This document shows, in pieces, positions 1 to 64,000 of a stretch of DNA of 64,000 nt (its first letter is position 1; each line of letters starts with the position of its first letter). The translations under genes and the position numbers were made by a program. The stretch spans positions 992,001 through 1,056,000 of the forward strand of contig NZ_AP012978.1 of assembly GCF_000801295.1 (NCBI RefSeq). Reading direction: 5' to 3'. Below the pieces are notes generated by a model. It was not told the DNA's origin, did no database searches, and saw only the letters and a list, made by a program, of their open reading frames with translations. The stretch comes from an endosymbiont of unidentified scaly snail isolate Monju (lineage in GTDB: Bacteria; Pseudomonadota; Gammaproteobacteria; Chromatiales; Chromatiaceae).

Positions 1-2
1 AA

Positions 3-572
3 CTGCCCGAGCCAAAGGCCAGTGCCGACGAGAGCGTGCTCCAGGCCCAGTACCTGCGGGCTCTCAGCTCCTTCGAAGGCATCATGCTGGCGCAGATCGA
101 GATGAAGACCCAGCTGAGCAACCGGCTCAACTGGACCATCCGTGCCGGGCTCATCCTGCTTGGCGGCATCGCCACTTCCATCCTGGTGCTGCTGCTCACC
201 CTGTCCTCGCAGATCAACCGCATGTCCGACATGGTGGTAGCCATGAACTCGCATTTCGAGTCGGTCACCACGCGCATGGACAACATCACCCAGGTCATGG
301 GTTCCATGGAGAAACAGGTGGCCCTGATGGGGCAGGTCGGTGAGGCGACGGCGAAGATGGACGAGGAGATGGCCGCGATGCAGGGCTACATGCAGCACAT
401 GCGAGGAGACGTGGCCGGGGTGCAGCGCGAATTGTCGGCGGTCAAGGACGAGATGGCCGGCATCGCCGCCACCATCCACAGCATGAACGGCGAGGTGGGT
501 GTCATGGGGCGCGAGATGCACCGCCTGTCCAAGCCGGCGCGGACGTTCAACCGCATGTTCCCTTTCCCCTGA
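3..572 (+). CDS. membrane-anchored coiled-coil protein, 5' end outside window
   Basis: I do not recognise a named family. The frame is open to the left edge, so the true start may lie outside the window; the first in-window start is GTG at 36. Counting from that GTG, one transmembrane helix spans about residues 35-57 (AGLILLGGIATSILVLLLTL), after a short polar cytoplasmic part. About 115 residues of methionine-rich heptad-like sequence follow, predicted as a coiled coil outside the membrane. The C-terminus reads KPARTFNRMFPFP. The next gene, 15 bp downstream, has the same plan and a similar tail (DPMGTFNPILP), so the two are probably paralogues that pair. There is no HAMP or methyl-accepting signalling domain. 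Function unknown; a structural or scaffold role in the envelope is inference. Confidence 0.7.
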   Translation: MPEPKASADESVLQAQYLRALSSFEGIMLAQIEMKTQLSNRLNWTIRAGLILLGGIATSILVLLLTLSSQINRMSDMVVAMNSHFESVTTRMDNITQVMGSMEKQVALMGQVGEATAKMDEEMAAMQGYMQHMRGDVAGVQRELSAVKDEMAGIAATIHSMNGEVGVMGREMHRLSKPARTFNRMFPFP

Positions 573-587
573 GCAGGTCGTCGCCCC

Positions 588-1142
588 ATGGACATGCCAC
601 CGCCGGAACTCGATCCCCGCCGTCCCATCGTCGAGGTGATGGCCCGCATCGGACGCGAGACCCAGATCACCCTCGACGAGCGCGAGCATCACTTCCGCAT
701 CACCGACACGGTGATCGTGGTGATTTCCATCCTGTTGATCGTGCTCGCGGTATTCAACCTCTACTACGTTCGGGTGCTGTACAAGGATCTGGACCGCATT
801 GTCGGCAACATGGAGTCCATGGTGACCCGACTGGATCAGGTGGATCGCGACATGGGTCTGGTAGCCGGGCACGTGGCGGCCTTCCAGGCGCACATGCAGC
901 AGATGACGCCGATCACCGGGCACGTGGTGCAGGTGACAGACCGTTTGCCGGGCATGCGCGAGGACATGTCACTGATGGCCGAGAGCATGCGCCTGATCAA
1001 CCAGGACATGGCCCAGCTGCGACAGGCTGTCGGCACCATCACGCCCAACATGATGCAGATGACCGGCAACATCGCGCGCATGCGCCAGGACGTGCGCCGT
1101 ATCGCCGATCCTATGGGCACCTTCAACCCGATATTGCCCTGA
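588..1142 (+). CDS. membrane-anchored coiled-coil protein (paralogue of the preceding gene)
   Basis: The protein has 184 residues: about 40 polar N-terminal residues, one transmembrane helix at about 43-65 (VIVVISILLIVLAVFNLYYV), then a long methionine- and aspartate-rich coiled-coil segment to the C-terminus. The final DPMGTFNPILP matches the KPARTFNRMFPFP end of the upstream gene, which supports a duplication. The 15-bp gap suggests co-transcription and perhaps a hetero-oligomer. No enzymatic or sensory domain is visible. The 'MCE-like' or 'chemotaxis-like' labels that such proteins sometimes attract are not supported by any motif I can see. Confidence 0.8.
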   Translation: MDMPPPELDPRRPIVEVMARIGRETQITLDEREHHFRITDTVIVVISILLIVLAVFNLYYVRVLYKDLDRIVGNMESMVTRLDQVDRDMGLVAGHVAAFQAHMQQMTPITGHVVQVTDRLPGMREDMSLMAESMRLINQDMAQLRQAVGTITPNMMQMTGNIARMRQDVRRIADPMGTFNPILP

Positions 1143-1197
1143 CTTCAGAAAACGCCTGCTGCGGCCGATAGACGGGGCAGAGCCCTGGAGGTCGCCC

Positions 1198-1653
1198 ATG
1201 CCTGTTGTCGTCCGTTTTCTTCCGCTGTTGTTCGCCCTGGGCTGGCTGATGCCCTCGAGCCGGCCGGTACAGGCTGCCGGTGCCGCCTGCGTGATGGCCA
1301 AGTTCCAGGGGCAGACCCTCGACTACGAGCTGGCGATCACCCGTGGCCATGTCTCCGAGGCCCAGGATCAGGCCATCGAACGCCTGCGCAAGAAGGGTTA
1401 TGCCGACTACTACAAGCACCTGGACATCATCCGCCCCCAGAACCTCACCAATCTCGAACATGCCTACGTGATCGTGATCCGCAGCGATTTCAAGGATCGC
1501 CGGGGCAAGAAACGTTCGGTGGTCGGTTGCGGCTTCAGCGCTCGCTCCTGGGACGACGCCCTCTGGGATGCCCTGCGCGATGCCCAGTCCTACTTCTGGG
1601 GCTGGAAGCCCGATCGGGACGGCTATCGGGTGATCCGCAAGCTGCGTTACTGA
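1198..1653 (+). CDS. secreted small protein, unknown function
   Basis: A 151-residue protein with a clear N-terminal signal peptide (hydrophobic residues 6-20, likely cleavage after VQAAG). The mature part has about 125 residues with two cysteines, one near the start (AACVMAKF) and one at VVGCGFS, which could form a disulfide in the periplasm. A central basic segment and a tryptophan/tyrosine-rich C-terminus (YFWGWKP) are present. GGAGG-type ribosome binding sequence (ctggaggtcgcc) precedes the ATG. It follows the two coiled-coil genes by 55 bp and may belong to the same transcript. I do not recognise a characterised family. Confidence 0.75.
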   Translation: MPVVVRFLPLLFALGWLMPSSRPVQAAGAACVMAKFQGQTLDYELAITRGHVSEAQDQAIERLRKKGYADYYKHLDIIRPQNLTNLEHAYVIVIRSDFKDRRGKKRSVVGCGFSARSWDDALWDALRDAQSYFWGWKPDRDGYRVIRKLRY

Positions 1654-1850
1654 GGTGCGGTACCCGATCCGAAAAAACCCTGAAAACTCCGGGACAGCTT
1701 TCGGTTCAGTGAGTTGCGTCGCATTTGCGGCACCGCAGAGCTATCGGGGTTTGCTTATTAGAGATCACGAATATTATGATGTTCGCTTTGGGCGTTTGTT
1801 GCGCCCCCGGTAAAACCGTTCCGAGATTCCTTCAACCAGGGCCTACCCGA

Positions 1851-4757
1851 ATGCTGGATCCGACAGAATACAAAGAGAGTGAGACTGGTCGCATCGAGGT
1901 CAAGAACACCACCTGCTACATGTGTGCCTGCCGTTGCGGCATCCGCGTCACCTTGCGTGACGGCGAAGTGCGCCATATCGAGGGCAACCCCGAGCATCCG
2001 CTCAACAAGGGGGTGATCTGCGCCAAGGGCGCCTCGGGCATCATGAAGCAGTACTCGCCGGCGCGCCTGACCCGGCCGTTGCTGCGGCGCAAGGGCGCCG
2101 AGCGGGGCGAGGCGGATTTCGAGCCCATCTCCTGGGACCGCGCCTTCGAGATCATGGAAGAGCGCCTGTCCCACCTGCGCGAGACCGACCCGAGCAAGTT
2201 TGCCATTTTTACCGGTCGTGACCAGATGCAGGCGTTGACCGGCCTGTTCGCCAAGCAGTTCGGTACGCCCAACTACGCGGCGCACGGTGGTTTCTGCTCG
2301 GTCAACATGGCCGCGGGCATGATCTATACCATCGGCGGCTCCTTCTGGGAGTTCGGCGGTCCGGACCTCGACCGCGCCAAGCTGTTCGTGATGATCGGTA
2401 CCGCCGAGGACCATCACTCCAACCCGCTGAAGATCGCCATCTCCAAGTTCAAGCGGCGCGGCGGGCGCTTCATCTCCATCAACCCGGTGCGCACCGGCTA
2501 CTCGGCGATCGCCGACGAGTGGGTGCCCATTCGCCCGGGGGCCGACGGCGCCCTGTTCCTGGCCATCATCCACGAGTTGATCGCCCAGGGCCTGTACGAT
2601 CGCGAGTTCCTCATCAACTACACCAATGCCGCCGAGCTGATCAACCTGGACGAGGCCTCGGACGACTACGGCATGTTCATCCGCAGTGACCGCCCGGTGG
2701 AAGACGGGTGTTTCGATCCCCAGAACAAGCTGTGGTGGGACCGCATCACCAACCGCCCGGTGGACGTGCGCAGCGAGGGCGCCGACCCCTTCCTGCTCGG
2801 CGAGTACGAGATCGACGGCAAGCCGGTGAAGACCGCTTTCCAGCTGCTCAAGGAGCGGGTGGACGAGTACAGCCCCGAATGGGCCGAGGGCATCACCGGC
2901 ATCCCGGCCGACACCATCCGCCGCCTGGCGCACGAGATGGGCGTGACCGCGCGTGACCAGAAGATCGAGCTGCCCATCCAGTGGACCGATGTCTGGGGCA
3001 AGGAACACCAGAGCGTGAAGGGCGGTCCGGTCGCCTTCCACGCCATGCGCGGCCTGGCAGCGCACTCCAACGGCTTCCAGACCATCCGCGCCATGAGCGT
3101 GCTGATGACCATGCTCAATACCATCGACACCCCGGGAGGTTTCCGCCACAAGGCGCCCTTCCCGCGGCCCATCCCGCCGTGCCCCAAGCCGCCGAAGAGC
3201 CGCGAGGACGTACAGCCCAACACCCCGCTCAACGGCATGCCGCTGGGTTGGCCGGCCGACCCCAACGACCTCTTCGTGGACGAGGACGGCGAGCCGCTGC
3301 GCATCGACAAGGCCTTCTCCTGGGAGTGCCCCCTGTCGGTGCACGGCCTGATGCACAACGTCATCACCAATGCCTGGCGCGGTGATCCCTACAAGATCGA
3401 CACCCTGCTGCTGTTCATGGCCAACATGGCCTGGAATTCGTCGATGAACACTGCGAATGTGCGCGAGATGCTCACCGACAAGGACGAGAACGGCGAGTAC
3501 AAGATCCCCTTCCTGATCGTGTGCGACGCCTTCCATTCCGAGACGGTGGCCTTCGCCGACCTGGTGCTGCCGGACACCACCTACCTGGAGCGGCACGACG
3601 CCATGTCCATGCTCGACCGGCCGATCTCCGAGTTCGACGGGCCGGTCGATTCGGTGCGTATCCCGGTGGTGCCGCCGAAGGGCGAGTGCAAGCCCTTCCA
3701 GGACGTGCTGGTGGAGCTGGGTTCGCGGCTCAAGCTGCCGGCGTTCGTCAACGAGGACGGCAGCCGCAAGTTCCGCGACTACCCGGACTTCATCGTCAAC
3801 TTCGAGACCTCGCCCGGTTCCGGCATCGGCTTCCTTGCCGGCTGGCGCGGCAAGGGCGGCGAGAAGTTCCTCAAGGGTGAGCCCAACCCGCGTCAGTGGG
3901 AGATGTACGCCAAGAACAACTGCGTCTTCCACTACGAGCTGCCCAAGTCGTACCAGTACATGCGCAACTGGAACAAGGGTTACCTGGAGTGGGCACGGGC
4001 GCATGGCATGACCCGCTATGCCGAGCCGATCAACGTCCACATCTACTCCGAGGTGTTGCAGAAGTTCCGCCTGGCGGCACAGGGCAGGCGCCCGGGCAGG
4101 CAGCCGCCGGAGCGGCTGCGGCAGCGCATCATCACCTTCATGGACCCGCTGCCTTTCTATCATGAGACCCTGGAGGCCAGCCTGGTCGATACCCAGGAGT
4201 TCCCGCTCAATGCGGTGACTCAGCGCCCGATGGCCATGTATCACTCCTGGGACAGCCAGAATGCCTGGCTGCGGCAGATCCATACCCACAACTATCTGTA
4301 TGTCAGCCCGAAGCTGGGTGAGGCCCAGGGCTTCGAGGACGGTGACTGGGTGTGGGTCGAGTCGCCCCACGGCAAGGTGCGCTGCATGGTGCGCTTCTCC
4401 GAGTCGGTCGAGCCGGGCACGGTCTGGACCTGGAATGCCATCGGCAAGGCCGCTGGTGCCTGGGGGCTCTCGCCGAAGGCCAACGAATCGCAGAAAGGCT
4501 TCCTGCTCAACCACGTGATCAGCGAGGAACTGCCGCCCTGCGAGTCCGGCGAGCATATCTCCAACTCCGACCCGATTACCGGCCAGGCCGCCTGGTACGA
4601 CGTGCGGGTGAAGGTCTACAAGGCCTCCGAGTCCGAGCCCAAGCGTACCTTCCCGCAGTTCAAGCCGCAGCGCCGAGTGCCGGGCATGGATCCCAAGCGC
4701 GGCCGCTGGCAGGCCTATTTCGCGGGCATGTTCCGTAAGAAGACCGGCATCAACTGA
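1851..4757 (+). CDS. soeA: sulfite dehydrogenase (quinone) molybdopterin subunit SoeA
   Basis: A molybdopterin oxidoreductase of the complex iron-sulfur molybdoenzyme family. SoeA oxidises sulfite to sulfate in the cytoplasm and passes electrons through SoeB and SoeC to quinone. From the chosen ATG (968 residues) the [4Fe-4S] motif is C22-x2-C25-x3-C29 with C57 (GVICAKG). A cysteine in GGFCSVNM is a plausible molybdenum ligand (inference). The frame stays open 42 codons upstream, but that stretch has no family resemblance and no twin-arginine signal, so MLDPTEYKES is preferred; the lack of a Tat signal fits a cytoplasmic SoeA rather than a periplasmic Psr/Phs/Dms enzyme. The gene order A-B-C with soeB 22 bp downstream supports the call. 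A polysulfide or thiosulfate reductase is the main alternative. Confidence 0.85.
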   Translation: MLDPTEYKESETGRIEVKNTTCYMCACRCGIRVTLRDGEVRHIEGNPEHPLNKGVICAKGASGIMKQYSPARLTRPLLRRKGAERGEADFEPISWDRAFEIMEERLSHLRETDPSKFAIFTGRDQMQALTGLFAKQFGTPNYAAHGGFCSVNMAAGMIYTIGGSFWEFGGPDLDRAKLFVMIGTAEDHHSNPLKIAISKFKRRGGRFISINPVRTGYSAIADEWVPIRPGADGALFLAIIHELIAQGLYDREFLINYTNAAELINLDEASDDYGMFIRSDRPVEDGCFDPQNKLWWDRITNRPVDVRSEGADPFLLGEYEIDGKPVKTAFQLLKERVDEYSPEWAEGITGIPADTIRRLAHEMGVTARDQKIELPIQWTDVWGKEHQSVKGGPVAFHAMRGLAAHSNGFQTIRAMSVLMTMLNTIDTPGGFRHKAPFPRPIPPCPKPPKSREDVQPNTPLNGMPLGWPADPNDLFVDEDGEPLRIDKAFSWECPLSVHGLMHNVITNAWRGDPYKIDTLLLFMANMAWNSSMNTANVREMLTDKDENGEYKIPFLIVCDAFHSETVAFADLVLPDTTYLERHDAMSMLDRPISEFDGPVDSVRIPVVPPKGECKPFQDVLVELGSRLKLPAFVNEDGSRKFRDYPDFIVNFETSPGSGIGFLAGWRGKGGEKFLKGEPNPRQWEMYAKNNCVFHYELPKSYQYMRNWNKGYLEWARAHGMTRYAEPINVHIYSEVLQKFRLAAQGRRPGRQPPERLRQRIITFMDPLPFYHETLEASLVDTQEFPLNAVTQRPMAMYHSWDSQNAWLRQIHTHNYLYVSPKLGEAQGFEDGDWVWVESPHGKVRCMVRFSESVEPGTVWTWNAIGKAAGAWGLSPKANESQKGFLLNHVISEELPPCESGEHISNSDPITGQAAWYDVRVKVYKASESEPKRTFPQFKPQRRVPGMDPKRGRWQAYFAGMFRKKTGIN

Positions 4758-4779
4758 GCCTGGCGGGAGAGAGAAAGAC

Positions 4780-5502
4780 ATGACACAACTGGCTTTGGTC
4801 ATCGACCTGAACGTTTGCGTGGGCTGCCACGCCTGCGTGACCTCGTGCAAGGAGTGGAATACCTCCGGCTGGGCGGGGCCCATGGTGGATCAGCGTCCCT
4901 ATGACGCCGACTCCACCGGCACCTTTTTCAACCGGGTACAGACCTTCGAGGTGGGGGAGTATCCGAACACCGAGACGGTGCACTTCCCCAAGAGCTGCCT
5001 GCACTGCGAAGAACCGCCCTGCGTGCCCGTCTGTCCCACCGGCGCTTCGTACAAGCGCAAGGACAACGGCGTGGTGCTGGTCGACTATGACAAGTGCATC
5101 GGCTGCAAGTATTGCTCCTGGGCCTGCCCCTACGGCGTGCGCGAACTCGACGAGATGCAGAAGGTGATGAAGAAATGCACCCTGTGCATCGATCGCATCA
5201 CCGACGAGAGCAAACCCGAGTCCGAGCGCAAGCCGGCCTGCGTGCTCGCCTGCCCGACCAGCGCGCGCCTGTTCGGCGACGTGCACGACCCCGACTCCGA
5301 GGCCTCGGTGGCGATCCGCGAGCGCGGCGGTTACCAGCTGATGCCCGAGTGGGGCACCCAACCGGCCAACCACTATCTGCCGCGGCGCAAGACCCGCATC
5401 CAGATCTTCGAAGACGAACTGGAGCGTGTGGACAACCCGCTGGACAAGGAGCACCCGCTGCCGGCGGCATCGGGCGAGACGCTCGACGACGTGACCTTCT
5501 GA
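4780..5502 (+). CDS. soeB: sulfite dehydrogenase iron-sulfur subunit SoeB
   Basis: A 240-residue electron-transfer subunit of the DmsB/NrfC type. Four cysteine clusters are visible: CVGCHACVTSCKEWN near residue 12, CLHCEEPPCVPVCP near 73, CIGCKYCSWACP near 106 with CTLC near 134, and CVLACP near 155. This is the usual four-[4Fe-4S] arrangement that wires the molybdenum subunit to the membrane subunit. There is no signal peptide, in keeping with a cytoplasmic complex. GGGAGAGAG upstream of the ATG is a good ribosome binding site. The gene is 22 bp after soeA; the following gap before soeC is unusually long (181 bp) because it holds an inverted repeat. Confidence 0.9.
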   Translation: MTQLALVIDLNVCVGCHACVTSCKEWNTSGWAGPMVDQRPYDADSTGTFFNRVQTFEVGEYPNTETVHFPKSCLHCEEPPCVPVCPTGASYKRKDNGVVLVDYDKCIGCKYCSWACPYGVRELDEMQKVMKKCTLCIDRITDESKPESERKPACVLACPTSARLFGDVHDPDSEASVAIRERGGYQLMPEWGTQPANHYLPRRKTRIQIFEDELERVDNPLDKEHPLPAASGETLDDVTF

Positions 5503-5520
5503 TTGCTTCTGATTGGGTTG

Positions 5521-5654
5521 TTCACCACAGAGGACACAGAGAGCACAGAGTCTTCCTGGAACCAAGGTAAATGCCATTGGCGCAAGGGAAGGCATCCGGG
5601 TGATGCAAATGCAAACATTTCATTCTCCGTGTCCTCTGTGATCTCTGTGGTGAA
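5521..5654. repeat. imperfect inverted repeat of the CACAGAGGACACAGAG type
   Basis: Two 30-bp arms face each other at 5521-5550 (ttcaccacagaggacacaga...) and 5625-5654 (...atctctgtggtgaa). The arms pair with only a few mismatches, around a 74-bp loop. Similar CACAGAG-rich palindromic elements are scattered in gaps of many environmental bacterial genomes. Here it splits the soeB-soeC operon and would form a long hairpin in the mRNA. Confidence 0.8.
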
Positions 5655-5683
5655 ATAAAGAAACCAACCGAGGAACAGCAAAA

Positions 5684-6676
5684 ATGCATCCCGCTTTTTC
5701 CGTGATCTTTCTGACCACCCTGATCGGTGCGGCCCAGGGCATGTTCATGGCTCTGGTCACTGGTCAGGTGTATTCCATGGCCAATCTGCTCGAGCCGCAG
5801 GATTCAGTCACCTTCTATGCGGCGGGCAGCCTGATCGCCCTGCTGCTGCTTGGTGGCGGCCTGGTGGCCGCGGTGTTCCACCTGGGCAAGCCGAGCTATT
5901 TCATCACCCGCGCCTGGCGTGGTGTCACCCAGTGGCGCACCTCCTGGCTGTCGCGCGAGCTGATCGCCCTGCCGGCCTTCATGTTCCTGGTGTTCCTCTA
6001 CGGGGTGGTGCATTACATGGGCTGGACCGACACCCTGTTCACCATCAAGGGCGTGATCCCGGTCGATCTCAGCCTGATCATCGGTACCCTGGGCGTGCTG
6101 ATGGCGATCACGCTGTTCATCTCCACCGCCATGATCTATGCCAGCCTGCGCTTCCTGCAGGAATGGCACTCGCCGCTGACGGTGGTGAACTTCATCCTCT
6201 TCGGCATGGCCTCGGGCTTTACCCTCACCGCAGCCTTCTCGGCCTGGACTGGGGTGGATCTGGTGGGCTTCTACGGCACCTGGGCGGTGCTGTTCACCAT
6301 CATGGCCTTTGTCACCCGCTTCTGGTCGATGCTGCGCAACCAGCGCATCAAGCACAAGAGCGACATGCGCTCGGCACTGGGCATCCGTCACACGAAGATC
6401 ACCCAGCGCTCGATGGGCTTCATGGGCGGTTCCTTCAACACCAAGGAATACTTCCACGGCAAGAGCGGTGCCTTCGTAGAGGCGGTGCGCCTGTTCTTCC
6501 TGGTGATGGTATTCGCGGTGCCGGTGGCGCTGCTCGCGGCCAGCAATGCGCTTGAGTCCAGGTGTCTTCCGGCGCTGGCCTTCCTTGCCCAGTACATCGG
6601 TCTGCTGGCCGAGCGCTGGTATTTCTTCGCCGAGGCCAAGCACCCGCAGAACCTGTACTACCAAACAGTGGGGTGA
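5684..6676 (+). CDS. soeC: sulfite dehydrogenase membrane anchor SoeC (DmsC/NrfD-like)
   Basis: A 330-residue polytopic membrane protein with about eight hydrophobic helices, of the DmsC type that anchors molybdoenzymes and transfers electrons to the quinone pool. It completes soeABC: sulfite is oxidised on SoeA, electrons pass through the SoeB clusters and reach quinone here. The N-terminus MHPAFSVIFLTTLIGAAQG is typical of the family. AGGA 8-10 bases before the ATG serves as ribosome binding site. It is separated from soeB by an inverted repeat that could change its relative expression. The stop lies 22 bp from the convergent diguanylate cyclase gene. Confidence 0.85.
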   Translation: MHPAFSVIFLTTLIGAAQGMFMALVTGQVYSMANLLEPQDSVTFYAAGSLIALLLLGGGLVAAVFHLGKPSYFITRAWRGVTQWRTSWLSRELIALPAFMFLVFLYGVVHYMGWTDTLFTIKGVIPVDLSLIIGTLGVLMAITLFISTAMIYASLRFLQEWHSPLTVVNFILFGMASGFTLTAAFSAWTGVDLVGFYGTWAVLFTIMAFVTRFWSMLRNQRIKHKSDMRSALGIRHTKITQRSMGFMGGSFNTKEYFHGKSGAFVEAVRLFFLVMVFAVPVALLAASNALESRCLPALAFLAQYIGLLAERWYFFAEAKHPQNLYYQTVG

Positions 6677-6697
6677 GCAGGCCAGTGCTGGGGGGAT

Positions 6698-7896
6698 TCA
6701 GGTCCCCTTGCTGCCATTGATGACGTGCAGGCTCGGGTCGCGGGGGTGATGCTCGATGCGATTCCCGCCGGCCTGCTTGGCGCGATACATGGCGGCATCG
6801 GCCTGGCGCAGCAGTGTCTCCATGTCATTGGTCGCGCCCCTATCCAGGCAACGCCGATGCTGACTCTCGGGGCGAAGGTCTTGCCGCACAATTCCAGTGG
6901 CTGCTGGATGGCCTCCAGGACGCGCTGGGCGATGGCATCGGCGTGCATCTCCCCCGGTGTCCCCAGGTAGAGCACCACGAATTCGTCGCCACCGATGCGG
7001 GCGGCTTCGAAGCGCTCCAGCGTCAGCAGCTCGGTATGCCGAGATACGGTGGTGATTCGTTTGGCAACGATACGTAACAGGCGGTCTCCAGCCTCGTGTC
7101 CGAGGGTGTCGTTGACTTCCTTGAAGTTGTCGATGTCGATCAGGACCAGGGACAGTTCAAGCCCGTTGTTTTGCGCCTGTTGCAACAGGCGGTCAGCATA
7201 TTCGTCGAACCGCCGGCGATTCGAAAGCTTGGTAAGCGGGTCCTGGTAGGCGAAACGCAACAGGCGGGAATTGATTTCCTTGACGTTGCGCAGCAGGCGA
7301 CGGTTTTCGGCATTGCGTACCAGGTTGTCCCGAAGCACCAAGGCATAACGTAAGCCACTGGCCAGGATCAGGCCGGCATAGATGATGGCCACCACGGTGA
7401 AGGCCAGGTTGTTGCCCGGTGCCAGGAAGACGCCCCATGACACCAGGGACACGAAGATTGGCAGCGCAAAGGCCAGAAAGGTTGGTGGATGGACAGCATT
7501 GCTCGGTAGCGAGGCCGGGGGCAGGCACACCAGCGTGGTGATCATCATCAGTTGCACGGCCACCGGCATGTTCGGGTCGTGGAAGAGCATCAGCGAACCC
7601 CAGCAGGAACCACCGGCAAGGGCCCCAAGGGCATAGCGCCTTGCCGAGTGCAGGGGATGTTCATCGAAATGCTGCAGTTCGTGCCAGGCAAGAAACAGGC
7701 GAGCAAAGTTGATGACACTGAATCCCAGTATCCACAGGGTTATCTGCTCGAACGCGACGTGTTCCAGCAGGATTGCATACGTCAACAGAGCGACGAGATG
7801 CGACGCCACCAGGGTGCGTGGTGCGCCCTGCAGGAGTTCTGCCGTGACTGCCGTTTGCGTGGCGATGGGTCTGAGAACAGGAGCCCTCCTGGACAC
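6698..7896 (-). pseudogene. membrane diguanylate cyclase (GGDEF), C-terminal frameshift
   Basis: The product should make cyclic di-GMP. The N-terminal half holds about six transmembrane helices; the C-terminal half is a GGDEF domain beginning near FAYQDPLTKLSNRRRFDEY with an intact RIGGDEFVVLYL active loop. After VSIGVAWIG the frame is lost. The expected end (GATNDMETLLRQADAAMYRAKQAGGNR) is encoded one base out of phase and stops at 6698. Restoring one base in the run of four C at 6837-6840 (G on the coding strand) repairs the gene exactly, so this is either a real recent frameshift or a homopolymer sequencing error. GTG at 7896 is the preferred start because AGGAGG lies five bases upstream; the frame also continues to 8004, inside the IS element. 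The IS element inserted 77 bp upstream of this start. Confidence 0.8.
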
Positions 7897-8024
7897 TTTT
7901 TCCTCCTGAAATCCTTTTTTATGGGGCCCTGCAGATACCCTCTCTCCCGACAATCGGATGGGAATTACACTATTGAACCGCCCCGGGTTTCCCGGAGACT
8001 CCATTTCTTGAGAGGATAGAGTCT

Positions 8025-9233
<1,209 letters not shown>

Positions 9234-9390
9234 CTCAAACAAAACAGTCTCCGGAATATCCGGGGCGGTTCACTATCTCTCTATCTGATTGATCCGGGTA
9301 GAATTGGTGGCTATCTGTCGTGTATGGGATACACCTTCGTTTTTGAGCCTAGCACAGCCCGTCAAAACGCCAGCCCTCGGAAGGAAAATC

Positions 9391-10719
9391 ATGCGAACAC
9401 CAGAACTGCTTTCCCCAGCTGGCACCCTGCGCAACCTGCGTTATGCCTTTGCCTATGGGGCGGACGCCGTCTATGCCGGCATGCCGCGCTACAGCCTGCG
9501 GGTACGCAACAACGATTTTGACGAGACCAATTTGCGGATCGGCATCGAGGAAGCACACCGGTTGGGCCGGCAGTTCTTCGTTGCCGCCAACGTGATGCCG
9601 CACGGGGCCAAGTTGCAGACCTTTCTCGACGACATGGCACCGGTGGTCGCGATGGGGCCGGATGCGTTGATCATGGCCGATCCGGGGCTGATCCTGCTGG
9701 TGCGCGAGCGCTGGCCTGAGACGCCCATCCACCTGTCGGTGCAGGCCAACACCGTCAATGCCGCAGGGGTTCGTTTCTGGCAACAGGCCGGGGTGAGCCG
9801 GGTGATTCTCTCTCGTGAGTTGTCGCTCGACGAGATCGCCGCCATCCGCGAGGCCTGTCCTGACGTGGAGCTGGAGGTCTTCGTGCACGGTGCCCTGTGC
9901 ATCGCCTACTCGGGGCGCTGCCTGCTCTCGGGCTATTTCAACCACCGCGACGCCAACCAGGGCACCTGCACCAACGCCTGCCGCTGGGACTACCGTATCG
10001 GCCGCGAGGCCTTCGAGGCGAGCCAGGACACGGCCATCCCCTCGGTGCCGCTGTCCGAGGTGAAACGCCATCCGGCGGCCGACGCCGTCTACTACCTGGA
10101 AGAAGGCCGTAGGCCCGGTGAGCTGATGCCCATCTTCGAGGACGAACACGGCACCTACATCATGAACTCGCGCGACCTGCGCGCCGTCGAGCACGTGCAG
10201 CGGCTGGTCGAGATCGGCATCGACTGCCTGAAGATCGAGGGCCGCACCAAGTCGCACTACTACACCGCGCGCACCACCCAGGTCTATCGCCGCGCCATCG
10301 ATGACGCCGTGGCCGGGCGGCCCTTCGATCCGGCCTTGCTCGCCGAGCTGGAGCACCTGGCCAACCGCGGCTACACCGACGGTTTCTTCCAGCGTCATGA
10401 GACCCACGAACTGCAGGAATACCGCGAAGGTGCCTCGCGTGCGCGCAAGTCGCAGTTCGTCGCCGAGATCGCCGGTTTCGACGCGGACACCGGCCTGGCC
10501 GAACTGGCGGTGAAGAACAAGTTCCGGACCGGTGATGAAATGGAACTGGTCACCCCCGCGGGCAATCACCGCTTCCGGCTCGAGGCGCTCTACGACCAGC
10601 GGGGCGACCGGCTCGAGGAAGCGCCGGGCGGCGGCTGGACGGTGCGCGCGCCCCTGCCGGTCGCTGCCGACGAGACAGCCTTTCTCACCCGCCTGTTCCC
10701 GGCGGAAGGGGCGGGTTGA
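9391..10719 (+). CDS. trhP: U32-family tRNA hydroxylation protein TrhP (YegQ)
   Basis: A peptidase-U32-family protein of 442 residues resembling E. coli YegQ, now TrhP. TrhP is needed for prephenate-dependent 5-hydroxylation of uridine 34 in certain tRNAs; despite the family name it is not thought to act as a protease. The N-terminus RTPELLSPAGTLRNLRYAFAYGADAVYAG is characteristic. The family cysteine-rich signature follows near residue 170-190 (GRCLLSGYFNHRDANQGTC, then NACRW). The ATG at 9391 with AAGGA seven bases upstream is preferred over the longer open frame from 9289, whose extra residues are unlike the family. It stands alone, with the IS element upstream and a repeat cluster downstream. 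Confidence 0.85.
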   Translation: MRTPELLSPAGTLRNLRYAFAYGADAVYAGMPRYSLRVRNNDFDETNLRIGIEEAHRLGRQFFVAANVMPHGAKLQTFLDDMAPVVAMGPDALIMADPGLILLVRERWPETPIHLSVQANTVNAAGVRFWQQAGVSRVILSRELSLDEIAAIREACPDVELEVFVHGALCIAYSGRCLLSGYFNHRDANQGTCTNACRWDYRIGREAFEASQDTAIPSVPLSEVKRHPAADAVYYLEEGRRPGELMPIFEDEHGTYIMNSRDLRAVEHVQRLVEIGIDCLKIEGRTKSHYYTARTTQVYRRAIDDAVAGRPFDPALLAELEHLANRGYTDGFFQRHETHELQEYREGASRARKSQFVAEIAGFDADTGLAELAVKNKFRTGDEMELVTPAGNHRFRLEALYDQRGDRLEEAPGGGWTVRAPLPVAADETAFLTRLFPAEGAG

Positions 10720-10910
10720 CCACGAAGGGCACAAAGATCGTCTGGGCAGGAGGCCCTTCCCCGGGCCGAACCGTTCGCGGCGGGGACGCCGCTCCTGCCT
10801 GTAGGAGGTCCGTCGCCGGGCTGAACCGTTTGCGGCGGGGACGCCGCCCCCACGGGCAGGAGGCCCGCCTCGTTGAAAACCGTCGTGTTCTTCGCGCCCT
10901 TTGTGGTTTT
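10719..10910. repeat. mosaic intergenic repeat cluster (CCACGAAGGGCAC arms around GTAGGAG units)
   Basis: The gap holds two repeat types. Outer arms at 10719-10737 (accacgaagggcacaaag) and 10892-10908 (complement ccacaaagggcgcgaag) pair at 14 of 17 positions. Between them are two full units and one partial unit of a palindromic repeat with a GCAGGAGGCCC/GTAGGAGGTCC start and a CGGCGGGGACGCCGC core (10746-10799, 10800-10852, 10856-10870). The same unit recurs near 46762-46948 and 63726-63803. No coding potential is seen. Confidence 0.85.
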
Positions 10911-10913
10911 CCC

Positions 10914-11921
10914 CTAACCCAGCGCCTCGAAGGCCTTTTTCAGGCGCTCCGAGGCGTCGGGTGAGCGCAGCACACCGAGCAAGGGCTCGCGCATGCCCGG
11001 CAGGCGCAGCAGGTCGCCGACACAATGCGCGAACACGCCGGTGGGCACGGCTTCGTCGGCCAGCCTCTCCAGCCAGGCCCGGGCGGTGTCCGGGTCGTCC
11101 AGGGCTTCCCAGGCACGGCCGCCGATGGCTGCCAGCACCTCGGGGTCGGAGGATTGCGGACGCGCCAGGACCTCGCGGATGGCCGTCCGCAGCGGTTCTC
11201 GTGCGCCACGCGAGAGGCCGCGCAGCAGGGCAGCGAACAGGACAGGCGAGGTGAAGGGGGCGTCCAGGGCAAGACGCAGGCGCGCGTGCAGGGCCTGGTC
11301 GAGCCCGGGGCCGGGCACATGGTGCTCCAGGCACTGGCAGAGGGCGATCAGTGGCTCGGGCGGCAGGTGCGGAATGGCGCGGGCAAGCAGCCCGTCGTCG
11401 TCCTTATGCTGACGTGCCGCGATGTCCGCCAGCCCCTGAAAGCCGACAAAGCTCCATTGATCCCAGCCCAGTCGCCCCGCCAGGTAGTCGTGGGCATGGG
11501 CATGGTATTGCGAGGGGGGCAGGCCCAGAGCCTGGTGAACCTGGGCATGCAGGTTGGCCATCTTGTCCTCGCGCGGGGCGAAGGCCAGGGGGTTTTCGCG
11601 CAGTGCTTCGCCCAGTGTCTGCGGGTCGGGACCTTCGCTGGCGATCTCGGCGAAACGCCCCAGCAGGTAATCCCGGGTGGCCTGCACCAGCAGGCCCTGT
11701 TCGTCCAGGTCGAAACACAGGAACCAGATCAGGGGTTCCCGGTCGTCGCCAGGCGTCAGTACCAGGGCCAGCCAGGCCTTCTGCTGCATGGGGGTGGGCC
11801 AGGGACGATCGGCATGCTCGAAGGCCAGGAAGTCTTCGCGCGTGACCGGTGCCACCCGGCGTCCCAGGTCGTAGAAGCGCAGGGTGGCGCCGGTATTCTC
11901 GAGAAATTCCGTGAGTGTCAT
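10914..11921 (-). CDS. DUF3549-family protein
   Basis: A 335-residue soluble protein resembling the DUF3549 family of Gammaproteobacteria, whose function is unknown. The N-terminal third (TLTEFLENTGATLRFYDLGRRV) is the best-conserved part; the C-terminal half is an alpha-helical, leucine/alanine-rich repeat-like region. The ATG at 11921 overlaps the stop of ycgN as ATGA, so the two genes are translationally coupled. Frame open to 11987 has no support because it would lie inside ycgN. No catalytic motif or membrane segment is visible. Confidence 0.75.
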   Translation of the reverse strand: MTLTEFLENTGATLRFYDLGRRVAPVTREDFLAFEHADRPWPTPMQQKAWLALVLTPGDDREPLIWFLCFDLDEQGLLVQATRDYLLGRFAEIASEGPDPQTLGEALRENPLAFAPREDKMANLHAQVHQALGLPPSQYHAHAHDYLAGRLGWDQWSFVGFQGLADIAARQHKDDDGLLARAIPHLPPEPLIALCQCLEHHVPGPGLDQALHARLRLALDAPFTSPVLFAALLRGLSRGAREPLRTAIREVLARPQSSDPEVLAAIGGRAWEALDDPDTARAWLERLADEAVPTGVFAHCVGDLLRLPGMREPLLGVLRSPDASERLKKAFEALG

Positions 11922-12361
11922 TTCAGCCAGTCCACCAGGTGGTTCTCCAGGGCGTCGGCCTCGTCCTCGCAAACGGTGCGGTCGCATACTCGCTGCCCGG
12001 CGGATACCACCGAGTCGGGGTCACCACTCACCAGCGGGTGCCAGCTGGGCAGCGGTTTGCCCTCGGCCAGCAGCCGGTAGGCGCAGGACCGGGGCAGCCA
12101 GCCGGGGGAGCGCAAGGTGTCGAGCGTGATGGTGATGCAGTCGGAGGCCCGGGTCGAGCGGTTCGCATAGTCGGTGCAGCGCCCGGTCGCGGTATCCAGC
12201 AGGCGACAGTGGACATTGGTGAAGTGGATCTCTCCGGTATCTGCGTCCTCCAGCCGGTAGAGGCAGCAGCGGGCGCAGCCGTCGCACAGGGCCTCCCACT
12301 CCTCGCGGGTCATTTCCGCCAGCGTCTTGTGGCGCCAGAAATTGGGGTCGGGTCGCGTCAT
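11918..12361 (-). CDS. ycgN: YcgN family (UPF0260) cysteine-cluster protein
   Basis: A 147-residue protein of the YcgN/UPF0260 family, part of the zinc/iron-chelating CxxCxxCC group. The metal-binding signature CDGCARCCLY lies near residue 27, with further cysteines near 52 (HCRLL), 62 (GRCTDY), 75 (SDCITI), 92 (SCAYRLL) and 125/130 (VCDRTVCEDE), the last typical of the family. The N-terminus MTRPDPNFWRHKTLAEM is typical. The cellular function is not established. The gene is upstream of, and coupled to, the DUF3549 gene by a 4-bp overlap. Confidence 0.9.
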   Translation of the reverse strand: MTRPDPNFWRHKTLAEMTREEWEALCDGCARCCLYRLEDADTGEIHFTNVHCRLLDTATGRCTDYANRSTRASDCITITLDTLRSPGWLPRSCAYRLLAEGKPLPSWHPLVSGDPDSVVSAGQRVCDRTVCEDEADALENHLVDWLK

Positions 12362-12706
12362 GGCGGGGCATTGTACGCGGTCGGGAGGGGGGGTGCTGGT
12401 TGTATTAGCGATTATTTATACACAGGCCCCGTCCGGGCTTCCAACAAAGAAATATTTGCATATCCTGTTGTATCCAGTTTCTCATGAAGTTCATATAAGT
12501 TATTGTATATACGTGATAAAACGCCATTGTTCAAAAAATTGCCAATCTGACAGGGGGTATGAAGCCATGCGGCCCATGCTGCGACTTCAGCAGCTTTTTC
12601 ACAGAGTTATCCACAGCGGATGTGGAAAAGGGGAGGCCTGAACGAGGCTCGGGGGAAGTGGCGAGGAGCTACTGTGCAAGTGTGCCGGATCGGGCACAAT
12701 GACCGC
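12362..12706. other. 345-bp intergenic region, AT-rich, with DnaA-box sequences
   Basis: The stretch 12400-12560 is much richer in A+T than its surroundings. It holds one exact DnaA box TTATCCACA at 12607-12615 (+), a one-mismatch box TTATACACA at 12416-12424 (+), and TTTTCCACA on the minus strand at 12621-12629. No open frame longer than a few tens of codons is convincing. The stretch must also hold the divergent promoters of ycgN and xerD. Whether DnaA binds here is inference. Confidence 0.5.
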
Positions 12707-13615
12707 ATGCGTGTTGCTGTCCCCTCCTCGGAACAACGCCTGATCGAACGTTTTGCCGATGCCCTGTGGATGGAGCGCGGGCTGTCGGACAACACCCTGG
12801 CCGGCTATCGAACGGACCTGCAGGATCTGGCCGCCTGGCTGGCCGGGGAGGGGAGTGACCTGCTGCGCGCGTCGCGCGCGGAACTGCAGGCCTACCTGGC
12901 CTCGCTGGTACAGCGGGGGCTGAAGGTGCGGACCAGCGCGCGGCGTCTGTCCGGCCTGCGCCAGTTCTATCGCTGGGCTGCCCGCGAAGGCTTGACTGCC
13001 GAGGACCCCACGGCGCTGATCGAGATGCCACGGCAGGGGCACCCCCTCCCGCATTCGCTCACGGAATCCCAGGTCGAGGCCTTGCTCCAGGCCCCTGATC
13101 TCGACAGCCCCGAGGGGGTGCGCGACCGCTGCATGCTGGAATTGCTGTATGCCACGGGTCTGCGGGTGAGCGAGCTGGTCGGGTTGCGCGCCGAGCAGAT
13201 CGGCCTGGCCCAGGGGGTGGTGCGGGTGGTGGGCAAGGGCAACAAGGAGCGCCTGGTGCCCATGGGCGACGAGGCCGCGGACTGGGTGCGCCGTTTCGCT
13301 GCCGGTGCTCGCCGCGAGCTCCTGGGCGAGCGGGCCTGCGAGGCCTTTTTCCCGACCCGCAGGGGGGCGGGGATGACACGCCAGGCCTTCTGGTATCGCA
13401 TCAAGCAACATGCCCGACAGGCTGGCATCACCACGCCCCTGTCACCCCATACCCTGCGTCACGCCTTTGCCACCCACCTGTTGAACCATGGGGCCGATCT
13501 GCGTGTCGTACAGTTGTTGCTCGGACACAGTTCGCTCTCGACGACCCAGATCTACACCCATGTCGCGCGCGAGCGGCTGCAGCGTCTGTATGAGCAGCAT
13601 CATCCCAGGGCCTGA
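12707..13615 (+). CDS. xerD: site-specific tyrosine recombinase XerD
   Basis: XerD works with XerC at dif to resolve chromosome dimers at division. The 302-residue length fits. The N-terminal SAM-like domain (FADALWMERGLSDNTLAGYRTDL) is followed by the catalytic domain with R in ATGLRVSEL, K in GKGNKERLVP, HxxR in HTLRHAFATHLL, H in LLGHSSLSTTQ and the nucleophile Y in IYTHV. The C-terminus LYEQHHPRA is typical of XerD rather than XerC. dsbC follows, as in E. coli (xerD-dsbC), which supports the call. ATG at 12707 is preferred; the open frame further upstream has no family resemblance. AT-rich DNA with DnaA-box sequences lies immediately upstream. Confidence 0.93.
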   Translation: MRVAVPSSEQRLIERFADALWMERGLSDNTLAGYRTDLQDLAAWLAGEGSDLLRASRAELQAYLASLVQRGLKVRTSARRLSGLRQFYRWAAREGLTAEDPTALIEMPRQGHPLPHSLTESQVEALLQAPDLDSPEGVRDRCMLELLYATGLRVSELVGLRAEQIGLAQGVVRVVGKGNKERLVPMGDEAADWVRRFAAGARRELLGERACEAFFPTRRGAGMTRQAFWYRIKQHARQAGITTPLSPHTLRHAFATHLLNHGADLRVVQLLLGHSSLSTTQIYTHVARERLQRLYEQHHPRA

Positions 13616-13722
13616 CGACAGGGCAGGCGGTCCCGACACGAGGGTGAATGGACCGGCGCGGCATCTGTTGGTAGCCTTGAATCGTTTTGGCGCACCCAAT
13701 TTCTTCCCGAGAGATCCGACAC

Positions 13723-14442
13723 ATGAACAGATTGTTTTCGATGCTGGTGTGGTCCCTGCTGACCACCAGTCTGCTGGTCGGCCATGCCCAGGCCGCGACC
13801 GATGGTGCCGAGAAGGTGCGCGCCTCGCTGGCCGTGCTGATCCCGCACCTGAAGGTAGACTCGGTTACCCCCAGCCCCATCCCTGGCCTGTACGAGGTGA
13901 CCTTCGGCAACCATATCGTCTATGTCACCGAAGACGGCAAGTACCTGGTGCAAGGGCGCATCACCAACCTGGAGACGCGTGAACCGATCACGGAGCTGCG
14001 GGAGCGGGCGCTCAAGAAGGCGCTGCTCGATCGTCTCGACGAGAAGGACATGATCGTCTACGGCGACGAGGACCTGCCGTACACGGTCACGGTCTTCACC
14101 GATATCGATTGCCCCTACTGCCGCAAGCTGCACAGCCAGGTGGACCAGTACAACAAGGAAGGGATCCGTATCCGCTACCTTGCCTACCCGCGTGCCGGTC
14201 CCGGCAGCTCTTCCGAGAAGAAGGCCGAGGCCGTGTGGTGTGCAGAGGATCGCAAGCAGGCGATGACCCTGGCCAAGTCGGGCGGCAAGGTGCCGTATCG
14301 CAAGTGCGACAACCCGGTGCGCGAGCAGTATCGCCTGGGCCAGGACCTGGGTATCACGGGCACGCCGGCGCTGGTCCTGGACGATGGCGAGATCATCCCG
14401 GGTTATGTGCCGCCGAAGCAGCTGCGGGCGGCCCTGGACTAG
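13723..14442 (+). CDS. dsbC: thiol:disulfide interchange protein DsbC
   Basis: A periplasmic disulfide isomerase of 239 residues. A signal peptide occupies residues 1-24 (ends GHAQA). An N-terminal dimerisation domain (LKVDSVTPSPIPGLYEVTFG, then HIVYVTEDGKYLVQG) is followed by the thioredoxin-like domain with active site DCPYC near residue 127 and a cis-proline loop GTPALVLDDG. A second cysteine pair (WCAEDR and KCDNP) matches the structural disulfide of DsbC. The location directly after xerD is the classical gammaproteobacterial order. ATG at 13723 is chosen because it precedes the signal peptide; an upstream in-frame start at 13687 adds a polar stretch. Confidence 0.93.
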   Translation: MNRLFSMLVWSLLTTSLLVGHAQAATDGAEKVRASLAVLIPHLKVDSVTPSPIPGLYEVTFGNHIVYVTEDGKYLVQGRITNLETREPITELRERALKKALLDRLDEKDMIVYGDEDLPYTVTVFTDIDCPYCRKLHSQVDQYNKEGIRIRYLAYPRAGPGSSSEKKAEAVWCAEDRKQAMTLAKSGGKVPYRKCDNPVREQYRLGQDLGITGTPALVLDDGEIIPGYVPPKQLRAALD

Positions 14443-14481
14443 CGCAAGGCGGCCATGGGCGGAAACAACTGAAATCCCGAG

Positions 14482-15234
14482 ATGGCGGTACACCCCCTGG
14501 AATGCGCGCACCTCACGCACGTGGGGCTCGTGCGGCAGCACAACGAGGACTATCTGGCCTGCTTCCCCGACCAGGGCATCCTGGTGCTGGGTGACGGCAT
14601 GGGCGGCCACCGGGCAGGGGAGATCGCCTCGCGCATCGCCATGGAGGCAGCGGCCGAGGCCCTGCTGCCGGCGCAGGAGGAAGATGCCGCCGACGATCTC
14701 GAGAGCCTGTTGCGCATCGGCCGTGCCGCCGAGGTGGCCAATCGCGCGGTGTTCGCGGCGGTGGATCGCGACCCTGGCCTGCGCGGTATGGGTACTACCC
14801 TGGTGGCCGCCATGTTCCGTGAGCGGCACGTCTATTTCTCGCACGTCGGTGATTCGCGCCTGTACCGGCTGCGTGACGGCTACCTGCGTTGCCTGACCCG
14901 CGATCATTCCCTGGTGCAGGAGGTGCTGGACAACGGCCTGTTCGCGAACCGTGCCGAGGTCCATGCCGCCGGTATTCGCGACAACATCCTGACCCGCTGC
15001 ATCGGGCTGGACCCCGACATGGAGGTGGACGTGGGGGATGCCGAACTGCAACAGGGTGATATCTACCTGGCATGCAGTGACGGGCTGTGTGGCCGGGTCA
15101 GCGACGAGACCCTGCGTCACGTGATGCTGTCTCACCCCGACCTGGAGGGTATGGCGCGTGAGTTGATGGACGTGGCGCTGGCTGCCGGCGGGCAGGACAA
15201 CATCAGCATCATCCTGGCGCGGCCGCAGCTCTGA
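14482..15234 (+). CDS. PP2C-family serine/threonine phosphatase
   Basis: A 250-residue bacterial PP2C (Stp/PrpC type) that removes phosphate from serine or threonine using two metal ions. The motifs are in order: metal-binding E in QHNEDYL, DGMGGHRAGE near residue 38-47, GMGTTLVAA near 102, HVGDSRLYRL near 118, SDGLCGRVSD near 200 and GGQDNISIIL at the end. No transmembrane segment. The partner kinase is not next to it; dsbC is 40 bp upstream on the same strand, and the convergent ferredoxin gene lies 30 bp downstream. Substrate unknown. Confidence 0.88.
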   Translation: MAVHPLECAHLTHVGLVRQHNEDYLACFPDQGILVLGDGMGGHRAGEIASRIAMEAAAEALLPAQEEDAADDLESLLRIGRAAEVANRAVFAAVDRDPGLRGMGTTLVAAMFRERHVYFSHVGDSRLYRLRDGYLRCLTRDHSLVQEVLDNGLFANRAEVHAAGIRDNILTRCIGLDPDMEVDVGDAELQQGDIYLACSDGLCGRVSDETLRHVMLSHPDLEGMARELMDVALAAGGQDNISIILARPQL

Positions 15235-15264
15235 ATCGTGGCGGGGTGTGATTCCGGCCGGGGG

Positions 15265-15588
15265 TCAGCGTTCCAGTAATGGCAACTTGTTCGGCGTGCC
15301 GTTCCACTCGTCGGCGTCGGGTGGTGGGTCCTTCTTCTGGCTGATCACCGGCCACTCGGCAGCCAGCTCGGCGTTCAGCGCCAGGAACTGTTCCTGGTCC
15401 GGTGGCAGATCGTCATCGGAGACGATGGCCTCGGCCGGGCATTCGGGTTCGCACAGGGCGCAGTCGATGCACTCGTCGGGGTCGATCACCAGGAAGTTTG
15501 GCCCTTCGCGAAAGCAGTCCACCGGACAGACTTCGACACAGTCGGTGTATTTGCACTTGATGCAGTTTTCGAGGACGACAAAGGTCAT
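15265..15588 (-). CDS. fdxA: seven-iron ferredoxin FdxA
   Basis: A 107-residue [3Fe-4S][4Fe-4S] ferredoxin. The first motif [18 protein letters not shown] and the second [12 protein letters not shown], near residues 9-25 and 40-51, have the 7Fe pattern. A C-terminal extension ([25 protein letters not shown]) is typical of FdxA of proteobacteria. It is a low-potential cytoplasmic electron carrier with uncertain partners. GGAG lies six bases before the ATG. It is transcribed alone, convergent with the PP2C gene. Confidence 0.93.
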
Positions 15589-15713
15589 GGCGTTCTCCTT
15601 GCTTGTTACCGACTATAGCTCAATATGGTGTCCTTCGAGGGCATGTCGAGAGCAGGGTTGTGCACCAGCATCAATAGTCGGTGGGCCAGGCAACGCCCGG
15701 TGACTGGGAAAGC

Positions 15714-16160
15714 CTATTCCAATGCGTTCGATGCTTCGGTCGTCTCCGGATGACCGGTGTGCCGCATGTGCATCGCCAGGGCGTTGTCCATGGTGGCGGC
15801 GTGCTGCTCGAACCAGGCCGGCAACTGCTCGACCAGTTGTCGGGCGGGAGCCAATTCTCCGCCACGCGCGCGGCGCAAGGTCTCTTCCATGGCTTCCAGT
15901 ACCCGCTGGTGCTCACCGCGGTGGATCATGATCGGCGGAAAGCCGCACTCTTCCATCCAGCGGTTCTCGCGTTCGAAATGCTCGTGGGTATGGGCGACCA
16001 GTTCCTGCAGTGCGCTGGCCAGTTCTTCATCGGGTGCGCGCAGTGCACGGTCAACCCGCTCGACGAATTCTCGATGCACCGCGTCCATGGTGGCGATGCC
16101 TTTCTCGAGCTTTGAATCCCATTCATAGACCATCGCGGCGTTCTCCATTGGTTCAGGCAT
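15714..16160 (-). CDS. bacteriohemerythrin
   Basis: A single-domain hemerythrin of about 148 residues that binds O2 at a di-iron site. The iron ligands are seen in order: H in TMDAVHREF, H and E in HTHEHFERENRW, H and E in HRGEHQ, H in WFEQHAATMD with the final H/D cluster (MDNALAMHM). The domain begins at MVYEWDSKLEKGI. Starts at 16160, 16148 and 16133 are all possible; the first overlaps the stop of a small frame upstream. It may serve as oxygen sensor or carrier in a micro-oxic sulfur oxidiser (inference). Confidence 0.88.
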   Translation of the reverse strand: MPEPMENAAMVYEWDSKLEKGIATMDAVHREFVERVDRALRAPDEELASALQELVAHTHEHFERENRWMEECGFPPIMIHRGEHQRVLEAMEETLRRARGGELAPARQLVEQLPAWFEQHAATMDNALAMHMRHTGHPETTEASNALE

Positions 16161-16284
16161 TCCCGCGCAAGCGCTCCCGGAGACCCAATGCCAGCAGTCT
16201 CACGGCGAACCAGAGAAAACCGGGAAGCTGCCGCAGCAGCCCCCCTTGATGTCGCTTGCCGCTACAGGGCAGGGAGATGCACAT
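16153..16284 (-). CDS. possible 43-residue small protein between valS and hemerythrin gene
   Basis: A 43-codon frame fills the gap between valS and the hemerythrin gene. It has an ATG start, an amphipathic C-terminal helix (LPGFLWFAVRLLALGLRERL) and a TGA that overlaps the hemerythrin start (ATGCCTGA), which would couple translation. The gap and overlap are suggestive, but there is no recognised family and no strong ribosome binding site. It may be chance. Confidence 0.25.
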   Translation of the reverse strand: MCISLPCSGKRHQGGLLRQLPGFLWFAVRLLALGLRERLRGNA

Positions 16285-16296
16285 CGTTCAGGTGTT

Positions 16297-19119
16297 CTAC
16301 AGACTCCTTATCTTGTCCAATTGTGTCGCCAGTTGTTCGAGTGCGCCTTGAGATTTGTCAAGCCGGTCGCGCTCCTTCTGCACCACCGCAGCGGGCGCCT
16401 TGTCCACGAAGTTGGGATTCTCCAGCTTCTTGCGCACCCGCGCGATGTCGGCCTCGAGCTTGCCGATCTCCTTTTCGAGGCGTGTGATCTCGGCCTCCTT
16501 GTCGATCAGGCCGGCCAGCGGGATCAGGATCTTCATCTCGCCGACCAGGGCGATGGCCGACTCGGGTTCCCTGCTGTCTTTCTCCAGCACCTCGATGGAC
16601 TCCGGCCGGGCCAGGGCGTCGAGGTACAGGCGGTGGCGGGCGAGGCGCTCGCGATCTCGTTCGCTGGCATTGGCCAGCAGGATGGGCACCGGTTTGCCCG
16701 GGGCGATGTTCATCTCGCCCTTGATGCGGCGCACGCCCAGGATGAACTGCATGACCCAGTCCATTTCGGCCTCGGCGTCACTGTCCTGCCAGCCGGCGTC
16801 GACCTGTGGCCAGGACTGGCGCATGATGGTCTCTCCCTCGGCGCCGGCCAGCGAACGCACGCGTTGCCAGATCTCCTCGGTGATGAAGGGCATCACCGGG
16901 TGGGTCAGGCGCAGCAGGGTCTCGAGTACCTGCACCAGGGTCTGGCGGGTGCCGCGACGCTGGGCCTCGGTGGTGTCGGGTGCGTTGAGCACCGCCTTGG
17001 ACAGTTCCAGGTACCAGTCGCAGTACTGGTTCCAGATGAAGTCGTGCAGGGCATTGGCCATCTGGTCGAAGCGGTAGCCCTCGATGGCGGTGGTGACCTC
17101 CGTGATCACCTGCTGCAGACGGGCGCGGATCCAGCGATCGGCCGCCGAGTATTCGACCGGCTCACCACCCAGCCCGCAGTCCTGGCCCTCGGTGTTCATC
17201 AGCACGTAGCGCGCCGCGTTCCACAGCTTGTTGCAGAAGTTGCGATAGCCTTCGATGCGCCCCAGGTCGAACTTGATGTCGCGCCCGGTGGCGGCCAGCG
17301 CGGCGAAGGTGAAGCGCAGGGCGTCGGTGCCGAAGCTGGGGATACCCTCGGGAAACTCCTTGCGTGTCTGCTGCTCGATCTTTTTCGCCAGTTGCGGCTG
17401 CATCATGCCGCGGGTGCGCTTGGCGATCAGGTCCTCGAGCGAGATACCGTCGATCAGGTCGATGGGATCGAGCACGTTGCCCTTGGACTTGGACATCTTC
17501 TGACCCTGCGAGTCGCGCACCAGGCCGTGCACATAGACCTCGCGGAAGGGCACGTCATCCATGAACTTGAGCCCCATCATGATCATGCGCGCGACCCAGA
17601 AGAAGATGATGTCGAAGCCCGTGAGCAGCACACTGGTGGGGTAGAAGGTGCGCAGGCGCTCGGTGTCCTCGGGCCAGCCGAGGGTGGAGAAGGGCCACAG
17701 CGCCGAGCTGAACCAGGTGTCGAGCACGTCCTCGTCCTGGGTCAGCGGGTAGTCAGGGGCCAGCTCGTGCTTCTCGCGCACCTCGGCCTCGGAGCGGCCG
17801 ACATAGACATTGCCCTCGGCGTCGTACCAGGCCGGTATGCGGTGGCCCCACCAGATCTGGCGGCTGATGCACCAGTCCTGGATGTTGCGCATCCACTCGA
17901 AGTAGGTGTTCTTCCAGTTGTCGGGCACGAAGCGGATGCGGCCCGACTCCACCGCCTCGATGGCCGGTTTCGCCAGCGGGCCGACCTTGACGTACCACTG
18001 GTCGGTGAGGAAGGGCTCGATGACCACACCGGAGCGGTCGCCGCGCGGCACCATCAGCTTGTGATCGACAACCTTCTCGAGGAGCCCGGCGGCCTCCAGG
18101 TCGGCGACGATGGCCTTGCGCGCCTCATAGCGGTCCAGGCCGATGTACTTCGCCGGGATCAGTTCACTCTCTTCGGGCAGGTTCTCGCGGATCGCCGCGT
18201 CCACGGTGAAGATGTTGATCAGGCCGCCATGGATCTGTTCGGCAATGGCCTTCTCGTCACGGTGGCGCAGCCAGACCTCGTAGTCGTTGAAGTCGTGCGC
18301 CGGGGTGATCTTCACGCAGCCGGTGCCGAACTCGGGGTCGGCATGCTCGTCGGCGACGACCGGGATCTTGCGGCCGGTCAGCGGCAGTTCCACCAGTTCG
18401 CCGATCAGGTGCTTGTAGCGCTCGTCCTCGGGGTTCACCGCCACCGCGCAGTCGCCCAGCATGGTCTCGGGGCGGGTAGTGGAAACCACCAGGTAGCCGG
18501 TACCGTTGGACAGCGGGTAGCGCATGTGCCACATGTGGCCGGCCTCTTCCTCGGAGATCACCTCCAGGTCGGAGACCGCAGTGTGCAGCTTCGGGTCCCA
18601 GTTGACCAGGCGTTTGCCGCGATAGATCAGGCCCTCCTCGTAGAGGCGCACGAAGACTTCCTTCACGGCTTCGGACAGACCCTCGTCCATGGTGAAGCGC
18701 TCGTGTGCCCAGTCCAGCGAGGAGCCCAGGCGGCGCAGCTGGCGGGTGATGGTGCCGCCGGACTCTTCCTTCCATTCCCAGATGCGCTCGATGAACTTGT
18801 CACGGCCCAGGTCGTGGCGGCTGAGACCCTCGGCCTCGAGCTGGCGTTCGACCACCATCTGGGTGGCGATGCCGGCGTGGTCGGTGCCGGGTTGCCAGAG
18901 GGTTTTGTCGCCTTTCATGCGGTGATAGCGGATCAGGGTGTCCATCACCGTGTTGTTGAAGCCGTGCCCCATGTGCAGGCTGCCGGTGACGTTCGGCGGC
19001 GGGATCATGATGCAGTAGGGCGCGCCCGGCGCATTCATGTCAGGGGCGAACCAGCCCTTGCTCTCCCAGGTTTGGTACCAGCGTTGTTCGATGACGTGCG
19101 GGTTGTAGGTATTGTCCAT
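16297..19119 (-). CDS. valS: valyl-tRNA synthetase
   Basis: A class I aminoacyl-tRNA synthetase of 940 residues, normal for ValS. The HIGH motif appears as [13 protein letters not shown] near residue 40 and KMSKS as [13 protein letters not shown] near 540. The editing (CP1) domain lies between, with [10 protein letters not shown] visible. The C-terminal coiled-coil arm ([29 protein letters not shown]) that contacts tRNA is complete. It charges tRNA-Val and hydrolyses mischarged Thr-tRNA. Transcribed leftward, probably with the small frame and the hemerythrin gene after it. The long open frame on the opposite strand is a shadow of its codon bias. Confidence 0.98.
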
Positions 19120-19319
19120 TGGCGTGGATTCCGGCCGATGTGCGAAAAGCCGCGATTATAGGGGATGGCTGGTGTCGACGAAGCGGAATTGTCCCCCTCC
19201 CGGCATCCCTCGCAGGCGGGGGAGGGGCGAGGAGGAGCGCATCGCCGGTTCAGAGTCGGGGTGGATTGGCGGAGTTGCTAGAATGCGGGCTTCTCGTACT
19301 CGTTGTCTTTGTGCATACC

Positions 19320-19895
19320 ATGAAACGACTGTCCATTCTTCTGCTGGGGTTGCTGGTCCTGCCTGCGCATGCCCATGTCGCCGGCGGCCTGGCCGGGGGC
19401 TTCACGGCCGGCCTGTTGCACCCGGTGCTGGGCCTGGATCACGTGGTGGCCATGGTCGCGGTCGGCCTGTGGGGTGCCTTCCTGGGGCAGCCGGCGATCT
19501 GGCTGTTGCCGGTGGTGTTTCCGTTGGTGATGACCGTCGGTGGGGCGCTGGGTATTCTGGGCGTACCCTGGCCAGCGGTGGAGACCGGTATCGCCGTGTC
19601 GGCCATCGTGCTGGGCCTGATGGTGGCCTTCGCGGTGCGTCCGCCGCTGTGGCTGGCGGCACTCATCGTGGGTTTCTTTGCGGTCTTCCACGGTTATGCG
19701 CACGGTGCCGAGCTGCCGTCTTCCGCCGGACCCCTGGCCTTCAGTCTGGGTTTTGTGGTCTCCACCGGACTGCTGCACCTCTCAGGGGTAGCGTTGGGTT
19801 TGCTCACCCGCTGGCAGGGGGGGCGGCGCCTGGTGCAGGCCGGAGGCGGGGTGATCGCGCTGATCGGCGTGGCCTACCTGGTGGGCTTGCTGTGA
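19320..19895 (+). CDS. hupE: HupE/UreJ-family membrane protein
   Basis: A 191-residue integral membrane protein with a signal peptide (ends PAHAHV) and about six transmembrane helices. The family metal motif HPVLGLDHVVAM lies near residue 37 of the precursor, and GFFAVFHGYAHGAELP carries a second histidine cluster. HupE/UreJ proteins are nickel or cobalt permeases associated with hydrogenase or urease; no such enzyme lies in this window, so the metal is unknown. The following gene starts inside its stop codon (GTGA overlap). ATG at 19320 begins the signal peptide and is preferred to the longer frame. Confidence 0.88.
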   Translation: MKRLSILLLGLLVLPAHAHVAGGLAGGFTAGLLHPVLGLDHVVAMVAVGLWGAFLGQPAIWLLPVVFPLVMTVGGALGILGVPWPAVETGIAVSAIVLGLMVAFAVRPPLWLAALIVGFFAVFHGYAHGAELPSSAGPLAFSLGFVVSTGLLHLSGVALGLLTRWQGGRRLVQAGGGVIALIGVAYLVGLL

Positions 19896-20554
19896 GCGTT
19901 CGCTGGCTCTGGCTGGCGCTGGTGCTGCCCGGCGCTGCCCTGGCGCACAGTCCGATCAAGGGCCTGGGTGATTTCTACAACGGCATCCTGCACCCGCTGT
20001 TCGTGCCCGCACAGCTGCTGCTGGTGGTCGCCCTGGGACTGGTGACAGGCCAGCAGGGGGTGCAGCGGCACCTGCCGGCCGTGGCCGGGTACGCGCTGGG
20101 CGTGGTGGCCGGCCTGACGCTGATCGGCCAGTACCCGCAGGTAGTGACACCGGAGCAGCTTGAGGTGGCGATTCTGGGCACGGCGGTGGCACTGGCCCTG
20201 CTGGTGGTGCTGGCGCGTTCGTTGCCACGGGTTCTGCTGACGGTGCTGGCGGCGCTTGCCGGCCTGTTGCTGGGACTCGATTCCCTGCAATCGGACCCGG
20301 CCGGCAGCGCGCGTACCGCGGCGTTGTTCGGCAGCGGCATCGCCCTGTACCTGCTGATGCTCTATCCCATGGCCTTGGCCGAGCGCTTCCAGGGGCATGC
20401 CTGGACGCGTATCGGCACCCGGGTGCTGGGGTCCTGGATAACGGCCAGCGCCCTGCTGGTGCTGGCCCTGGCCCTTTCGCCGCTCAGACCAGCAGCGCCC
20501 GGATCGATTCCCACTCCAGGCGATCCCAGAACCAGTACAGCGCCACCCCGCTGA
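19892..20554 (+). CDS. second HupE/UreJ-like membrane protein
   Basis: A 220-residue protein beginning at GTG that overlaps the stop of the preceding hupE gene by 4 bp, so the two are translationally coupled. A signal peptide (ends ALAHS) precedes about six hydrophobic helices; GILHPLFVPAQLLLV resembles the HP motif of the HupE family, though the GxDH part is missing. The last 24 codons overlap the 3' end of the convergent gene and are low-complexity (PAAPGSIPTPGDPRTSTAPPR). Likely a partner of the first HupE in metal transport (inference). Confidence 0.7.
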   Translation: MSVRWLWLALVLPGAALAHSPIKGLGDFYNGILHPLFVPAQLLLVVALGLVTGQQGVQRHLPAVAGYALGVVAGLTLIGQYPQVVTPEQLEVAILGTAVALALLVVLARSLPRVLLTVLAALAGLLLGLDSLQSDPAGSARTAALFGSGIALYLLMLYPMALAERFQGHAWTRIGTRVLGSWITASALLVLALALSPLRPAAPGSIPTPGDPRTSTAPPR

Positions 20555-21641
20555 TCAGCAGCGACAGGGGCATTACCACCAGTGCCCGGTACCAGGGACG
20601 GCGGCCGAACCACAGGCCGGTGAGCAGCCAGGCGCCGAGGATGATGCTGATCTGTCCCAGTTCGACCCCGATGTTGAAACTGACCAGCGCGGTGGCGAAG
20701 GCCTCCCTGGGCATGCCGAACTCGCTGAGCATGCCGGCAAATCCGATGCCGTGAAGGAGACCGAAGCCGAACACCAGGGCCAGGCGGCTGCGCGCCAGGC
20801 GGCGGTGCCACAGATTCTCGGCCCCCACGTACACGATGGACAGGGCGATCAGCGGCTGCACGATGGCCGCGGGCAGGGTGAGCCAGCCGTAGATGGCCAG
20901 GCCCAGGGTGAGGGTGTGCGCCAGGGTGAACATGGTCACCTGCCAGAGCAGCGGACGGATGCGTGCACTGAACAGGTAGAGCCCGAGGATGAACAGGATG
21001 TGGTCCATGCCGCGCGGCAGGATGTGGTTGTAGCCGGCGATGACGTATTCGCGGACGATGTCGGTCCAGCCGCGGCGGTTGGCTACCTCGGTGATGGAGA
21101 AAGCCTGGCTCACGCTGTCGTCACGGATCCACTGCCAGTCCGACCAGTGGTATTCCTGAGTCTGGCGGTTGACCTGGCGCACCCGCACCGCGTTGTCACC
21201 GAAGGCCGCGGGATAGTACCAGGTCAGGGTGTGGGCCGATTTCGGCACCTCGCCCTCGAGCAGGATGACACTGATGCGCGGGATCTTGGTGTACCCGCGC
21301 TCGGGAATGGTGACCTGGCGGATGCGCGGCATGCTGCGCTTGCCATCGAAACGGATGGCGACCCTCTCCAGAAGACGGGGGCGGAAGGGCTCGAAGGCGC
21401 GCATCAACTCCTCGGGCGGCAGCTTGCGCAGGGCGTCGTACTCGGCGGCGTTGGGCGCGTCCTGAGTGTTCTTGTAGCGGGCATTGATGCCGGTGAGCAG
21501 GGCCTCGATGCTGGCGCGCAGTTCCACCTCGTAGTGTCCGTCGGCAAACACGCTGATCTCGACCAGCGCAGGCTTCACGACGTCGGCCCCGGACGACAGC
21601 GGCAACAGCAGGGTACAGAGCAGCAACAGCAGGCGTGGCAA
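20484..21641 (-). CDS. HupE/UreJ_2-family protein with large periplasmic domain
   Basis: About 385 residues from the proposed TTG start (LLPRLLLLLCTLLLPLSSGA signal peptide). A periplasmic domain of about 200 residues is followed by a C-terminal membrane domain with the histidine motifs PRGMDHILFILG, FTLAHTLTLGLA and GLLHGIGFAG that mark HupE/UreJ_2 proteins. Function is not established; a role with metal ions is inferred from the family. The frame is open to 21821, but those extra residues lack signal-peptide character. It converges with the second HupE-like gene (71-bp overlap) and is divergent from soxB (185-bp gap). Confidence 0.78.
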   Translation of the reverse strand: MPRLLLLLCTLLLPLSSGADVVKPALVEISVFADGHYEVELRASIEALLTGINARYKNTQDAPNAAEYDALRKLPPEELMRAFEPFRPRLLERVAIRFDGKRSMPRIRQVTIPERGYTKIPRISVILLEGEVPKSAHTLTWYYPAAFGDNAVRVRQVNRQTQEYHWSDWQWIRDDSVSQAFSITEVANRRGWTDIVREYVIAGYNHILPRGMDHILFILGLYLFSARIRPLLWQVTMFTLAHTLTLGLAIYGWLTLPAAIVQPLIALSIVYVGAENLWHRRLARSRLALVFGFGLLHGIGFAGMLSEFGMPREAFATALVSFNIGVELGQISIILGAWLLTGLWFGRRPWYRALVVMPLSLLISGVALYWFWDRLEWESIRALLV

Positions 21642-21826
21642 CAGCGTGTTCTCTCTATTGCGGGAATAAAACCGGGTCGGACGCGTCTGCCCAGCATTCC
21701 AGGTAGCAGGGCCTGCGTCCGGTGTGCCGGGCGGTTCGCAACAGACCGTCGGCGAGCTTGGTACACTGCTTCCCAGTATGCCCATGGTCGGGCTGTTCAA
21801 CAATACGACGAGAGAAAGCAAAAATT

Positions 21827-23737
21827 ATGTCCAGCAAAATAGATCGCCGTGATTTCATGAAACTGATGGGAGTGGGCGCCGCCGTGGGCGCGGTCCCCTG
21901 GGCCGCCAGCCGCGCGTTGTCCGGGCCGAAACCTCCCGAGGGTTTCTACGATGTGCCGATGAAGGGCACGGTGCGCCTGCTGCACATCACCGATGTGCAC
22001 GGTCAGTTGCAGCCGGTCTATTTTCGCGAGCCCAATGTCAACCTGGGCGTGGGTGAGGCCTTCGGCCGGCCGCCGCACCTGGTCGGCAAGAAACTGCTCG
22101 CTGCCATGGGTATGAAACCGAACACCCCCGAGGCCTATGCCTATACCTACCTGAACTTCACCGAGGCCGCCCACAAGTACGGACGCACCGGTGGCTTCCC
22201 GCAGATCAAGACCCTGCTCGACAGGCTGCGCGAGCAGGCCGGCGGGCGCGACAAGACGCTGACCCTGGACTCGGGCGACCTGTGGCAGGGTTCGGCCACC
22301 GCCCTGTGGACTCGTGGCGTGGACATGGTCGAGGCCTCCAACATCCTGGGCCTGGACGTGATGGTCGGCCACTGGGAGTTCACCTACAAGGAAAACGAGG
22401 TGCTCAACAACGTGGCCCTGTTCAAGGGGGACTTCATCGGCCAGAACGTGCGCGTCAAGCCCGATGCCCTGATGAGCGACGAGTACATGGCCCTGGTCGA
22501 ACAATACGACGGTCGTGGCCTGTACGACGAGGACAAGGGTTATGCCTTCCAGCCCTATGTCATCAAGGAGATCAACGGTGCACGCATCTGCATCGTCGGT
22601 CAGGCGTTCCCGCGCACCGGCAACGCCAACCCGCAGGAGTTCTTCCCCGATTGGTCCTTCGGCCTGCGCGAGGACGATATGATCGAGATGGTGCAGGAGA
22701 TCCGCAAGGAGGAGAAGCCCGATGCCATCATCCTGCTGTCGCACAACGGCATGGACGTGGACATCAAGATGGCGCAGCGGGTGCCCGGCCTGAACGCGGT
22801 GCTCGGCGGCCACACCCACGACGGTATGCCAAAGCCCATCAAGGTGAAGAATGTCGAGGGACATGAGTGCTGGGTGACCAACGCCGGCTCCAACGGCAAG
22901 TTCGTGGGTGTGCTCGACCTGGACGTGCGTGACGGCAAGCTGCGCGGCATGCACTACAAGCAGCTGCCGGTGATCACCGACTGGCTGCCGGCCGACAAGG
23001 AGATGGCTGCCTACCTCAAGCAGATGCGCAGCAAGGTCTATGACAAGCACATCGTCGAGTCGCGTCGCAGCGACCTGTTCTACAACGAGGATCGCCTGGG
23101 CAAGACCTTCGAGGAGATCCTGTCCGAGAAGCTGGCGATCGCCGATCGTACCCTGTACCGGCGTGGCAACTTCATGGGCACCTGGGACCAGGTGCTGTGC
23201 AACGCCCTGCGCTGGGAGTTCGATGCCGACATCGCGCTGTCGCCTGGTGTGCGCTGGGGAACCACCACCCTCGAGGGTGACTGGATCACCATGGAAGACC
23301 TGATGACCCAGTGCGCCATGACCTACGGCGAGACCTATGTCACCGAGATGACCGGCCAGCAGATCCACGACATGCTCGAAGGGGTGGCCGACAACCTCTT
23401 CGATCCCGATCCCTACCTGCAATCGGGCGGCGACATGGTGCGCGTGGGCGGCATGGACTACACCATCGAACCGGCCAAGAAGCTTGGCGAGCGCATCACC
23501 CACATGGTTCTCGACGACGGCAGTCCGCTGGACCCGGAGAAGACCTACAAGGTCGCCGGCTGGGCCACGGTCAACCGGGTGCCCGAAGGCCGCCTGATGT
23601 GGGACGTGGTACGCGACTACATCCTCGAGAACCGGGATGAGGACAAGGTGCTGCGCCTCAAGAAGATCAATGTTCCCACCCTGGTGGGCGTCAGCGAGAA
23701 CCCGGGCTTTGCCGACTACGCCGGCAAGGCGAGCTGA
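21827..23737 (+). CDS. soxB: thiosulfohydrolase SoxB
   Basis: The SoxB component of periplasmic thiosulfate oxidation: a di-manganese hydrolase that releases sulfate from the SoxYZ-bound sulfonate. The precursor has 636 residues with a twin-arginine signal (RRDFMKLMGVGAA). Metallophosphoesterase motifs are in order: LLHITDVHGQL, LDSGDLWQGS, GHWEFTY, LLSHNGMDVD and GGHTHDGMP, followed by a 5'-nucleotidase-like C-terminal domain. The ATG at 21827 with GAGAGAAAG upstream is clear. No soxXYZA or soxCD genes lie in the window, so soxB is separated from its partners, as in many sulfur oxidisers with scattered sox genes. A hairpin terminator follows. Confidence 0.97.
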   Translation: MSSKIDRRDFMKLMGVGAAVGAVPWAASRALSGPKPPEGFYDVPMKGTVRLLHITDVHGQLQPVYFREPNVNLGVGEAFGRPPHLVGKKLLAAMGMKPNTPEAYAYTYLNFTEAAHKYGRTGGFPQIKTLLDRLREQAGGRDKTLTLDSGDLWQGSATALWTRGVDMVEASNILGLDVMVGHWEFTYKENEVLNNVALFKGDFIGQNVRVKPDALMSDEYMALVEQYDGRGLYDEDKGYAFQPYVIKEINGARICIVGQAFPRTGNANPQEFFPDWSFGLREDDMIEMVQEIRKEEKPDAIILLSHNGMDVDIKMAQRVPGLNAVLGGHTHDGMPKPIKVKNVEGHECWVTNAGSNGKFVGVLDLDVRDGKLRGMHYKQLPVITDWLPADKEMAAYLKQMRSKVYDKHIVESRRSDLFYNEDRLGKTFEEILSEKLAIADRTLYRRGNFMGTWDQVLCNALRWEFDADIALSPGVRWGTTTLEGDWITMEDLMTQCAMTYGETYVTEMTGQQIHDMLEGVADNLFDPDPYLQSGGDMVRVGGMDYTIEPAKKLGERITHMVLDDGSPLDPEKTYKVAGWATVNRVPEGRLMWDVVRDYILENRDEDKVLRLKKINVPTLVGVSENPGFADYAGKAS

Positions 23738-23743
23738 TCCGGT

Positions 23744-23778
23744 ACCTCCCTGTCCGGTCCTGTGCCGGGCAGGGAGGT
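23744..23778. terminator. hairpin between convergent soxB and glcF
   Basis: Arms ACCTCCCTGTCCGG (23744-23757) and CCGGGCAGGGAGGT (23765-23778) pair at 13 of 14 positions with a 7-base loop. The hairpin lies between two convergent stop codons and is probably a bidirectional terminator. No long T run follows. Confidence 0.7.
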
Positions 23779-23783
23779 CGGGT

Positions 23784-25001
23784 TCATCGAAGCCTCTCGT
23801 CCAGTAGTTCGATCCAGTGCCTTACCGGCACCGATGTGCCACTCTGCAGGTGCAGCTGGCACCCCACGTTGGCGGTGGCGATCACGTCCGGCCCCTGCGA
23901 TTGCAGGTGCCGCAGCTTGTTCCCCAGTAGCTGCTGCGAGAGCCCGGGCTGGAGGAGCGAATAGGTCCCTGCCGATCCGCAGCAGAGGTGGGCATCGGGC
24001 ACCGCCGTCAGGGTGAAACCGGCATCCCGCAGGATACCCTCGACCACCCCGTTCAGTTTCTGGCCGTGTTGCAGGGTGCAGGGCGCATGGAAGGCCACGC
24101 GCGGCGACGTGTCGAAGGTGAGTGGGGACAGGTCTTCCGCGCTCAGCACTTCCGCGAGGTCGCGGGCCATTGTCGCCACCCGGGTTGCCTTTTCCGCGTA
24201 CTCGGCGTCGTCCTGCATCAGATGGCCATCATAGTCCTTGACCTGCACCGCGCAGCCGCTGGCGTTGACCAGGATTGCATCGACGCCCTGCTCGATGTAC
24301 GGCCACCAGGCGTCGATGTTGCGCCGCACGAAATGGCGTGCTTCCTCCGGTGCGGACAGGTGCTGGCTGACCGCGCCGCAGCAGCCTTGCCCGCGCGCGC
24401 TGACCAGGCTGATCCCCAGGCGGTCCAGCAGGCGCCTGGCGGCCGCATTGGTGTTCGGCGTAGCCACCGACTGGGCGCAGCCGTCGAGCAGCAGCATGCG
24501 GCGCGCGTGTCGCTGTGGCGGGACCGCGCCGGTCTTCTGCGGCCGGGGGATCTTGCGGCGCAGCCGGGCGGGCAGCACGGGCGAGAGCCACTGGCCCAGG
24601 CGCAGCGGTATCCTGAAACGCGCGGGATAGGGCAGCAGCTTCCGCAGCAGGTAGCGTTGCACACCTCGCGACAAGGAGCGTCCCACCTGGGCCTCGACGA
24701 TCTCGCGGCCGATGTCCAGCAGCCGGCTGTAGTGGACCCCGGAAGGACAGGTGGTCTCGCAGGCGCGGCAGGTCAGGCAGCGGTCCAGGTGTTGCTGGGT
24801 CAGCCGGGTGGCTGGTGTGCCTTCCAGGACCTGCTTGATCAGGTAGATGCGGCCCCGCGGCCCGTCCAGCTCGTCGCCGAGGAGCTGGTATGTGGGGCAG
24901 GTGGCGGTGCAAAAGCCGCAATGCACGCAGGCGCGCAGGATCCGGTCGGCCTCCTTGCCGGCACGGGTCTCCAGCAGTGACGGGAGGAGCGAGGTCTGCA
25001 T
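23784..25001 (-). CDS. glcF: glycolate oxidase iron-sulfur subunit GlcF
   Basis: A 405-residue iron-sulfur subunit that takes electrons from the GlcD/GlcE flavoproteins to the respiratory chain. Two N-terminal [4Fe-4S] motifs, CVHCGFCTATCP (near residue 22) and CLTCRACETTCP (near 73), are followed by two CCG-type domains (GQGCCGAVSQH and HLCCGSAGTYS). ATG at 25001 overlaps the glcE stop as ATGA. It is the last gene of the leftward operon, ended by a hairpin. Glycolate is the usual substrate, but D-lactate or another 2-hydroxy acid is possible in this context. Confidence 0.9.
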   Translation of the reverse strand: MQTSLLPSLLETRAGKEADRILRACVHCGFCTATCPTYQLLGDELDGPRGRIYLIKQVLEGTPATRLTQQHLDRCLTCRACETTCPSGVHYSRLLDIGREIVEAQVGRSLSRGVQRYLLRKLLPYPARFRIPLRLGQWLSPVLPARLRRKIPRPQKTGAVPPQRHARRMLLLDGCAQSVATPNTNAAARRLLDRLGISLVSARGQGCCGAVSQHLSAPEEARHFVRRNIDAWWPYIEQGVDAILVNASGCAVQVKDYDGHLMQDDAEYAEKATRVATMARDLAEVLSAEDLSPLTFDTSPRVAFHAPCTLQHGQKLNGVVEGILRDAGFTLTAVPDAHLCCGSAGTYSLLQPGLSQQLLGNKLRHLQSQGPDVIATANVGCQLHLQSGTSVPVRHWIELLDERLR

Positions 25002-26062
25002 CAGAATTCTCCGTAGAGTCGGCCGGGGTTCAGAATGCCCGCCGGGTCGAAGGCACGTTTCAGGTTTCGGTGCAGCGCCATCAGCGGAACGGGCAGCGGG
25101 TGGAACGCCTCGCCCTCCGGCGCCTCGCCGCGGAAGCGCGTGGCATGGCCGCCCGCCTCGGCGGCGGCGCGCTGGATGGTCTCTCCGGCCGCCTCCGAGA
25201 TCAGCCAGCGCTGGGCGCCGCCCCATTCAATCAGTTGCTTGCCCGGCAGGTCCGCCTGGAAGGGCGTGGTCGATGGGACAGAGAGTCGCCACAGGGGACG
25301 TTTCCCGGTGAAGAAGGCGTGCCGGTGTTCCCGCAGTCTTTCCCAGTAGCTCGCGCCGTCGGCCAGGATCTCGCCGCCGATGCGCTTGCGCGCTCCCTCC
25401 ACGGCGCCGTTGGTGCCGGAGAGACGCAGGTGCAGCTGGATGCCGTCATGGCTGGAGGCGGACAGTGGCACCGGCGTGCCGGCCAGCCGGTTCATCTTTT
25501 CGATCGCTTCGGTCGCATCGCATTCCTGCACCAGGGTGAGTTCCGTTTCCGGTTTCGGCAGCACCTTGAGGCTCACCTCCAGGAGGATGCCGAGCGTGCC
25601 GAAGGCGCCGGCCATCAGGCGCGAGACGTCGTAGCCCGCCACGTTCTTCATCACTTCGCCACCGAAGCGCAGGATCTCGCCGCGACCGTTGATGATCCGG
25701 CAACCGAGCACGACGTCCCGCACGGCTCCGGCATAGGGCCGGCGGGGGCCCGACAGGGCACAGGCGATGGTGCCGCCCAGGGTGGCGCCGGGACCGAAGT
25801 GCGGTGGTTCGAAGGGGAGCATCTGGCCTTGCGCCTCCAGCGCCTGCTCGATCTCTGCCAGGGGCGTGCCGGCGCGGGCGGTGAGCACCAGCTCCCGAGG
25901 TTCGTAATTGACGATACCCCGGTGTCCGCCCAGTTCCAGGACCCGGCCCTGCACCCGGTGACCGAGAAAGGATTTGCTCCCCGAGCCGCGCAGTGCCAGC
26001 GGCTCGCCCTTCGCGCAGGCCTCGCGGACCTGCGCCTGCAGTGCTTCTGCCAGGTCGTTCAT
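25001..26062 (-). CDS. glcE: glycolate oxidase FAD-binding subunit GlcE
   Basis: A 353-residue FAD-binding protein of the GlcE type. It is a shortened relative of GlcD with the PCMH FAD-binding fold: GSGSKSFLG near residue 25, FGPGATLGGTIACALSGPRRP near 90 and NVAGYDVSRLMAGAFGTLGIL near 140. With GlcD and GlcF it forms the glycolate oxidase complex. The ATG at 26062 overlaps the glcD stop by 4 bp and its own TGA overlaps the glcF start, giving tight translational coupling. An upstream open frame to 26665 lies inside glcD and is rejected. Confidence 0.9.
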   Translation of the reverse strand: MNDLAEALQAQVREACAKGEPLALRGSGSKSFLGHRVQGRVLELGGHRGIVNYEPRELVLTARAGTPLAEIEQALEAQGQMLPFEPPHFGPGATLGGTIACALSGPRRPYAGAVRDVVLGCRIINGRGEILRFGGEVMKNVAGYDVSRLMAGAFGTLGILLEVSLKVLPKPETELTLVQECDATEAIEKMNRLAGTPVPLSASSHDGIQLHLRLSGTNGAVEGARKRIGGEILADGASYWERLREHRHAFFTGKRPLWRLSVPSTTPFQADLPGKQLIEWGGAQRWLISEAAGETIQRAAAEAGGHATRFRGEAPEGEAFHPLPVPLMALHRNLKRAFDPAGILNPGRLYGEF

Positions 26063-27513
26063 GCGTTGCTCTGGGTGCGATGCTCGCTGACGGTGCGGTA
26101 TTCGGCGCAGCGGCGTGGTTGCGGGATGGCCTTGCCGGGGTTGAGCAGCGTCTGGGGATCGAAGGCGGTCTTCACCGCGTGAAACTGTTCCAGCTCGGCA
26201 GCGCCGAACTGTACGCACATCTGGCGGATCTTCTCGTGCCCGACCCCGTGTTCGCCGGTGATGGTGCCGCCGACGCGTACGCTCAGTTCCAGGATCTCCG
26301 CACCAAAATCCTCGGCCCGCTGCAGCTCGCCCGGCACGTTGCTGTCGAACAGGATCAGGGGGTGCAGGTTGCCGTCTCCGGCATGGAAGATATTGGCTAC
26401 CGGCAGCCCGTATTCCTGCGACAGGCGCGCGATGCCTCTCAGTACCTCTCCCAGCCGCCTGCGCGGCACAGTGCCGTCCATGCAGTAGTAGTCGGGCGAG
26501 ATCCGGCCGACGGCGGGAAAGGCGGCCTTGCGCCCCTGCCAGAACCGCAGGCGTTCCTGCTCGTCGCGGGCGGTGCGCACTTCGGTGGCGCCCGCTTCGC
26601 GCAGCAGTGCGTTGACCCGCATGACGTGCTCCGAGACCTCCTCGTTGGTGCCGTCGATCTCGCACAGCAGGATGGCCGCGGCATCGCGCGGGTAACCGGC
26701 ATGCACGAAGTCCTCTGCGGCGGCGATGGCCGGGCCGTCCATCATCTCCAGCCCCGCCGGGATGATGCCCGCGGCGATGATGGCGCCGACCGCGTCGGCC
26801 GCCTTCTCTACATCGTCGAAGGCAGCGAACACCACCTGGGCGCGTGCCGGCCGGGGCAGCAGCCGGACCAGCGCCTCCACCACGATGCCGAGCATGCCTT
26901 CGGAACCAGTGATCAGGGAGAGCAGGTCGTAACCCGGGCTGTCCAGGGCGGCGGAACCGATGGTGAGCAGTTCGCCCTCTGCTGTAACCACCTTGAGTTC
27001 CAGCAGGTTGTTCACGGTGAGGCCGTATTTCAGGCAGTGCACCCCGCCGGAGTTCTCGGCCACGTTGCCGCCTATGGTGCAGGCGATCTGCGAGGAGGGG
27101 TCGGGCGCGTAGTAGAGGCCATGGGGCGCGGCCGCCTCGGAGATCGCCAGATTGCGCACTCCCGGTTGGACCCGTGCGGTACGCGCCAGCGGGTCGATGT
27201 CCAGGATACGGTTCAGGCGACTGAGGCCCAGCAGCACCCCGTCGGCCAGGGGCAGCGCCCCGCCGGAGAGGCCCGTGGCGGCACCGCGCGCCACCACGGG
27301 TACGCCGTGTCTCCTGCAGATCTGCACGACCTGTTGCACCTGCTGCACATCTGCCGGCAGCACCGCCAGGAGCGGCAGCTGGCGATAGGCCGGGAGGGCG
27401 TCACACTCGTAGGGCCGCAGCGCCTCTTCTTCGTGGATCACCGTGCCCGGTGGCAGCGCGCGTTCCAGCTCGGCGACCAGCGCCGCCTTGCCGGTTGCCA
27501 GCCGATCAACCAT
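26059..27513 (-). CDS. glcD: glycolate oxidase FAD-linked subunit GlcD
   Basis: A 484-residue FAD-linked 2-hydroxy-acid dehydrogenase that converts glycolate to glyoxylate. The FAD site is seen in VVARGAATGLSGGALPLADG and PDPSSQIACTIGGNVAENSGGVHCLKYG. The C-terminal family motif GDGNLHPLILFD and the ending TITGEHGVGHEKIRQM near residue 430 are intact. It is the first of the three oxidase genes and overlaps the stop of dctM by 8 bp. A D-lactate dehydrogenase of the same family is the alternative, but the presence of both GlcE and GlcF supports the three-subunit oxidase. Confidence 0.92.
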   Translation of the reverse strand: MVDRLATGKAALVAELERALPPGTVIHEEEALRPYECDALPAYRQLPLLAVLPADVQQVQQVVQICRRHGVPVVARGAATGLSGGALPLADGVLLGLSRLNRILDIDPLARTARVQPGVRNLAISEAAAPHGLYYAPDPSSQIACTIGGNVAENSGGVHCLKYGLTVNNLLELKVVTAEGELLTIGSAALDSPGYDLLSLITGSEGMLGIVVEALVRLLPRPARAQVVFAAFDDVEKAADAVGAIIAAGIIPAGLEMMDGPAIAAAEDFVHAGYPRDAAAILLCEIDGTNEEVSEHVMRVNALLREAGATEVRTARDEQERLRFWQGRKAAFPAVGRISPDYYCMDGTVPRRRLGEVLRGIARLSQEYGLPVANIFHAGDGNLHPLILFDSNVPGELQRAEDFGAEILELSVRVGGTITGEHGVGHEKIRQMCVQFGAAELEQFHAVKTAFDPQTLLNPGKAIPQPRRCAEYRTVSEHRTQSNA

Positions 27514-28870
27514 AGATCTGCCTCGGTAGCCACAGCACCACCTCGGGGAAGACGATGCAGATCACCAGGCCGATGGCCTGCAGTGCCAGGAAGGGCAGGG
27601 AGGAGCGGTAGATCTGCCCCATGGTCACTTCCGGCGGGGCCACGCTCTTGAGATAGAACAGGGCATAGCCGAAGGGCGGGCTGATGAAGGACATCTGCAT
27701 GTTCACCATGTAGACCACCCCGAACCACAGCGCCATCTCGTCCGGGGCCACGCCGGGCAGGCCGAACACCCCGTCGAAGCGCATGGTGCTCAGCAGCGGG
27801 ATGAAGATGGGCACCGCCAGCAGCAGGATGCCCACCCAGTCCAGGAACATGCCCAGGATCACCAGGATCACCATCATCAGGGTGAGGATGCCGTAGGGCC
27901 CCAGGCCGGTGCCCACGATGGCGTCGTTGACGAATTGCTGGCCGCCGTTGACCACGTAGAAGCCCACGAACAGGGTGGCGCCGAAGATGATCCACAGCAC
28001 CATGCCGGTCACCCGCAGGGTGGAGATGGCCGCCTCGCGGATGTTCTTGAGGGTGAGGCGGCGGTGCATGGCAGCCACCACCAGGGCCCCGAAGGTACCC
28101 ACGCCGGCTGCCTCCACCGGGGTGGCGATGCCGGCGAAGATGATGCCGAGCACCAGCGACACCAGCGCCAGGGGCGCGCCCATCTTGCTCAGCAGGCGTA
28201 CCTTCTCGCGGAAGTCCACCCGGTCTTCCGGCGGCAGGGACGGGCCCAGTTCCGGTTTCATGGTGGTGGTCACGGAAACGTACAGGATGTACATCGCGGA
28301 CAGGATCAGGCCCGGCACCACCGCGCCGATGAACAGCTCGCCCACCGACTGCTGGGCGATGACCGCGAACAGGATGGCCAGGATGGAGGGCGGGATCAGG
28401 ATGCCCAGCGTGCCTCCTGCCAGGATGGAACCGCAGGCGATGGTGGGGTGATAGTGGCGCCGTATCATGGCCGGCAGGGCGATCATGCCCATGGTCACTT
28501 CGGTGGCCCCGATCACGCCGCACATGGCCGCCAGCAGGGTGGAGGCGATGATGGTGGAGATCGCCAGGCCGCCCTTCAGTCCGCCCAGGATCTTGTACAC
28601 CATGTCATACAGTTCCTCGATGATGCCAGCCCGTTCCAGGATCGAGGCCATGAGGATGAACATGGGTATGGCCGACAGCTGGTAGTTGGTCATCAGCGGG
28701 AAGATGCGCGATGGCAGGATGTTGAGCATCTGCGCGTCACCAAACAGGAACAGGAAGACGCAGGCCAGGCCGCCGGTGACGAAGGCCAGGGGAAGACCGG
28801 CCATCAGCAGTACCAGCAGCGAGCCGAACATCAGGATGGTGAGCCAGAAGATGTCGATTTCCCAGCCCAT
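27506..28870 (-). CDS. dctM: TRAP transporter large permease DctM
   Basis: A 454-residue, about 12-helix DctM subunit that drives uptake of an organic acid with sodium, using a substrate-binding protein. Recognisable segments include LVLLMAGLPLAFVTGG near the N-terminus, STIIASTLLAAMCGVIGATEVTMG and CGSILAGGTLGILIPPS near residue 150, and FISPPFGYALFYLKSVAPPEVTMG near the C-terminus. This gene is intact, whereas the dctQ and dctP partners upstream are interrupted. The stop overlaps glcD by 8 bp, which ties the transporter to the oxidase. The substrate is probably a hydroxy or sugar acid (inference). Confidence 0.93.
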   Translation of the reverse strand: MGWEIDIFWLTILMFGSLLVLLMAGLPLAFVTGGLACVFLFLFGDAQMLNILPSRIFPLMTNYQLSAIPMFILMASILERAGIIEELYDMVYKILGGLKGGLAISTIIASTLLAAMCGVIGATEVTMGMIALPAMIRRHYHPTIACGSILAGGTLGILIPPSILAILFAVIAQQSVGELFIGAVVPGLILSAMYILYVSVTTTMKPELGPSLPPEDRVDFREKVRLLSKMGAPLALVSLVLGIIFAGIATPVEAAGVGTFGALVVAAMHRRLTLKNIREAAISTLRVTGMVLWIIFGATLFVGFYVVNGGQQFVNDAIVGTGLGPYGILTLMMVILVILGMFLDWVGILLLAVPIFIPLLSTMRFDGVFGLPGVAPDEMALWFGVVYMVNMQMSFISPPFGYALFYLKSVAPPEVTMGQIYRSSLPFLALQAIGLVICIVFPEVVLWLPRQIYG

Positions 28871-28873
28871 GGC

Positions 28874-30015
28874 TTAACTCCCGGGACGCACTTCGGCGTC
28901 CAGTTCTATGGCTTCTGGATTTTTCAACACGGCGATGTCTTTCAGCAGTTGGGCCAGACCCTGCAGGAGCAACAGCATCCCACCCAGAGGCAGGGCGAAC
29001 TTGATGGGCCAGTACTGCACCGCCCACTCGGTGAAGGACACCTCGTTCACCTGGTAGGAGTCCATGAAGAAGGTCCAGCCGGTCCAGATCAGGGTCAGGG
29101 TGAAGATGAAGAAGAACACCGAGGTGAGGATGTCCACCAGCGCCTTGCCGCGCTTCGACAGGCGCGTGTAGAACACGTCCACGCGCACGTGGGAACCTTC
29201 ACGCAGCACATAGCCGCCGGCCAGCAGGTACTGCATGCCGAACATCAGGAACATGGCTTCGTGCGCCCAGTTGGTGGGGGAGTTGAAGACGTAGCGGGCG
29301 ATCACCTCGTAGTAGTAGACGAACACCGCCAGCACCGACCACCAGGCCACCAGTTCACCAGCGAAGCCGTTGATCCTCGACACCACCCGGTTGAACAGGA
29401 AGGGCTCCCGCGCAGGGTCGTGTTCGCCGCATTCCACCTCGGGGCATTGGAAGGCCGCTGGGGGTGGTGCTGGTTCGCGGGCCCGGGCCTCGCGCACCAG
29501 GCGCGGGAGCAACAGGGCGTCGATGGTCAGGAGCAGCAGCACCAGGCCTCCCAGGGTGCTGGATATCGTTTCGATGTGCGCGCCCTTTTCGTTGGCGACC
29601 GTCTCCGCCCGGTGTGCCTCCGCCATGGCCGCCTGGGCCTTCGCCATCTTCTGCTCGGCATTTCTGCGGCCCTTGGCGATGGCCCTCTCGGCGCGGCGGA
29701 TCTTGCCTTCGGCCAGGCGCACCTGGTTGTGGGCATCGGAGATCTCGTTGCGGGCCTGGCGCACCTCCACGTTGGTTACCAGTATGCCCAGGAACAGCAG
29801 CATGAAGACCACCGCCCAGCGGCTTTTCAGGTAGAGGCGGTGGACGCCCATGAAGCCGCCCACCAGCAGCAGGAAGTAGGCTACTCCCAGCGAAACCGGG
29901 GCGGTCTCGCCGGCGTGCTTTGCGCGTGCGTGATAGAGCCACCAGGCGACCAGGGGAAAACCACCAGGCCTCCCCAGTACAGCCAGTGCGGCAGTACGAA
30001 ATTCAACTCGGGCAT
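28874..30015 (-). pseudogene. dctQ: TM2/coiled-coil/DctQ fusion, TRAP small permease, frameshifted near start
   Basis: The C-terminal 180 residues form a normal four-helix DctQ. The N-terminal part is unusual: two helices around GGFMGVHRLYLKSRW, which resembles a TM2 domain, then an alanine/lysine-rich coiled coil (residues about 90-145 of the repaired protein) and another helix. The ATG at 30015 has an excellent ribosome binding site (GGGGGAG), but the frame from it (MPELNFVLPHWLYWGGLVVFP) is lost in a run of four G at 29953-29956; adding one base restores LVAWWLYHARAKHAGE and joins the main frame. This may be a true mutation or a homopolymer error. The intact open frame alone could start at GTG 29863. 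Confidence 0.75.
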
Positions 30016-30088
30016 GACTCCCCCCGGGTTCAGTTGGTAGTCAGTTGGTAGGAGGAGGCGGCCCGGGCATCCCCGGGCCGCCCCGCGG

Positions 30089-31243
30089 TCAGACCTTCAG
30101 GCTGTAGCCCTTGATCATGTCGGGCGTGACATAGCCCAGGGAGCCCGACATCATGTAGTCGAGCTGGATCTTGAAGGCCTTGGCGGCATAGGGATCCTTG
30201 TTGGCCCACTTGAACCACAGGGGGATCGCCAGTTCCGTGAACGCCTCCACGTCATCCGGGCTGAGGCGCGTGATCTCGGTGCCGGCCTCCTTGAACTTCT
30301 TCCAGGCCTCCTGGTCGGCGGCCTGGATCATGGCGTGGTGGTGAATGGAGTAGGACTGCACCTCCGACTCCACGAACCGCTTCATCTTGTCGGACAGCTT
30401 GTTCCAGGACTTCTGCCCCACGGTCAGGTCCATCAGGTCCACCGGCTGGTAGATGGACATGAAGCCGGGCGGTCCCATGGAGATGTACTTGGTCACCTGG
30501 TGGAAGCCCAGAGCGTAGTTGATCGCCGGGCCCACGTAGTCGGCCACGTCGATGGTGCCCTTCTCCAGCGCCGGGAAGATCTCGGAACCGGGCAGCAGGG
30601 TGGTCTTGGCGCCGGCCGCCTGGAAGAGTTCCGCCACCATGCCACCGGGCAGGCGCATCTTGCGCCCGCGGAAGTCGTCGATGGAACGGATCGGCACCTT
30701 GGAGTGGATGATGTTGGGGCCGTGCTGGATGGGGCCGACATAGTGCAGGCCCAGCTTGCTGAAGGCCTCGCGCGCCAGTTCCAGGCCGCCCAGGCCGTAG
30801 TAGAACACGTCCCACTCGTGGGGGTTGCGCAGCCCGAGCGGATAGGAGCTGAAGAACACCGCCGACGGCATGCGTCCCGCCCAGTAGAGGGTGAAGGGGT
30901 TCATGGCGTCCAGCACGCCGTTCTTGACCGCGTCGAACAGCTGGAATTCGCCCACCACGTCCTTGGCTCCGAAGGGCTTGAAGGCCAGCTCGCCGCCGGT
31001 CTTCTCGATGATGCTGTCGCACCATTCCTTGAAGACCTGCAGGCCGATGCCGCCCGGCTAGGAAGTCTGGACCTTCCAGGTGGTGGTCTGTGCCGCTTCT
31101 GCGTTGCGGATGAAGGGAGCGCCGGTGATCACGGCCGCGCCAGCCGCGGCAGTTCCCTGCAGCGTCTTCTTGAGGAAGCCACGGCGGTCCTGGTCGGTGG
31201 CCGCGTCATCCCCCTGGTTTGCCTTCGTCTTGTCGTCTTTCAT
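30089..31243 (-). pseudogene. dctP: TRAP substrate-binding protein DctP with in-frame amber codon
   Basis: The precursor begins with a twin-arginine signal (DRRGFLKKTLQGTAAAGAAV; cleavage after NAEA). The frame reads TTWKVQTS, then TAG at 31058-31060, then continues in the same phase as PGGIGLQVFKEWCDSI and on to 30089. Related proteins have tryptophan here (QTSWPGG-like, from memory), so TGG to TAG is the likely change. After the stop the protein is otherwise complete (domain FYYGLGGLELAREAF, RKMRLPGGMVAELFQAAGA). Without readthrough only 61 residues are made. As a substitution in good context it is less likely to be a homopolymer artefact. It would inactivate the transporter. Confidence 0.88.
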
Positions 31244-31346
31244 CGAGGCTGTCCTCCTTTGGGTTGGATTGACCGAGCGGCGCCAGCCGTTCGGTCGGCT
31301 GGGAATCGTTATTGTTGGCGGTGTCTCTTCCGGGTGCCCATGCCGT

Positions 31347-32681
31347 TCACGCCGAGATCTTTCGGGGGGCGGCCAGGCGTTGCAGGGCAGTGGCCAGCGC
31401 CTGGTCGTCCCCCACGTTGCCGGGGAAGATCACCACCGGCATGTCCGGATAGCGTGGATGTTCCCTGGGGCAACGCACGACAGAGCAGCCAGGCAGGATC
31501 TGGCCGAGCACCCGGGCGGTTCGCAACGCCAGGCCAGTACTTAGCACGTCATTGGAGGTGATGCCACCCTTGCTGATGAGAAAGCCGAGCGATGCTGGCA
31601 GACCCTGCACCACCGCCATCAGGAAACGGGAAACCTTTTCCCCGAAGGCGAGCCGCTGCTGCTGGTCGGGGAAGGTCTTCTCCACGCGACTGGTGAAGAT
31701 CACGGCATGCCGATCCTCGGCATGTGCCTTGGCTGCCTGTTTCGTGACCTCGTCCAGCAGGGACCCCCATTGCTCGCCGATGCGTTCCACGTCCACCTCG
31801 ATGGGGACCACCGAGGGGAGCGCCAGGAGTTGCTCCAGCTGGGCCGTGGTCTTCTTCACATGGGAGCCTACGATGACCGCGCCGGCACGCCCGTCGCGGA
31901 CGTAACGGGACATCTCCTCCGGAGGCACGGGCTGGGGCGGCAGCTTGGCCAGTGCGGTGAGCAGGCTGGCGGCGCTGCGGAACAGGAAGCGCTTGCCCCG
32001 GCTGGCGGCCAGCTTGAGCTGGTCGGCGAAGTGGTTCAGGTCGCTTTGTGTCTCGGCGTCGACCACGCAGCAGGCATTTCCCTGAAGCGTCATCAAGCGG
32101 GCCAGGCTGTCGCCGCGCACGTCCGTGAGCAGGAAGCGCTCCACCTGTTCGGCCTTGATCTCTCCACCGGTCTTCTCCTCGACGTAGTCGGGCAGGTAGG
32201 CGGTACTGAAGCCGAACACCGAGTCGCGGGCGAACTCGGTCTGGTGCACCGGGACCTCCTGACCGTCCACGACAAGGTAGTGAGTGCTGTCGCGGGTGAT
32301 GCGCCCGCCCTCGAAGAAGGCCGGGATAAGGAAGTGGGCATCGAAGGGGCCCAGCTCCTCGGCGATCACGTCGGTCTCCACGGGGTAGTGGCCGCGCAGG
32401 GTGGAGTCGGAACGGCTCACCAGGATGGGGTTGATCTCGCATCCTTCCCGCGCCAGTGTGTCCAGGGCCTGTTTCAGGTTGCGACAGACCTCCCGGGTCA
32501 CCGCTGCCGCCTGTTCCGAACCCATGCTGCGGGTGTTGGTCAGCACGAAGAACAGCGGCGCGGTGTCGCGAAGTCCTTCGAGCAGCGTGGGGACGTCCCA
32601 GCGGGTCAGCAGCAGGCAGGAATGGACCGTCTGCGAGCCGGTGGGGTCATCGTCCAGAGCAATGATCTTGGTTTCTGCCAT
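31347..32681 (-). CDS. four-carbon acid sugar kinase (DUF1537) family protein
   Basis: A 444-residue ATP-dependent kinase of the DUF1537/OtnK-DtnK family, which phosphorylates four-carbon acid sugars such as threonate and erythronate. The N-terminal signature ALDDDPTGSQTVHS near residue 8 and SRSDSTLRGHYPVETD near 89 match the sugar-binding domain; the C-terminal nucleotide-binding part carries FLISKGGITSNDVLSTGL near 380, a conserved family segment. It is 4 bp downstream of the thiamine-diphosphate enzyme gene. In this operon it probably phosphorylates the acid brought in by the TRAP transporter (inference). Confidence 0.88.
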   Translation of the reverse strand: MAETKIIALDDDPTGSQTVHSCLLLTRWDVPTLLEGLRDTAPLFFVLTNTRSMGSEQAAAVTREVCRNLKQALDTLAREGCEINPILVSRSDSTLRGHYPVETDVIAEELGPFDAHFLIPAFFEGGRITRDSTHYLVVDGQEVPVHQTEFARDSVFGFSTAYLPDYVEEKTGGEIKAEQVERFLLTDVRGDSLARLMTLQGNACCVVDAETQSDLNHFADQLKLAASRGKRFLFRSAASLLTALAKLPPQPVPPEEMSRYVRDGRAGAVIVGSHVKKTTAQLEQLLALPSVVPIEVDVERIGEQWGSLLDEVTKQAAKAHAEDRHAVIFTSRVEKTFPDQQQRLAFGEKVSRFLMAVVQGLPASLGFLISKGGITSNDVLSTGLALRTARVLGQILPGCSVVRCPREHPRYPDMPVVIFPGNVGDDQALATALQRLAAPRKISA

Positions 32682-32684
32682 GGC

Positions 32685-34817
32685 TCAGGCCAGCGCCTCC
32701 ACCCGTTGGCACATCGCATCGGCGGTCAGCCCGTTGAACGCCATGATCTCGGCCGGCGAGGCGGTGGTCTCGCCGCGCTGCCAGGCGAGCACGTCGCGCG
32801 CTGGCGCGCGAGTGCGCAGCAACACCGGCTCCAGGCTGCCGCTGGGGCCGCCGCTGACGCCGAGCAGGACATCGCCGTCGAACAGGGCGTTGAAACGGTC
32901 GTCGTCCATGAAGTTGTCGTCCGGCTCGCTGACTGTGTTCCAGGAGACATCGCCGGGGCGGTACAGGCGGCGCGGGTTGACCACCGACACGATACGCACC
33001 CGGTAGCCGGCCGCCTCCAGCCGCTCGCAAGCCTCGAACACCGGCAGCAGCACCATGTCGCCGGTGACTGCAAACACCACCGTGCCTTTGTCGCCGGCGG
33101 TGCTCTCGTGGAGTACGGCCGCGCCTTCCTCCACGGCGCGCGTCGCCCCGGCTTGATCGAGATAGACCGGCAGTGGGCTCTTGGAGGCCATGATGATCAT
33201 TGCCTTGTTGAAGCTGTTGGTGGCGTACTCGTAGGCTGCCTGGATGGCGTTGGCGTCACAGGGGAACAGCGGGTAGACGTTACCATTGCGCATCATGGCG
33301 GAGAAGTAGTTCTCGATCTCCGGACGCTGGTGGGTCCAGCCGTTGCGTCCCTGCTCCAGCGCCCCCGCAGTGAACATGCATACGATGGACGGGGTCTTGC
33401 GCCGCAGTTCCGCCATGGCCTGGGAGACCGTCTGCACGATGGGCCAGCCGTTGATGGCGAAACTCTCGTAGGAGAGCCACAGGGCACGCGAGCCGAACAG
33501 GGCCAGGCCGGCGGCGAGGCCCGCACAGGCGTCTTCGTTGAGGGGCTCGTAGACCTGCCCGCCAGGGTCCTGGTTGTACAGCGGGTCCGGAGTGGGGTGG
33601 CGGATCTTGAGGGCGTCGTTGATGTTCTTCATGGCCGAGGCCTCGTTGCCGTCGGCGTTGGTCACCACGAAGCGGCGATCCGCCTGGCCCACGGCGGCCA
33701 CCAGGGCTCCCATGGCGGTGGACGGCACCTGCTTGTCGCCCACCGCAAAATCCTGGCGCGGCAGCGCCGGCAGGGGAGGCAGTTCCAGGGGGGTCTCGGT
33801 CACCACCGTCTCCACCGCGGGACCACCCCCGGCGCGGCGGAAATTGTCGCGCACGATCTGCCAGGCGGACGGGGGCAGGGCGCGCCGTTTCAGTCCCTCG
33901 GCGATGTGCGGCTTGTCCAGGGTGTCCGCGGGATACAGGTTGTGGGCCTTGGCGCCGACGGTGTGCACGCCCGCGCCCTTGAGCTGCTTGACGATGAACG
34001 CCGTCAGGGTGCCTCCGAGGGCAGAACGGGCGGCCCGGTCCATGCCCTGGAGCACCGCGCGGGTGAAGGCCAGCCGTTGCTCCAGGGAGAAGCGGGTGCT
34101 GTCCACGTAGGGCCCTTCCTGGCCGCTATCGTCGAAGTCCATGGCGTCCACCAGGACGACCTCCTGGAAACCGTGGCCCCGCCAGTAGGCGATCATCTCC
34201 TCGTTGCTCAGGTGCGAGACCATGGCATGGTGTTCCTGGCTGTAGCCATTCCACACCAGAACCGGAAGGAAGTTGGTCGCCTGCGGGTAGGCGGTATGGA
34301 AGTGCATCATCGAGTTGAGCACATAGGGCTCGCCCATGCCCCCGTCGCCGATGGTGACCGGGAACAGGGTGCCGGGGTGGAGCAGCGCGCCGGCCATGGC
34401 GAAATGCTGCCCCTGCCCCAGCGGGCCCGCGGGGGCCAGCAGGCCGGGGATGGCACCGGACAGATGGCCGAGCAGTCCCTCGCGTTCGCGGAAACGGGCA
34501 CACAGATCCTGTACCGTGCGGATGCCCATGGTCTCCAGCGAGGTGTCGAGGAACATGGCGCTGTAGAAGCCGGGGGCATGATGCCCCACCTCGGTGATGA
34601 TGTTGGTATGCCCGAGCATCACCAGTGCCGCATAGGCGTCGGCGCTGCTGGCGAATCCCCCGGGGTGGCCCGATCCCTTGGCACCGGTCATGTGCAGGGT
34701 CAGATAGCGCAAGGCATCCGCGCCCAGCAGAGTCTGGTAGACCGCGTCCTGCGCCTCGGGATCGGCGATGGCTGTCTGCCCTTCTCCGATCACCGGAGAG
34801 GCAGCAAGCTGGGCCAT
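32685..34817 (-). CDS. transketolase/phosphoketolase-like thiamine-diphosphate enzyme
   Basis: About 710 residues with the layout of a transketolase or phosphoketolase. The N-terminal pyrophosphate domain has MTGAKGSGHPGGFASS and the thiamine-diphosphate motif TIGDGGMGEPYVLN; the middle pyrimidine domain has RRFVVTNADGNEASAM and LNEDACAGLAAGLALFG; a transketolase C-terminal domain follows (ATRAVEEGAAVL). It is not a close match to standard transketolase or to classical phosphoketolase. I recall similar proteins labelled xylulose 5-phosphate 3-epimerase in databases, which is unverified. The ATG at 34817 is used, but the codons just upstream (IPSFCNGIQYFSEYPSG) look protein-like and lack a usual start, so the N-terminus is uncertain. 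Confidence 0.75.
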   Translation of the reverse strand: MAQLAASPVIGEGQTAIADPEAQDAVYQTLLGADALRYLTLHMTGAKGSGHPGGFASSADAYAALVMLGHTNIITEVGHHAPGFYSAMFLDTSLETMGIRTVQDLCARFREREGLLGHLSGAIPGLLAPAGPLGQGQHFAMAGALLHPGTLFPVTIGDGGMGEPYVLNSMMHFHTAYPQATNFLPVLVWNGYSQEHHAMVSHLSNEEMIAYWRGHGFQEVVLVDAMDFDDSGQEGPYVDSTRFSLEQRLAFTRAVLQGMDRAARSALGGTLTAFIVKQLKGAGVHTVGAKAHNLYPADTLDKPHIAEGLKRRALPPSAWQIVRDNFRRAGGGPAVETVVTETPLELPPLPALPRQDFAVGDKQVPSTAMGALVAAVGQADRRFVVTNADGNEASAMKNINDALKIRHPTPDPLYNQDPGGQVYEPLNEDACAGLAAGLALFGSRALWLSYESFAINGWPIVQTVSQAMAELRRKTPSIVCMFTAGALEQGRNGWTHQRPEIENYFSAMMRNGNVYPLFPCDANAIQAAYEYATNSFNKAMIIMASKSPLPVYLDQAGATRAVEEGAAVLHESTAGDKGTVVFAVTGDMVLLPVFEACERLEAAGYRVRIVSVVNPRRLYRPGDVSWNTVSEPDDNFMDDDRFNALFDGDVLLGVSGGPSGSLEPVLLRTRAPARDVLAWQRGETTASPAEIMAFNGLTADAMCQRVEALA

Positions 34818-34923
34818 GCCCGACGGGTATTCGCTAAAGTACTGGATGCCATTGCAGAAAGACGGGATGTCGGCGGTTGGGTGATCGGCCCTTTCGGTGG
34901 TTATGAAGCGCCCTCGAGATTCC

Positions 34924-35015
34924 GTATAGTGAAAAATAAACTGTATTGCAAAAAAAGCATAGGTCGTCCATAAAGTTCCGTAAAGCAGAATCGTTTTTGT
35001 ATGGTGAAAAATGAA
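34924..35015. promoter_or_regulatory. direct repeats in iclR-operon divergent promoter region
   Basis: GTATAGTGAAAAATAAA (34924-34940) and GTATGGTGAAAAATGAA (34999-35015) match at 15 of 17 positions. The second overlaps the IclR ribosome binding site and start codon. Related half-sites TTCCGTATAGTGAA (34919) and TTCCGTAAAGCAGAA (34976) also occur. These are candidate operators for the adjacent regulator, allowing control of both directions (inference). Confidence 0.45.
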
Positions 35016-35769
35016 GACGAGCCAACCCATCCAGGTCATTCAACGCATGGCGCGACTCCTGGACGCCCTGGGCAATTGCGAAGGAGACGCCAGCCTCAAG
35101 TACCTGTGTGCCGACACCGGCCTTCACCCTTCCACGGCCCACCGGATACTGGCCTCGCTGGCGGTGGAAGGTTTCGTGGAACGCAGCGAGTCCGGTGAGT
35201 ACCGGTTGGGGCGGAAGCTGGCGGAGTTGGGCAGCCGTGTCGCCTCCGGCCTGGATCTGCGCGAGGCGGCCCGGGACATCATGGAGAGGTTGCGGGATCG
35301 TTTCGGGGAGTCGGTCAATCTCACGGTGCGCGAGGGGGACCAGGTGGTTTACGTGGAACGGGCCATCCCCAATCGCATGATGCGGGTGGAACAAGTGATC
35401 GGCAGTCGCGCGCCCCTGCATGTGACCGCGGTGGGCAAGCTGATGCTGGCACGAGACGACGAGGCGGCGGTGGATGCCTACATCCGCAACACCGGTCTGC
35501 CGGGCCTGACCCCCAATACCTTCACCGATCCTCGGCGCCTCAAGGAGGAGCTGCGGCGCATCGCGGAACAGGGCTATGCCCTCGACAACGAGGAAGCGGA
35601 ACTGGGAGTGGGTTGCATTGGTGCCCTGATCTATGACGCGCGCGGCGAGGTAGTGGCCGGGCTCTCGGTGTCCGCACCCATGGAACGGCGCCGCGAGGAG
35701 TGGATACCGGTGCTGTGCGCTGCGGCGCGCGAGCTGTCCGGCCGCTTGGGGTATCGGCCACGGGAATGA
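35011..35769 (+). CDS. IclR-family transcriptional regulator
   Basis: A 252-residue IclR-type regulator. The N-terminal winged helix-turn-helix spans residues about 8-70 (VIQRMARLLDALG, CADTGLHPSTAHRILASL). The C-terminal effector-binding domain has SVNLTVREGDQVVYVE and GVGCIGALIYD, then GLSVSAP. It is divergent from the operon of the thiamine-diphosphate enzyme, kinase, TRAP transporter and glcDEF, and so most likely senses an intermediate of that pathway. A repeat overlapping its own start suggests autoregulation (inference). Confidence 0.92.
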   Translation: MKTSQPIQVIQRMARLLDALGNCEGDASLKYLCADTGLHPSTAHRILASLAVEGFVERSESGEYRLGRKLAELGSRVASGLDLREAARDIMERLRDRFGESVNLTVREGDQVVYVERAIPNRMMRVEQVIGSRAPLHVTAVGKLMLARDDEAAVDAYIRNTGLPGLTPNTFTDPRRLKEELRRIAEQGYALDNEEAELGVGCIGALIYDARGEVVAGLSVSAPMERRREEWIPVLCAAARELSGRLGYRPRE

Positions 35770-35938
35770 AACCGGCAAGGCGGGCGCATTTCGGCGGCAA
35801 GCCGTGTTATAGTGCCCCGGACGGAGCCACTCGGTCTGCCTCGTCCTGGCCATCCGGCCGATTTTTCAACTGCTATTGCGCGCTCCCCGACCGTAGCCTG
35901 GCCCTGCGCCATGCGGGAACGGCAACGGAAAAACCCCC

Positions 35939-37342
<1,404 letters not shown>

Positions 37343-37346
<4 letters not shown>

Positions 37347-38548
37347 CCGGTGAGGGGGGCGGTCTGTATCCTGTTGCCGCGCTCGTGACGCGCAAACCAC
37401 AGGGCCGCGCCCAGTGCCACCAGCAGCATCGGCACCACGCCCAGGTTGACCAGCTGCCAGCCGAACAGGTGTTGCAGTGCACCGGCCGACAGGGAACTGA
37501 GCGTGACCGTGGTGAACACCGCGAAATCGTTGCTCGCCTGTACCCGGGCCTTCTCGCTCGGTCGGTAGCAGCGCGTCAGCAGGGTAGTGGCGCCGATGAA
37601 CAGGAAGTTCCAGCTCAGCCCCAGCAGCATCAGGGCGGCCCAGAAATGGTCGACGCTGGTGCCGTTCAGGTTGACGGTCACGCAGGCCAGGTCGGCCAGG
37701 GCGCCGAGCACCAGGATGCGAGGGATGCCCCAGCGGTCGATCAGGCTTCCTGTGAAGAACGAAGGGGCGAACATCGCCAGCACATGCCACTGGATCACGA
37801 AGGCCGTGTCCGGCAGGCCGTGATGGTGGTGTGACATGGCCAGCGGCGTGGCGGTCATCACCAGCGACATGACGCCATAGCCCAGGGTAGCGCAGATCAG
37901 GGCCACCCGGTAGGCGGGCTGGCGCGCGATCTCGCGCAGGGGACGCACGGGTTCCGTGTCGTCCGGCCGGTCCTCGGCCTGCGGTGGCAGGCGCAGCAGC
38001 GAGAGTGCGGCTGCGGCGGCCAGGTAGAGCAGCATGACGGCAAGGAAACCGCCGGCGAAAGGGGCATTGCCGATCCATTCATGGCCGAGGTTGGCCAGGT
38101 TGGGGCCGATGAAGGCCGCCAGCACCCCGCCAGCGAGAATCCAGGAGATGGCGCGTCCCTTCTGTTCCCGTGGGCTGCTGTCCGCGGCCGCGAAACGGTA
38201 GTAGTTGCCGAAGGCGTTGTGGGTGCCGATCAGCGCCGCAGCTCCCACGAACCCCCAGAAAGCCCCCTGCACGATGGACCAGGCCGCCAGCGTGGCCCCG
38301 GTGGCGCCGATGAAGCTGGCCAGCACGAAGCCCGCCTTGCGTCCGATACGGTGCATCAGCCAGGCCGCGGGCACGCTGGCCAGCATGGTGGATACGAAGG
38401 CGGCGGCAAGCGGTGCGGTGGCCAGCGCGGGATCGTTTGCCAGGTTACGCCCGACCAGTGCCGCTGAAGTGACCATCAGCGAGGTGCTGCTCATCATCAT
38501 GGCCTGTGCAAAGGCGAGCAGCGGAATATTGCGGCGGAAAGGGTTCAT
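37343..38548 (-). CDS. MFS-family transporter
   Basis: A 401-residue Major Facilitator Superfamily carrier with about 12 transmembrane helices. MHRIGRKAGFVLASFIGATGA near residue 65 is the loop 2-3 signature, and DRWGIPRILVLG near 270 is its counterpart in the second half. A histidine run (MSHHHHGLPD) lies in the central region. The start at 38548 with GGAGAACCC before the ATG is preferred to the longer frame. Substrate unknown. It converges with rhlE, whose corrected stop overlaps by 4 bp. Confidence 0.88.
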
Positions 38549-38875
38549 GGGTTCTCCTGGACCTGCTAGCTCGAATATTTTACCGGCCGAACAACGCTCG
38601 AAGCCCAAGAGGCTGAATGATTGAGCAAAAATGGAAAAAAGGACGCCAATCGTCGATTACAGCTTGTACCCCGCGTTGTTCTATCCCGATTCCGGCGGTT
38701 TCTCGCTCGCTGTGGCTTGGTTTTCACTCAAGCGATAGTGACTGCTATCCCTTTCGCTCCAAACCGGCGCCACAGCGGCTGCGAATTCCGCCGGCTCTCG
38801 GGATGCCGGTGAAACATCCGGGCTGGGGCAGACCGGCAGAGGACGGGGATCTTTTCCCCTCGCTTTCATGAAATT
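38549..38875. other. 327-bp intergenic region, no gene recognised
   Basis: The gap lies between the MFS gene and thrC, both on the minus strand. It must contain the MFS promoter and the end of the thrC transcript. A few frames of 60-85 codons are open on both strands but have no family resemblance, ribosome binding site or sensible codon use. No strong hairpin or repeat was seen. Confidence 0.5.
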
Positions 38876-40348
38876 TCACAGGAAGGCGAGGATTTCGCTC
38901 TCGATGTCCGCCTTGTCGATGACCGTTGGCTGGGCGATGGGGCGCTCGAACAGCGCGGCGATCATCGGCGGGATGGGCAGGCCGGTCTTCTCAGAGATTG
39001 CCTTCAGGGCGTCGATGTCGTGCGCGCCAGTCTTCCCGGTGAGGGCCTGGGCGATGGTCGGCGAGAACTTGGTCCATTCCGCGGTGGAATAGACGATGTC
39101 GGGCAATGCCTGGTCGCGGGCGTTGCGGTGCGCCTTCAGGCAGGTGGCGGTATGCGGGTCTATCAGATAGCCGCGCTTCTCGAAGGTCTCGCGGATGGCC
39201 GATGCCACATCTTCGTCGTTGGCATGGTCGGCGGCGAAGATGGCTTGCAGGTGCGCGGTCTCTTCCTCGCTCAACTGGTAGAAACCGTCTTCGTCCAACG
39301 CCTGCATCAGCTCGCGTGTGCGTTGCGCCCCGAACAGGTCGAACAGTACACGTTCGACATTGGACGACTTGAGGATGTCCATCGCCGGCGAGCTGGTGGT
39401 GATCACGTCACGGCCGCGCAGGTCGTAACACCCGGTCTTGATCCAGTCGGTGAGCACGTTGTTGGCGTTCGAGGAGATCAGGATCTTCTCCACCGGCAGG
39501 CCCATCTTCATGGCGTAGTAGCCGCCCAGGGCATTGCCGAAGTTGCCGCTGGGTACGTTCAGGTAGACCTTGTCACCGATGGCGATGCGCCCCTGGCGCA
39601 CCAGTTCCAGGTAGCTGTGGATATGGTAGATCTGCTGGAAGACGATGCGGCCGAAGTTGACCGAGTTGGCCGCCGACAGACGGGTGTCGCGCTCGCCCAG
39701 GGCTTGCTGGAAGCGCGTCGAGGAGAGCAATGACTTGAGGGCCGTCTGCGCGTCGTCGAAGTCGCCATGGATGCCGATGACCTTCAGGTTGGCGGCATCC
39801 TCGGTGACCATCTGCAGGCGTTGCACGTCGGAGGTGCCGCCGTCGGGATAGAGGCAGGCGACCTTGACGTTGGCCTGGTCCTTGAAGGTCTCGAGCGTGG
39901 CCGGACCGGTGTCGCCGCTGGTGGCGGCCAGGATCAGGTAGTGCTCGTCACGCGCCTGCGCCAGCCGCGAGAGCACCACGCCGAAGGGTTGCAGGGCCAT
40001 GTCCTTGAAGGCACGGGTGGGACCGTGATACAGCTCGGCGACGAACAGCTCGTCGTCCACCCTCACCACCGGCACCGGTTGCGCCGGATCGTCGAAGTCG
40101 TCGTAACGGGCCAGCGCCTCGTCGATCACCGCCGGCTCGATGTCGATGGCATAGGCGTCGAGCACGGCGCGAGCCAGGGTCTTGTAGTCGCTGTTCCGGT
40201 GGGCCTCGAGAAAGGGCAGGCCCAGCGCAGGCAGGCGTTCGGGCACGTAGAGCCCGCCGAAAGAGGCCATGGGCTCCAGCATGGCCTGCGAAAAGCTCAC
40301 GGATGCGGGTCGGTGGCCGTCGTTGCCTCGGGTTTCGATGAACTGCAT
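38876..40348 (-). CDS. thrC: threonine synthase
   Basis: A PLP enzyme of 490 residues that converts O-phosphohomoserine to threonine. The N-terminal family motif FGGLYVPERLP and the PLP-lysine segment GPTRAFKDMALQ near residue 108 are present, with the phosphate loop AATSGDTGPATL near 145 and PSGNFGNALGGYYA near 265. The length fits the long gammaproteobacterial form. It is preceded by GGGGACCACCC before the ATG at 40348. It is divergent from the SLC13 permease gene. Confidence 0.96.
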   Translation of the reverse strand: MQFIETRGNDGHRPASVSFSQAMLEPMASFGGLYVPERLPALGLPFLEAHRNSDYKTLARAVLDAYAIDIEPAVIDEALARYDDFDDPAQPVPVVRVDDELFVAELYHGPTRAFKDMALQPFGVVLSRLAQARDEHYLILAATSGDTGPATLETFKDQANVKVACLYPDGGTSDVQRLQMVTEDAANLKVIGIHGDFDDAQTALKSLLSSTRFQQALGERDTRLSAANSVNFGRIVFQQIYHIHSYLELVRQGRIAIGDKVYLNVPSGNFGNALGGYYAMKMGLPVEKILISSNANNVLTDWIKTGCYDLRGRDVITTSSPAMDILKSSNVERVLFDLFGAQRTRELMQALDEDGFYQLSEEETAHLQAIFAADHANDEDVASAIRETFEKRGYLIDPHTATCLKAHRNARDQALPDIVYSTAEWTKFSPTIAQALTGKTGAHDIDALKAISEKTGLPIPPMIAALFERPIAQPTVIDKADIESEILAFL

Positions 40349-40488
40349 GGGTGGTCCCCGTGGGTGCGAATGGCGCGGATTATACCGCCGGACCGGGGCT
40401 TTGCATTGTTTCACGCGACGATGGACAATGCGGCCGGGGGGTGACCAGGCCGGAACTTCCATCGTCCTTGCGAGGGGTGAGCACGTCG

Positions 40489-42471
40489 ATGTCAGCGCAG
40501 TCTGAAACCCAGGATCCCCGCTCCCGGTCGATCGATCGCAAGCAGGCGGTCGCGGCCCTGGTGTTTCTGCTCACCGCCCTCGGCCTGGTACCGATCGTGC
40601 CCAGCGTGGAGATTGCCTGGGTGAGCGCCATCCTGCTGTTCACCATCTACCTGTTCGCCTTCGAGGTGGTGAGCGTGGACGTGGCCGCGGTGCTGGTGAT
40701 GGTGCTGCTGGGGCTGACCTCGCTGGCCGCGCCCTTCATGGGGTTGAGCGAAGGGCTGGTGGACAACAAGCACCTGTTCGACGGTTTCGCCTCGAACGCG
40801 GTGATCTCCATCATCGCGGTGATGATCATCGGCGCGGGCCTGGACAAGACCGGGGTGATGACCAAGGTGGCCGCCTTGATCCTGCGTATCGGCGGCAAGA
40901 CCGAGGCGCGCATCATTCCCATCATCTCGGGCACCGTGGCCTTCATCTCCTCGTTCATGCAGAACGTGGGGGCGGCGGCGCTGTTCCTGCCGGTGGTTTC
41001 GCGCATCTCGGCGCGTTCCGGCCTGCCCATGTCGCGCCTGCTGATGCCCATGGGCTTCTGTGCCATTCTCGGCGGCACCGTGAGTATGGTCGGCTCCAGC
41101 CCGCTGATCCTGCTCAACGACCTGATCCTCACCTCCAACCAGGCTCTGCCACCGGATCGGCAGATGCAGGCCTGGGGCCTGTTCTCGGTGACGCCGGTCG
41201 GCGTGGCCCTGGTGCTGACGGGCATCGTGTACTTCGTGATTGCCGGACGCTACGTGCTGCCGGTGACCGAGAGCGAGTCGAGCGCCACCGGCTCGGATAC
41301 CCTGGGCTATTTTCATGATGTCTATGGCGTGGACTACAGCCTCTCCGAGGTGGTTGTGCCTGACGACAGCCCGCTGGTGGGCAAGCAGCTCGACGACATC
41401 GAGACCGACTACCGGGTGCGCGTCATTGCCCACAAGCGTCCGGGCGGCGAGGTGAACTTCGGTCCCGGCACCCTGGCGCGCGATACCGAGATCATTGCCG
41501 GGATGGTACTGGGCATCGTCGCCGACCCCAGGGACCTGGACCACTTCGTCGACAAATACGGTCTGGAGCAGCGCGACCGCCTGCGTACCTTCGCCGAGGC
41601 CCTGTCGCCGCGCAAGTCGGGTATCGCCGAGGTGGTCATCCCGCCGGGCTCGAACCTGATCGGCAAGAGTGCGCGTGATGTCTGGATGCGCAAGACCTAC
41701 GGCCTGGCCATGGTCGGCCTGCACCGCAACGGCAAGACCCTGCGTGAGGGGGATGATATCCGCAACATGCCCTTCCAGGCCGGCGACACCCTGGTGGTAC
41801 ACACACCCTGGAACGTGCTCGAGCGCATCGAGAAGGACCGCAATTTCCTGGTGGTGACCACCGAGTATCCGCGCGAGGAGAAGCTGCGCCCGCACAAGGT
41901 GCGCTGGGCGGCGCTGTTCTTCTTCGTGGCGCTGAGCATGGTCCTGTTCACCGATATCCGCCTGTCGGTGGCGCTGCTCACCGGGGCGGTGGGCATGGTG
42001 CTCTCGGGGGTGCTCAAGATCGACGAGGCCTACCAGGCGGTGAGCTGGAAGACTATGTTCCTGCTCGCCTCGCTGATTCCACTGGGCCTGGCGGTGGAGA
42101 CCTCGGGCACCGCGCGCTGGATCGCCCAGGAGGTCGTCGGCCTGGTCGGCGATGCCGGGCCCTGGGTGATCCAGACGGCCATCGCCGCGCTGGCCACCTT
42201 TTTCACCCTGGTGATGTCCAACGTCGGCGCCACCGTGCTGCTGGTGCCGTTGGCGGTCAATATCGCCATCCAGGTGGATGCCGACCCGGCGGTCTACGCG
42301 CTCACCGTGGCGATCGCCACCTCCAATTCCTTCCTGATTCCCACTCACCAGGTCAATGCTCTCATCATGGGGCCGGCCGGCTACCGCGTACCCGACTTCA
42401 TGCGTGCCGGCGGCATCATGACGGTGCTGTTTCTGGTAGTGATGATGGTGATGATGAACCTGATGTTCTGA
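40489..42471 (+). CDS. SLC13/DASS-type permease with two RCK_C (TrkA-C) domains
   Basis: A 660-residue membrane transporter with two blocks of helices (about residues 10-260 and 465-660) separated by a soluble region with two RCK_C-like modules (YSLSEVVVPDDSPLVGKQL and IAEVVIPPGSNLIGKSARD). The architecture is that of bacterial SLC13-family permeases, some of which carry sulfate or dicarboxylates; substrate is not determined here. The motif FMQNVGAAALFLPV and the C-terminal VMSNVGATVLLVPLAVNIA are typical of the anion-binding SNT-type loops. ATG at 40489 or GTG at 40477 are possible starts. The gene ends before a strong hairpin. Confidence 0.87.
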   Translation: MSAQSETQDPRSRSIDRKQAVAALVFLLTALGLVPIVPSVEIAWVSAILLFTIYLFAFEVVSVDVAAVLVMVLLGLTSLAAPFMGLSEGLVDNKHLFDGFASNAVISIIAVMIIGAGLDKTGVMTKVAALILRIGGKTEARIIPIISGTVAFISSFMQNVGAAALFLPVVSRISARSGLPMSRLLMPMGFCAILGGTVSMVGSSPLILLNDLILTSNQALPPDRQMQAWGLFSVTPVGVALVLTGIVYFVIAGRYVLPVTESESSATGSDTLGYFHDVYGVDYSLSEVVVPDDSPLVGKQLDDIETDYRVRVIAHKRPGGEVNFGPGTLARDTEIIAGMVLGIVADPRDLDHFVDKYGLEQRDRLRTFAEALSPRKSGIAEVVIPPGSNLIGKSARDVWMRKTYGLAMVGLHRNGKTLREGDDIRNMPFQAGDTLVVHTPWNVLERIEKDRNFLVVTTEYPREEKLRPHKVRWAALFFFVALSMVLFTDIRLSVALLTGAVGMVLSGVLKIDEAYQAVSWKTMFLLASLIPLGLAVETSGTARWIAQEVVGLVGDAGPWVIQTAIAALATFFTLVMSNVGATVLLVPLAVNIAIQVDADPAVYALTVAIATSNSFLIPTHQVNALIMGPAGYRVPDFMRAGGIMTVLFLVVMMVMMNLMF

Positions 42472-42556
42472 AACCGGCGCGGCCGATCGACCGCAAGACA
42501 CCCTGCAAGGGGTCCGGAAAGAAACGCCCGGCAGGAGCGGAGTCCCAAGCTCCCAC

Positions 42557-42583
42557 CCTGACAGGGTCGCCGACCCTGTCAGG
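42557..42583. terminator. perfect 13-bp inverted repeat between convergent genes
   Basis: CCTGACAGGGTCG at 42557-42569 is followed by one base and its exact complement CGACCCTGTCAGG (42571-42583). It sits between the stops of the SLC13 gene (+) and the HPF/sigma-like gene (-), so it is probably a bidirectional terminator. There is no clear T run. Confidence 0.7.
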
Positions 42584-42616
42584 TGAACAGGCCGGGCTTC
42601 AGCCCGACAATACGGC

Positions 42617-43663
42617 TTAGCGCGCGAGCAGCGTTGGCACGTCCTGGATCCCCAGGCCCCGCTCGGCGAGGTGGTCGCGCAGGAAGCGCTCGCTCAGGGT
42701 CAGCACCTGGCGCAGTTCCTCTTCCTCGATTCCCAGGATCAGGTTGGCGACCACCTCGGGTGGCAGACCTTCCCGGTGGACCAGGGTGAGCGCACGCCGC
42801 CACAGCGAGGGCAGGGCACCCAGCAGTTCGTAACAGGCGTCGACGGCCTCGGCCTGGGCGGCTTCTTCCGGGCCGGGGATCTCGGTGTCGGCGATCAGGT
42901 CCTCGACATACAGGTCCTCGTCGGGCTGGTAGAACTCGCCGATCTCCTCCCCGACCATGTCCTCGGCCTGCTCCATGGCGTCTTCGGGGACTTCGTCTTC
43001 CAGCGAGACCAGTTGTTCATCCGCGTGCAGGCGCCGCGTCTCTTCCTCGAGGATTTCGGTGGTCACGCGGATCGCCACCCGGTACAGGCCCTCCTCGTCG
43101 TGCGGCACCTCGTCCCAGCGACGCTGGATGCGCACGTACATCTCGTCGCGCACGTCGGCCAGCGTGGGATAGTCGTCGGCCAGCAGGCCGTTGGCGCGCA
43201 AGTAGGTCAGCTCGTGGCGTAGCCAGGATTCGAGGCGTGGCAGCAGGCTGGCCAGCGAGACCTCGACCTGTTGCTGCGCCTCGGGCGTCAGCGCGTCCAG
43301 CCGGCTCTTGAGTTCGCGCAGGCGGCGCCGGCGGGCCTTGCGCTTCCAGTCGTGCTGGTGGCTGATGTGGGCGCGATGGCGTTCAGCCTGCCGCGCCAGC
43401 TCCTCCAGCGTGTTGTGCAGCGCCTTGTCCAGCAGAGGATCGCTGGACTGGGCGACCAGCACCTTGCGCGGCGGCAACTGGATGCGCGCGGTCACGCGGT
43501 GATCCAGCTTGCGTTTTTCCAGCGTCAGGCGCACGTGTGGCAAGGCATGCTCGAAGGCCTCCAGCGCGGGTTTCAGGTGGCGCTCGGCCAGGGTCTCCAC
43601 CGTGTGACGGACAGTCTCGTGGTTGTCCTTCGGCAGGTTGCGCCAGGTGATGTCGATTTTCAT
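42617..43663 (-). CDS. HPF/RaiA-like domain joined to a sigma-like region
   Basis: A 348-residue protein with two parts. Residues about 1-100 (KIDITWRNLPKDNHETVRHTV, then VRLTLEKRKLDHRVTARIQLP and DKALHNTLEELARQ) have the beta-alpha-beta-beta-beta-alpha pattern and polarity of HPF/RaiA ribosome hibernation factors. After a basic linker (WKRKARRRRLRELKSR), residues about 145-345 resemble an ECF sigma factor: a region-2-like helical part (DVRDEMYVRIQRRWDEV, GLYRVAIRVTTEILEEE), an acidic spacer, and a region-4-like helix-turn-helix (LPSLWRRALTLVHREGLPPEVV...). GGAGG precedes the ATG at 43663, which is 40 bp after a DsrC-like gene. Function unknown; it could link ribosome state to transcription (inference). 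Confidence 0.72.
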   Translation of the reverse strand: MKIDITWRNLPKDNHETVRHTVETLAERHLKPALEAFEHALPHVRLTLEKRKLDHRVTARIQLPPRKVLVAQSSDPLLDKALHNTLEELARQAERHRAHISHQHDWKRKARRRRLRELKSRLDALTPEAQQQVEVSLASLLPRLESWLRHELTYLRANGLLADDYPTLADVRDEMYVRIQRRWDEVPHDEEGLYRVAIRVTTEILEEETRRLHADEQLVSLEDEVPEDAMEQAEDMVGEEIGEFYQPDEDLYVEDLIADTEIPGPEEAAQAEAVDACYELLGALPSLWRRALTLVHREGLPPEVVANLILGIEEEELRQVLTLSERFLRDHLAERGLGIQDVPTLLAR

Positions 43664-43703
43664 GGCTGAATGCCTCCGTCGTGTTGTTGTCGTTGTGGGC
43701 GCA

Positions 43704-44234
43704 TCAGTAGGCTGTGCCGAAATGCGGGTCCACGTCGTGCCGCAGGCGGGGCAGGCCGGCGAGCAGGTGAATGGTGAATACCGGTCCGTAGGGGAACAGC
43801 TCGTAGAGGTGTTTCTTTCCTCCCTTGTCGGCAAAGGCCTTGAGCAGCACGCGATACACCCGGTAGGCGCTGGTGGCCTCGGTGGCGCTGAGCTGGCCAT
43901 ACTGGCAGGTTTCGGTCTTCTTGCCTTCCATCTCCGATTCGCACTGCGGGTCTTTCAGGCAGTCGATGTAGCGCCAGTAGGCACGCATGTCGGTGTAGCG
44001 TGGCGCGTGGGTCTCACAACAGTAAGTGTAGAAGTCGAGCAGAAAGTCAATGACTTCCCAGTGTGCCTCGGTCAACTCGATGCCGACTTCCTCGGCATTC
44101 TTGCGGATGCGATCGCGCAGTTCCTCGCGCGGGGTGTCGCGCACGATCTGTGCTGGCGGGAAGTCCGCCGGGGGCAGTACCACCGGAGCGAGTCGTGCCA
44201 GGATGCCCTCGAGTCTTTCGTCACCGGTGTTCAT
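43704..44234 (-). CDS. DsrC/TusE-family protein lacking the C-terminal cysteine (RspA-like)
   Basis: A 176-residue DsrC-related protein. The typical core is visible: RDTPREELRDRIRKNAEEVGIELTEAHWEVIDFLLDFY near residue 32-70, and LYELFPYGPVFTIHLLAGLP near 145, equivalent to the LYELFP...AGLP end of DsrC. In DsrC and TusE the chain ends a few residues later with a conserved cysteine; here it runs on as RLRHDVDPHFGTAY without one. A central insertion carries cysteines (YCCETHAP, CLKDPQCESEM, ETCQYG). DsrC-like proteins without the redox cysteine have been called RspA and proposed as regulators. GGAGG precedes the ATG. It is co-directional with the HPF/sigma-like gene. Confidence 0.75.
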   Translation of the reverse strand: MNTGDERLEGILARLAPVVLPPADFPPAQIVRDTPREELRDRIRKNAEEVGIELTEAHWEVIDFLLDFYTYCCETHAPRYTDMRAYWRYIDCLKDPQCESEMEGKKTETCQYGQLSATEATSAYRVYRVLLKAFADKGGKKHLYELFPYGPVFTIHLLAGLPRLRHDVDPHFGTAY

Positions 44235-44425
44235 GTCGGGTCCTCCATGCGTTTCGGTTTTCTTGTTCCGTCCTTCACAGTGAGGGCAGTCGGCAGCTTT
44301 TCAATGCAGGGTGAGGCCATCCGCATGGTATTGTCGTTTTCTCGCGGCGTGTCCTTGAAAGGCCGCTGGGCCGACGCCAATGAGAACGGTTCGTCCTTGC
44401 TGCTTGCACGATCTACCTTTGCCAG

Positions 44426-46117
44426 ATGACGCATGAACTGCTGTTTCACCTGATGTTGCTGCTGCTCGGCAGCGCCGGCCTGGTGGTCCTGTGCCATCGC
44501 CTGGTGCTGGCCGGGCTGGCGTTCGGCCCCTGGGGTCTGGGCCAGCTGGGCGATGCCGGAGCGATCCGCGTGCTGGCCGAGGTCGGTGTGGTGCTGCTGA
44601 TGTTCACCATCGGCCTGGAGTTCTCCCTGCCGCGTCTGCTCGCCGCGCGGCGCCTGGTGCTGGGGCTGGGTGGAAGCCAGGTGGCCCTCACCACCGCGGT
44701 GTTCGCCGGCGGCTTCATTCTTGCTGGGGTGTCGCCGGCCTTTGCGGTGATCCTGGGCGGCGCCTTCGCCATGTCCTCGACCGCCATCGCGCTCAAGCAG
44801 CTCGGTGAGCAGGGGGAGCTGCGCACCGTGCACGGTCAGGCCGCCACGGCGGTGCTGCTGTTCCAGGACATCGCCGCGGTGCCCTTTCTGGTACTGCTGC
44901 CGCTGCTGGGGAATGATGGCGGCTCCTTCGGCAGCCCGCTGGGCATCACCCTGGTCAAGGCCCTGCTGGTATTCGTTACGCTGGCGGTGCTGGGGCGCAA
45001 GCTGTTGCCGCGCATTCTGCACTGGGTGGCCGATACCCACTCGCTCGAGCTGTTCATGCTGACGGTGCTGTCGCTGGCACTGGCGGCGGCGGACCTGTCC
45101 ATGGTCGCCGGCCTGTCGGCCACCCTGGGTGCCTTCATGGCCGGCATGCTGCTGGGCGAGACGCATTTCCGGCATCAGGTGGAGGCCGATATCCGACCCT
45201 TCCGCGATCTCATGCTGGGGGTGTTCTTCATCAGTATCGGCATGCAGCTCGATCCGGGCATCCTGCTGCGCCAGCCCCTGTGGGTGCTGGCGGTGGTGAC
45301 CGGGTTGGTACTGCTCAAGGGGCTGTTGATCTGGGTGCTGGTCCGGCTGTTCGGGCATGCGTCTGACGATGCGCTGCGGGTCGCGGCAGTGCTGGCACAT
45401 GGTGGCGAGTTCGGCCTGTTGCTGGTTTCTCAGGTGATGCTGCTGGCGTTGGTGGACAGCGTGCTGCTGCAACCGGTGCTGGCGGGACTGATCCTCAGTA
45501 TGCTGCTCGCGCCCTTGCTGATCCGTTTCAACGGCCGTCTGGTCAGGCGTCGCGGCAGCGCCTATCTCCCGGGCGAGCCGGAAAATCTGCCGGAGAGGGT
45601 GGGCGAACTGCACGATCACGCGGTGATCTGCGGCTACGGCGCGCTGGGGCAGGGTGTGGCCGCGGTGCTCGAGGAGCGCAACGTGCCGGTACTGGCGATC
45701 GACCGCGATGCCCGCCTTGTGCGCGAATGCCGCGCCAACGGGCATGCAGTGCTGTTCGGGGATGCCGGCAACGCGGTCCTGCTCGAGCTGGCGAGACTGC
45801 CGCAGGCGCGGGCCTTGGCGATCACCTTCCATGATCCGCCGGCGGCGCGGCGCATCATCGCCCAGGCACGGCGCCTGCGGCCCGGGCTGCCGATACTGGT
45901 GCATACCGAGCACGGCTGGACGGGCGACGAGGAGCGCCTGCCGCCGAATGTGACCATCTTCGATTCGGTGCTCGAGAGCAGCCTGATGTATGCCCGCGCC
46001 TTGCTGCTGCTGGCGGGTGTGGACGATCAGAGCAGCGAGCGCGCGGTGGCCGAGGTGCGCGCCAGCGACTATTCCGTGTTGCGCCAGGCCGAGCCGGAAG
46101 ACGATCATGCGCTATGA
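44426..46117 (+). CDS. CPA2-family cation:proton antiporter with TrkA-N domain
   Basis: A 563-residue KefB/KefC-type antiporter. The first 380 residues contain about 12 membrane helices with FTIGLEFSLPRL and AFAMSSTAIALKQL typical of the CPA2 family. A NAD-binding TrkA-N domain follows (AVICGYGALGQGVAAVLEERNVPVLAIDRD, near residue 395), then a C-terminal tail that gates the channel. The N-terminus is short: HRLVLAGLAFGPWG lacks about eight residues usually present before LAGLAFGPWG, an in-frame loss or variant. It likely exchanges K+ or Na+ for H+. rluA starts inside its last codons. Confidence 0.9.
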   Translation: MTHELLFHLMLLLLGSAGLVVLCHRLVLAGLAFGPWGLGQLGDAGAIRVLAEVGVVLLMFTIGLEFSLPRLLAARRLVLGLGGSQVALTTAVFAGGFILAGVSPAFAVILGGAFAMSSTAIALKQLGEQGELRTVHGQAATAVLLFQDIAAVPFLVLLPLLGNDGGSFGSPLGITLVKALLVFVTLAVLGRKLLPRILHWVADTHSLELFMLTVLSLALAAADLSMVAGLSATLGAFMAGMLLGETHFRHQVEADIRPFRDLMLGVFFISIGMQLDPGILLRQPLWVLAVVTGLVLLKGLLIWVLVRLFGHASDDALRVAAVLAHGGEFGLLLVSQVMLLALVDSVLLQPVLAGLILSMLLAPLLIRFNGRLVRRRGSAYLPGEPENLPERVGELHDHAVICGYGALGQGVAAVLEERNVPVLAIDRDARLVRECRANGHAVLFGDAGNAVLLELARLPQARALAITFHDPPAARRIIAQARRLRPGLPILVHTEHGWTGDEERLPPNVTIFDSVLESSLMYARALLLLAGVDDQSSERAVAEVRASDYSVLRQAEPEDDHAL

Positions 46118-46760
46118 ACCACCGCCCGACGAAGGACTGGCGATTCACTATCGCGACGAGCACCTGCTGATCGTGGACAAGCCGGCCGGGCTGCTCAGCG
46201 TGCCCGGGCGTGGCGAGGACAAGCAGGACTGTCTCTGGAAGCGCGTGCAGCGACACTTTCCCCAGGCCCTGGTGGTGCGCCGGCTGGACATGGCGACCTC
46301 GGGGCTGGTGCTGTTTGCGCTGGATCGCGAGGCACAGGGCCGCATGGGGCAGCTGTTCGGAGAGCGTCGGGTGCACAAACGTTACGTGGCGGTGGTGGCG
46401 GGCTGCGTGATACAGGATGATGGCAAGATCGACTTGCCGCTGACCACCGACTGGCCCAACCGTCCGCGCCAGAAGGTGGATGCCCGGCTGGGCCGGCCGG
46501 CGTTCACGCACTGGCGCGTGCTGGCGCGCGATGCCGAGCATCGGTTCACCCGGGTCGAGTTGCTGCCGCTCACCGGTCGCAGCCACCAGTTGCGCGTACA
46601 CATGCTGGCGCTGGGTCACCCCATTCTGGGCGACGAGCTGTATGGCGATGCCCCGGTGCGACAGGCCGCCGCCCGGCTGCTGCTGCACGCGCAGGCGCTG
46701 GCCTTCGAGCACCCTGCCAGTGGGGAGAGGGTAGAGGTCGAGAGCCCGGTGCCTTTTTGA
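46107..46760 (+). CDS. rluA: dual-specificity pseudouridine synthase RluA
   Basis: A 217-residue pseudouridine synthase close in length and sequence to E. coli RluA, which modifies U746 of 23S rRNA and U32 of several tRNAs. The catalytic aspartate lies in VRRLDMATSGLVLFAL near residue 60. DEHLLIVDKPAGLLSVPGRG and LTGRSHQLRVHMLALGHPILGDELYG are typical family segments. ATG at 46107 overlaps the end of the antiporter gene by 11 bp, so the two are coupled. A longer frame to 45990 lies inside that gene and is rejected. Confidence 0.93.
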   Translation: MRYEPPPDEGLAIHYRDEHLLIVDKPAGLLSVPGRGEDKQDCLWKRVQRHFPQALVVRRLDMATSGLVLFALDREAQGRMGQLFGERRVHKRYVAVVAGCVIQDDGKIDLPLTTDWPNRPRQKVDARLGRPAFTHWRVLARDAEHRFTRVELLPLTGRSHQLRVHMLALGHPILGDELYGDAPVRQAAARLLLHAQALAFEHPASGERVEVESPVPF

Positions 46761-46761
46761 T

Positions 46762-46948
46762 GGTTCGCGACGAGGACGTCGCTCCTACGGGCAGGAGGCC
46801 CGTCCCCGCGCCGAACCGTCCCGGGCTGCAGGGTTCGCGGCGGGGACACCGCTCCCACAGGTGATGTAGGAGACCTGTCCCCGGGCCGAATCGTTCGCGG
46901 CGGGGACGCCGCTCTAGCGTGTAGGAGGCCCGTCCCCGGGCCGAACAG
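46762..46948. repeat. GTAGGAG/GGCGGGGACGCC palindromic repeat cluster, three to four units
   Basis: Units or part-units at 46762-46788, 46791-46858, 46865-46917 and 46919-46946 share GTAGGAGGCCCGTCCCCGGG, then CCGAACCGTTCGCGGCGGGGACGCCGCTCCTAC, with changes. Each unit is nearly self-complementary, so the cluster can form several hairpins. The same family occurs near 10746-10870 and 63726-63803. It lies between rluA and the P-loop ATPase gene. Confidence 0.88.
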
Positions 46949-47021
46949 GGGACGGCTTGGCGCCTGCGCGTCGGTGCCGGATAATGCCAGCTTCTGCATC
47001 AAGGTTCGCCCGGGGGGCACA

Positions 47022-47870
47022 GTGAAGTTCGACGTCGAGACATTCCGCCGCTGGGATCGCAAGAAGGTCACCCTTCTGGGCATGTCGGGGGTGGGCAAGA
47101 CGCACATCTCGAGCATGCTGCGTGCGCACGACTGGTTCCACTATTCGGGCGACTACCGCATCGGCACCCGCTACCTGGACGAGCCGATCCTGGACATGAT
47201 CAAGGCGCGTGCGATGGAGGTTCCCTTCCTGCGCGAACTGCTGCGCCGCGACTGGATCTACATCCGCAACAACATCAAGGTCTCGGATCTGGGGCCGGTG
47301 CTCTCTTTTGTCGGCAAGCTGGGTGATCCCGAGCGGGGTGGACTGGAGCTGGAAACGTTCCGCCGCCACCAGGCGCTGTACCGCGAGGCGGAGATCGCGG
47401 CCATGCGCGACGTGCCCGACTTCATCCGCAAGGCACAGGAGATCTACGGGTACCGGCATTTCGTCAACGATGTCGGCGGTTCGCTGTGCGAGCTGGACGA
47501 GCCGGGTATCATCGAGTTGCTCGAGGCACACACCCTGATCCTCTACATCAAGGTGACCGACGCCGAGGAGGAGCAGAAGTTGATCCGGCGTGCGCAGAGC
47601 GATCCCAAGCCACTGTACTATCGTCCCGATTTCCTGGACGAACAACTGGCTATCTACCTGCGCGAGCATGGCCTGAACTACGCGGCCGAGATGGACCCAG
47701 ACGATTTCACCCGCTGGGTGTTTCCGCGCCTGTTCCACTCGCGCATTCCACGCTACGAGGCCATCGCGAAACGTGGTTACACCGTCACCTCGCAGGAGGT
47801 GTCGGGGGTACGCGACGAGCAGGACTTCCTGGCCCTGATCGAACAGGCCATCGCGCGCGAAGCGGAGTGA
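47022..47870 (+). CDS. P-loop ATPase/nucleotide kinase-like protein, unknown role
   Basis: A 282-residue protein with a Walker A motif GMSGVGKTH near residue 20; the remainder (DWFHYSGDYRIGTRYL, RDVPDFIRKAQEIYGYRHF, FLDEQLAIYLREHGL) is not from a family I can name. No membrane segment. GTG at 47022 with CGGGGGG upstream is the preferred start; a longer frame begins at 46974 inside the repeat region. Its stop lies only 4 bp before metA, whose ribosome binding site (GGAGTGAG) is in its last codons, so the two are co-expressed. It may be a metabolite kinase or regulator near methionine synthesis (inference). Confidence 0.72.
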   Translation: MKFDVETFRRWDRKKVTLLGMSGVGKTHISSMLRAHDWFHYSGDYRIGTRYLDEPILDMIKARAMEVPFLRELLRRDWIYIRNNIKVSDLGPVLSFVGKLGDPERGGLELETFRRHQALYREAEIAAMRDVPDFIRKAQEIYGYRHFVNDVGGSLCELDEPGIIELLEAHTLILYIKVTDAEEEQKLIRRAQSDPKPLYYRPDFLDEQLAIYLREHGLNYAAEMDPDDFTRWVFPRLFHSRIPRYEAIAKRGYTVTSQEVSGVRDEQDFLALIEQAIAREAE

Positions 47871-47874
47871 GACC

Positions 47875-48939
47875 ATGCCGATAGTCGCTCACAACGATCT
47901 GCCGTCCTTCGAGCGCCTGCGCAAGGAGGGGGTGACCGTACTCTCACCCGAGCGGGCGAGGAACCAGGACATCCGCGAGCTGCACATCGGTCTGCTCAAC
48001 ATGATGCCGGATGCGGCGCTGGTGGCGACCGAGCGGCAGTTCTTTCGCCTGGTGGGCGAAAGCAACCCCATCGCCCAGTTCTACGTGCACCCCTTCACGC
48101 TGTCGGAACTGCCTCGCAGCGAGAAGGCGCAGGCCTATATCGATACCTGGTACGAGCCTTTCGACAAGATTCGCGAGGAGGGACTGGACGCACTGATCAT
48201 CACCGGCGCCAACGTGGTCGGCCCCGAACTGTCTACCCAACCGTTCTGGGAGCCGCTGATCCGGGTCATCGACTGGGCCTGGGAGAACGTCACTACCACC
48301 CTGTGTTCCTGCCTGGCGACCCACGCGGTGCTGGAGTTCCGCTACGGTCAGAAGCGGCGTCTGCAACCGCGCAAGATCTGGGGGGTGTTCCCGCACCGGG
48401 TGATGGACAAGGCGCACCCCCTGGTGGCCGATGTGAACACCCGCTTCGACGTACCGCATTCGCGCTGGAACGCGGTGGAGCGCGACCAGTTCGATGCCGC
48501 CGGCCTGCGCGTGCTGGTCGAGAGCGAACAGGTGGGTGTGCATCTGGCGACCAGCGCCGATGGTCTGCGCTTCGTATTCTTCCAGGGGCACCCGGAGTAC
48601 GACACCATCTCGCTGCTCAAGGAGCTGAAGCGTGAGGTCCTGCGTTACGCAGCAGGCGAGATCGACGCCTTCCCGCCATTCCCCGAGAACTACCTGGGCG
48701 AGCGCGAGCAGGCGCTGGTGCGCGAGTACCGCTGGCGCCTGGACCAGGCACTGAAGGCCGGCGGGCCGTTGCCGGAGTTTCCCGAGTCTCTGCTGATGCC
48801 GCGCCTGGACAATACCTGGCACGATACTGCCGAGGCGGTGGTGGGGAACTGGATGGGCCTGATGTACCAGGTGACCCACCGGAGCAGGCGGATCCCGTTC
48901 ATGGAAGGGGTCGATCCCGACAACCCGCTGGGGTTGTGA
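47875..48939 (+). CDS. metA: homoserine O-succinyltransferase (MetA family)
   Basis: A 354-residue MetA-type acyltransferase for the first committed step of methionine synthesis, which activates homoserine with succinyl- or acetyl-CoA. The nucleophile cysteine is in TLCSCLATHAVLEF (C146 aligned to the family nucleophile, with C144 next to it). The catalytic dyad is in FFQGHPEYDTISLLKE. The N-terminal ELHIGLLNMMPDAALVATERQFFRLVG is the classic MetA signature. It follows the P-loop ATPase gene with a 4-bp gap. The preference between succinyl and acetyl donor cannot be decided by eye. Confidence 0.93.
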   Translation: MPIVAHNDLPSFERLRKEGVTVLSPERARNQDIRELHIGLLNMMPDAALVATERQFFRLVGESNPIAQFYVHPFTLSELPRSEKAQAYIDTWYEPFDKIREEGLDALIITGANVVGPELSTQPFWEPLIRVIDWAWENVTTTLCSCLATHAVLEFRYGQKRRLQPRKIWGVFPHRVMDKAHPLVADVNTRFDVPHSRWNAVERDQFDAAGLRVLVESEQVGVHLATSADGLRFVFFQGHPEYDTISLLKELKREVLRYAAGEIDAFPPFPENYLGEREQALVREYRWRLDQALKAGGPLPEFPESLLMPRLDNTWHDTAEAVVGNWMGLMYQVTHRSRRIPFMEGVDPDNPLGL

Positions 48940-48951
48940 GCCGGGTGGCGC

Positions 48952-49290
48952 TCAGTGCGCCTTCTTGACCTCCTCGAGGGGGTCGGTTTCGTCGTCGCTG
49001 GGCTGGACCCGGTGGGCCTTCGGGCTCCACAGATCGTGACAGCGGTCGGCCTCCACGCCTTGCAGGGTGGCCAGCGTCCACACCGCTGCGATGCCCCACA
49101 TGAGCAGGCCCAGGCCCACGGTGTACCAGCTGATCCCGGGTTCGTTGGTCGGGCCGCCCATCAGGCCGTAGATCACGCTGATGACACCGAACAGCCAGAA
49201 TACGGTGATGGGGGCGGCACAGTTGGTGCCACAACCGTAGCGGCAGGCGCCGACGGGCGGGATCAGGGTGGCAGTGATAAGGCCTTTCAT
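48952..49290 (-). CDS. small membrane protein with N-terminal cysteine cluster
   Basis: A 112-residue protein, start ATG at 49290 with CCCGGAGAG upstream. A conserved-looking cysteine cluster CRYGCGTNC lies at residues 16-24, directly before two transmembrane helices (APITVFWLFGVISVIYGLMG and YTVGLGLLMWGIAAVWTLA); a soluble, acidic C-terminal tail follows. The cluster may bind metal or form a redox site at the membrane face. I do not recognise the family. It is convergent with metA and lies upstream of suhB on the opposite side. Confidence 0.72.
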   Translation of the reverse strand: MKGLITATLIPPVGACRYGCGTNCAAPITVFWLFGVISVIYGLMGGPTNEPGISWYTVGLGLLMWGIAAVWTLATLQGVEADRCHDLWSPKAHRVQPSDDETDPLEEVKKAH

Positions 49291-49393
49291 CTCTCCGGGT
49301 TCCTTGACCATGGTTGTCGGAGTCGATGAAAGCACAGCCCCCCGCGGACGGCAACGGGGGAAAACCCTTTGTCGCACGGCACGTTTACGCGGG

Positions 49394-50191
49394 TCAGGCG
49401 CGCAGGGCCTCCGGCACGTGGGGGGCGAGCCGCTTCACCATGGCCTGATGAACCTTGAGGTTGCCGGCGATCACGTTACCGCTCTCCAGGTGACGGTTAC
49501 CGCCACGGATATCGCTGACCGCGCCGCCGGCCTCGCGCACCAGCAACACGCCGGCGGCGAAATCCCACACCGACAGTCCCAGTTCCCAGAAACCGTCGAG
49601 GCGGCCAGCCGCCACGTAGGCGAAGTCGAGTGCCGCCGAGCCGGGGCGGCGGATGCCGGCGGTGTCTTCCACCATGGCGCCGAGCATGGCGAGGTAGTCG
49701 GCCAGGTAGCGCTGGTCCCGGAAGGGGATGCCGGTGCCGATCAGTGCCCCCTTGAGTGAGCGCTGGTCGCTGACGCGCAGGCGCCGGTCGTTGAGCTGGG
49801 CGCCCTGGCCGCGGCTGGCGGTAAACATCTCGTCGCGCAGCGGATCGTACACCGCCGCGCTGATCAGCTCGCCACGGTGTTGCAGTGCGACGGAGATGGA
49901 GAACTGCGGAAAGCCGTGCAGGTAGTTCGTGGTGCCATCCAGCGGGTCGATGATCCACTGGTAGTCGTTGCCCGCGTGTTCCCCGCTCTCCTCGGCGAGG
50001 ATGGCGTGGTTGGGATAGGCGCGGCGGATCACCTCGATGATCGCGGCCTCGGTGGCGCGATCGACCTCCGACACATAGTCGTTGGCCTGCTTTTCGCTGA
50101 TAGTCAGTGTGTCGATGCGGTTGTAGTACCGCATCAGAATGCTGCCGGCCTTGCGGGCGGCGCGTACGGCGATGTTGGTCGTGGGATTCAT
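49394..50191 (-). CDS. suhB: inositol monophosphatase family protein SuhB
   Basis: A 265-residue Mg2+-dependent inositol-1-monophosphatase of the SuhB type. The two metal motifs are intact: WIIDPLDGTTNYLHGFPQFSISVAL near residue 82 and WDFAAGVLLVREAGG near 210. GSAALDFAYVAAGRLDGFWE is also typical. SuhB also interacts with RNA polymerase and NusG in E. coli rRNA transcription. There is no close operon partner; the EPS priming gene ends 73 bp upstream on the same strand. Confidence 0.93.
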   Translation of the reverse strand: MNPTTNIAVRAARKAGSILMRYYNRIDTLTISEKQANDYVSEVDRATEAAIIEVIRRAYPNHAILAEESGEHAGNDYQWIIDPLDGTTNYLHGFPQFSISVALQHRGELISAAVYDPLRDEMFTASRGQGAQLNDRRLRVSDQRSLKGALIGTGIPFRDQRYLADYLAMLGAMVEDTAGIRRPGSAALDFAYVAAGRLDGFWELGLSVWDFAAGVLLVREAGGAVSDIRGGNRHLESGNVIAGNLKVHQAMVKRLAPHVPEALRA

Positions 50192-50263
50192 GGCGCGCGA
50201 GGATACGGCAAAAGCGGCCGTCGGGCCAGCATCGTCGGTCGGGGTCGGGATCGAGGGCCGGGT

Positions 50264-51684
50264 TCAGTAGGCGTTCTTGCTGAACAGGGTAAAGGCAGTC
50301 TGGGCGATGATCGCCAGGTCCAGGCTGAGCGACCAGCTGTTGATGTACTCGATGTCGTATTCCACCCGCTTGGCCATCAGTTCCAGGTTCCGGGTCTCAC
50401 CGCGGAACCCCTTGACCTGGCCAGCCCGGTGATGCCGGGCTTGATGCGGTGGCGTGCCAGGTAGGCGGTGATCCGGCCGGCGTATTCCTGGTTGTGCTGT
50501 ACCGCGTGGGGCCGTGGACCCACCAGCGACATGTTGCCGGCCAGTACATTGAACAGTTGCGGCAGCTCGTCGATGCTGGTGCGGCGGTCGATGCTGGTGC
50601 GGCGGATGAAGCGCCCGACCCGGGTCACCCGCGGGTCGTCGCGCGTGGCCTGCTGGACCTCGGCATCCACCTCCGGTGGCTGGATATGCATGCTGCGGAA
50701 CTTGCAGATGCGGAACACCTTGCCGTCCCAGCCGGTGCGTGGCTGGCGATAGAACACCGGGCCGGGGGAGTCGATCTTGATGGCGATGGCGGTGAGCAGC
50801 ATGACCGGACTGATCAGTCCCAGGATGAGGGTGGCCAGCACATAGTCTTCCAGGGCCTTGAGCAGCCGATTCAGGCCGGTCAGCGGTGTCTCCGACAGGG
50901 TGAGGAGCGGCAGGCCGTTGAGCTCACCGATGCCGTGGTTGATCAGCGGCAGGGAAAAGATGTCGGGCACCCAGTGCACGCTGGCGTTGCGGTCGAGCAG
51001 CTGGAAGTACAGCGGTTCGATGGCCGGCGAGGCGTTCAATGGCACCGCGATGTAGACGATGCGGATGCCATGCCGGTCGATCAGCTCGGCGGTGTCCTCG
51101 ATGCTGCCCAGGATCCGCGGCTCGCTGTTGGAGACGGTATCGCACGGTCCGGTGTCCAGCGACACGGCGCCGACGATGGACTGGCGGATCCAGGGGTCGT
51201 CGTGGATACGGCGATAGATCTGTCGGGCCAGCTCGTCGTCGCCCACGATCAGCGCGCGCGTGGTGTGTTCCGGCCGCTTGGACCAGTCGAGCACGAGATG
51301 GAAGGTCACGTGGATCAGTCCCTGGGCGGCCAGCCCGGCGACGTAGATGATACCCAGGGAGATTCTCGAGTAGGTCTCTGTCTCCCTGGTGAGGAAGCCC
51401 AGCAGCAGCAGAAAGAGGAAAGTCGACGACCAGGCCTTGCCCAGCGAGAGGATGTGCCGGGTGAAGCTGGTGTGGGAATAGTAGACACCGAAGTGGTCGT
51501 AGAAGAAGGCCATGGTGCCCAGCAACAGCAGCAGGAGCACGACATAGGGCTCTGGGAAATGGCCGTTGTGGATCGAGGTGACGGTGGCGTAGTAGATGGC
51601 CGTGATCGCCATGCCATCGGCGATTGCCAGAGCCAGGTGGTTCAGCTTGCTCGATGCCCGGTGAGTCTGCGGAATGCTCAGCAT
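50264..51684 (-). pseudogene. EPS priming polyprenyl-P glycosylphosphotransferase, 6-residue duplication and frameshift
   Basis: The priming enzyme of exopolysaccharide assembly (WcaJ/EpsB type) moves a sugar-1-phosphate onto undecaprenyl phosphate. Four to five N-terminal membrane helices, a CoA-binding-like domain (RALIVGDDELARQIYRRI) and the bac_transf catalytic domain (IDSPGPVFYRQPRTGWDGKVFRICKFRSM) are visible. Two oddities: an exact 18-bp tandem duplication (50569-50604) repeats RRTSID in the segment usually read RRTSxDELPQLFNVL, and the frame is lost at about 50418-50422 (ITGLAR instead of ITGLAQ). One extra C restores LAQVKGFRGETRNLELM and the normal end at 50264 (...FTLFSKNAY). The locus is divergent from the EPS genes by about 260 bp. 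Confidence 0.85.
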
Positions 51685-51944
51685 GGCGGGTCGGTGGGGC
51701 CGGGGCGATGGTTGTTGGCAGAGAGGGCGTACCCAGACACTCCCGTTCCCTGGGGGCTGGCGGGCCGCCGCGGCGGGCCCTGGGGGCCAAATGACATCGG
51801 ATCACCGTGCGTCGAAGGCTTCGTGGAATTCATTGTAGTACATTGACGCTGTTTCTCCGGCGGCCTGTTGCCTCGTGCTCAATGGAAATGGGGACTATAG
51901 TCAGTGGCGGAATACAGGACAGAATCGAGGCGATGGAGCGAATG

Positions 51945-52526
51945 ATGAAAAGTGCGGGCGGGTCGTTTGTGTCTGGACTCTTTGGGATCGTATTGCCGTT
52001 GTGGTTGGGGGTCGGGTTGTTGGTACAGGCCGATGAGGAGCCAGTCTATACGATTCAGCCTGGCGACGTTCTGGCGATCTCGGTGTGGAAGGAGCCCGAC
52101 CTGCAACAGGACAACGTGGTGGTTCGTCCAGACGGTGGGTTTTCCTTTCCCCTGGTCGGTGATGTCAGGGCCAGAAGCAGGACGGTCTCGCAGTTGAGCG
52201 ACGTGATCTCGCAACGACTGCGGAAATATATCCCCGACCCGGTGGTGACGGTGAGCATTCGCAAGATGATGGGCAACCGCATCTACGTCCTCGGCCGGGT
52301 ACATCATCCGGGGGAGTTCGTGGCCAACCGTCCCTTGTCGGTCGTGCAGGCACTGGCGATGGCGGGTGGGTTGACGCCCTATGCCGATACCAAGGCGATA
52401 AGGGTGTTGCGCGGCGCCGGCTCCCATCAGCAGTCGTTGCCTTTCAACTACAGCGAAGTGGAGCAGGGGCAGCACCTGGAGCAGAACATCGTGCTGCAAC
52501 CCGGTGACGTGGTGCTGGTTCCCTGA
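51945..52526 (+). CDS. polysaccharide export protein (Wza/EpsA-like)
   Basis: A 193-residue periplasmic or outer-membrane polysaccharide export protein. A signal peptide occupies about residues 1-29 (ends LLVQA), then the Poly_export domain (YTIQPGDVLAISVWKEPDLQQDNVVVRPDG) and a SLBB domain (YVLGRVHHPGEFVANRPLSVVQALAMAGGL). ATG at 51945 is preferred because GGAG lies six bases upstream; starts at 51942 and 51933 are alternatives. It is the first gene of the rightward EPS block; the next gene starts within its stop (TGATG). A lipoprotein cysteine is not evident. Confidence 0.88.
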   Translation: MKSAGGSFVSGLFGIVLPLWLGVGLLVQADEEPVYTIQPGDVLAISVWKEPDLQQDNVVVRPDGGFSFPLVGDVRARSRTVSQLSDVISQRLRKYIPDPVVTVSIRKMMGNRIYVLGRVHHPGEFVANRPLSVVQALAMAGGLTPYADTKAIRVLRGAGSHQQSLPFNYSEVEQGQHLEQNIVLQPGDVVLVP

Positions 52527-53716
52527 TGCGGGTGTCGCATGTGGCAGGAAGTCCGGTCGTTGCTCGAGCCGGTCCTTTCCTGTTGAAGGGAGTCGTGGTT
52601 GCCCTGGCACTTTGTTCTACGCGCTTGCCGGCGGCTCAGTGGCTCTCGCAGGCACATTTTCAGGTGAACAGCTTCGTCGAGGACAACGTGCGTCTGCAGG
52701 CGAACGGCGGCAAGGGCTCTGCCGGTGTGGAACTGGGCAGCCATCTCGCGCTGAACTTGCGTGATGAGATCAGCCGCTGGGAAATCGGGGTTGGCACGCA
52801 GCGCCGGCACTATGTCGCGGCTTCCGGGCTCGACACCACGAATATCGATCTGGCGGCCGGGATCACCCGCGACCTGGAGCGTGGCCATCTTGTCCTGGAT
52901 GCGGCCTACCGGCGGGATTCCACGCTCAGTAGCGAAGAGGGGACCTCGGGTCTGGTCCAACAGCGGGTGCGTCGGGAGCGGCGCTCGCTGGAGGGGAGCT
53001 GGACGCATCAGGCGGACGAGCGCCTCTCCCTGACCTTTTCCTCGGCGTATGAATCGGTGGCCTATGACAAGGCGGCCTTGTTCGGGCTATCGGACTATCG
53101 GTACGGGCGCCTGGCTACAGAGGTTCGCTACGGCATGGACGAACGCAGCAGCCTGTTCGCCGAGTTGTCATATTCGATCTATGAGGGCAGCCAGCGAGAC
53201 TACCGCGCACGCATGCCGGCCATCTTCATCGGTGGCACGCGGAGGTCCTATGGTGATTGGGATCTCAGTGTACGGGCCGGGGTGCGAAAGGACCACCATG
53301 AGACGGCAACCGGGTCGGAAAGTGGTAACAGCTTGATCTATGGCCTGTCGCTCAAGCATGCGGGGCCCACGGACAAGCTGGAACTGGCGCTGGAGCGCGA
53401 CGCGCGCCCGGCCGGCATTGGCGAGATGCTGGGTACGGAGCATCTGGCGTTGCGCTGGAGGCGGCATTTGACGCCACGCTGGCGATTACATGTCGATGCC
53501 GATCTCTATCGCAATCGGCGGCTGTTGGGCCTGGGCACGGCACGCGAGCGACACTTTCTGCGTCTCATGCCGCGCCTGAGCTACCAGGTGGGTCCTGAAT
53601 GGCGGCTGGTCGGTGGCTACCGGTTCCGCTATCAACGCTACGAGGATGCCGCCGACAGCGCGCGGGCCGGCATGCTGTTTTTCAACATCATCCATGACCA
53701 GCTTCCCCTGCCCTGA
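52526..53716 (+). CDS. outer-membrane beta-barrel protein of the EPS locus
   Basis: A 396-residue protein with a signal peptide (ends TRLPAAQ) and a series of alternating, aromatic-bounded strands (for example WEIGVGTQRRHYV, HLVLDAAYRRDSTL, LSLTFSSAYESVAYD, SSLFAELSYSIYEG, WDLSVRAGVRKDHH, WRLVGGYRFRYQRY) that read as a large barrel. The start overlaps the Wza-like stop. It may be the outer-membrane channel for the polymer, in place of or beside Wza (inference). I do not assign a specific family. Confidence 0.78.
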   Translation: MRVSHVAGSPVVARAGPFLLKGVVVALALCSTRLPAAQWLSQAHFQVNSFVEDNVRLQANGGKGSAGVELGSHLALNLRDEISRWEIGVGTQRRHYVAASGLDTTNIDLAAGITRDLERGHLVLDAAYRRDSTLSSEEGTSGLVQQRVRRERRSLEGSWTHQADERLSLTFSSAYESVAYDKAALFGLSDYRYGRLATEVRYGMDERSSLFAELSYSIYEGSQRDYRARMPAIFIGGTRRSYGDWDLSVRAGVRKDHHETATGSESGNSLIYGLSLKHAGPTDKLELALERDARPAGIGEMLGTEHLALRWRRHLTPRWRLHVDADLYRNRRLLGLGTARERHFLRLMPRLSYQVGPEWRLVGGYRFRYQRYEDAADSARAGMLFFNIIHDQLPLP

Positions 53717-53721
53717 TCGGC

Positions 53722-54087
53722 TCAAGCCATGCCGCCGCGGCGCCCGGTGCTGAACAGGGCAAAGCCCAGGATCGCGGTGGCGAACAGCCAGAGGCTGTTG
53801 GACAGCGAAGCGTTGTTCACTGCTGGATTCATGGGGCTTTTGTTCGTCACCTGCGGTACGGGTGTGGGCGTGAGTGACGGGTGGTGGGCCTCGGATTCGG
53901 CTGGTTTCGCATCGAAAACATAGTTGCCGCGGCTGCTGCCATACGACGTTGTCTTCATCGGAGTGTCGAGTGCCACCGGCACGGCGTCGAGTGAAGCGTA
54001 TAGCGTTCCGGCGCTGGCCGTACCCGACAGCAGCAACAGTCCGATCACGCACCTGGCGCATGCGGTCTTGAGGCCTTTCCTGTCCAT
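53722..54087 (-). CDS. PEP-CTERM-like secreted protein
   Basis: A 121-residue protein with an N-terminal signal peptide (VIGLLLLSGTASA) and a C-terminal SLWLFATAILGFALFSTGRRGG that has the hydrophobic helix plus arginine pattern of PEP-CTERM or VPxPxA-CTERM sorting signals, without the full PEP motif. Such signals are cut by exosortase, whose genes commonly accompany EPS loci; none is in this window. The mature part is only about 70 residues and serine/threonine/proline-rich. The stop is 5 bp from the stop of the beta-barrel gene (convergent). Confidence 0.6.
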   Translation of the reverse strand: MDRKGLKTACARCVIGLLLLSGTASAGTLYASLDAVPVALDTPMKTTSYGSSRGNYVFDAKPAESEAHHPSLTPTPVPQVTNKSPMNPAVNNASLSNSLWLFATAILGFALFSTGRRGGMA

Positions 54088-54576
54088 CGTTGTTCCCCAG
54101 TTCAGATTGGTGTCGGTCAGTGAGGGGAAACGCTCATCCGCCGGTCCCGGCGTGATGGCGTTGTCGAGACACCCATCCTGAGTCGTCTCTCCCGTTGTCT
54201 GATCCGTGAGGGGGAGTATTGGGTAGTACGGTCATGAAAACAGGTAGTCCGGCACCCCATTTTGTGTAGGCCGTCAGGTGGGGGAGGTGGGGTTTCACTG
54301 GACGCCCGGATGTCCAATGGTAGGTGTTCCCTCCATGGACTGCGGGGGGGCTGGGTCTCTATATTGGCTATACGAGGAAGTGAGCGGGAAACACATCGAC
54401 TTTCAGGACCGGCGGGTAGCTGCCCGTATCGCCGGTGGTCCTGCTGCAAAGGGCAGTCTCCACTCAGCTGCTAGACTCCTGGGAAGACCGAATATCCGGG
54501 CTCGTATAACCCGAGTGCTCGACAAGGGGCATGGCCAGGGGGGCATGCGCCCGGTCGAGTGATGCGCCGCGTCGGG
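54088..54576. other. intergenic region upstream of the Wzz-like gene (about 490 bp)
   Basis: The gap must hold the promoter of the Wzz gene and that of the PEP-CTERM-like gene. AGGACC..GGCG (54405) and CGCC..GGTCCT (to 54442) can fold into a stem-loop around CGGGTAGCTGCCCG. The 11-mer ACCCCATTTTG at about 54253 recurs on the opposite strand near 63934. No protein frame is convincing. Confidence 0.4.
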
Positions 54577-56349
54577 ATGAGCAGATTGGACAATAGAATG
54601 ATTTATAGAAAACGGATGCTGGAATTCAGTGATTATGTGACGATCCTGCGGCGTAGAAAGGGCGTCTTTCTCATTCCAGCCTTGTTGGTCCTGGGCATCT
54701 GTGTGGCGGTTGCACTGGGGATCCCGGCGGTCTACGAGTCGCGGGCAACCATTCTCGTGGAACAGCAGGAGGTGCCTGCGGACCTGGTACGTTCCGCGGT
54801 CGGCTCTTATGCGGGGGAACGGATACAGATCCTCAGCAAGCGGGTGATGAGTTCCACCAACCTGCGGCGCATCGTCGAACGCTACGGGCTCTACCCGGCA
54901 GCGGACGGCGAGCCCAGCATGGCTTCCCGTATCGAGCGTATACGGGAGAATACGGCACTGGAATTGATCAGTGCGGACGTGGTCGATCCCCGCAGCGGTC
55001 GTCCCAGCAAGGCGACCATCGCATTTCAGCTTGGCTTTGCCTATCCCGATCCCGTCGTGGCCCAGCAGGTGACGGCGGAGCTGGTGTCGTTGTTTCTGGA
55101 TGAAAACGTCCGGCAGCGTACCCGCTCGGCCACCGAGGCTTCCCGTTTCCTCGCGCAGGAGGCCGAGGGTCTGAAGGAAGAAGTCTCTCGGCTGGAGAGG
55201 CGCCTGGCGACTTTCAAGGAGCGACACATCGGCAGCCTTCCCGACATGCAGCAACTCAACCTCCAATCGATCGAGCGTGTCGAACGGGACATTGAAAAGA
55301 CCGATGCGGCGATGCGCTCCCTGCAGGACCGCATCGCCTATCTGCGTTCGCAGATGGCGCGCATGCCGAGTCACCTGCCGGGAGGTATGGACCTGGCGGG
55401 AGGAGCCAGCGAGAGGCTGGGCGTGCTGGAGGCCGAGTATACGCAACTCTCGGCCCGCTATTCCGCGAGCCACCCCGACATGGTACGCCTGTCCCGCGAG
55501 CTTGCCGCTTTGCGGCAAGAGGTTGGAGAGGGTGGAGACCTGGGGCAGCTTCAGCGCCAGGTGGTGGAGACGGCAGCCGAGCTGGCCCGCCTGGAACAGC
55601 GTTATTCTGCTGAGCACCCGGACGTGAAGAAACAGCGACGTGCGCTCGAGGCCGCGCGTCAACAGTTGGTGCAGGTGCAGGCGCCGGCCTGGAGGAGCAT
55701 CCCCGTCGTTGCGGGTTCAGATAACCCGGCCCATGTCCAGTTGCAAGTACAGTTGCAGGCGGCCGAACTCGATCTGCGCTCGCGCAAGCAGCAACGCGAG
55801 CGCCTGCTCGAGCAGTTCGATGAGGTGGAACGGCGCCTTGCGACCGCACCTCAGGTGGAGCGGGAATACCGCGAACTCGATCGCGATTACGAACAGGCCC
55901 TGGAGAAATACCGGGAGGTGAAGGCCAAGCAGCTCGAGGCAGACCTGGCCGCCTCGCTGGAGAAGCAGAACAAGGGTGAGCGTTTCTCTCTGCTCGAGCC
56001 TCCGCTGGTCCCCGAACGATCTGTCCGGCCCAATCGGCTGGCATTGCTGTTCCTTGGTGTGGTGCTGTCGCTGGGGGCAGGCCTGGGCAGCGTGGCGATT
56101 GCCGAGGGGGCCAATCATACGGTCGGTTCTGCCCGGGAGCTGGAAACATTGACCGGCATGCCACTGCTGGTCGTGGTGCCGCACATCGCCACCGCGCAAG
56201 AATTGCAGCGGCAGATGAAGTTGCGCCGTGGCCTGGCGATTTTGCTGTTGTTGTTTGGGGTGATCGCTGTCGTCGCGTTTCACCGTTTCGTGATGCCGAT
56301 CGACGCATTCTGGTATGCGGTCGAACATCGGCTGGAACTGGGTCGGTAG
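54577..56349 (+). CDS. Wzz/EpsF-like chain-length determinant
   Basis: A 590-residue polysaccharide co-polymerase that sets chain length and pairs with the tyrosine kinase next to it. An N-terminal helix (VFLIPALLVLGICVAVALGIP) and two C-terminal helices (ALLFLGVVLSLGAGLGSVAIAE; RGLAILLLLFGVIAVVAF) flank a periplasmic region with long coiled coils (about residues 200-470). The organisation resembles exosortase-associated chain-length proteins. Starts at 54562, 54577 and 54598 are all possible; none has an excellent ribosome binding site. The kinase gene begins 8 bp downstream. Confidence 0.87.
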   Translation: MSRLDNRMIYRKRMLEFSDYVTILRRRKGVFLIPALLVLGICVAVALGIPAVYESRATILVEQQEVPADLVRSAVGSYAGERIQILSKRVMSSTNLRRIVERYGLYPAADGEPSMASRIERIRENTALELISADVVDPRSGRPSKATIAFQLGFAYPDPVVAQQVTAELVSLFLDENVRQRTRSATEASRFLAQEAEGLKEEVSRLERRLATFKERHIGSLPDMQQLNLQSIERVERDIEKTDAAMRSLQDRIAYLRSQMARMPSHLPGGMDLAGGASERLGVLEAEYTQLSARYSASHPDMVRLSRELAALRQEVGEGGDLGQLQRQVVETAAELARLEQRYSAEHPDVKKQRRALEAARQQLVQVQAPAWRSIPVVAGSDNPAHVQLQVQLQAAELDLRSRKQQRERLLEQFDEVERRLATAPQVEREYRELDRDYEQALEKYREVKAKQLEADLAASLEKQNKGERFSLLEPPLVPERSVRPNRLALLFLGVVLSLGAGLGSVAIAEGANHTVGSARELETLTGMPLLVVVPHIATAQELQRQMKLRRGLAILLLLFGVIAVVAFHRFVMPIDAFWYAVEHRLELGR

Positions 56350-56357
56350 CTAGAGCG

Positions 56358-57185
56358 ATGGAGCGAATACAGGAAGCACTGGAGAAGGCTCGGCGGATGC
56401 GGGAGCAGAACCTGCCACCGACCGGGACGGTCGCCCTGAAGACGACAGGGCGGCAGCCGGTACGGATACCGTCCGGTTCGGCGTCTGCTCCTGTCGACTA
56501 TACGCAGACGCACGTGGTGCCGGTGGAAAAGGAGGTACTGGAGCGCAATCGTCTGGTCTCGGCGACCCCGGATCATCCCCTGGCGGATGTCTTCCGGGTG
56601 TTGCGTACCAAGCTGTTGCACAAGATGGAGAACGATGGCCTGCGGTCGCTGGCGATCACCAGTGCGACCCCGGGGGCGGGCAAGTCGGTGGTGGCGGCCA
56701 ACCTGGCCATCTCCCTGGCCTCGGAAGAATCGCACACCGTGCTGCTGGTGGACATGGACCTGCGCCAGCCGAGCGTGCATACCTGTTTCGACCTGTCGCC
56801 GCAGAACGGACTGTCGGACTTTCTTCAGGGACGGGCAGACTTGCAGGACCTGTTCATCAATCCCGGTATCGAGCGCCTGGTGATCCTGCCTGCGGGACGA
56901 CCTGTCGCGCAGTCGTCCGAGCTGCTTTCCACGCGCCGCATGGCGCAATTGATGGAAGACATTACCCATCGGTATGCCGATCGCATCGTGATCTTCGACA
57001 TGCCACCGCTGCTGGGCCTGGATGACGTTCTGGTACTGTCGCCGGAGATCCATGCCAGCGTCCTGATCGTCCCCGAGAATGGCAACACGCAGGAGGAGGT
57101 ACGCCAGGCCATGGAGTTGTTGCCAGAGCGGGGCTTCATGGGCGTGGTGTTCAACAAGGCGTCGGATGGTGTTCGCAGTTACTGA
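56358..57185 (+). CDS. tyrosine-protein kinase of EPS assembly (CpsD/CapB-like BY-kinase)
   Basis: A 275-residue bacterial tyrosine kinase that phosphorylates its own tail and controls polymer length with Wzz. Walker A is ATPGAGKSVVAANLA near residue 105, Walker A' is VLLVDMDLRQP near 129, and Walker B is IVIFDMPPLLGLDD near 208. The N-terminus (MERIQEALEKARRMREQ) is typical of these soluble kinases. A short C-terminal tyrosine (VRSY) ends the protein. It lies between Wzz and the ligase gene, in line with a complete EPS export system. Confidence 0.9.
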   Translation: MERIQEALEKARRMREQNLPPTGTVALKTTGRQPVRIPSGSASAPVDYTQTHVVPVEKEVLERNRLVSATPDHPLADVFRVLRTKLLHKMENDGLRSLAITSATPGAGKSVVAANLAISLASEESHTVLLVDMDLRQPSVHTCFDLSPQNGLSDFLQGRADLQDLFINPGIERLVILPAGRPVAQSSELLSTRRMAQLMEDITHRYADRIVIFDMPPLLGLDDVLVLSPEIHASVLIVPENGNTQEEVRQAMELLPERGFMGVVFNKASDGVRSY

Positions 57186-57233
57186 TCAGAGGCGCGAGAG
57201 GCTGGCGGGCTGGGTCTGCCTGGGACGGATGCC

Positions 57234-58544
57234 ATGCTAGCGATACTGCCCAAGATCATCGTGTTCTCCGGCTCGCTGCTTCTGTTGGCCGGTGTGATCA
57301 GGCCGTTGCTGGTGGTGCAGGGTTACCTGGTCGTTCGCCCCATGGTCCAGCCGTTCGCCTGGCTGCAGTACAAGTTGTTCGGGCTGCCGGTTGCCTTGCC
57401 GTTGAGCGTTATCGTCATCGCGTTGGGGATGTTGCTTCCCCTGGCTCGCCCGCACTGGGTCCTGATCCCGGACCGCGGTGGCTTTTTGTTGCTGTTCCTT
57501 TTCATTGCCATGATCTCTGCCGGGCTATCGGCAGACTTCAAGCTGTCGGTTGCTGCACTGGTGAAACTGGCGACGGTCTGGTTCCTGTATGTCATCGCCT
57601 TCAACAGTGTGCAAGATGAAACGGATGCCAGGGGGATTCTCGATGCGGTGATCCTTTCCTCGGTGATCCCGGTTGCTTTCGGGTTCTATCAGGAGGTCAC
57701 GGGCAACTACGACATGATCTACGACGCCGAGGTGGACCGGGTGAGCAGCGTTTTCGCCACCGGTAACGACTACGGCATCTTTCTTTCGCTGGTCACTGGC
57801 GCGTTGGCCATACGGCTGCTGGTGACGGACTCGCGCGCGTACCGGATACTGTTGCTGCTTCTCCTCGTCGTCGTTCTGGTATCCCAGGTATTGGCCCTGA
57901 ACCGCGGGACCTGGGTCGCGCTGACACTGGGCCTGGCCGTGGCATCGTTGAGGTATCGGCGACATCTGAACCTGAAGTGGCTGTTACTGGGGGTCTTGGT
58001 GTTCCTGGCGGCCTTCTCCGGACGGATCATGGAACGTTTTGCGGAACTGAACCATCCGTCGGAGGTCCATTATGCCGCCACCAATACGCTGGAGGGTCGG
58101 TTCGCATATTGGCGTGCACTGGTGCCGGTGGTTCTCGAACGCCCTGTGATCGGGCATGGCATAGGCACCAATACGCTGATCAGCGAGGAGCGCCTGGGCA
58201 GGCAGCACAAGCTGCACAACGATTATCTTCTGGTGTTTCTCGAGACCGGTGCACTGGGCCTGATCGCCTACGTGGCGTTTCTCTGGCATCTGCTGGTCGC
58301 CTTTCTGTCCGGTGGCATGCCTTCCAGGTTATGGCCCTGGGGGTTTTCCATGTTGATGCTCACGGTGTACTTCGTGGTGATGTTGGGGTTTCAGAACATC
58401 GTTCAGAGCATCCTCAATTTCCTACTCTTCCTGGTCCTGGTGGCGACCGCCTCCAAGCTGGCCCTGCTGGCGCCGGCAGAGCAGGAGATGCAGCACGACA
58501 GCCTCGGCCACCCGGTTCCACATAACGAAACACATGGAGAATAA
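57234..58544 (+). CDS. O-antigen ligase/polymerase family protein (Wzy/WaaL-like)
   Basis: A 436-residue membrane protein with about ten helices and a large periplasmic loop, typical of Wzy polymerases and O-antigen ligases. The signature is APVV..RPVIGHGIGTNTL after a GRFAYWRALVP segment, near residues 285-310, followed by HNDYLLVFLETGALGLIAYVAFL near residue 325. It probably polymerises the EPS repeat units. ATG at 57234 follows GGGACGG. Ligase and polymerase roles cannot be separated by sequence alone. Confidence 0.85.
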   Translation: MLAILPKIIVFSGSLLLLAGVIRPLLVVQGYLVVRPMVQPFAWLQYKLFGLPVALPLSVIVIALGMLLPLARPHWVLIPDRGGFLLLFLFIAMISAGLSADFKLSVAALVKLATVWFLYVIAFNSVQDETDARGILDAVILSSVIPVAFGFYQEVTGNYDMIYDAEVDRVSSVFATGNDYGIFLSLVTGALAIRLLVTDSRAYRILLLLLLVVVLVSQVLALNRGTWVALTLGLAVASLRYRRHLNLKWLLLGVLVFLAAFSGRIMERFAELNHPSEVHYAATNTLEGRFAYWRALVPVVLERPVIGHGIGTNTLISEERLGRQHKLHNDYLLVFLETGALGLIAYVAFLWHLLVAFLSGGMPSRLWPWGFSMLMLTVYFVVMLGFQNIVQSILNFLLFLVLVATASKLALLAPAEQEMQHDSLGHPVPHNETHGE

Positions 58545-58547
58545 GTG

Positions 58548-60596
58548 ATGACAGATAACAAGAGCGGGGGCGGCAGGTGTCGTTCTCTGAATGGAGGGTT
58601 GTACGCAGCATTACTGGTGTGCGCCGGGGCAACGTGTGCGGCCTCCTGGCAATCGCTTCCCTTGACGACAGTCGAACAGGAGGAACGTGGTATCGCCGGT
58701 GGCGAGGGATTCCAGCAGGTGATGGCCATCGCTTATGCGCCTTCAGCGCCGGAGATTGTCTATCTCGCCTCCGATACGACCAGGGTCTGGAGGTCCAAGG
58801 ACGGTGGCAGTCACTGGCGTTCCGTGTCCAACGGCCTGGATTCCAACGGGGTCTGTTCCTTGCTGGTGCATCCCGAGAATCCCAAGGTGGTGTTCGCCGC
58901 GGCCTGTCTCGGACCAGAAGCGGCGCGGGCCCGCAAGAGCCCGAAACGTCGGGAGGGGATCTTTCTTTCCACGGATGGTGGCAGGAACTGGTCGCTGATG
59001 CGGTCGACGGAGTTCCACAAGCAGCGTTCCATGGGTTCGCTGTTTGCCATCGCCCCCCGTTCCTTGAAGGACAAGAGTTTCACCGTGTACGCCGGCAGCT
59101 ACAGCGAGGGCCTGCTGGTGAGCCGTGACGGGGGAAGGCAGTGGCGGCAGACGGGTTTCAACCCGGGTCCGATCCGGGACCTGGAAGTCTCGCCGGCCGA
59201 TCCTGACGCCTTGCTGCTGGCGACGGCCAAGGGGCTTTACAGCTACCAGGACGGCAAGGCGACCCCACTGGGGAAAGACCTGCCAGGGATACCAACCAAC
59301 CTGGCAGTCACGCCCGCATCACCCGACCGTATCGTGGCAGCGGTCGACGGCCGCGTGATGGTCTCCGATGATGGTGGAAGCCATTTTCGGTTGGCTTCCT
59401 CGGGGCTGCCCCCGGTAGAAAGATCCCATGTCGCCGATGTCTACGCCAGTCCGCTCGATGCGGACCGGCTCTATGCCACCACCTGGAAGAACAGCGACAA
59501 GGGGCCCTTCTTTTCGCGTGACGGCGGACGCCACTGGTCGCCTTCGGCCTCGATCCGTACCTTTGGACTGACGGCTGGCAAGGGGTTCTGGTTTCCGAGC
59601 CCGATCGCGCCTCATCCTTCACAGGCGGACATGGCACTGACCGCGTCGAACGGTAAAACCGTGGTCCTGCGCACCGCCGATGGGGGGAGCAGCTGGGTCT
59701 ACAGTGGCAGCGGATATACCGGTGGTCGGGTCATGGACATGGCGGTGGTCTCCGACAAGGAGTGGTATATCGGACTCACGGATCACGGCCTCTGGCAGAC
59801 GGTTGATGGTGGCAAGTCGTTTGAGCAGCGCAAGGTTCCCGGCGTGCACCCCACGTCCATCGGCGGTGTTTCCGTGTCCGGGCAGCAGCTCGTGGTGTCG
59901 GTCGGTGGCTGGGACACGAAACACCTGGCCATATCCAATGATGGCGGTGCCCGTTGGCGCCATGCGCGTACCGTAAAGGGTTCACTGAACCTGATCCGGC
60001 ATCATCCGGACGATCCCAGGGTCATCTATGCGGGCGGCTTCCGAAGCAACGATGGGAGCAGGAACTGGGCGCGACTGGATCATGCGGTTCGTGCCGTGTT
60101 CTCTGGAAATGGCGATCTTGTCTATGGGTTCGACAGGGCGGAGCGCCGGGTGCTTGCCTCGTTCGACAGGGGAGACAACTGGAGCGCCATTGCGCGTTGT
60201 GCCGATCTGAGCGGCCGGGTCAACGGCATGGCGGCTGATCCGCAGCGTGTCGGTGTGCTTTACCTGGCCAGCAACCAGGGCGTGTTCAAAGTGGAGAATG
60301 GCCTCTGCCGCAAACTGGGAATGGGCAAGGGCTTCAAAAAGGACAGCCACGGGAGTTACGCGGTCAGGTCCATTGCGGTCGACCCTGCCGATCCCTTGAC
60401 TGTCTATGCCGGGCGTTGGGCGCCGGGGCGGGGGGCATCGGCTGGCCTGTACCGTTCCACCGATGGGGGTATCAACTGGCAGCCGTTCAATTCCGGTATC
60501 AGCGGCTTGTTCGATGTCTGGTCGATTCATCCCGATCGGCGTGGGAGCCGGCTGTTCATCGGGTCGACCTTCGGCCTGCAGTCGCTTGCCCTGTGA
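58548..60596 (+). CDS. secreted Asp-box (BNR/sortilin-like) beta-propeller protein
   Basis: A 682-residue protein with a signal peptide (ends TCAAS) and about ten copies of the Asp-box motif S/T-x-D-G-G-x-x-W (SKDGGSHW, STDGGRNW, SRDGGRQW, SRDGGRHW, TADGGSSW, TVDGGKSF, SNDGGARW, STDGGINW). The pattern is of one or two beta-propellers like those in sialidases, sortilins and xyloglucanases. Catalytic residues are not assignable. In an EPS locus it could bind or trim the polymer (inference). ATG at 58548 with GGAG upstream is chosen over the GTG three bases earlier. Confidence 0.83.
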   Translation: MTDNKSGGGRCRSLNGGLYAALLVCAGATCAASWQSLPLTTVEQEERGIAGGEGFQQVMAIAYAPSAPEIVYLASDTTRVWRSKDGGSHWRSVSNGLDSNGVCSLLVHPENPKVVFAAACLGPEAARARKSPKRREGIFLSTDGGRNWSLMRSTEFHKQRSMGSLFAIAPRSLKDKSFTVYAGSYSEGLLVSRDGGRQWRQTGFNPGPIRDLEVSPADPDALLLATAKGLYSYQDGKATPLGKDLPGIPTNLAVTPASPDRIVAAVDGRVMVSDDGGSHFRLASSGLPPVERSHVADVYASPLDADRLYATTWKNSDKGPFFSRDGGRHWSPSASIRTFGLTAGKGFWFPSPIAPHPSQADMALTASNGKTVVLRTADGGSSWVYSGSGYTGGRVMDMAVVSDKEWYIGLTDHGLWQTVDGGKSFEQRKVPGVHPTSIGGVSVSGQQLVVSVGGWDTKHLAISNDGGARWRHARTVKGSLNLIRHHPDDPRVIYAGGFRSNDGSRNWARLDHAVRAVFSGNGDLVYGFDRAERRVLASFDRGDNWSAIARCADLSGRVNGMAADPQRVGVLYLASNQGVFKVENGLCRKLGMGKGFKKDSHGSYAVRSIAVDPADPLTVYAGRWAPGRGASAGLYRSTDGGINWQPFNSGISGLFDVWSIHPDRRGSRLFIGSTFGLQSLAL

Positions 60597-60622
60597 GCGA
60601 CTGACGATATGGCTGAGGCAGC

Positions 60623-61639
60623 GTGTTGAGAGGAGTCGTCTTCGTGGTGGGGGCATCGAGGTCAGGCACGACCTTGATGAGCCGGATCCTTGGTTGGCAC
60701 CCCCTGCTGCTGGCCACCAACGAGCTGCATTATTTCGGCGACCTGTGCGACCCGTTCGACCTGGAGCAGCCCTTGCCTGAGGAGCAGGCAGTGGCGGTGG
60801 CGGCGACGCTCTATGCGCGGTTCCGGCGCGGATTGTGGCAGGACATGCCCGATGAGCGGGACTATGGTGATGCCCGCGCCCTGGTTGCGGGGCTCTGCTC
60901 TGCGCTCGACGGCAGGGTGTTGTTCGAGGCCTTCTTGCGGCAACTCGCGTTGGACCAGGTCGCCAACATCATCGTCGAGCAGACGCCCCGCAATATCTAC
61001 TATGCGCAACGGCTGCTGGAGGCCTATCCCGAGGCGCGCATCGTGCACATGGTACGAGATCCGCGTGCGGTGCTGGCCTCACAGAAAAAGCGCTGGACCC
61101 GTCGCTGGCGTCTCAAGGCCCGCAACATCCCCTGGCGCGAAGCTCTGCGCGAATGGGTGGCGTATCACCCTGTCACCATGTGCCTGTTGTGGCAGAAGGC
61201 ATATGTCGAGGGGACGGCGCTTGCAGGGCATCCCAGATATCTGCGGTTACGCTTCGAGGACCTCCTGGAGCGCCCGGCAGCGGCTGTGGAGGCCCTATGT
61301 GCGTTTCTCGGTGTCGGTTTCCACGCAACCATGCTGGAGGTGGAACAGGTGGATTCTTCCCTGCGCGCAGCGGATGAAGGTGCCTGTGGTGTGCAGGCAC
61401 GAGCGGCCGGCGAGTGGAAATCGGTTCTCGACGCCGGTGAGGTGTTTCTGGTCGAAAAGATGTTGGGCAGGCCGATGGCCGAGCTGGGTTACCGGCCGGA
61501 AGGACAGTCGGCGTACTCGGCCTTGTTCTCCCTGGCATGGCATGGTTTGCGTTTTCCCTTTCACGTGGTGGCGACCCTGCTGATTGATCCGCGGCGTTTC
61601 CTCATCCAGTTGAAGGGCGTGCTGCGACGTGCTTTCTGA
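60623..61639 (+). CDS. sulfotransferase family protein (first of three)
   Basis: A 338-residue sulfotransferase that would use PAPS to sulfate a sugar hydroxyl. The 5'-phosphosulfate loop appears as VVGASRSGTTLMSRIL near residue 8, and the 3'-phosphate motif as IVHMVRDPRAVLASQKKRW near 138. GTG at 60623 has GAGG upstream. The C-terminal hydrophobic part (ALFSLAWHGLRFPFHVVATLL) may attach it to the inner membrane, near the growing EPS (inference). Two further sulfotransferase genes follow. Confidence 0.85.
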   Translation: MLRGVVFVVGASRSGTTLMSRILGWHPLLLATNELHYFGDLCDPFDLEQPLPEEQAVAVAATLYARFRRGLWQDMPDERDYGDARALVAGLCSALDGRVLFEAFLRQLALDQVANIIVEQTPRNIYYAQRLLEAYPEARIVHMVRDPRAVLASQKKRWTRRWRLKARNIPWREALREWVAYHPVTMCLLWQKAYVEGTALAGHPRYLRLRFEDLLERPAAAVEALCAFLGVGFHATMLEVEQVDSSLRAADEGACGVQARAAGEWKSVLDAGEVFLVEKMLGRPMAELGYRPEGQSAYSALFSLAWHGLRFPFHVVATLLIDPRRFLIQLKGVLRRAF

Positions 61640-61775
61640 TATCGTGCATTTCCGATATCCGGGAAAGAAACTACGACAGCCGATACCTTGGCCTGGTGCA
61701 TGACAGACGCCCCATGGTTCACATGTCGGGTCGCGAGTCGGTTGTGCCGGCCCGCTTTACAAGCGCAGGAACAGG

Positions 61776-62711
61776 ATGAAACTGCTCTATATCGCGGGTG
61801 ACAATCGGTCGGGTTCCACCCTTCTGGACATGCTGATCGCCGGTCATTCGCGGGTGGTGACACTTGGCGAGGCGCACCAGCTGAGGGCCTATGTACGCAG
61901 GGATACGCGCTATTATCGGCAGACGCCGGGTGATCCGGCGCACGAGATGCGGTGTTACTGCGGCAGCACGCTCGATGCCTGCGAATTCTGGCGGGAGGTG
62001 CAGGCGGCACTGGATGTACCCCTGGACTCGCTGGAGCTCAAGCTGCTCATCAACCAAACCGAGTTGCGGGGAATGAAGCACCTGTGGCGGAGGCTGTTGT
62101 GGTTGAGCCTGAATGCCATACCGTCCCTGTACGAGTACGGCCCCCTGTTTCGCGCCACCGGGGGCGAACAGGTCGGTCGCGACAGTGTCAGGCTGTACGA
62201 GGCAGTTGCCAGGGCCAGCGGTGCGGAATACGTGCTCGACTCGTCCAAGGTCCCTCATCGCCTGTACGCCATTGCGCAGCGTATTCCCGAAGATACCCGC
62301 CTGATCCTGCTCTGTCGCGACTTCAAGGGCACGGTTTACTCCAAGGTGAAACGTGGCATCCCCATGCTCAAGGCGGCCCTTCAGTGGAAATGGACGGTGC
62401 GCCAGATGGAGCGTTTCAGCCGGAAGCTGCCCGCTGAACAGGTGCTGCGCGTGCGCTACGAGGACATCTGCCGGGATACGGTCTCCGAGATGCAGCGTAT
62501 TTGCCGCTTTCTCGATCTGCCATACGAAGAGCGCATGGTCTCGGGTGAGCGCAGCGATCTGCATCACCTGGGAGGCAGTCCGTCGAAGTACAGGGGATTT
62601 CGGGATATCCGGCTGGACACTGGTCATGAGGCCGCGTTTTCCCCCTGGCACAGGAAGGTACTGTATGCCCTGGTCAGGAGAGAGGCGGCGCAGTGGGGAT
62701 ATGGTGCATGA
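61776..62711 (+). CDS. sulfotransferase family protein (second of three)
   Basis: A 311-residue sulfotransferase. The PAPS motifs are IAGDNRSGSTLLDMLIAGH at the N-terminus (5'-PSB) and LILLCRDFKGTVYSKVKRG near residue 178 (3'-PB). A CYCGSTLDACEFW cysteine group near residue 60 is unlike the other two. There is a 136-bp gap after the first sulfotransferase. Sequence differences between the three suggest different positions or sugars are sulfated (inference). Confidence 0.83.
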   Translation: MKLLYIAGDNRSGSTLLDMLIAGHSRVVTLGEAHQLRAYVRRDTRYYRQTPGDPAHEMRCYCGSTLDACEFWREVQAALDVPLDSLELKLLINQTELRGMKHLWRRLLWLSLNAIPSLYEYGPLFRATGGEQVGRDSVRLYEAVARASGAEYVLDSSKVPHRLYAIAQRIPEDTRLILLCRDFKGTVYSKVKRGIPMLKAALQWKWTVRQMERFSRKLPAEQVLRVRYEDICRDTVSEMQRICRFLDLPYEERMVSGERSDLHHLGGSPSKYRGFRDIRLDTGHEAAFSPWHRKVLYALVRREAAQWGYGA

Positions 62712-62747
62712 CGCCGTGGTCCATGGCCTCGGCATGATGGGGGGAGC

Positions 62748-63605
62748 ATGTTTCCCCGGCGATTCTTGATGCCACGGTGGGTCAGAACATCAGCAAAAGG
62801 CGTGGCCCTGGCCTACAGGCGGGTGATCTCGCGTGATCGCGCCCTGCCGGATTTCATTATCGTGGGCGCTCAGAAGGCCGGCACATCGAGCCTGTTCCAC
62901 TATTTGCGTCAGCATCCCCAGCTGGTTCCGCCCTTTACGAAAGAAGTACATTTCTTCGATGGGGGACTGCATCCGGATATCGACAATTTCGAGAAGCGGC
63001 CGGCCTGGTACCGCGCCCATTTCCCGCCGAAAAGCACGCTGGGCGAGGGCCGCCGGACATTCGAGGCATCGCCTCTTTACCTGTTCAACCCGCTCGTTCC
63101 GGAGCGCATCCACGACCTTGTTCCCACAGTGAAGCTCATTGCCCTGCTCAGGAACCCGACAGAGCGGGCCATCTCCCATTATTTTCACGAACGACGGGCA
63201 GGGCACGAGACATTGCCTGTGATGGAGGCTCTCCAGGCAGAAGAGCAGCGGCTGGCATCCGTGATGGCCAGCGGGGACTACAAGAGCGATGCCTTCATGA
63301 AGTTCTCATACAAGAAGCGGGGCCTCTACAGGGAGCAGCTGGAGCGTTTCACCGCTTATTTTTCCTGGTCGCAGCTCCTGGTCCTTAGCAGTGAAGAATT
63401 CTTCCGCGATCCGGGACAGACGCTTCGCCGGGTGTTCGAGTTCGTGGGGGTTGATCCGGAGTGCAGGGTGGGTGACCTGAAACCTCGTAACGTGGGGCGC
63501 GACAAGGCCAAGGTGGGTCCCGAGGTATACCGGTATCTGGACGACTATTTCGAGCCACACAATCAGGCGCTTTACCGCCTCATCGGGAAAGGTTTCGACT
63601 GGTAA
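62748..63605 (+). CDS. sulfotransferase family protein (third of three; NodH/heparan-type)
   Basis: A 285-residue sulfotransferase of the heparan/NodH-type group. FIIVGAQKAGTSSLFHYLRQHPQ near residue 37 is the PAPS 5'-phosphosulfate loop; KLIALLRNPTERAISHYFHERRAGHE near 130 is the 3'-phosphate motif. The lysine in KAGTSS and the E in TKEVHFFD match the catalytic positions of polysaccharide sulfotransferases. The start could be ATG at 62748 or 62769. It is the last complete gene of the window. Confidence 0.88.
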   Translation: MFPRRFLMPRWVRTSAKGVALAYRRVISRDRALPDFIIVGAQKAGTSSLFHYLRQHPQLVPPFTKEVHFFDGGLHPDIDNFEKRPAWYRAHFPPKSTLGEGRRTFEASPLYLFNPLVPERIHDLVPTVKLIALLRNPTERAISHYFHERRAGHETLPVMEALQAEEQRLASVMASGDYKSDAFMKFSYKKRGLYREQLERFTAYFSWSQLLVLSSEEFFRDPGQTLRRVFEFVGVDPECRVGDLKPRNVGRDKAKVGPEVYRYLDDYFEPHNQALYRLIGKGFDW

Positions 63606-64000
63606 GGCACTGGCTGCACCAGGAGACAGAACTGGGGACGGCCCCGAATCCACAACCTTGTCCGAGCGACACAGGGGGTCAATTCTTGGTGTCGCTTCAC
63701 CTCCCGTAAGCAGGTGCCGATTCTGCCTGTAGGAGGCCCGTCCCTGGCCGAATTCGTGATGGGAGCACTGGTTCTGTCTGCAGGAGGTCCGTTGTCGGGC
63801 CAGCTGACCTCCTTCGCAAGTGGGAAAGGAACCTGCTCAGAGCTTCCTTTGCAACGGCATGCAGGCAATCCTCACGGATAATGCGTTTCTTCTGGGGTGT
63901 TCACCCCATATCTGCGTCTTTATGGTCAGCAAAATGGGGTCCCTGCCTGATGGGACGGGAGACGGGATCCGTCTAGGCTGTCTCTGAGCTTGGCAGGTCC
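63606..64000. repeat. 395-bp gene-free end with two degenerate GTAGGAG repeat units
   Basis: No convincing protein frame is seen to the window edge. CTGTAGGAGGCCCGTCCCTGGCCGAATTCG (63726-63755) and CTGCAGGAGGTCCGTTGTCGGGCCAG (63778-63803) are diverged members of the repeat family described at 10746 and 46762. Near 63900, TGGGGTG and CACCCCA form a small palindrome. An 11-mer CAAAATGGGGT near 63934 is the complement of ACCCCATTTTG upstream of the Wzz-like gene. Confidence 0.5.

Follow-up and report, generated by a model that had tools for sequence, protein, structure and literature searches.

A predicted HPF-sigma-like fusion protein of the tLST Orf11 family and its cysteine-poor DsrC-like neighbour: a candidate stress regulator

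In the chromosome of the endosymbiont of unidentified scaly snail isolate Monju, we identified a gene whose product is predicted to join an N-terminal HPF/RaiA domain to a C-terminal module with the sigma2 and sigma4 folds of an ECF sigma factor. The window examined here is a stretch of 64,000 nt (NZ_AP012978.1, 992,001-1,056,000), and judging from full-length homology and from its HPF-sigma-like layout, the fusion protein that it encodes is a member of the Orf11 family of the tLST island. We propose, as a reading that is quite possible though somewhat short of probable, that the fusion protein is a stress regulator coupling idle ribosomes to transcription through sigma mimicry, with a DsrC-like protein encoded next to it, here named DsrC-long, as its partner. 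Through this assignment, orf11, a gene of a mobile island by which E. coli, Klebsiella and others are protected from heat and chlorine, acquires a structural identity. If the proposal is true, ribosome hibernation and transcription, stress outputs that are mostly investigated separately, would be wired together directly, and proteins with the DsrC fold would have a role unrelated to sulfur.

Organization of the locus

The DsrC-long gene is located 40 nt upstream of the fusion gene, and both open reading frames of the window are on the minus strand (Table 1); these coordinates agree with the spacing and the directly upstream position given in a first-pass annotation of this DNA. The product of the divergent antiporter gene scored 155.6 bits against Pfam Na_H_Exchanger, above the cut-off, and 334.9 bits against NCBIfam KefB, below the cut-off of 804.

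Table 1. Features of the DsrC-long/fusion locus and predicted segments of the fusion protein (positions in the window)
Feature	Position	Strand	Basis or remark
KefB/KefC-type CPA2 antiporter, transcribed away from the DsrC-long/fusion pair	44426..46117	+	Pfam Na_H_Exchanger, NCBIfam KefB
GGAGG, ribosome-binding-site-like, ahead of the DsrC-long gene	44242..44246	-	Read from sequence
DsrC-long, 176 aa, predicted DsrC fold, C-terminal cysteine absent, ~40-residue insertion	43704..44234	-	Pfam DsrC, AF2, alignment
GGAGG, ribosome-binding-site-like, ahead of the fusion gene, inside the 40-nt gap	43673..43677	-	Read from sequence
HPF-sigma-like fusion, 348 aa, tLST Orf11 family by homology	42617..43663	-	ATG at 43663
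Predicted HPF/RaiA domain, residues 1-101	43361..43663	-	AF2 and fold match; S30AE in family
Very basic helix, residues 102-126, WKRKARRRRLREL	43286..43360	-	AF2 model, alignment, charge count
Sigma2-like helices, residues 127-217; Asp173, invariant, in place of the Gln of ECF sigmas	43013..43285	-	AF2, fold match, alignment
Acidic linker, mostly disordered, residues 218-262, family motif EFYQPDE..xxEDLI	42878..43012	-	pLDDT, charge
Sigma4-like helix-turn-helix, residues 263-336, LPxxWR motif	42656..42877	-	Pfam, fold match, charge

Predicted structure of the fusion protein

The first-pass annotation had read an HPF/RaiA-like N-terminus and regions 2 and 4 of an ECF sigma factor from the translation and had proposed structure prediction as a check; both folds appeared in the AF2 model (pLDDT 80.7, pTM 0.59). 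The best-matched part was the HPF domain, whose fold is common to the HPF/RaiA hibernation factors (Z 15.0 to 4hei_A, rmsd 1.5 over 92 residues), and residues 127-340 matched the whole ECF sigma 5uxx_C (Z 14.2, rmsd 3.6 over 154 residues). The latter, the nearest closed sigma fold to the fusion, is RpoE bound by NepR, and a further match was obtained with the PhyR sigma-like-NepR structure 2lfw (Z 11.0). In the model, as expected of an ECF sigma, the sigma2 and sigma4 folds are present and sigma3 is absent.

Single-sequence support from Pfam is weak: taken alone, the window fusion scored 21.9 bits against S30AE, below the cut-off of 23.7 (25.3 bits, above the cut-off, in the genome-wide search), matched no Pfam sigma family at E<=1, and gave a SigZ match (E 0.0089) far below the SigZ cut-off. 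The assignment of the HPF and sigma parts is settled by the matches across the family: at E<=0.1 S30AE (PF02482) was matched by all 24 aligned members, Sigma70_r4_2 by 14 of the 24 and PhyR_sigma-like by 11 of the 24. Moreover, a 47-member family profile retrieved 59 PDB sequences at E<=0.01, all of them HPF-type or sigma/PhyR-type by name. Among 49 fusions, the basic helix has a mean net charge of +5.9 (residues 101-126) and the linker one of -13.3 (residues 217-262), with pLDDT <50 at residues 217-247 of the model.

A separate canonical HPF (107.5 bits) is encoded in the host genome. A chance or mis-called open reading frame was ruled out by the full-length conservation of the fusion in many genomes, and two genes mis-read as one by the single open frame of the 47 aligned members, which come from several classes and many assemblies. 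In the titles and abstracts of the open papers searched, no description of an HPF-sigma fusion was found.

Distribution and relationship to tLST orf11

The fusion family occurs in 22 of the 210 genomes of the order and in at least 16 of the 369 genomes of the class, where no more than 5 candidates per genome were scored; many of the genomes are drafts. It occurs as well in 302 plasmid records. Plasmid homologues are found in Klebsiella, Enterobacter, Acinetobacter and E. coli, hosts that we take not to be sulfur oxidisers. The homologue of the E. coli plasmid NZ_CP061755.1 shares 34.5% identity over 97% of the window fusion. Furthermore, a family profile built without plasmid members covers residues 1-349 of Orf11, its N-terminal part alone covers residues 1-106, and a profile of the Orf11 clade matches HPF (1.9e-5) and sigma (0.023) chains; by Pfam alone, Orf11 gives a weak sigma4 match and no S30AE.

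The tLST island is also called LHR or TLPQC, and its core genes are dna, shsp20 and clpK/clpG (PMC7685784). One E. coli homologue is flanked by hdeD-GI and trx-GI, and the observed order, hdeD-GI, homologue, trx-GI, antiporter, is the one given for hdeD, orf11, trx and kefB in PMC8290217. The same paper has a gene labelled "sigma 24 like" in the island of Methylobacillus flagellatus. A KefB-type gene is found near the fusion in both the tLST and the window. Different from the tLST, the window locus is chromosomal, contains DsrC-long and shows, within 6.5 kb of the fusion, a match for KefB only, and none for Hsp20, ClpK, YfdX, HdeD or Trx; with neither of the two core genes queried, Hsp20 and ClpK, in this range, it does not qualify as a tLST island.

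PMC8290217, PMC8407380 and PMC5383660 list orf11 as a protein of unknown function. The first-pass annotation knew of no described system that combines the two genes; the gene family itself has already been published, as tLST orf11, with no function assigned. Deletion of orf11 in E. coli MG1655 lacZ::LHR left lipid oxidation unchanged and is not among the 7 of 13 deletions that reportedly lowered heat or chlorine resistance (PMC8407380), and orf11 is disrupted in LHR2 (PMC5383660). The deletion result and the disrupted copy indicate that orf11 is dispensable for the heat and chlorine phenotypes in E. coli, and they weigh against the proposed regulatory role.

Proposed mode of action and alternative explanations

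From the HPF domain, the basic helix and the closed sigma-shaped module, which are observed, we infer a docking step, a decoy role and an effect on a regulon. In cells under stress, whether proteotoxic or oxidative, the HPF domain would dock in the mRNA/tRNA channel of empty 30S subunits, as do bacterial HPF and archaeal HibA, its binding to the 30S decoding region being assumed from the predicted fold. The sigma-shaped module would then serve as a decoy for a sigma partner, either an anti-sigma, as in PhyR-NepR, or a part of RNA polymerase, and ribosome occupancy would in this way alter the output of a stress regulon to which the chaperone, protease and redox genes close by would belong. As for DsrC-long, it would be a protein partner of the fusion in particular lineages, and its inserted cysteines may make it a sensor of redox state or of metal.

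A close precedent is PhyR, of the general stress response of Alphaproteobacteria, whose sigma2-sigma4-like module resembles that of the fusion and binds the anti-sigma NepR and not promoters (PMC4598750). However, the partner domain is a receiver in PhyR and an HPF domain in the fusion, which may thus work like PhyR without being PhyR. A broader suggestion, which we regard as possible but doubtful, is that the family represents a new class of stress regulators, in which an HPF domain that binds idle ribosomes controls a sigma mimic or a tether to polymerase. Transcription of proteostasis and redox genes would then follow directly from the share of ribosomes that are empty; the regulator would be mobile on the tLST as orf11 and would have a cysteine-poor DsrC partner in some relatives among sulfur bacteria.

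The sigma half was compared between 49 fusions and 35 ECF sigmas. The region 2.2 position occupied by Gln in 34 of the 35 ECF sigmas is Asp in all 49 fusions; in ECF sigmas this Gln contacts the polymerase clamp, and the residues missing from the sigma half are contacts to the promoter and to core polymerase. The sigma4 recognition helix carries a mean charge of +3.9 in the ECFs and -1.2 in the fusions, so that this helix is acidic on average across the family; for the sigma2.3/2.4 helix, which contacts the -10 element, the means are +3.9 and -0.8, respectively. The Gln combined with basic -10 and -35 contact helices, by which we recognized an active ECF, is therefore not found in the fusions: as far as the alignment tells, the fold is kept and the promoter-recognition signature is lost. 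For this reason an ordinary active ECF sigma was rejected, and we consider a PhyR-like sigma mimic likelier than an active sigma; the link to transcription drawn in the first-pass annotation keeps the ECF-sigma fold in its favour and loses the promoter-contact residues.

These substitutions also weigh against a genuine ECF sigma with unusual promoter or core contacts, which would be tethered to ribosomes through its HPF domain until stress frees it to transcribe the stress island, as does the alignment by eye of the upstream regions of five DsrC-long genes, where no motif common to all was seen. We deem this explanation unlikely, even though the whole ECF fold is present, homologues are entered in some public records as "sigma-70 family RNA polymerase sigma factor", "RNA polymerase subunit sigma-28" or "flagellar biosynthesis protein FliA", and Sigma70_r4_2 exceeds the Pfam cut-off in Nitrospirae/Blastocatellia forms (31.4 bits in L035, 34.2 bits in L036). 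Together with these forms, the Arg at position 325, present in 28 of the 35 ECFs and kept in 6 of the 49 fusions, and a charge of +4 in the most basic recognition helix among the fusions suggest that some members may still bind DNA. In favour of this explanation and of sigma mimicry alike, a small gene with an HxxxCxxC motif, which we take to be the zinc anti-sigma motif, lies directly downstream of the fusion in all three Nitrospirae/Blastocatellia loci (L035-L037; phyla as in the record titles, metagenome bins), and one of the three products matches Pfam zf-HC2 below the cut-off (E 0.0049). The anti-sigma-like gene was observed in these three non-proteobacterial loci only, no cognate anti-sigma having been identified for the window; a fourth HxxxCxxC match (L084) lies deeper in a different frame.

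It is likewise improbable, in our judgement, that the protein is a hibernation factor that takes no part in transcription, its sigma module having been exapted to serve only as an appendage on the ribosome, for instance in dimerisation or protection, as the C-terminal domain does in long HPF. The loss of the DNA-contact residues and the rank of HPF as the best-matched part would suit such a factor, and so would archaeal HibA (HPF-CBS), in which an HPF domain is likewise joined to a second module on the ribosome (PMC13324472). In HibA, however, that module is CBS, whereas in the fusion it is sigma-like; the main text of the HibA paper has the word "sigma" twice, each time as the name of a supplier. 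Against an appendage speak the LPxxWR motif kept across the fusions (Trp288 in 48/49, Arg289 in 49/49) within a closed two-domain fold, the existence of a stand-alone sigma-like copy without HPF (L135) and the anti-sigma-like neighbours just described. The domain architecture and the long, acidic and flexible linker between sigma2 and sigma4 could also fit a bridge with HPF on the 30S and the sigma half on the polymerase, both parked in stress as a hibernating expressome, but the loss of the clamp-contacting Gln makes this very unlikely.

The DsrC-like partner

DsrC-long scored 44.6 bits against Pfam DsrC (cut-off 24.9), and in the fold search with its AF2 model (pLDDT 81.7) the seven highest-ranking of 13 rows were all DsrC structures, although the best Z, 6.1, is low. 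Profile and predicted structure both assign it to the DsrC fold and Pfam family, which it shares with DsrC/TusE and with cysteine-less paralogues such as RspA. Different from DsrC/TusE, DsrC-long has no C-terminal cysteines, carries a cysteine-bearing insertion of ~40 residues and ends in FGTAY/F. The C-terminus of the window protein (...LPRLRHDVDPHFGTAY) contains neither of the two cysteines, and both C-terminal redox cysteines are absent from all nine aligned members, which bears out the first-pass description of a DsrC/TusE-type protein without the C-terminal cysteine. A sulfur-carrier role of DsrC-long was rejected on this ground.

The insertion bears Cys92, Cys98 and Cys110, and Cys72 lies just ahead of it; Cys72 and Cys110 are found in 9/9 aligned members, Cys92 and Cys98 in 8/9. 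A four-cysteine metal site was considered, but the copy of one genome (G163, L071) has just two of the four. The internal cysteines perhaps have a redox role other than sulfur carriage.

The DsrC-long gene is tightly linked to the fusion gene. All 12 genomes with a full-length DsrC-long also carry the fusion, and in 7 genomes, from 3 genera and 2 families (f1 and f124), the former gene is directly upstream of the latter, so that the pair, whose absence from other genomes had been named as a refutation, is conserved. The association holds for 7/7 in the class sample (hypergeometric 6.6e-11) and for 6/6 in the order (6.7e-7), values that ignore relatedness. In G371, DsrC-long and the fusion lie close to two different contig ends, at distances of 348 nt and 449 nt, respectively, which leaves adjacency undecidable there. 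The count leaves out G164, G167, G168, G170 and G173, all belonging to a single genus, where the match, at 48-54% identity, is confined to the C-terminal third and corresponds to short relatives of L007; in G170, the order-wide search found no fusion. Within 6.5 kb, and as far as contig ends allow, 31 of the 41 fusion regions have no DsrC neighbour.

The model of the first-pass annotation, in which the DsrC-like protein reports a persulfide/trisulfide sulfur-carrier state to the fusion, is highly improbable and its link to sulfur-carrier state is unsupported, because the redox cysteines are missing, most fusion regions have no nearby DsrC gene and homologues reside on enterobacterial plasmids, although the pair is adjacent and co-occurs and a canonical two-cysteine DsrC is encoded elsewhere in the host genome (L004).

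Neighbouring stress genes

An anti-phage system was dismissed, neither protein having a PADLOC match at E<=0.001. In favour of the proposed stress regulator, stress genes neighbour the fusion in 17 of the 41 regions, compared with 3 of 40 control regions. The controls were drawn from 3 genomes, several of the fusion loci belong to related genomes, and contig ends truncate many regions. Against the proposal, no listed stress gene is nearby in 24/41 fusion regions, including 8 of the 9 of genus g51. In L108, L110 and L114, genes coding for 631-651 aa match FtsH; DnaK was matched only in L106, which supplied the DnaK query. The plasmid islands with a fusion homologue carry Hsp20, ClpK, FtsH, YfdX, HdeD, Trx and KefB, the last of which neighbours the fusion in 6 of the 41 regions.

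Domain architecture of the fusion protein

In the genome of the Monju endosymbiont (2.6 Mb in one contig), the gene of the fusion protein P0001 follows that of DsrC-long, a DsrC-fold protein without C-terminal cysteines, and the 40-nt spacing reported in the first-pass annotation was confirmed by the coordinates (see the table). A KefB/KefC-type antiporter gene lies upstream of this unit and is divergent from it. P0001 is 90% identical to a protein of "Chromatiaceae bacterium isolate CTD079," to which the window organism is close.

Coordinates of the genes described in the text
Feature	Location	Strand	Position relative to other genes
DsrC-like gene (176 aa)	window 43704-44234	-	first gene of the two-gene unit
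Fusion gene (348 aa)	window 42617-43663	-	40 nt downstream of the DsrC-like gene
CitMHS/DASS-type transporter with TrkA_C domains	window 40351-42471		downstream of the fusion gene, convergent
Small gene, locus L112	6806-7069		directly upstream of the fusion gene, behind an Hsp20 gene
Small gene, locus L114	9035-9310		directly upstream of the fusion gene, behind an Hsp20 gene
Thioredoxin-plus-HEAT-repeat protein, locus L100	6308-6952		downstream of the fusion gene
Thioredoxin-plus-HEAT-repeat protein, locus L103	8814-9470		downstream of the fusion gene

The same annotation had read P0001 as an HPF-like N terminus followed by an ECF sigma-like C terminus. Searched alone in Pfam, the protein gave an S30AE match below threshold and no match to a sigma family; it is therefore something that single-sequence searches barely detect. 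Among 24 aligned members of the family, S30AE was matched by all 24, Sigma70_r4_2 by 14 and PhyR_sigma-like by 11 (E≤0.1). The fusion gene is thus real, the weakness of the single sequence being made good by its relatives. In the AF2 model (pLDDT 80.7, pTM 0.59), residues 1 to 100 resemble HPF (4hei_A; Z 15.0, rmsd 1.5, 92 residues) and residues 127 to 340 a complete ECF sigma factor (5uxx_C, RpoE with NepR; Z 14.2, rmsd 3.6, 154 residues), with further sigma-type matches to SigW (Z 11.4) and the PhyR sigma-like domain (Z 11.0). Moreover, a 47-member profile retrieved 59 distinct PDB sequences, by name all of the HPF or sigma/PhyR kind, the best being AlgU (3.8e-11) and, for HPF, a match at 8.2e-7. 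The reading of the annotation was borne out in this respect, and we regard both predicted folds as established by model and profile.

The sigma-like half retains the ECF fold, and what it does not retain is the contact signature. In an alignment of 49 fusions with 35 ordinary ECF sigma factors (29 taken from the same genus, the other 6 from the class), the region 2.2 Gln, which in sigma factors touches the polymerase clamp, is present in 34 of the 35 sigma factors and replaced by Asp in all 49 fusions. The mean charge falls from +3.9 to -0.8 in the -10-contact helix and from +3.9 to -1.2 in the sigma4 recognition helix, and Arg at position 325 occurs in 28/35 sigma factors versus 6/49 fusions. 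Residues that keep the fold are conserved in the fusions (Arg289 in 49/49, Trp288 in 48/49). The sigma half has lost its contact residues, as the alignment shows. A precedent is PhyR, which is sigma shaped and binds an anti-sigma factor instead of promoters (PMC4598750). For the fusion, we infer putative ribosome binding, partner binding and a direction of regulation. Searches of the open-access literature brought up no paper describing an HPF-sigma fusion, and the main text of a 2026 survey of bacterial HPF-fused domains, as far as consulted, mentions none (PMC13324472).

Distribution and membership in the family of tLST Orf11

Of the 210 order genomes, 22 carry full-length or nearly full-length homologues, and these belong to 7 of the 61 genera. 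In the class sample, 16 of 369 genomes have matches with E values of 5.5e-74 or lower, at 17 places, of which one is truncated at a contig end. The match listed after these, at 1.8e-15, covers one part only, and the weaker listed matches mostly cover one end of the profile (about positions 1 to 115 or 245 to 345), as stand-alone HPF and ECF genes would; six of the ECF-type ones were checked by sequence. In the phylum sample, 5 of 398 genomes match at 1e-25, with both halves in three (the window genome, G732 and G896) and with the match at locus L134 reaching the end of its sequence stretch. The remaining match, a stand-alone sigma-like protein of genome G662 (L135) without HPF domain and with a similar E-YQPDE linker motif, is possibly of the unfused ancestor type. 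Three more homologues come from records titled Blastocatellia (one) and Nitrospirae (two). Among 72,556 plasmid records, 302 match P0001 at E≤0.01 (coverage at least 80% in 273), mostly from Klebsiella (127) and Enterobacter (74). Genome G572 carries two copies on different contigs (L106 and L107).

On the Escherichia coli plasmid NZ_CP061755.1, hdeD-GI and trx-GI flank the homologue, which is annotated "hypothetical protein," and a cation:proton antiporter gene follows. This order equals the published hdeD, orf11, trx, kefB order of the heat- and chlorine-resistance island tLST (PMC8290217), with the homologue at the place of orf11. In P. fragi, it stands between a DUF308 gene and trx-GI, and in A. 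lwoffii it follows yfdX2 and hdeD-GI. At E≤0.05, no S30AE match was obtained for E. coli Orf11 in Pfam, its one match being a weak one to Sigma70_r4_2 (E 0.0022). The profile of the 24 aligned members, which includes zero plasmid members, spans Orf11 residues 1 to 349 (273.7 bits), and its N-terminal part alone spans residues 1 to 106 (51.9 bits). Furthermore, a profile built from three Orf11 proteins plus two close relatives has HPF chains (1.9e-5) as its first PDB matches, together with weaker ones to sigma chains (0.023 and up). The fusion belongs to the family of tLST Orf11, and that family has its place in the island. In the parts of the literature consulted, orf11 is numbered among genes of no known function (PMC8407380), and its product is termed hypothetical, with the gene disrupted in LHR2 (PMC5383660). 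In E. coli MG1655 lacZ::LHR, its removal is not among the deletions reported there as lowering heat or chlorine resistance, and its deletion left lipid oxidation unaltered (PMC8407380), which is the strongest evidence against a simple role as island activator.

Association with DsrC proteins

Full-length DsrC-long was found in 6 of the 210 order genomes and in 7 of the 369 class genomes, together 12 different genomes, and all 12 carry the fusion. It is directly upstream of the fusion in seven (G000, the window genome, G060, G061, G064, G035, G446 and G332); in G572 both share a strand and are separated by two genes, DnaK (by sequence) and YfdX (Pfam); in G163, G289, G371 and G480 the two are far apart or on different contigs. 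The proposed pairing is therefore conserved in other genomes. In the fusion tree, from which the cut gene of G332 was left out, the adjacent pairs are spread over two separate clades, both with good support. In a third clade (G042 and G273), a different DsrC protein of 116 aa, also without C-terminal cysteine (Pfam, 104.3 and 101.2 bits), is encoded beside the fusion, 92 nt upstream in G042 and about 600 nt in G273. DsrC-long is linked to the fusion, and chance can hardly account for the repeated tie of two DsrC types to a single rare family.

In G163, DsrC-long (L071) lacks two of four internal cysteines and is divergent from an antiporter gene resembling the KefB-type gene of the window; the 448 nt that separate it from the downstream contig end showed no fusion. 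The window genome has five more DsrC-family genes (L004 to L008): L004 has both C-terminal cysteines, L008 is TusE-like with the terminal cysteine, and L005, L006 and L007 lack it, the FGSVH end of L007 resembling the FGTAY end of DsrC-long.

Gene neighborhoods

The surroundings of 41 fusions (384 kb, reaching at most 6.5 kb to either side) were searched with tLST and chaperone proteins, as were 40 control regions of 14 kb each (560 kb) taken from three of the genomes. At least one stress-gene match was found in 17/41 fusion regions versus 3/40 controls (Fisher p 5.8e-4, kinship ignored), and 24 of the 41 had zero query stress genes nearby. The fusion regions gave Hsp20 (7), KefB (6), FtsH (5), YfdX (4), CbpA, CbpM, Trx and HtpX (3 each) and DnaK and DegP (1 each); the controls gave KefB (2) and one further region with CbpA, CbpM, DegP, FtsH and HtpX. 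On Caulobacter, Sphingomonas, Roseomonas and Paraburkholderia plasmids, the neighbors include Hsp20, FtsH, AAA ATPase, HdeD or YfdX; the Cupriavidus record bears no annotation from which neighbors could be read.

In the three loci titled Nitrospirae or Blastocatellia, a gene of 85 to 95 aa with an HxxxCxxC motif (background, 24 of 3,864 control stretches of 60 to 200 aa) directly follows the fusion; one of the three matched zf-HC2, below the Pfam cut-off (E 0.0049). Pfam identifies the product of the small L112 gene as a zf-CHCC zinc finger, with which the L114 copy shares 52% identity. The thioredoxin-plus-HEAT-repeat protein occurs in two genomes of different clades.
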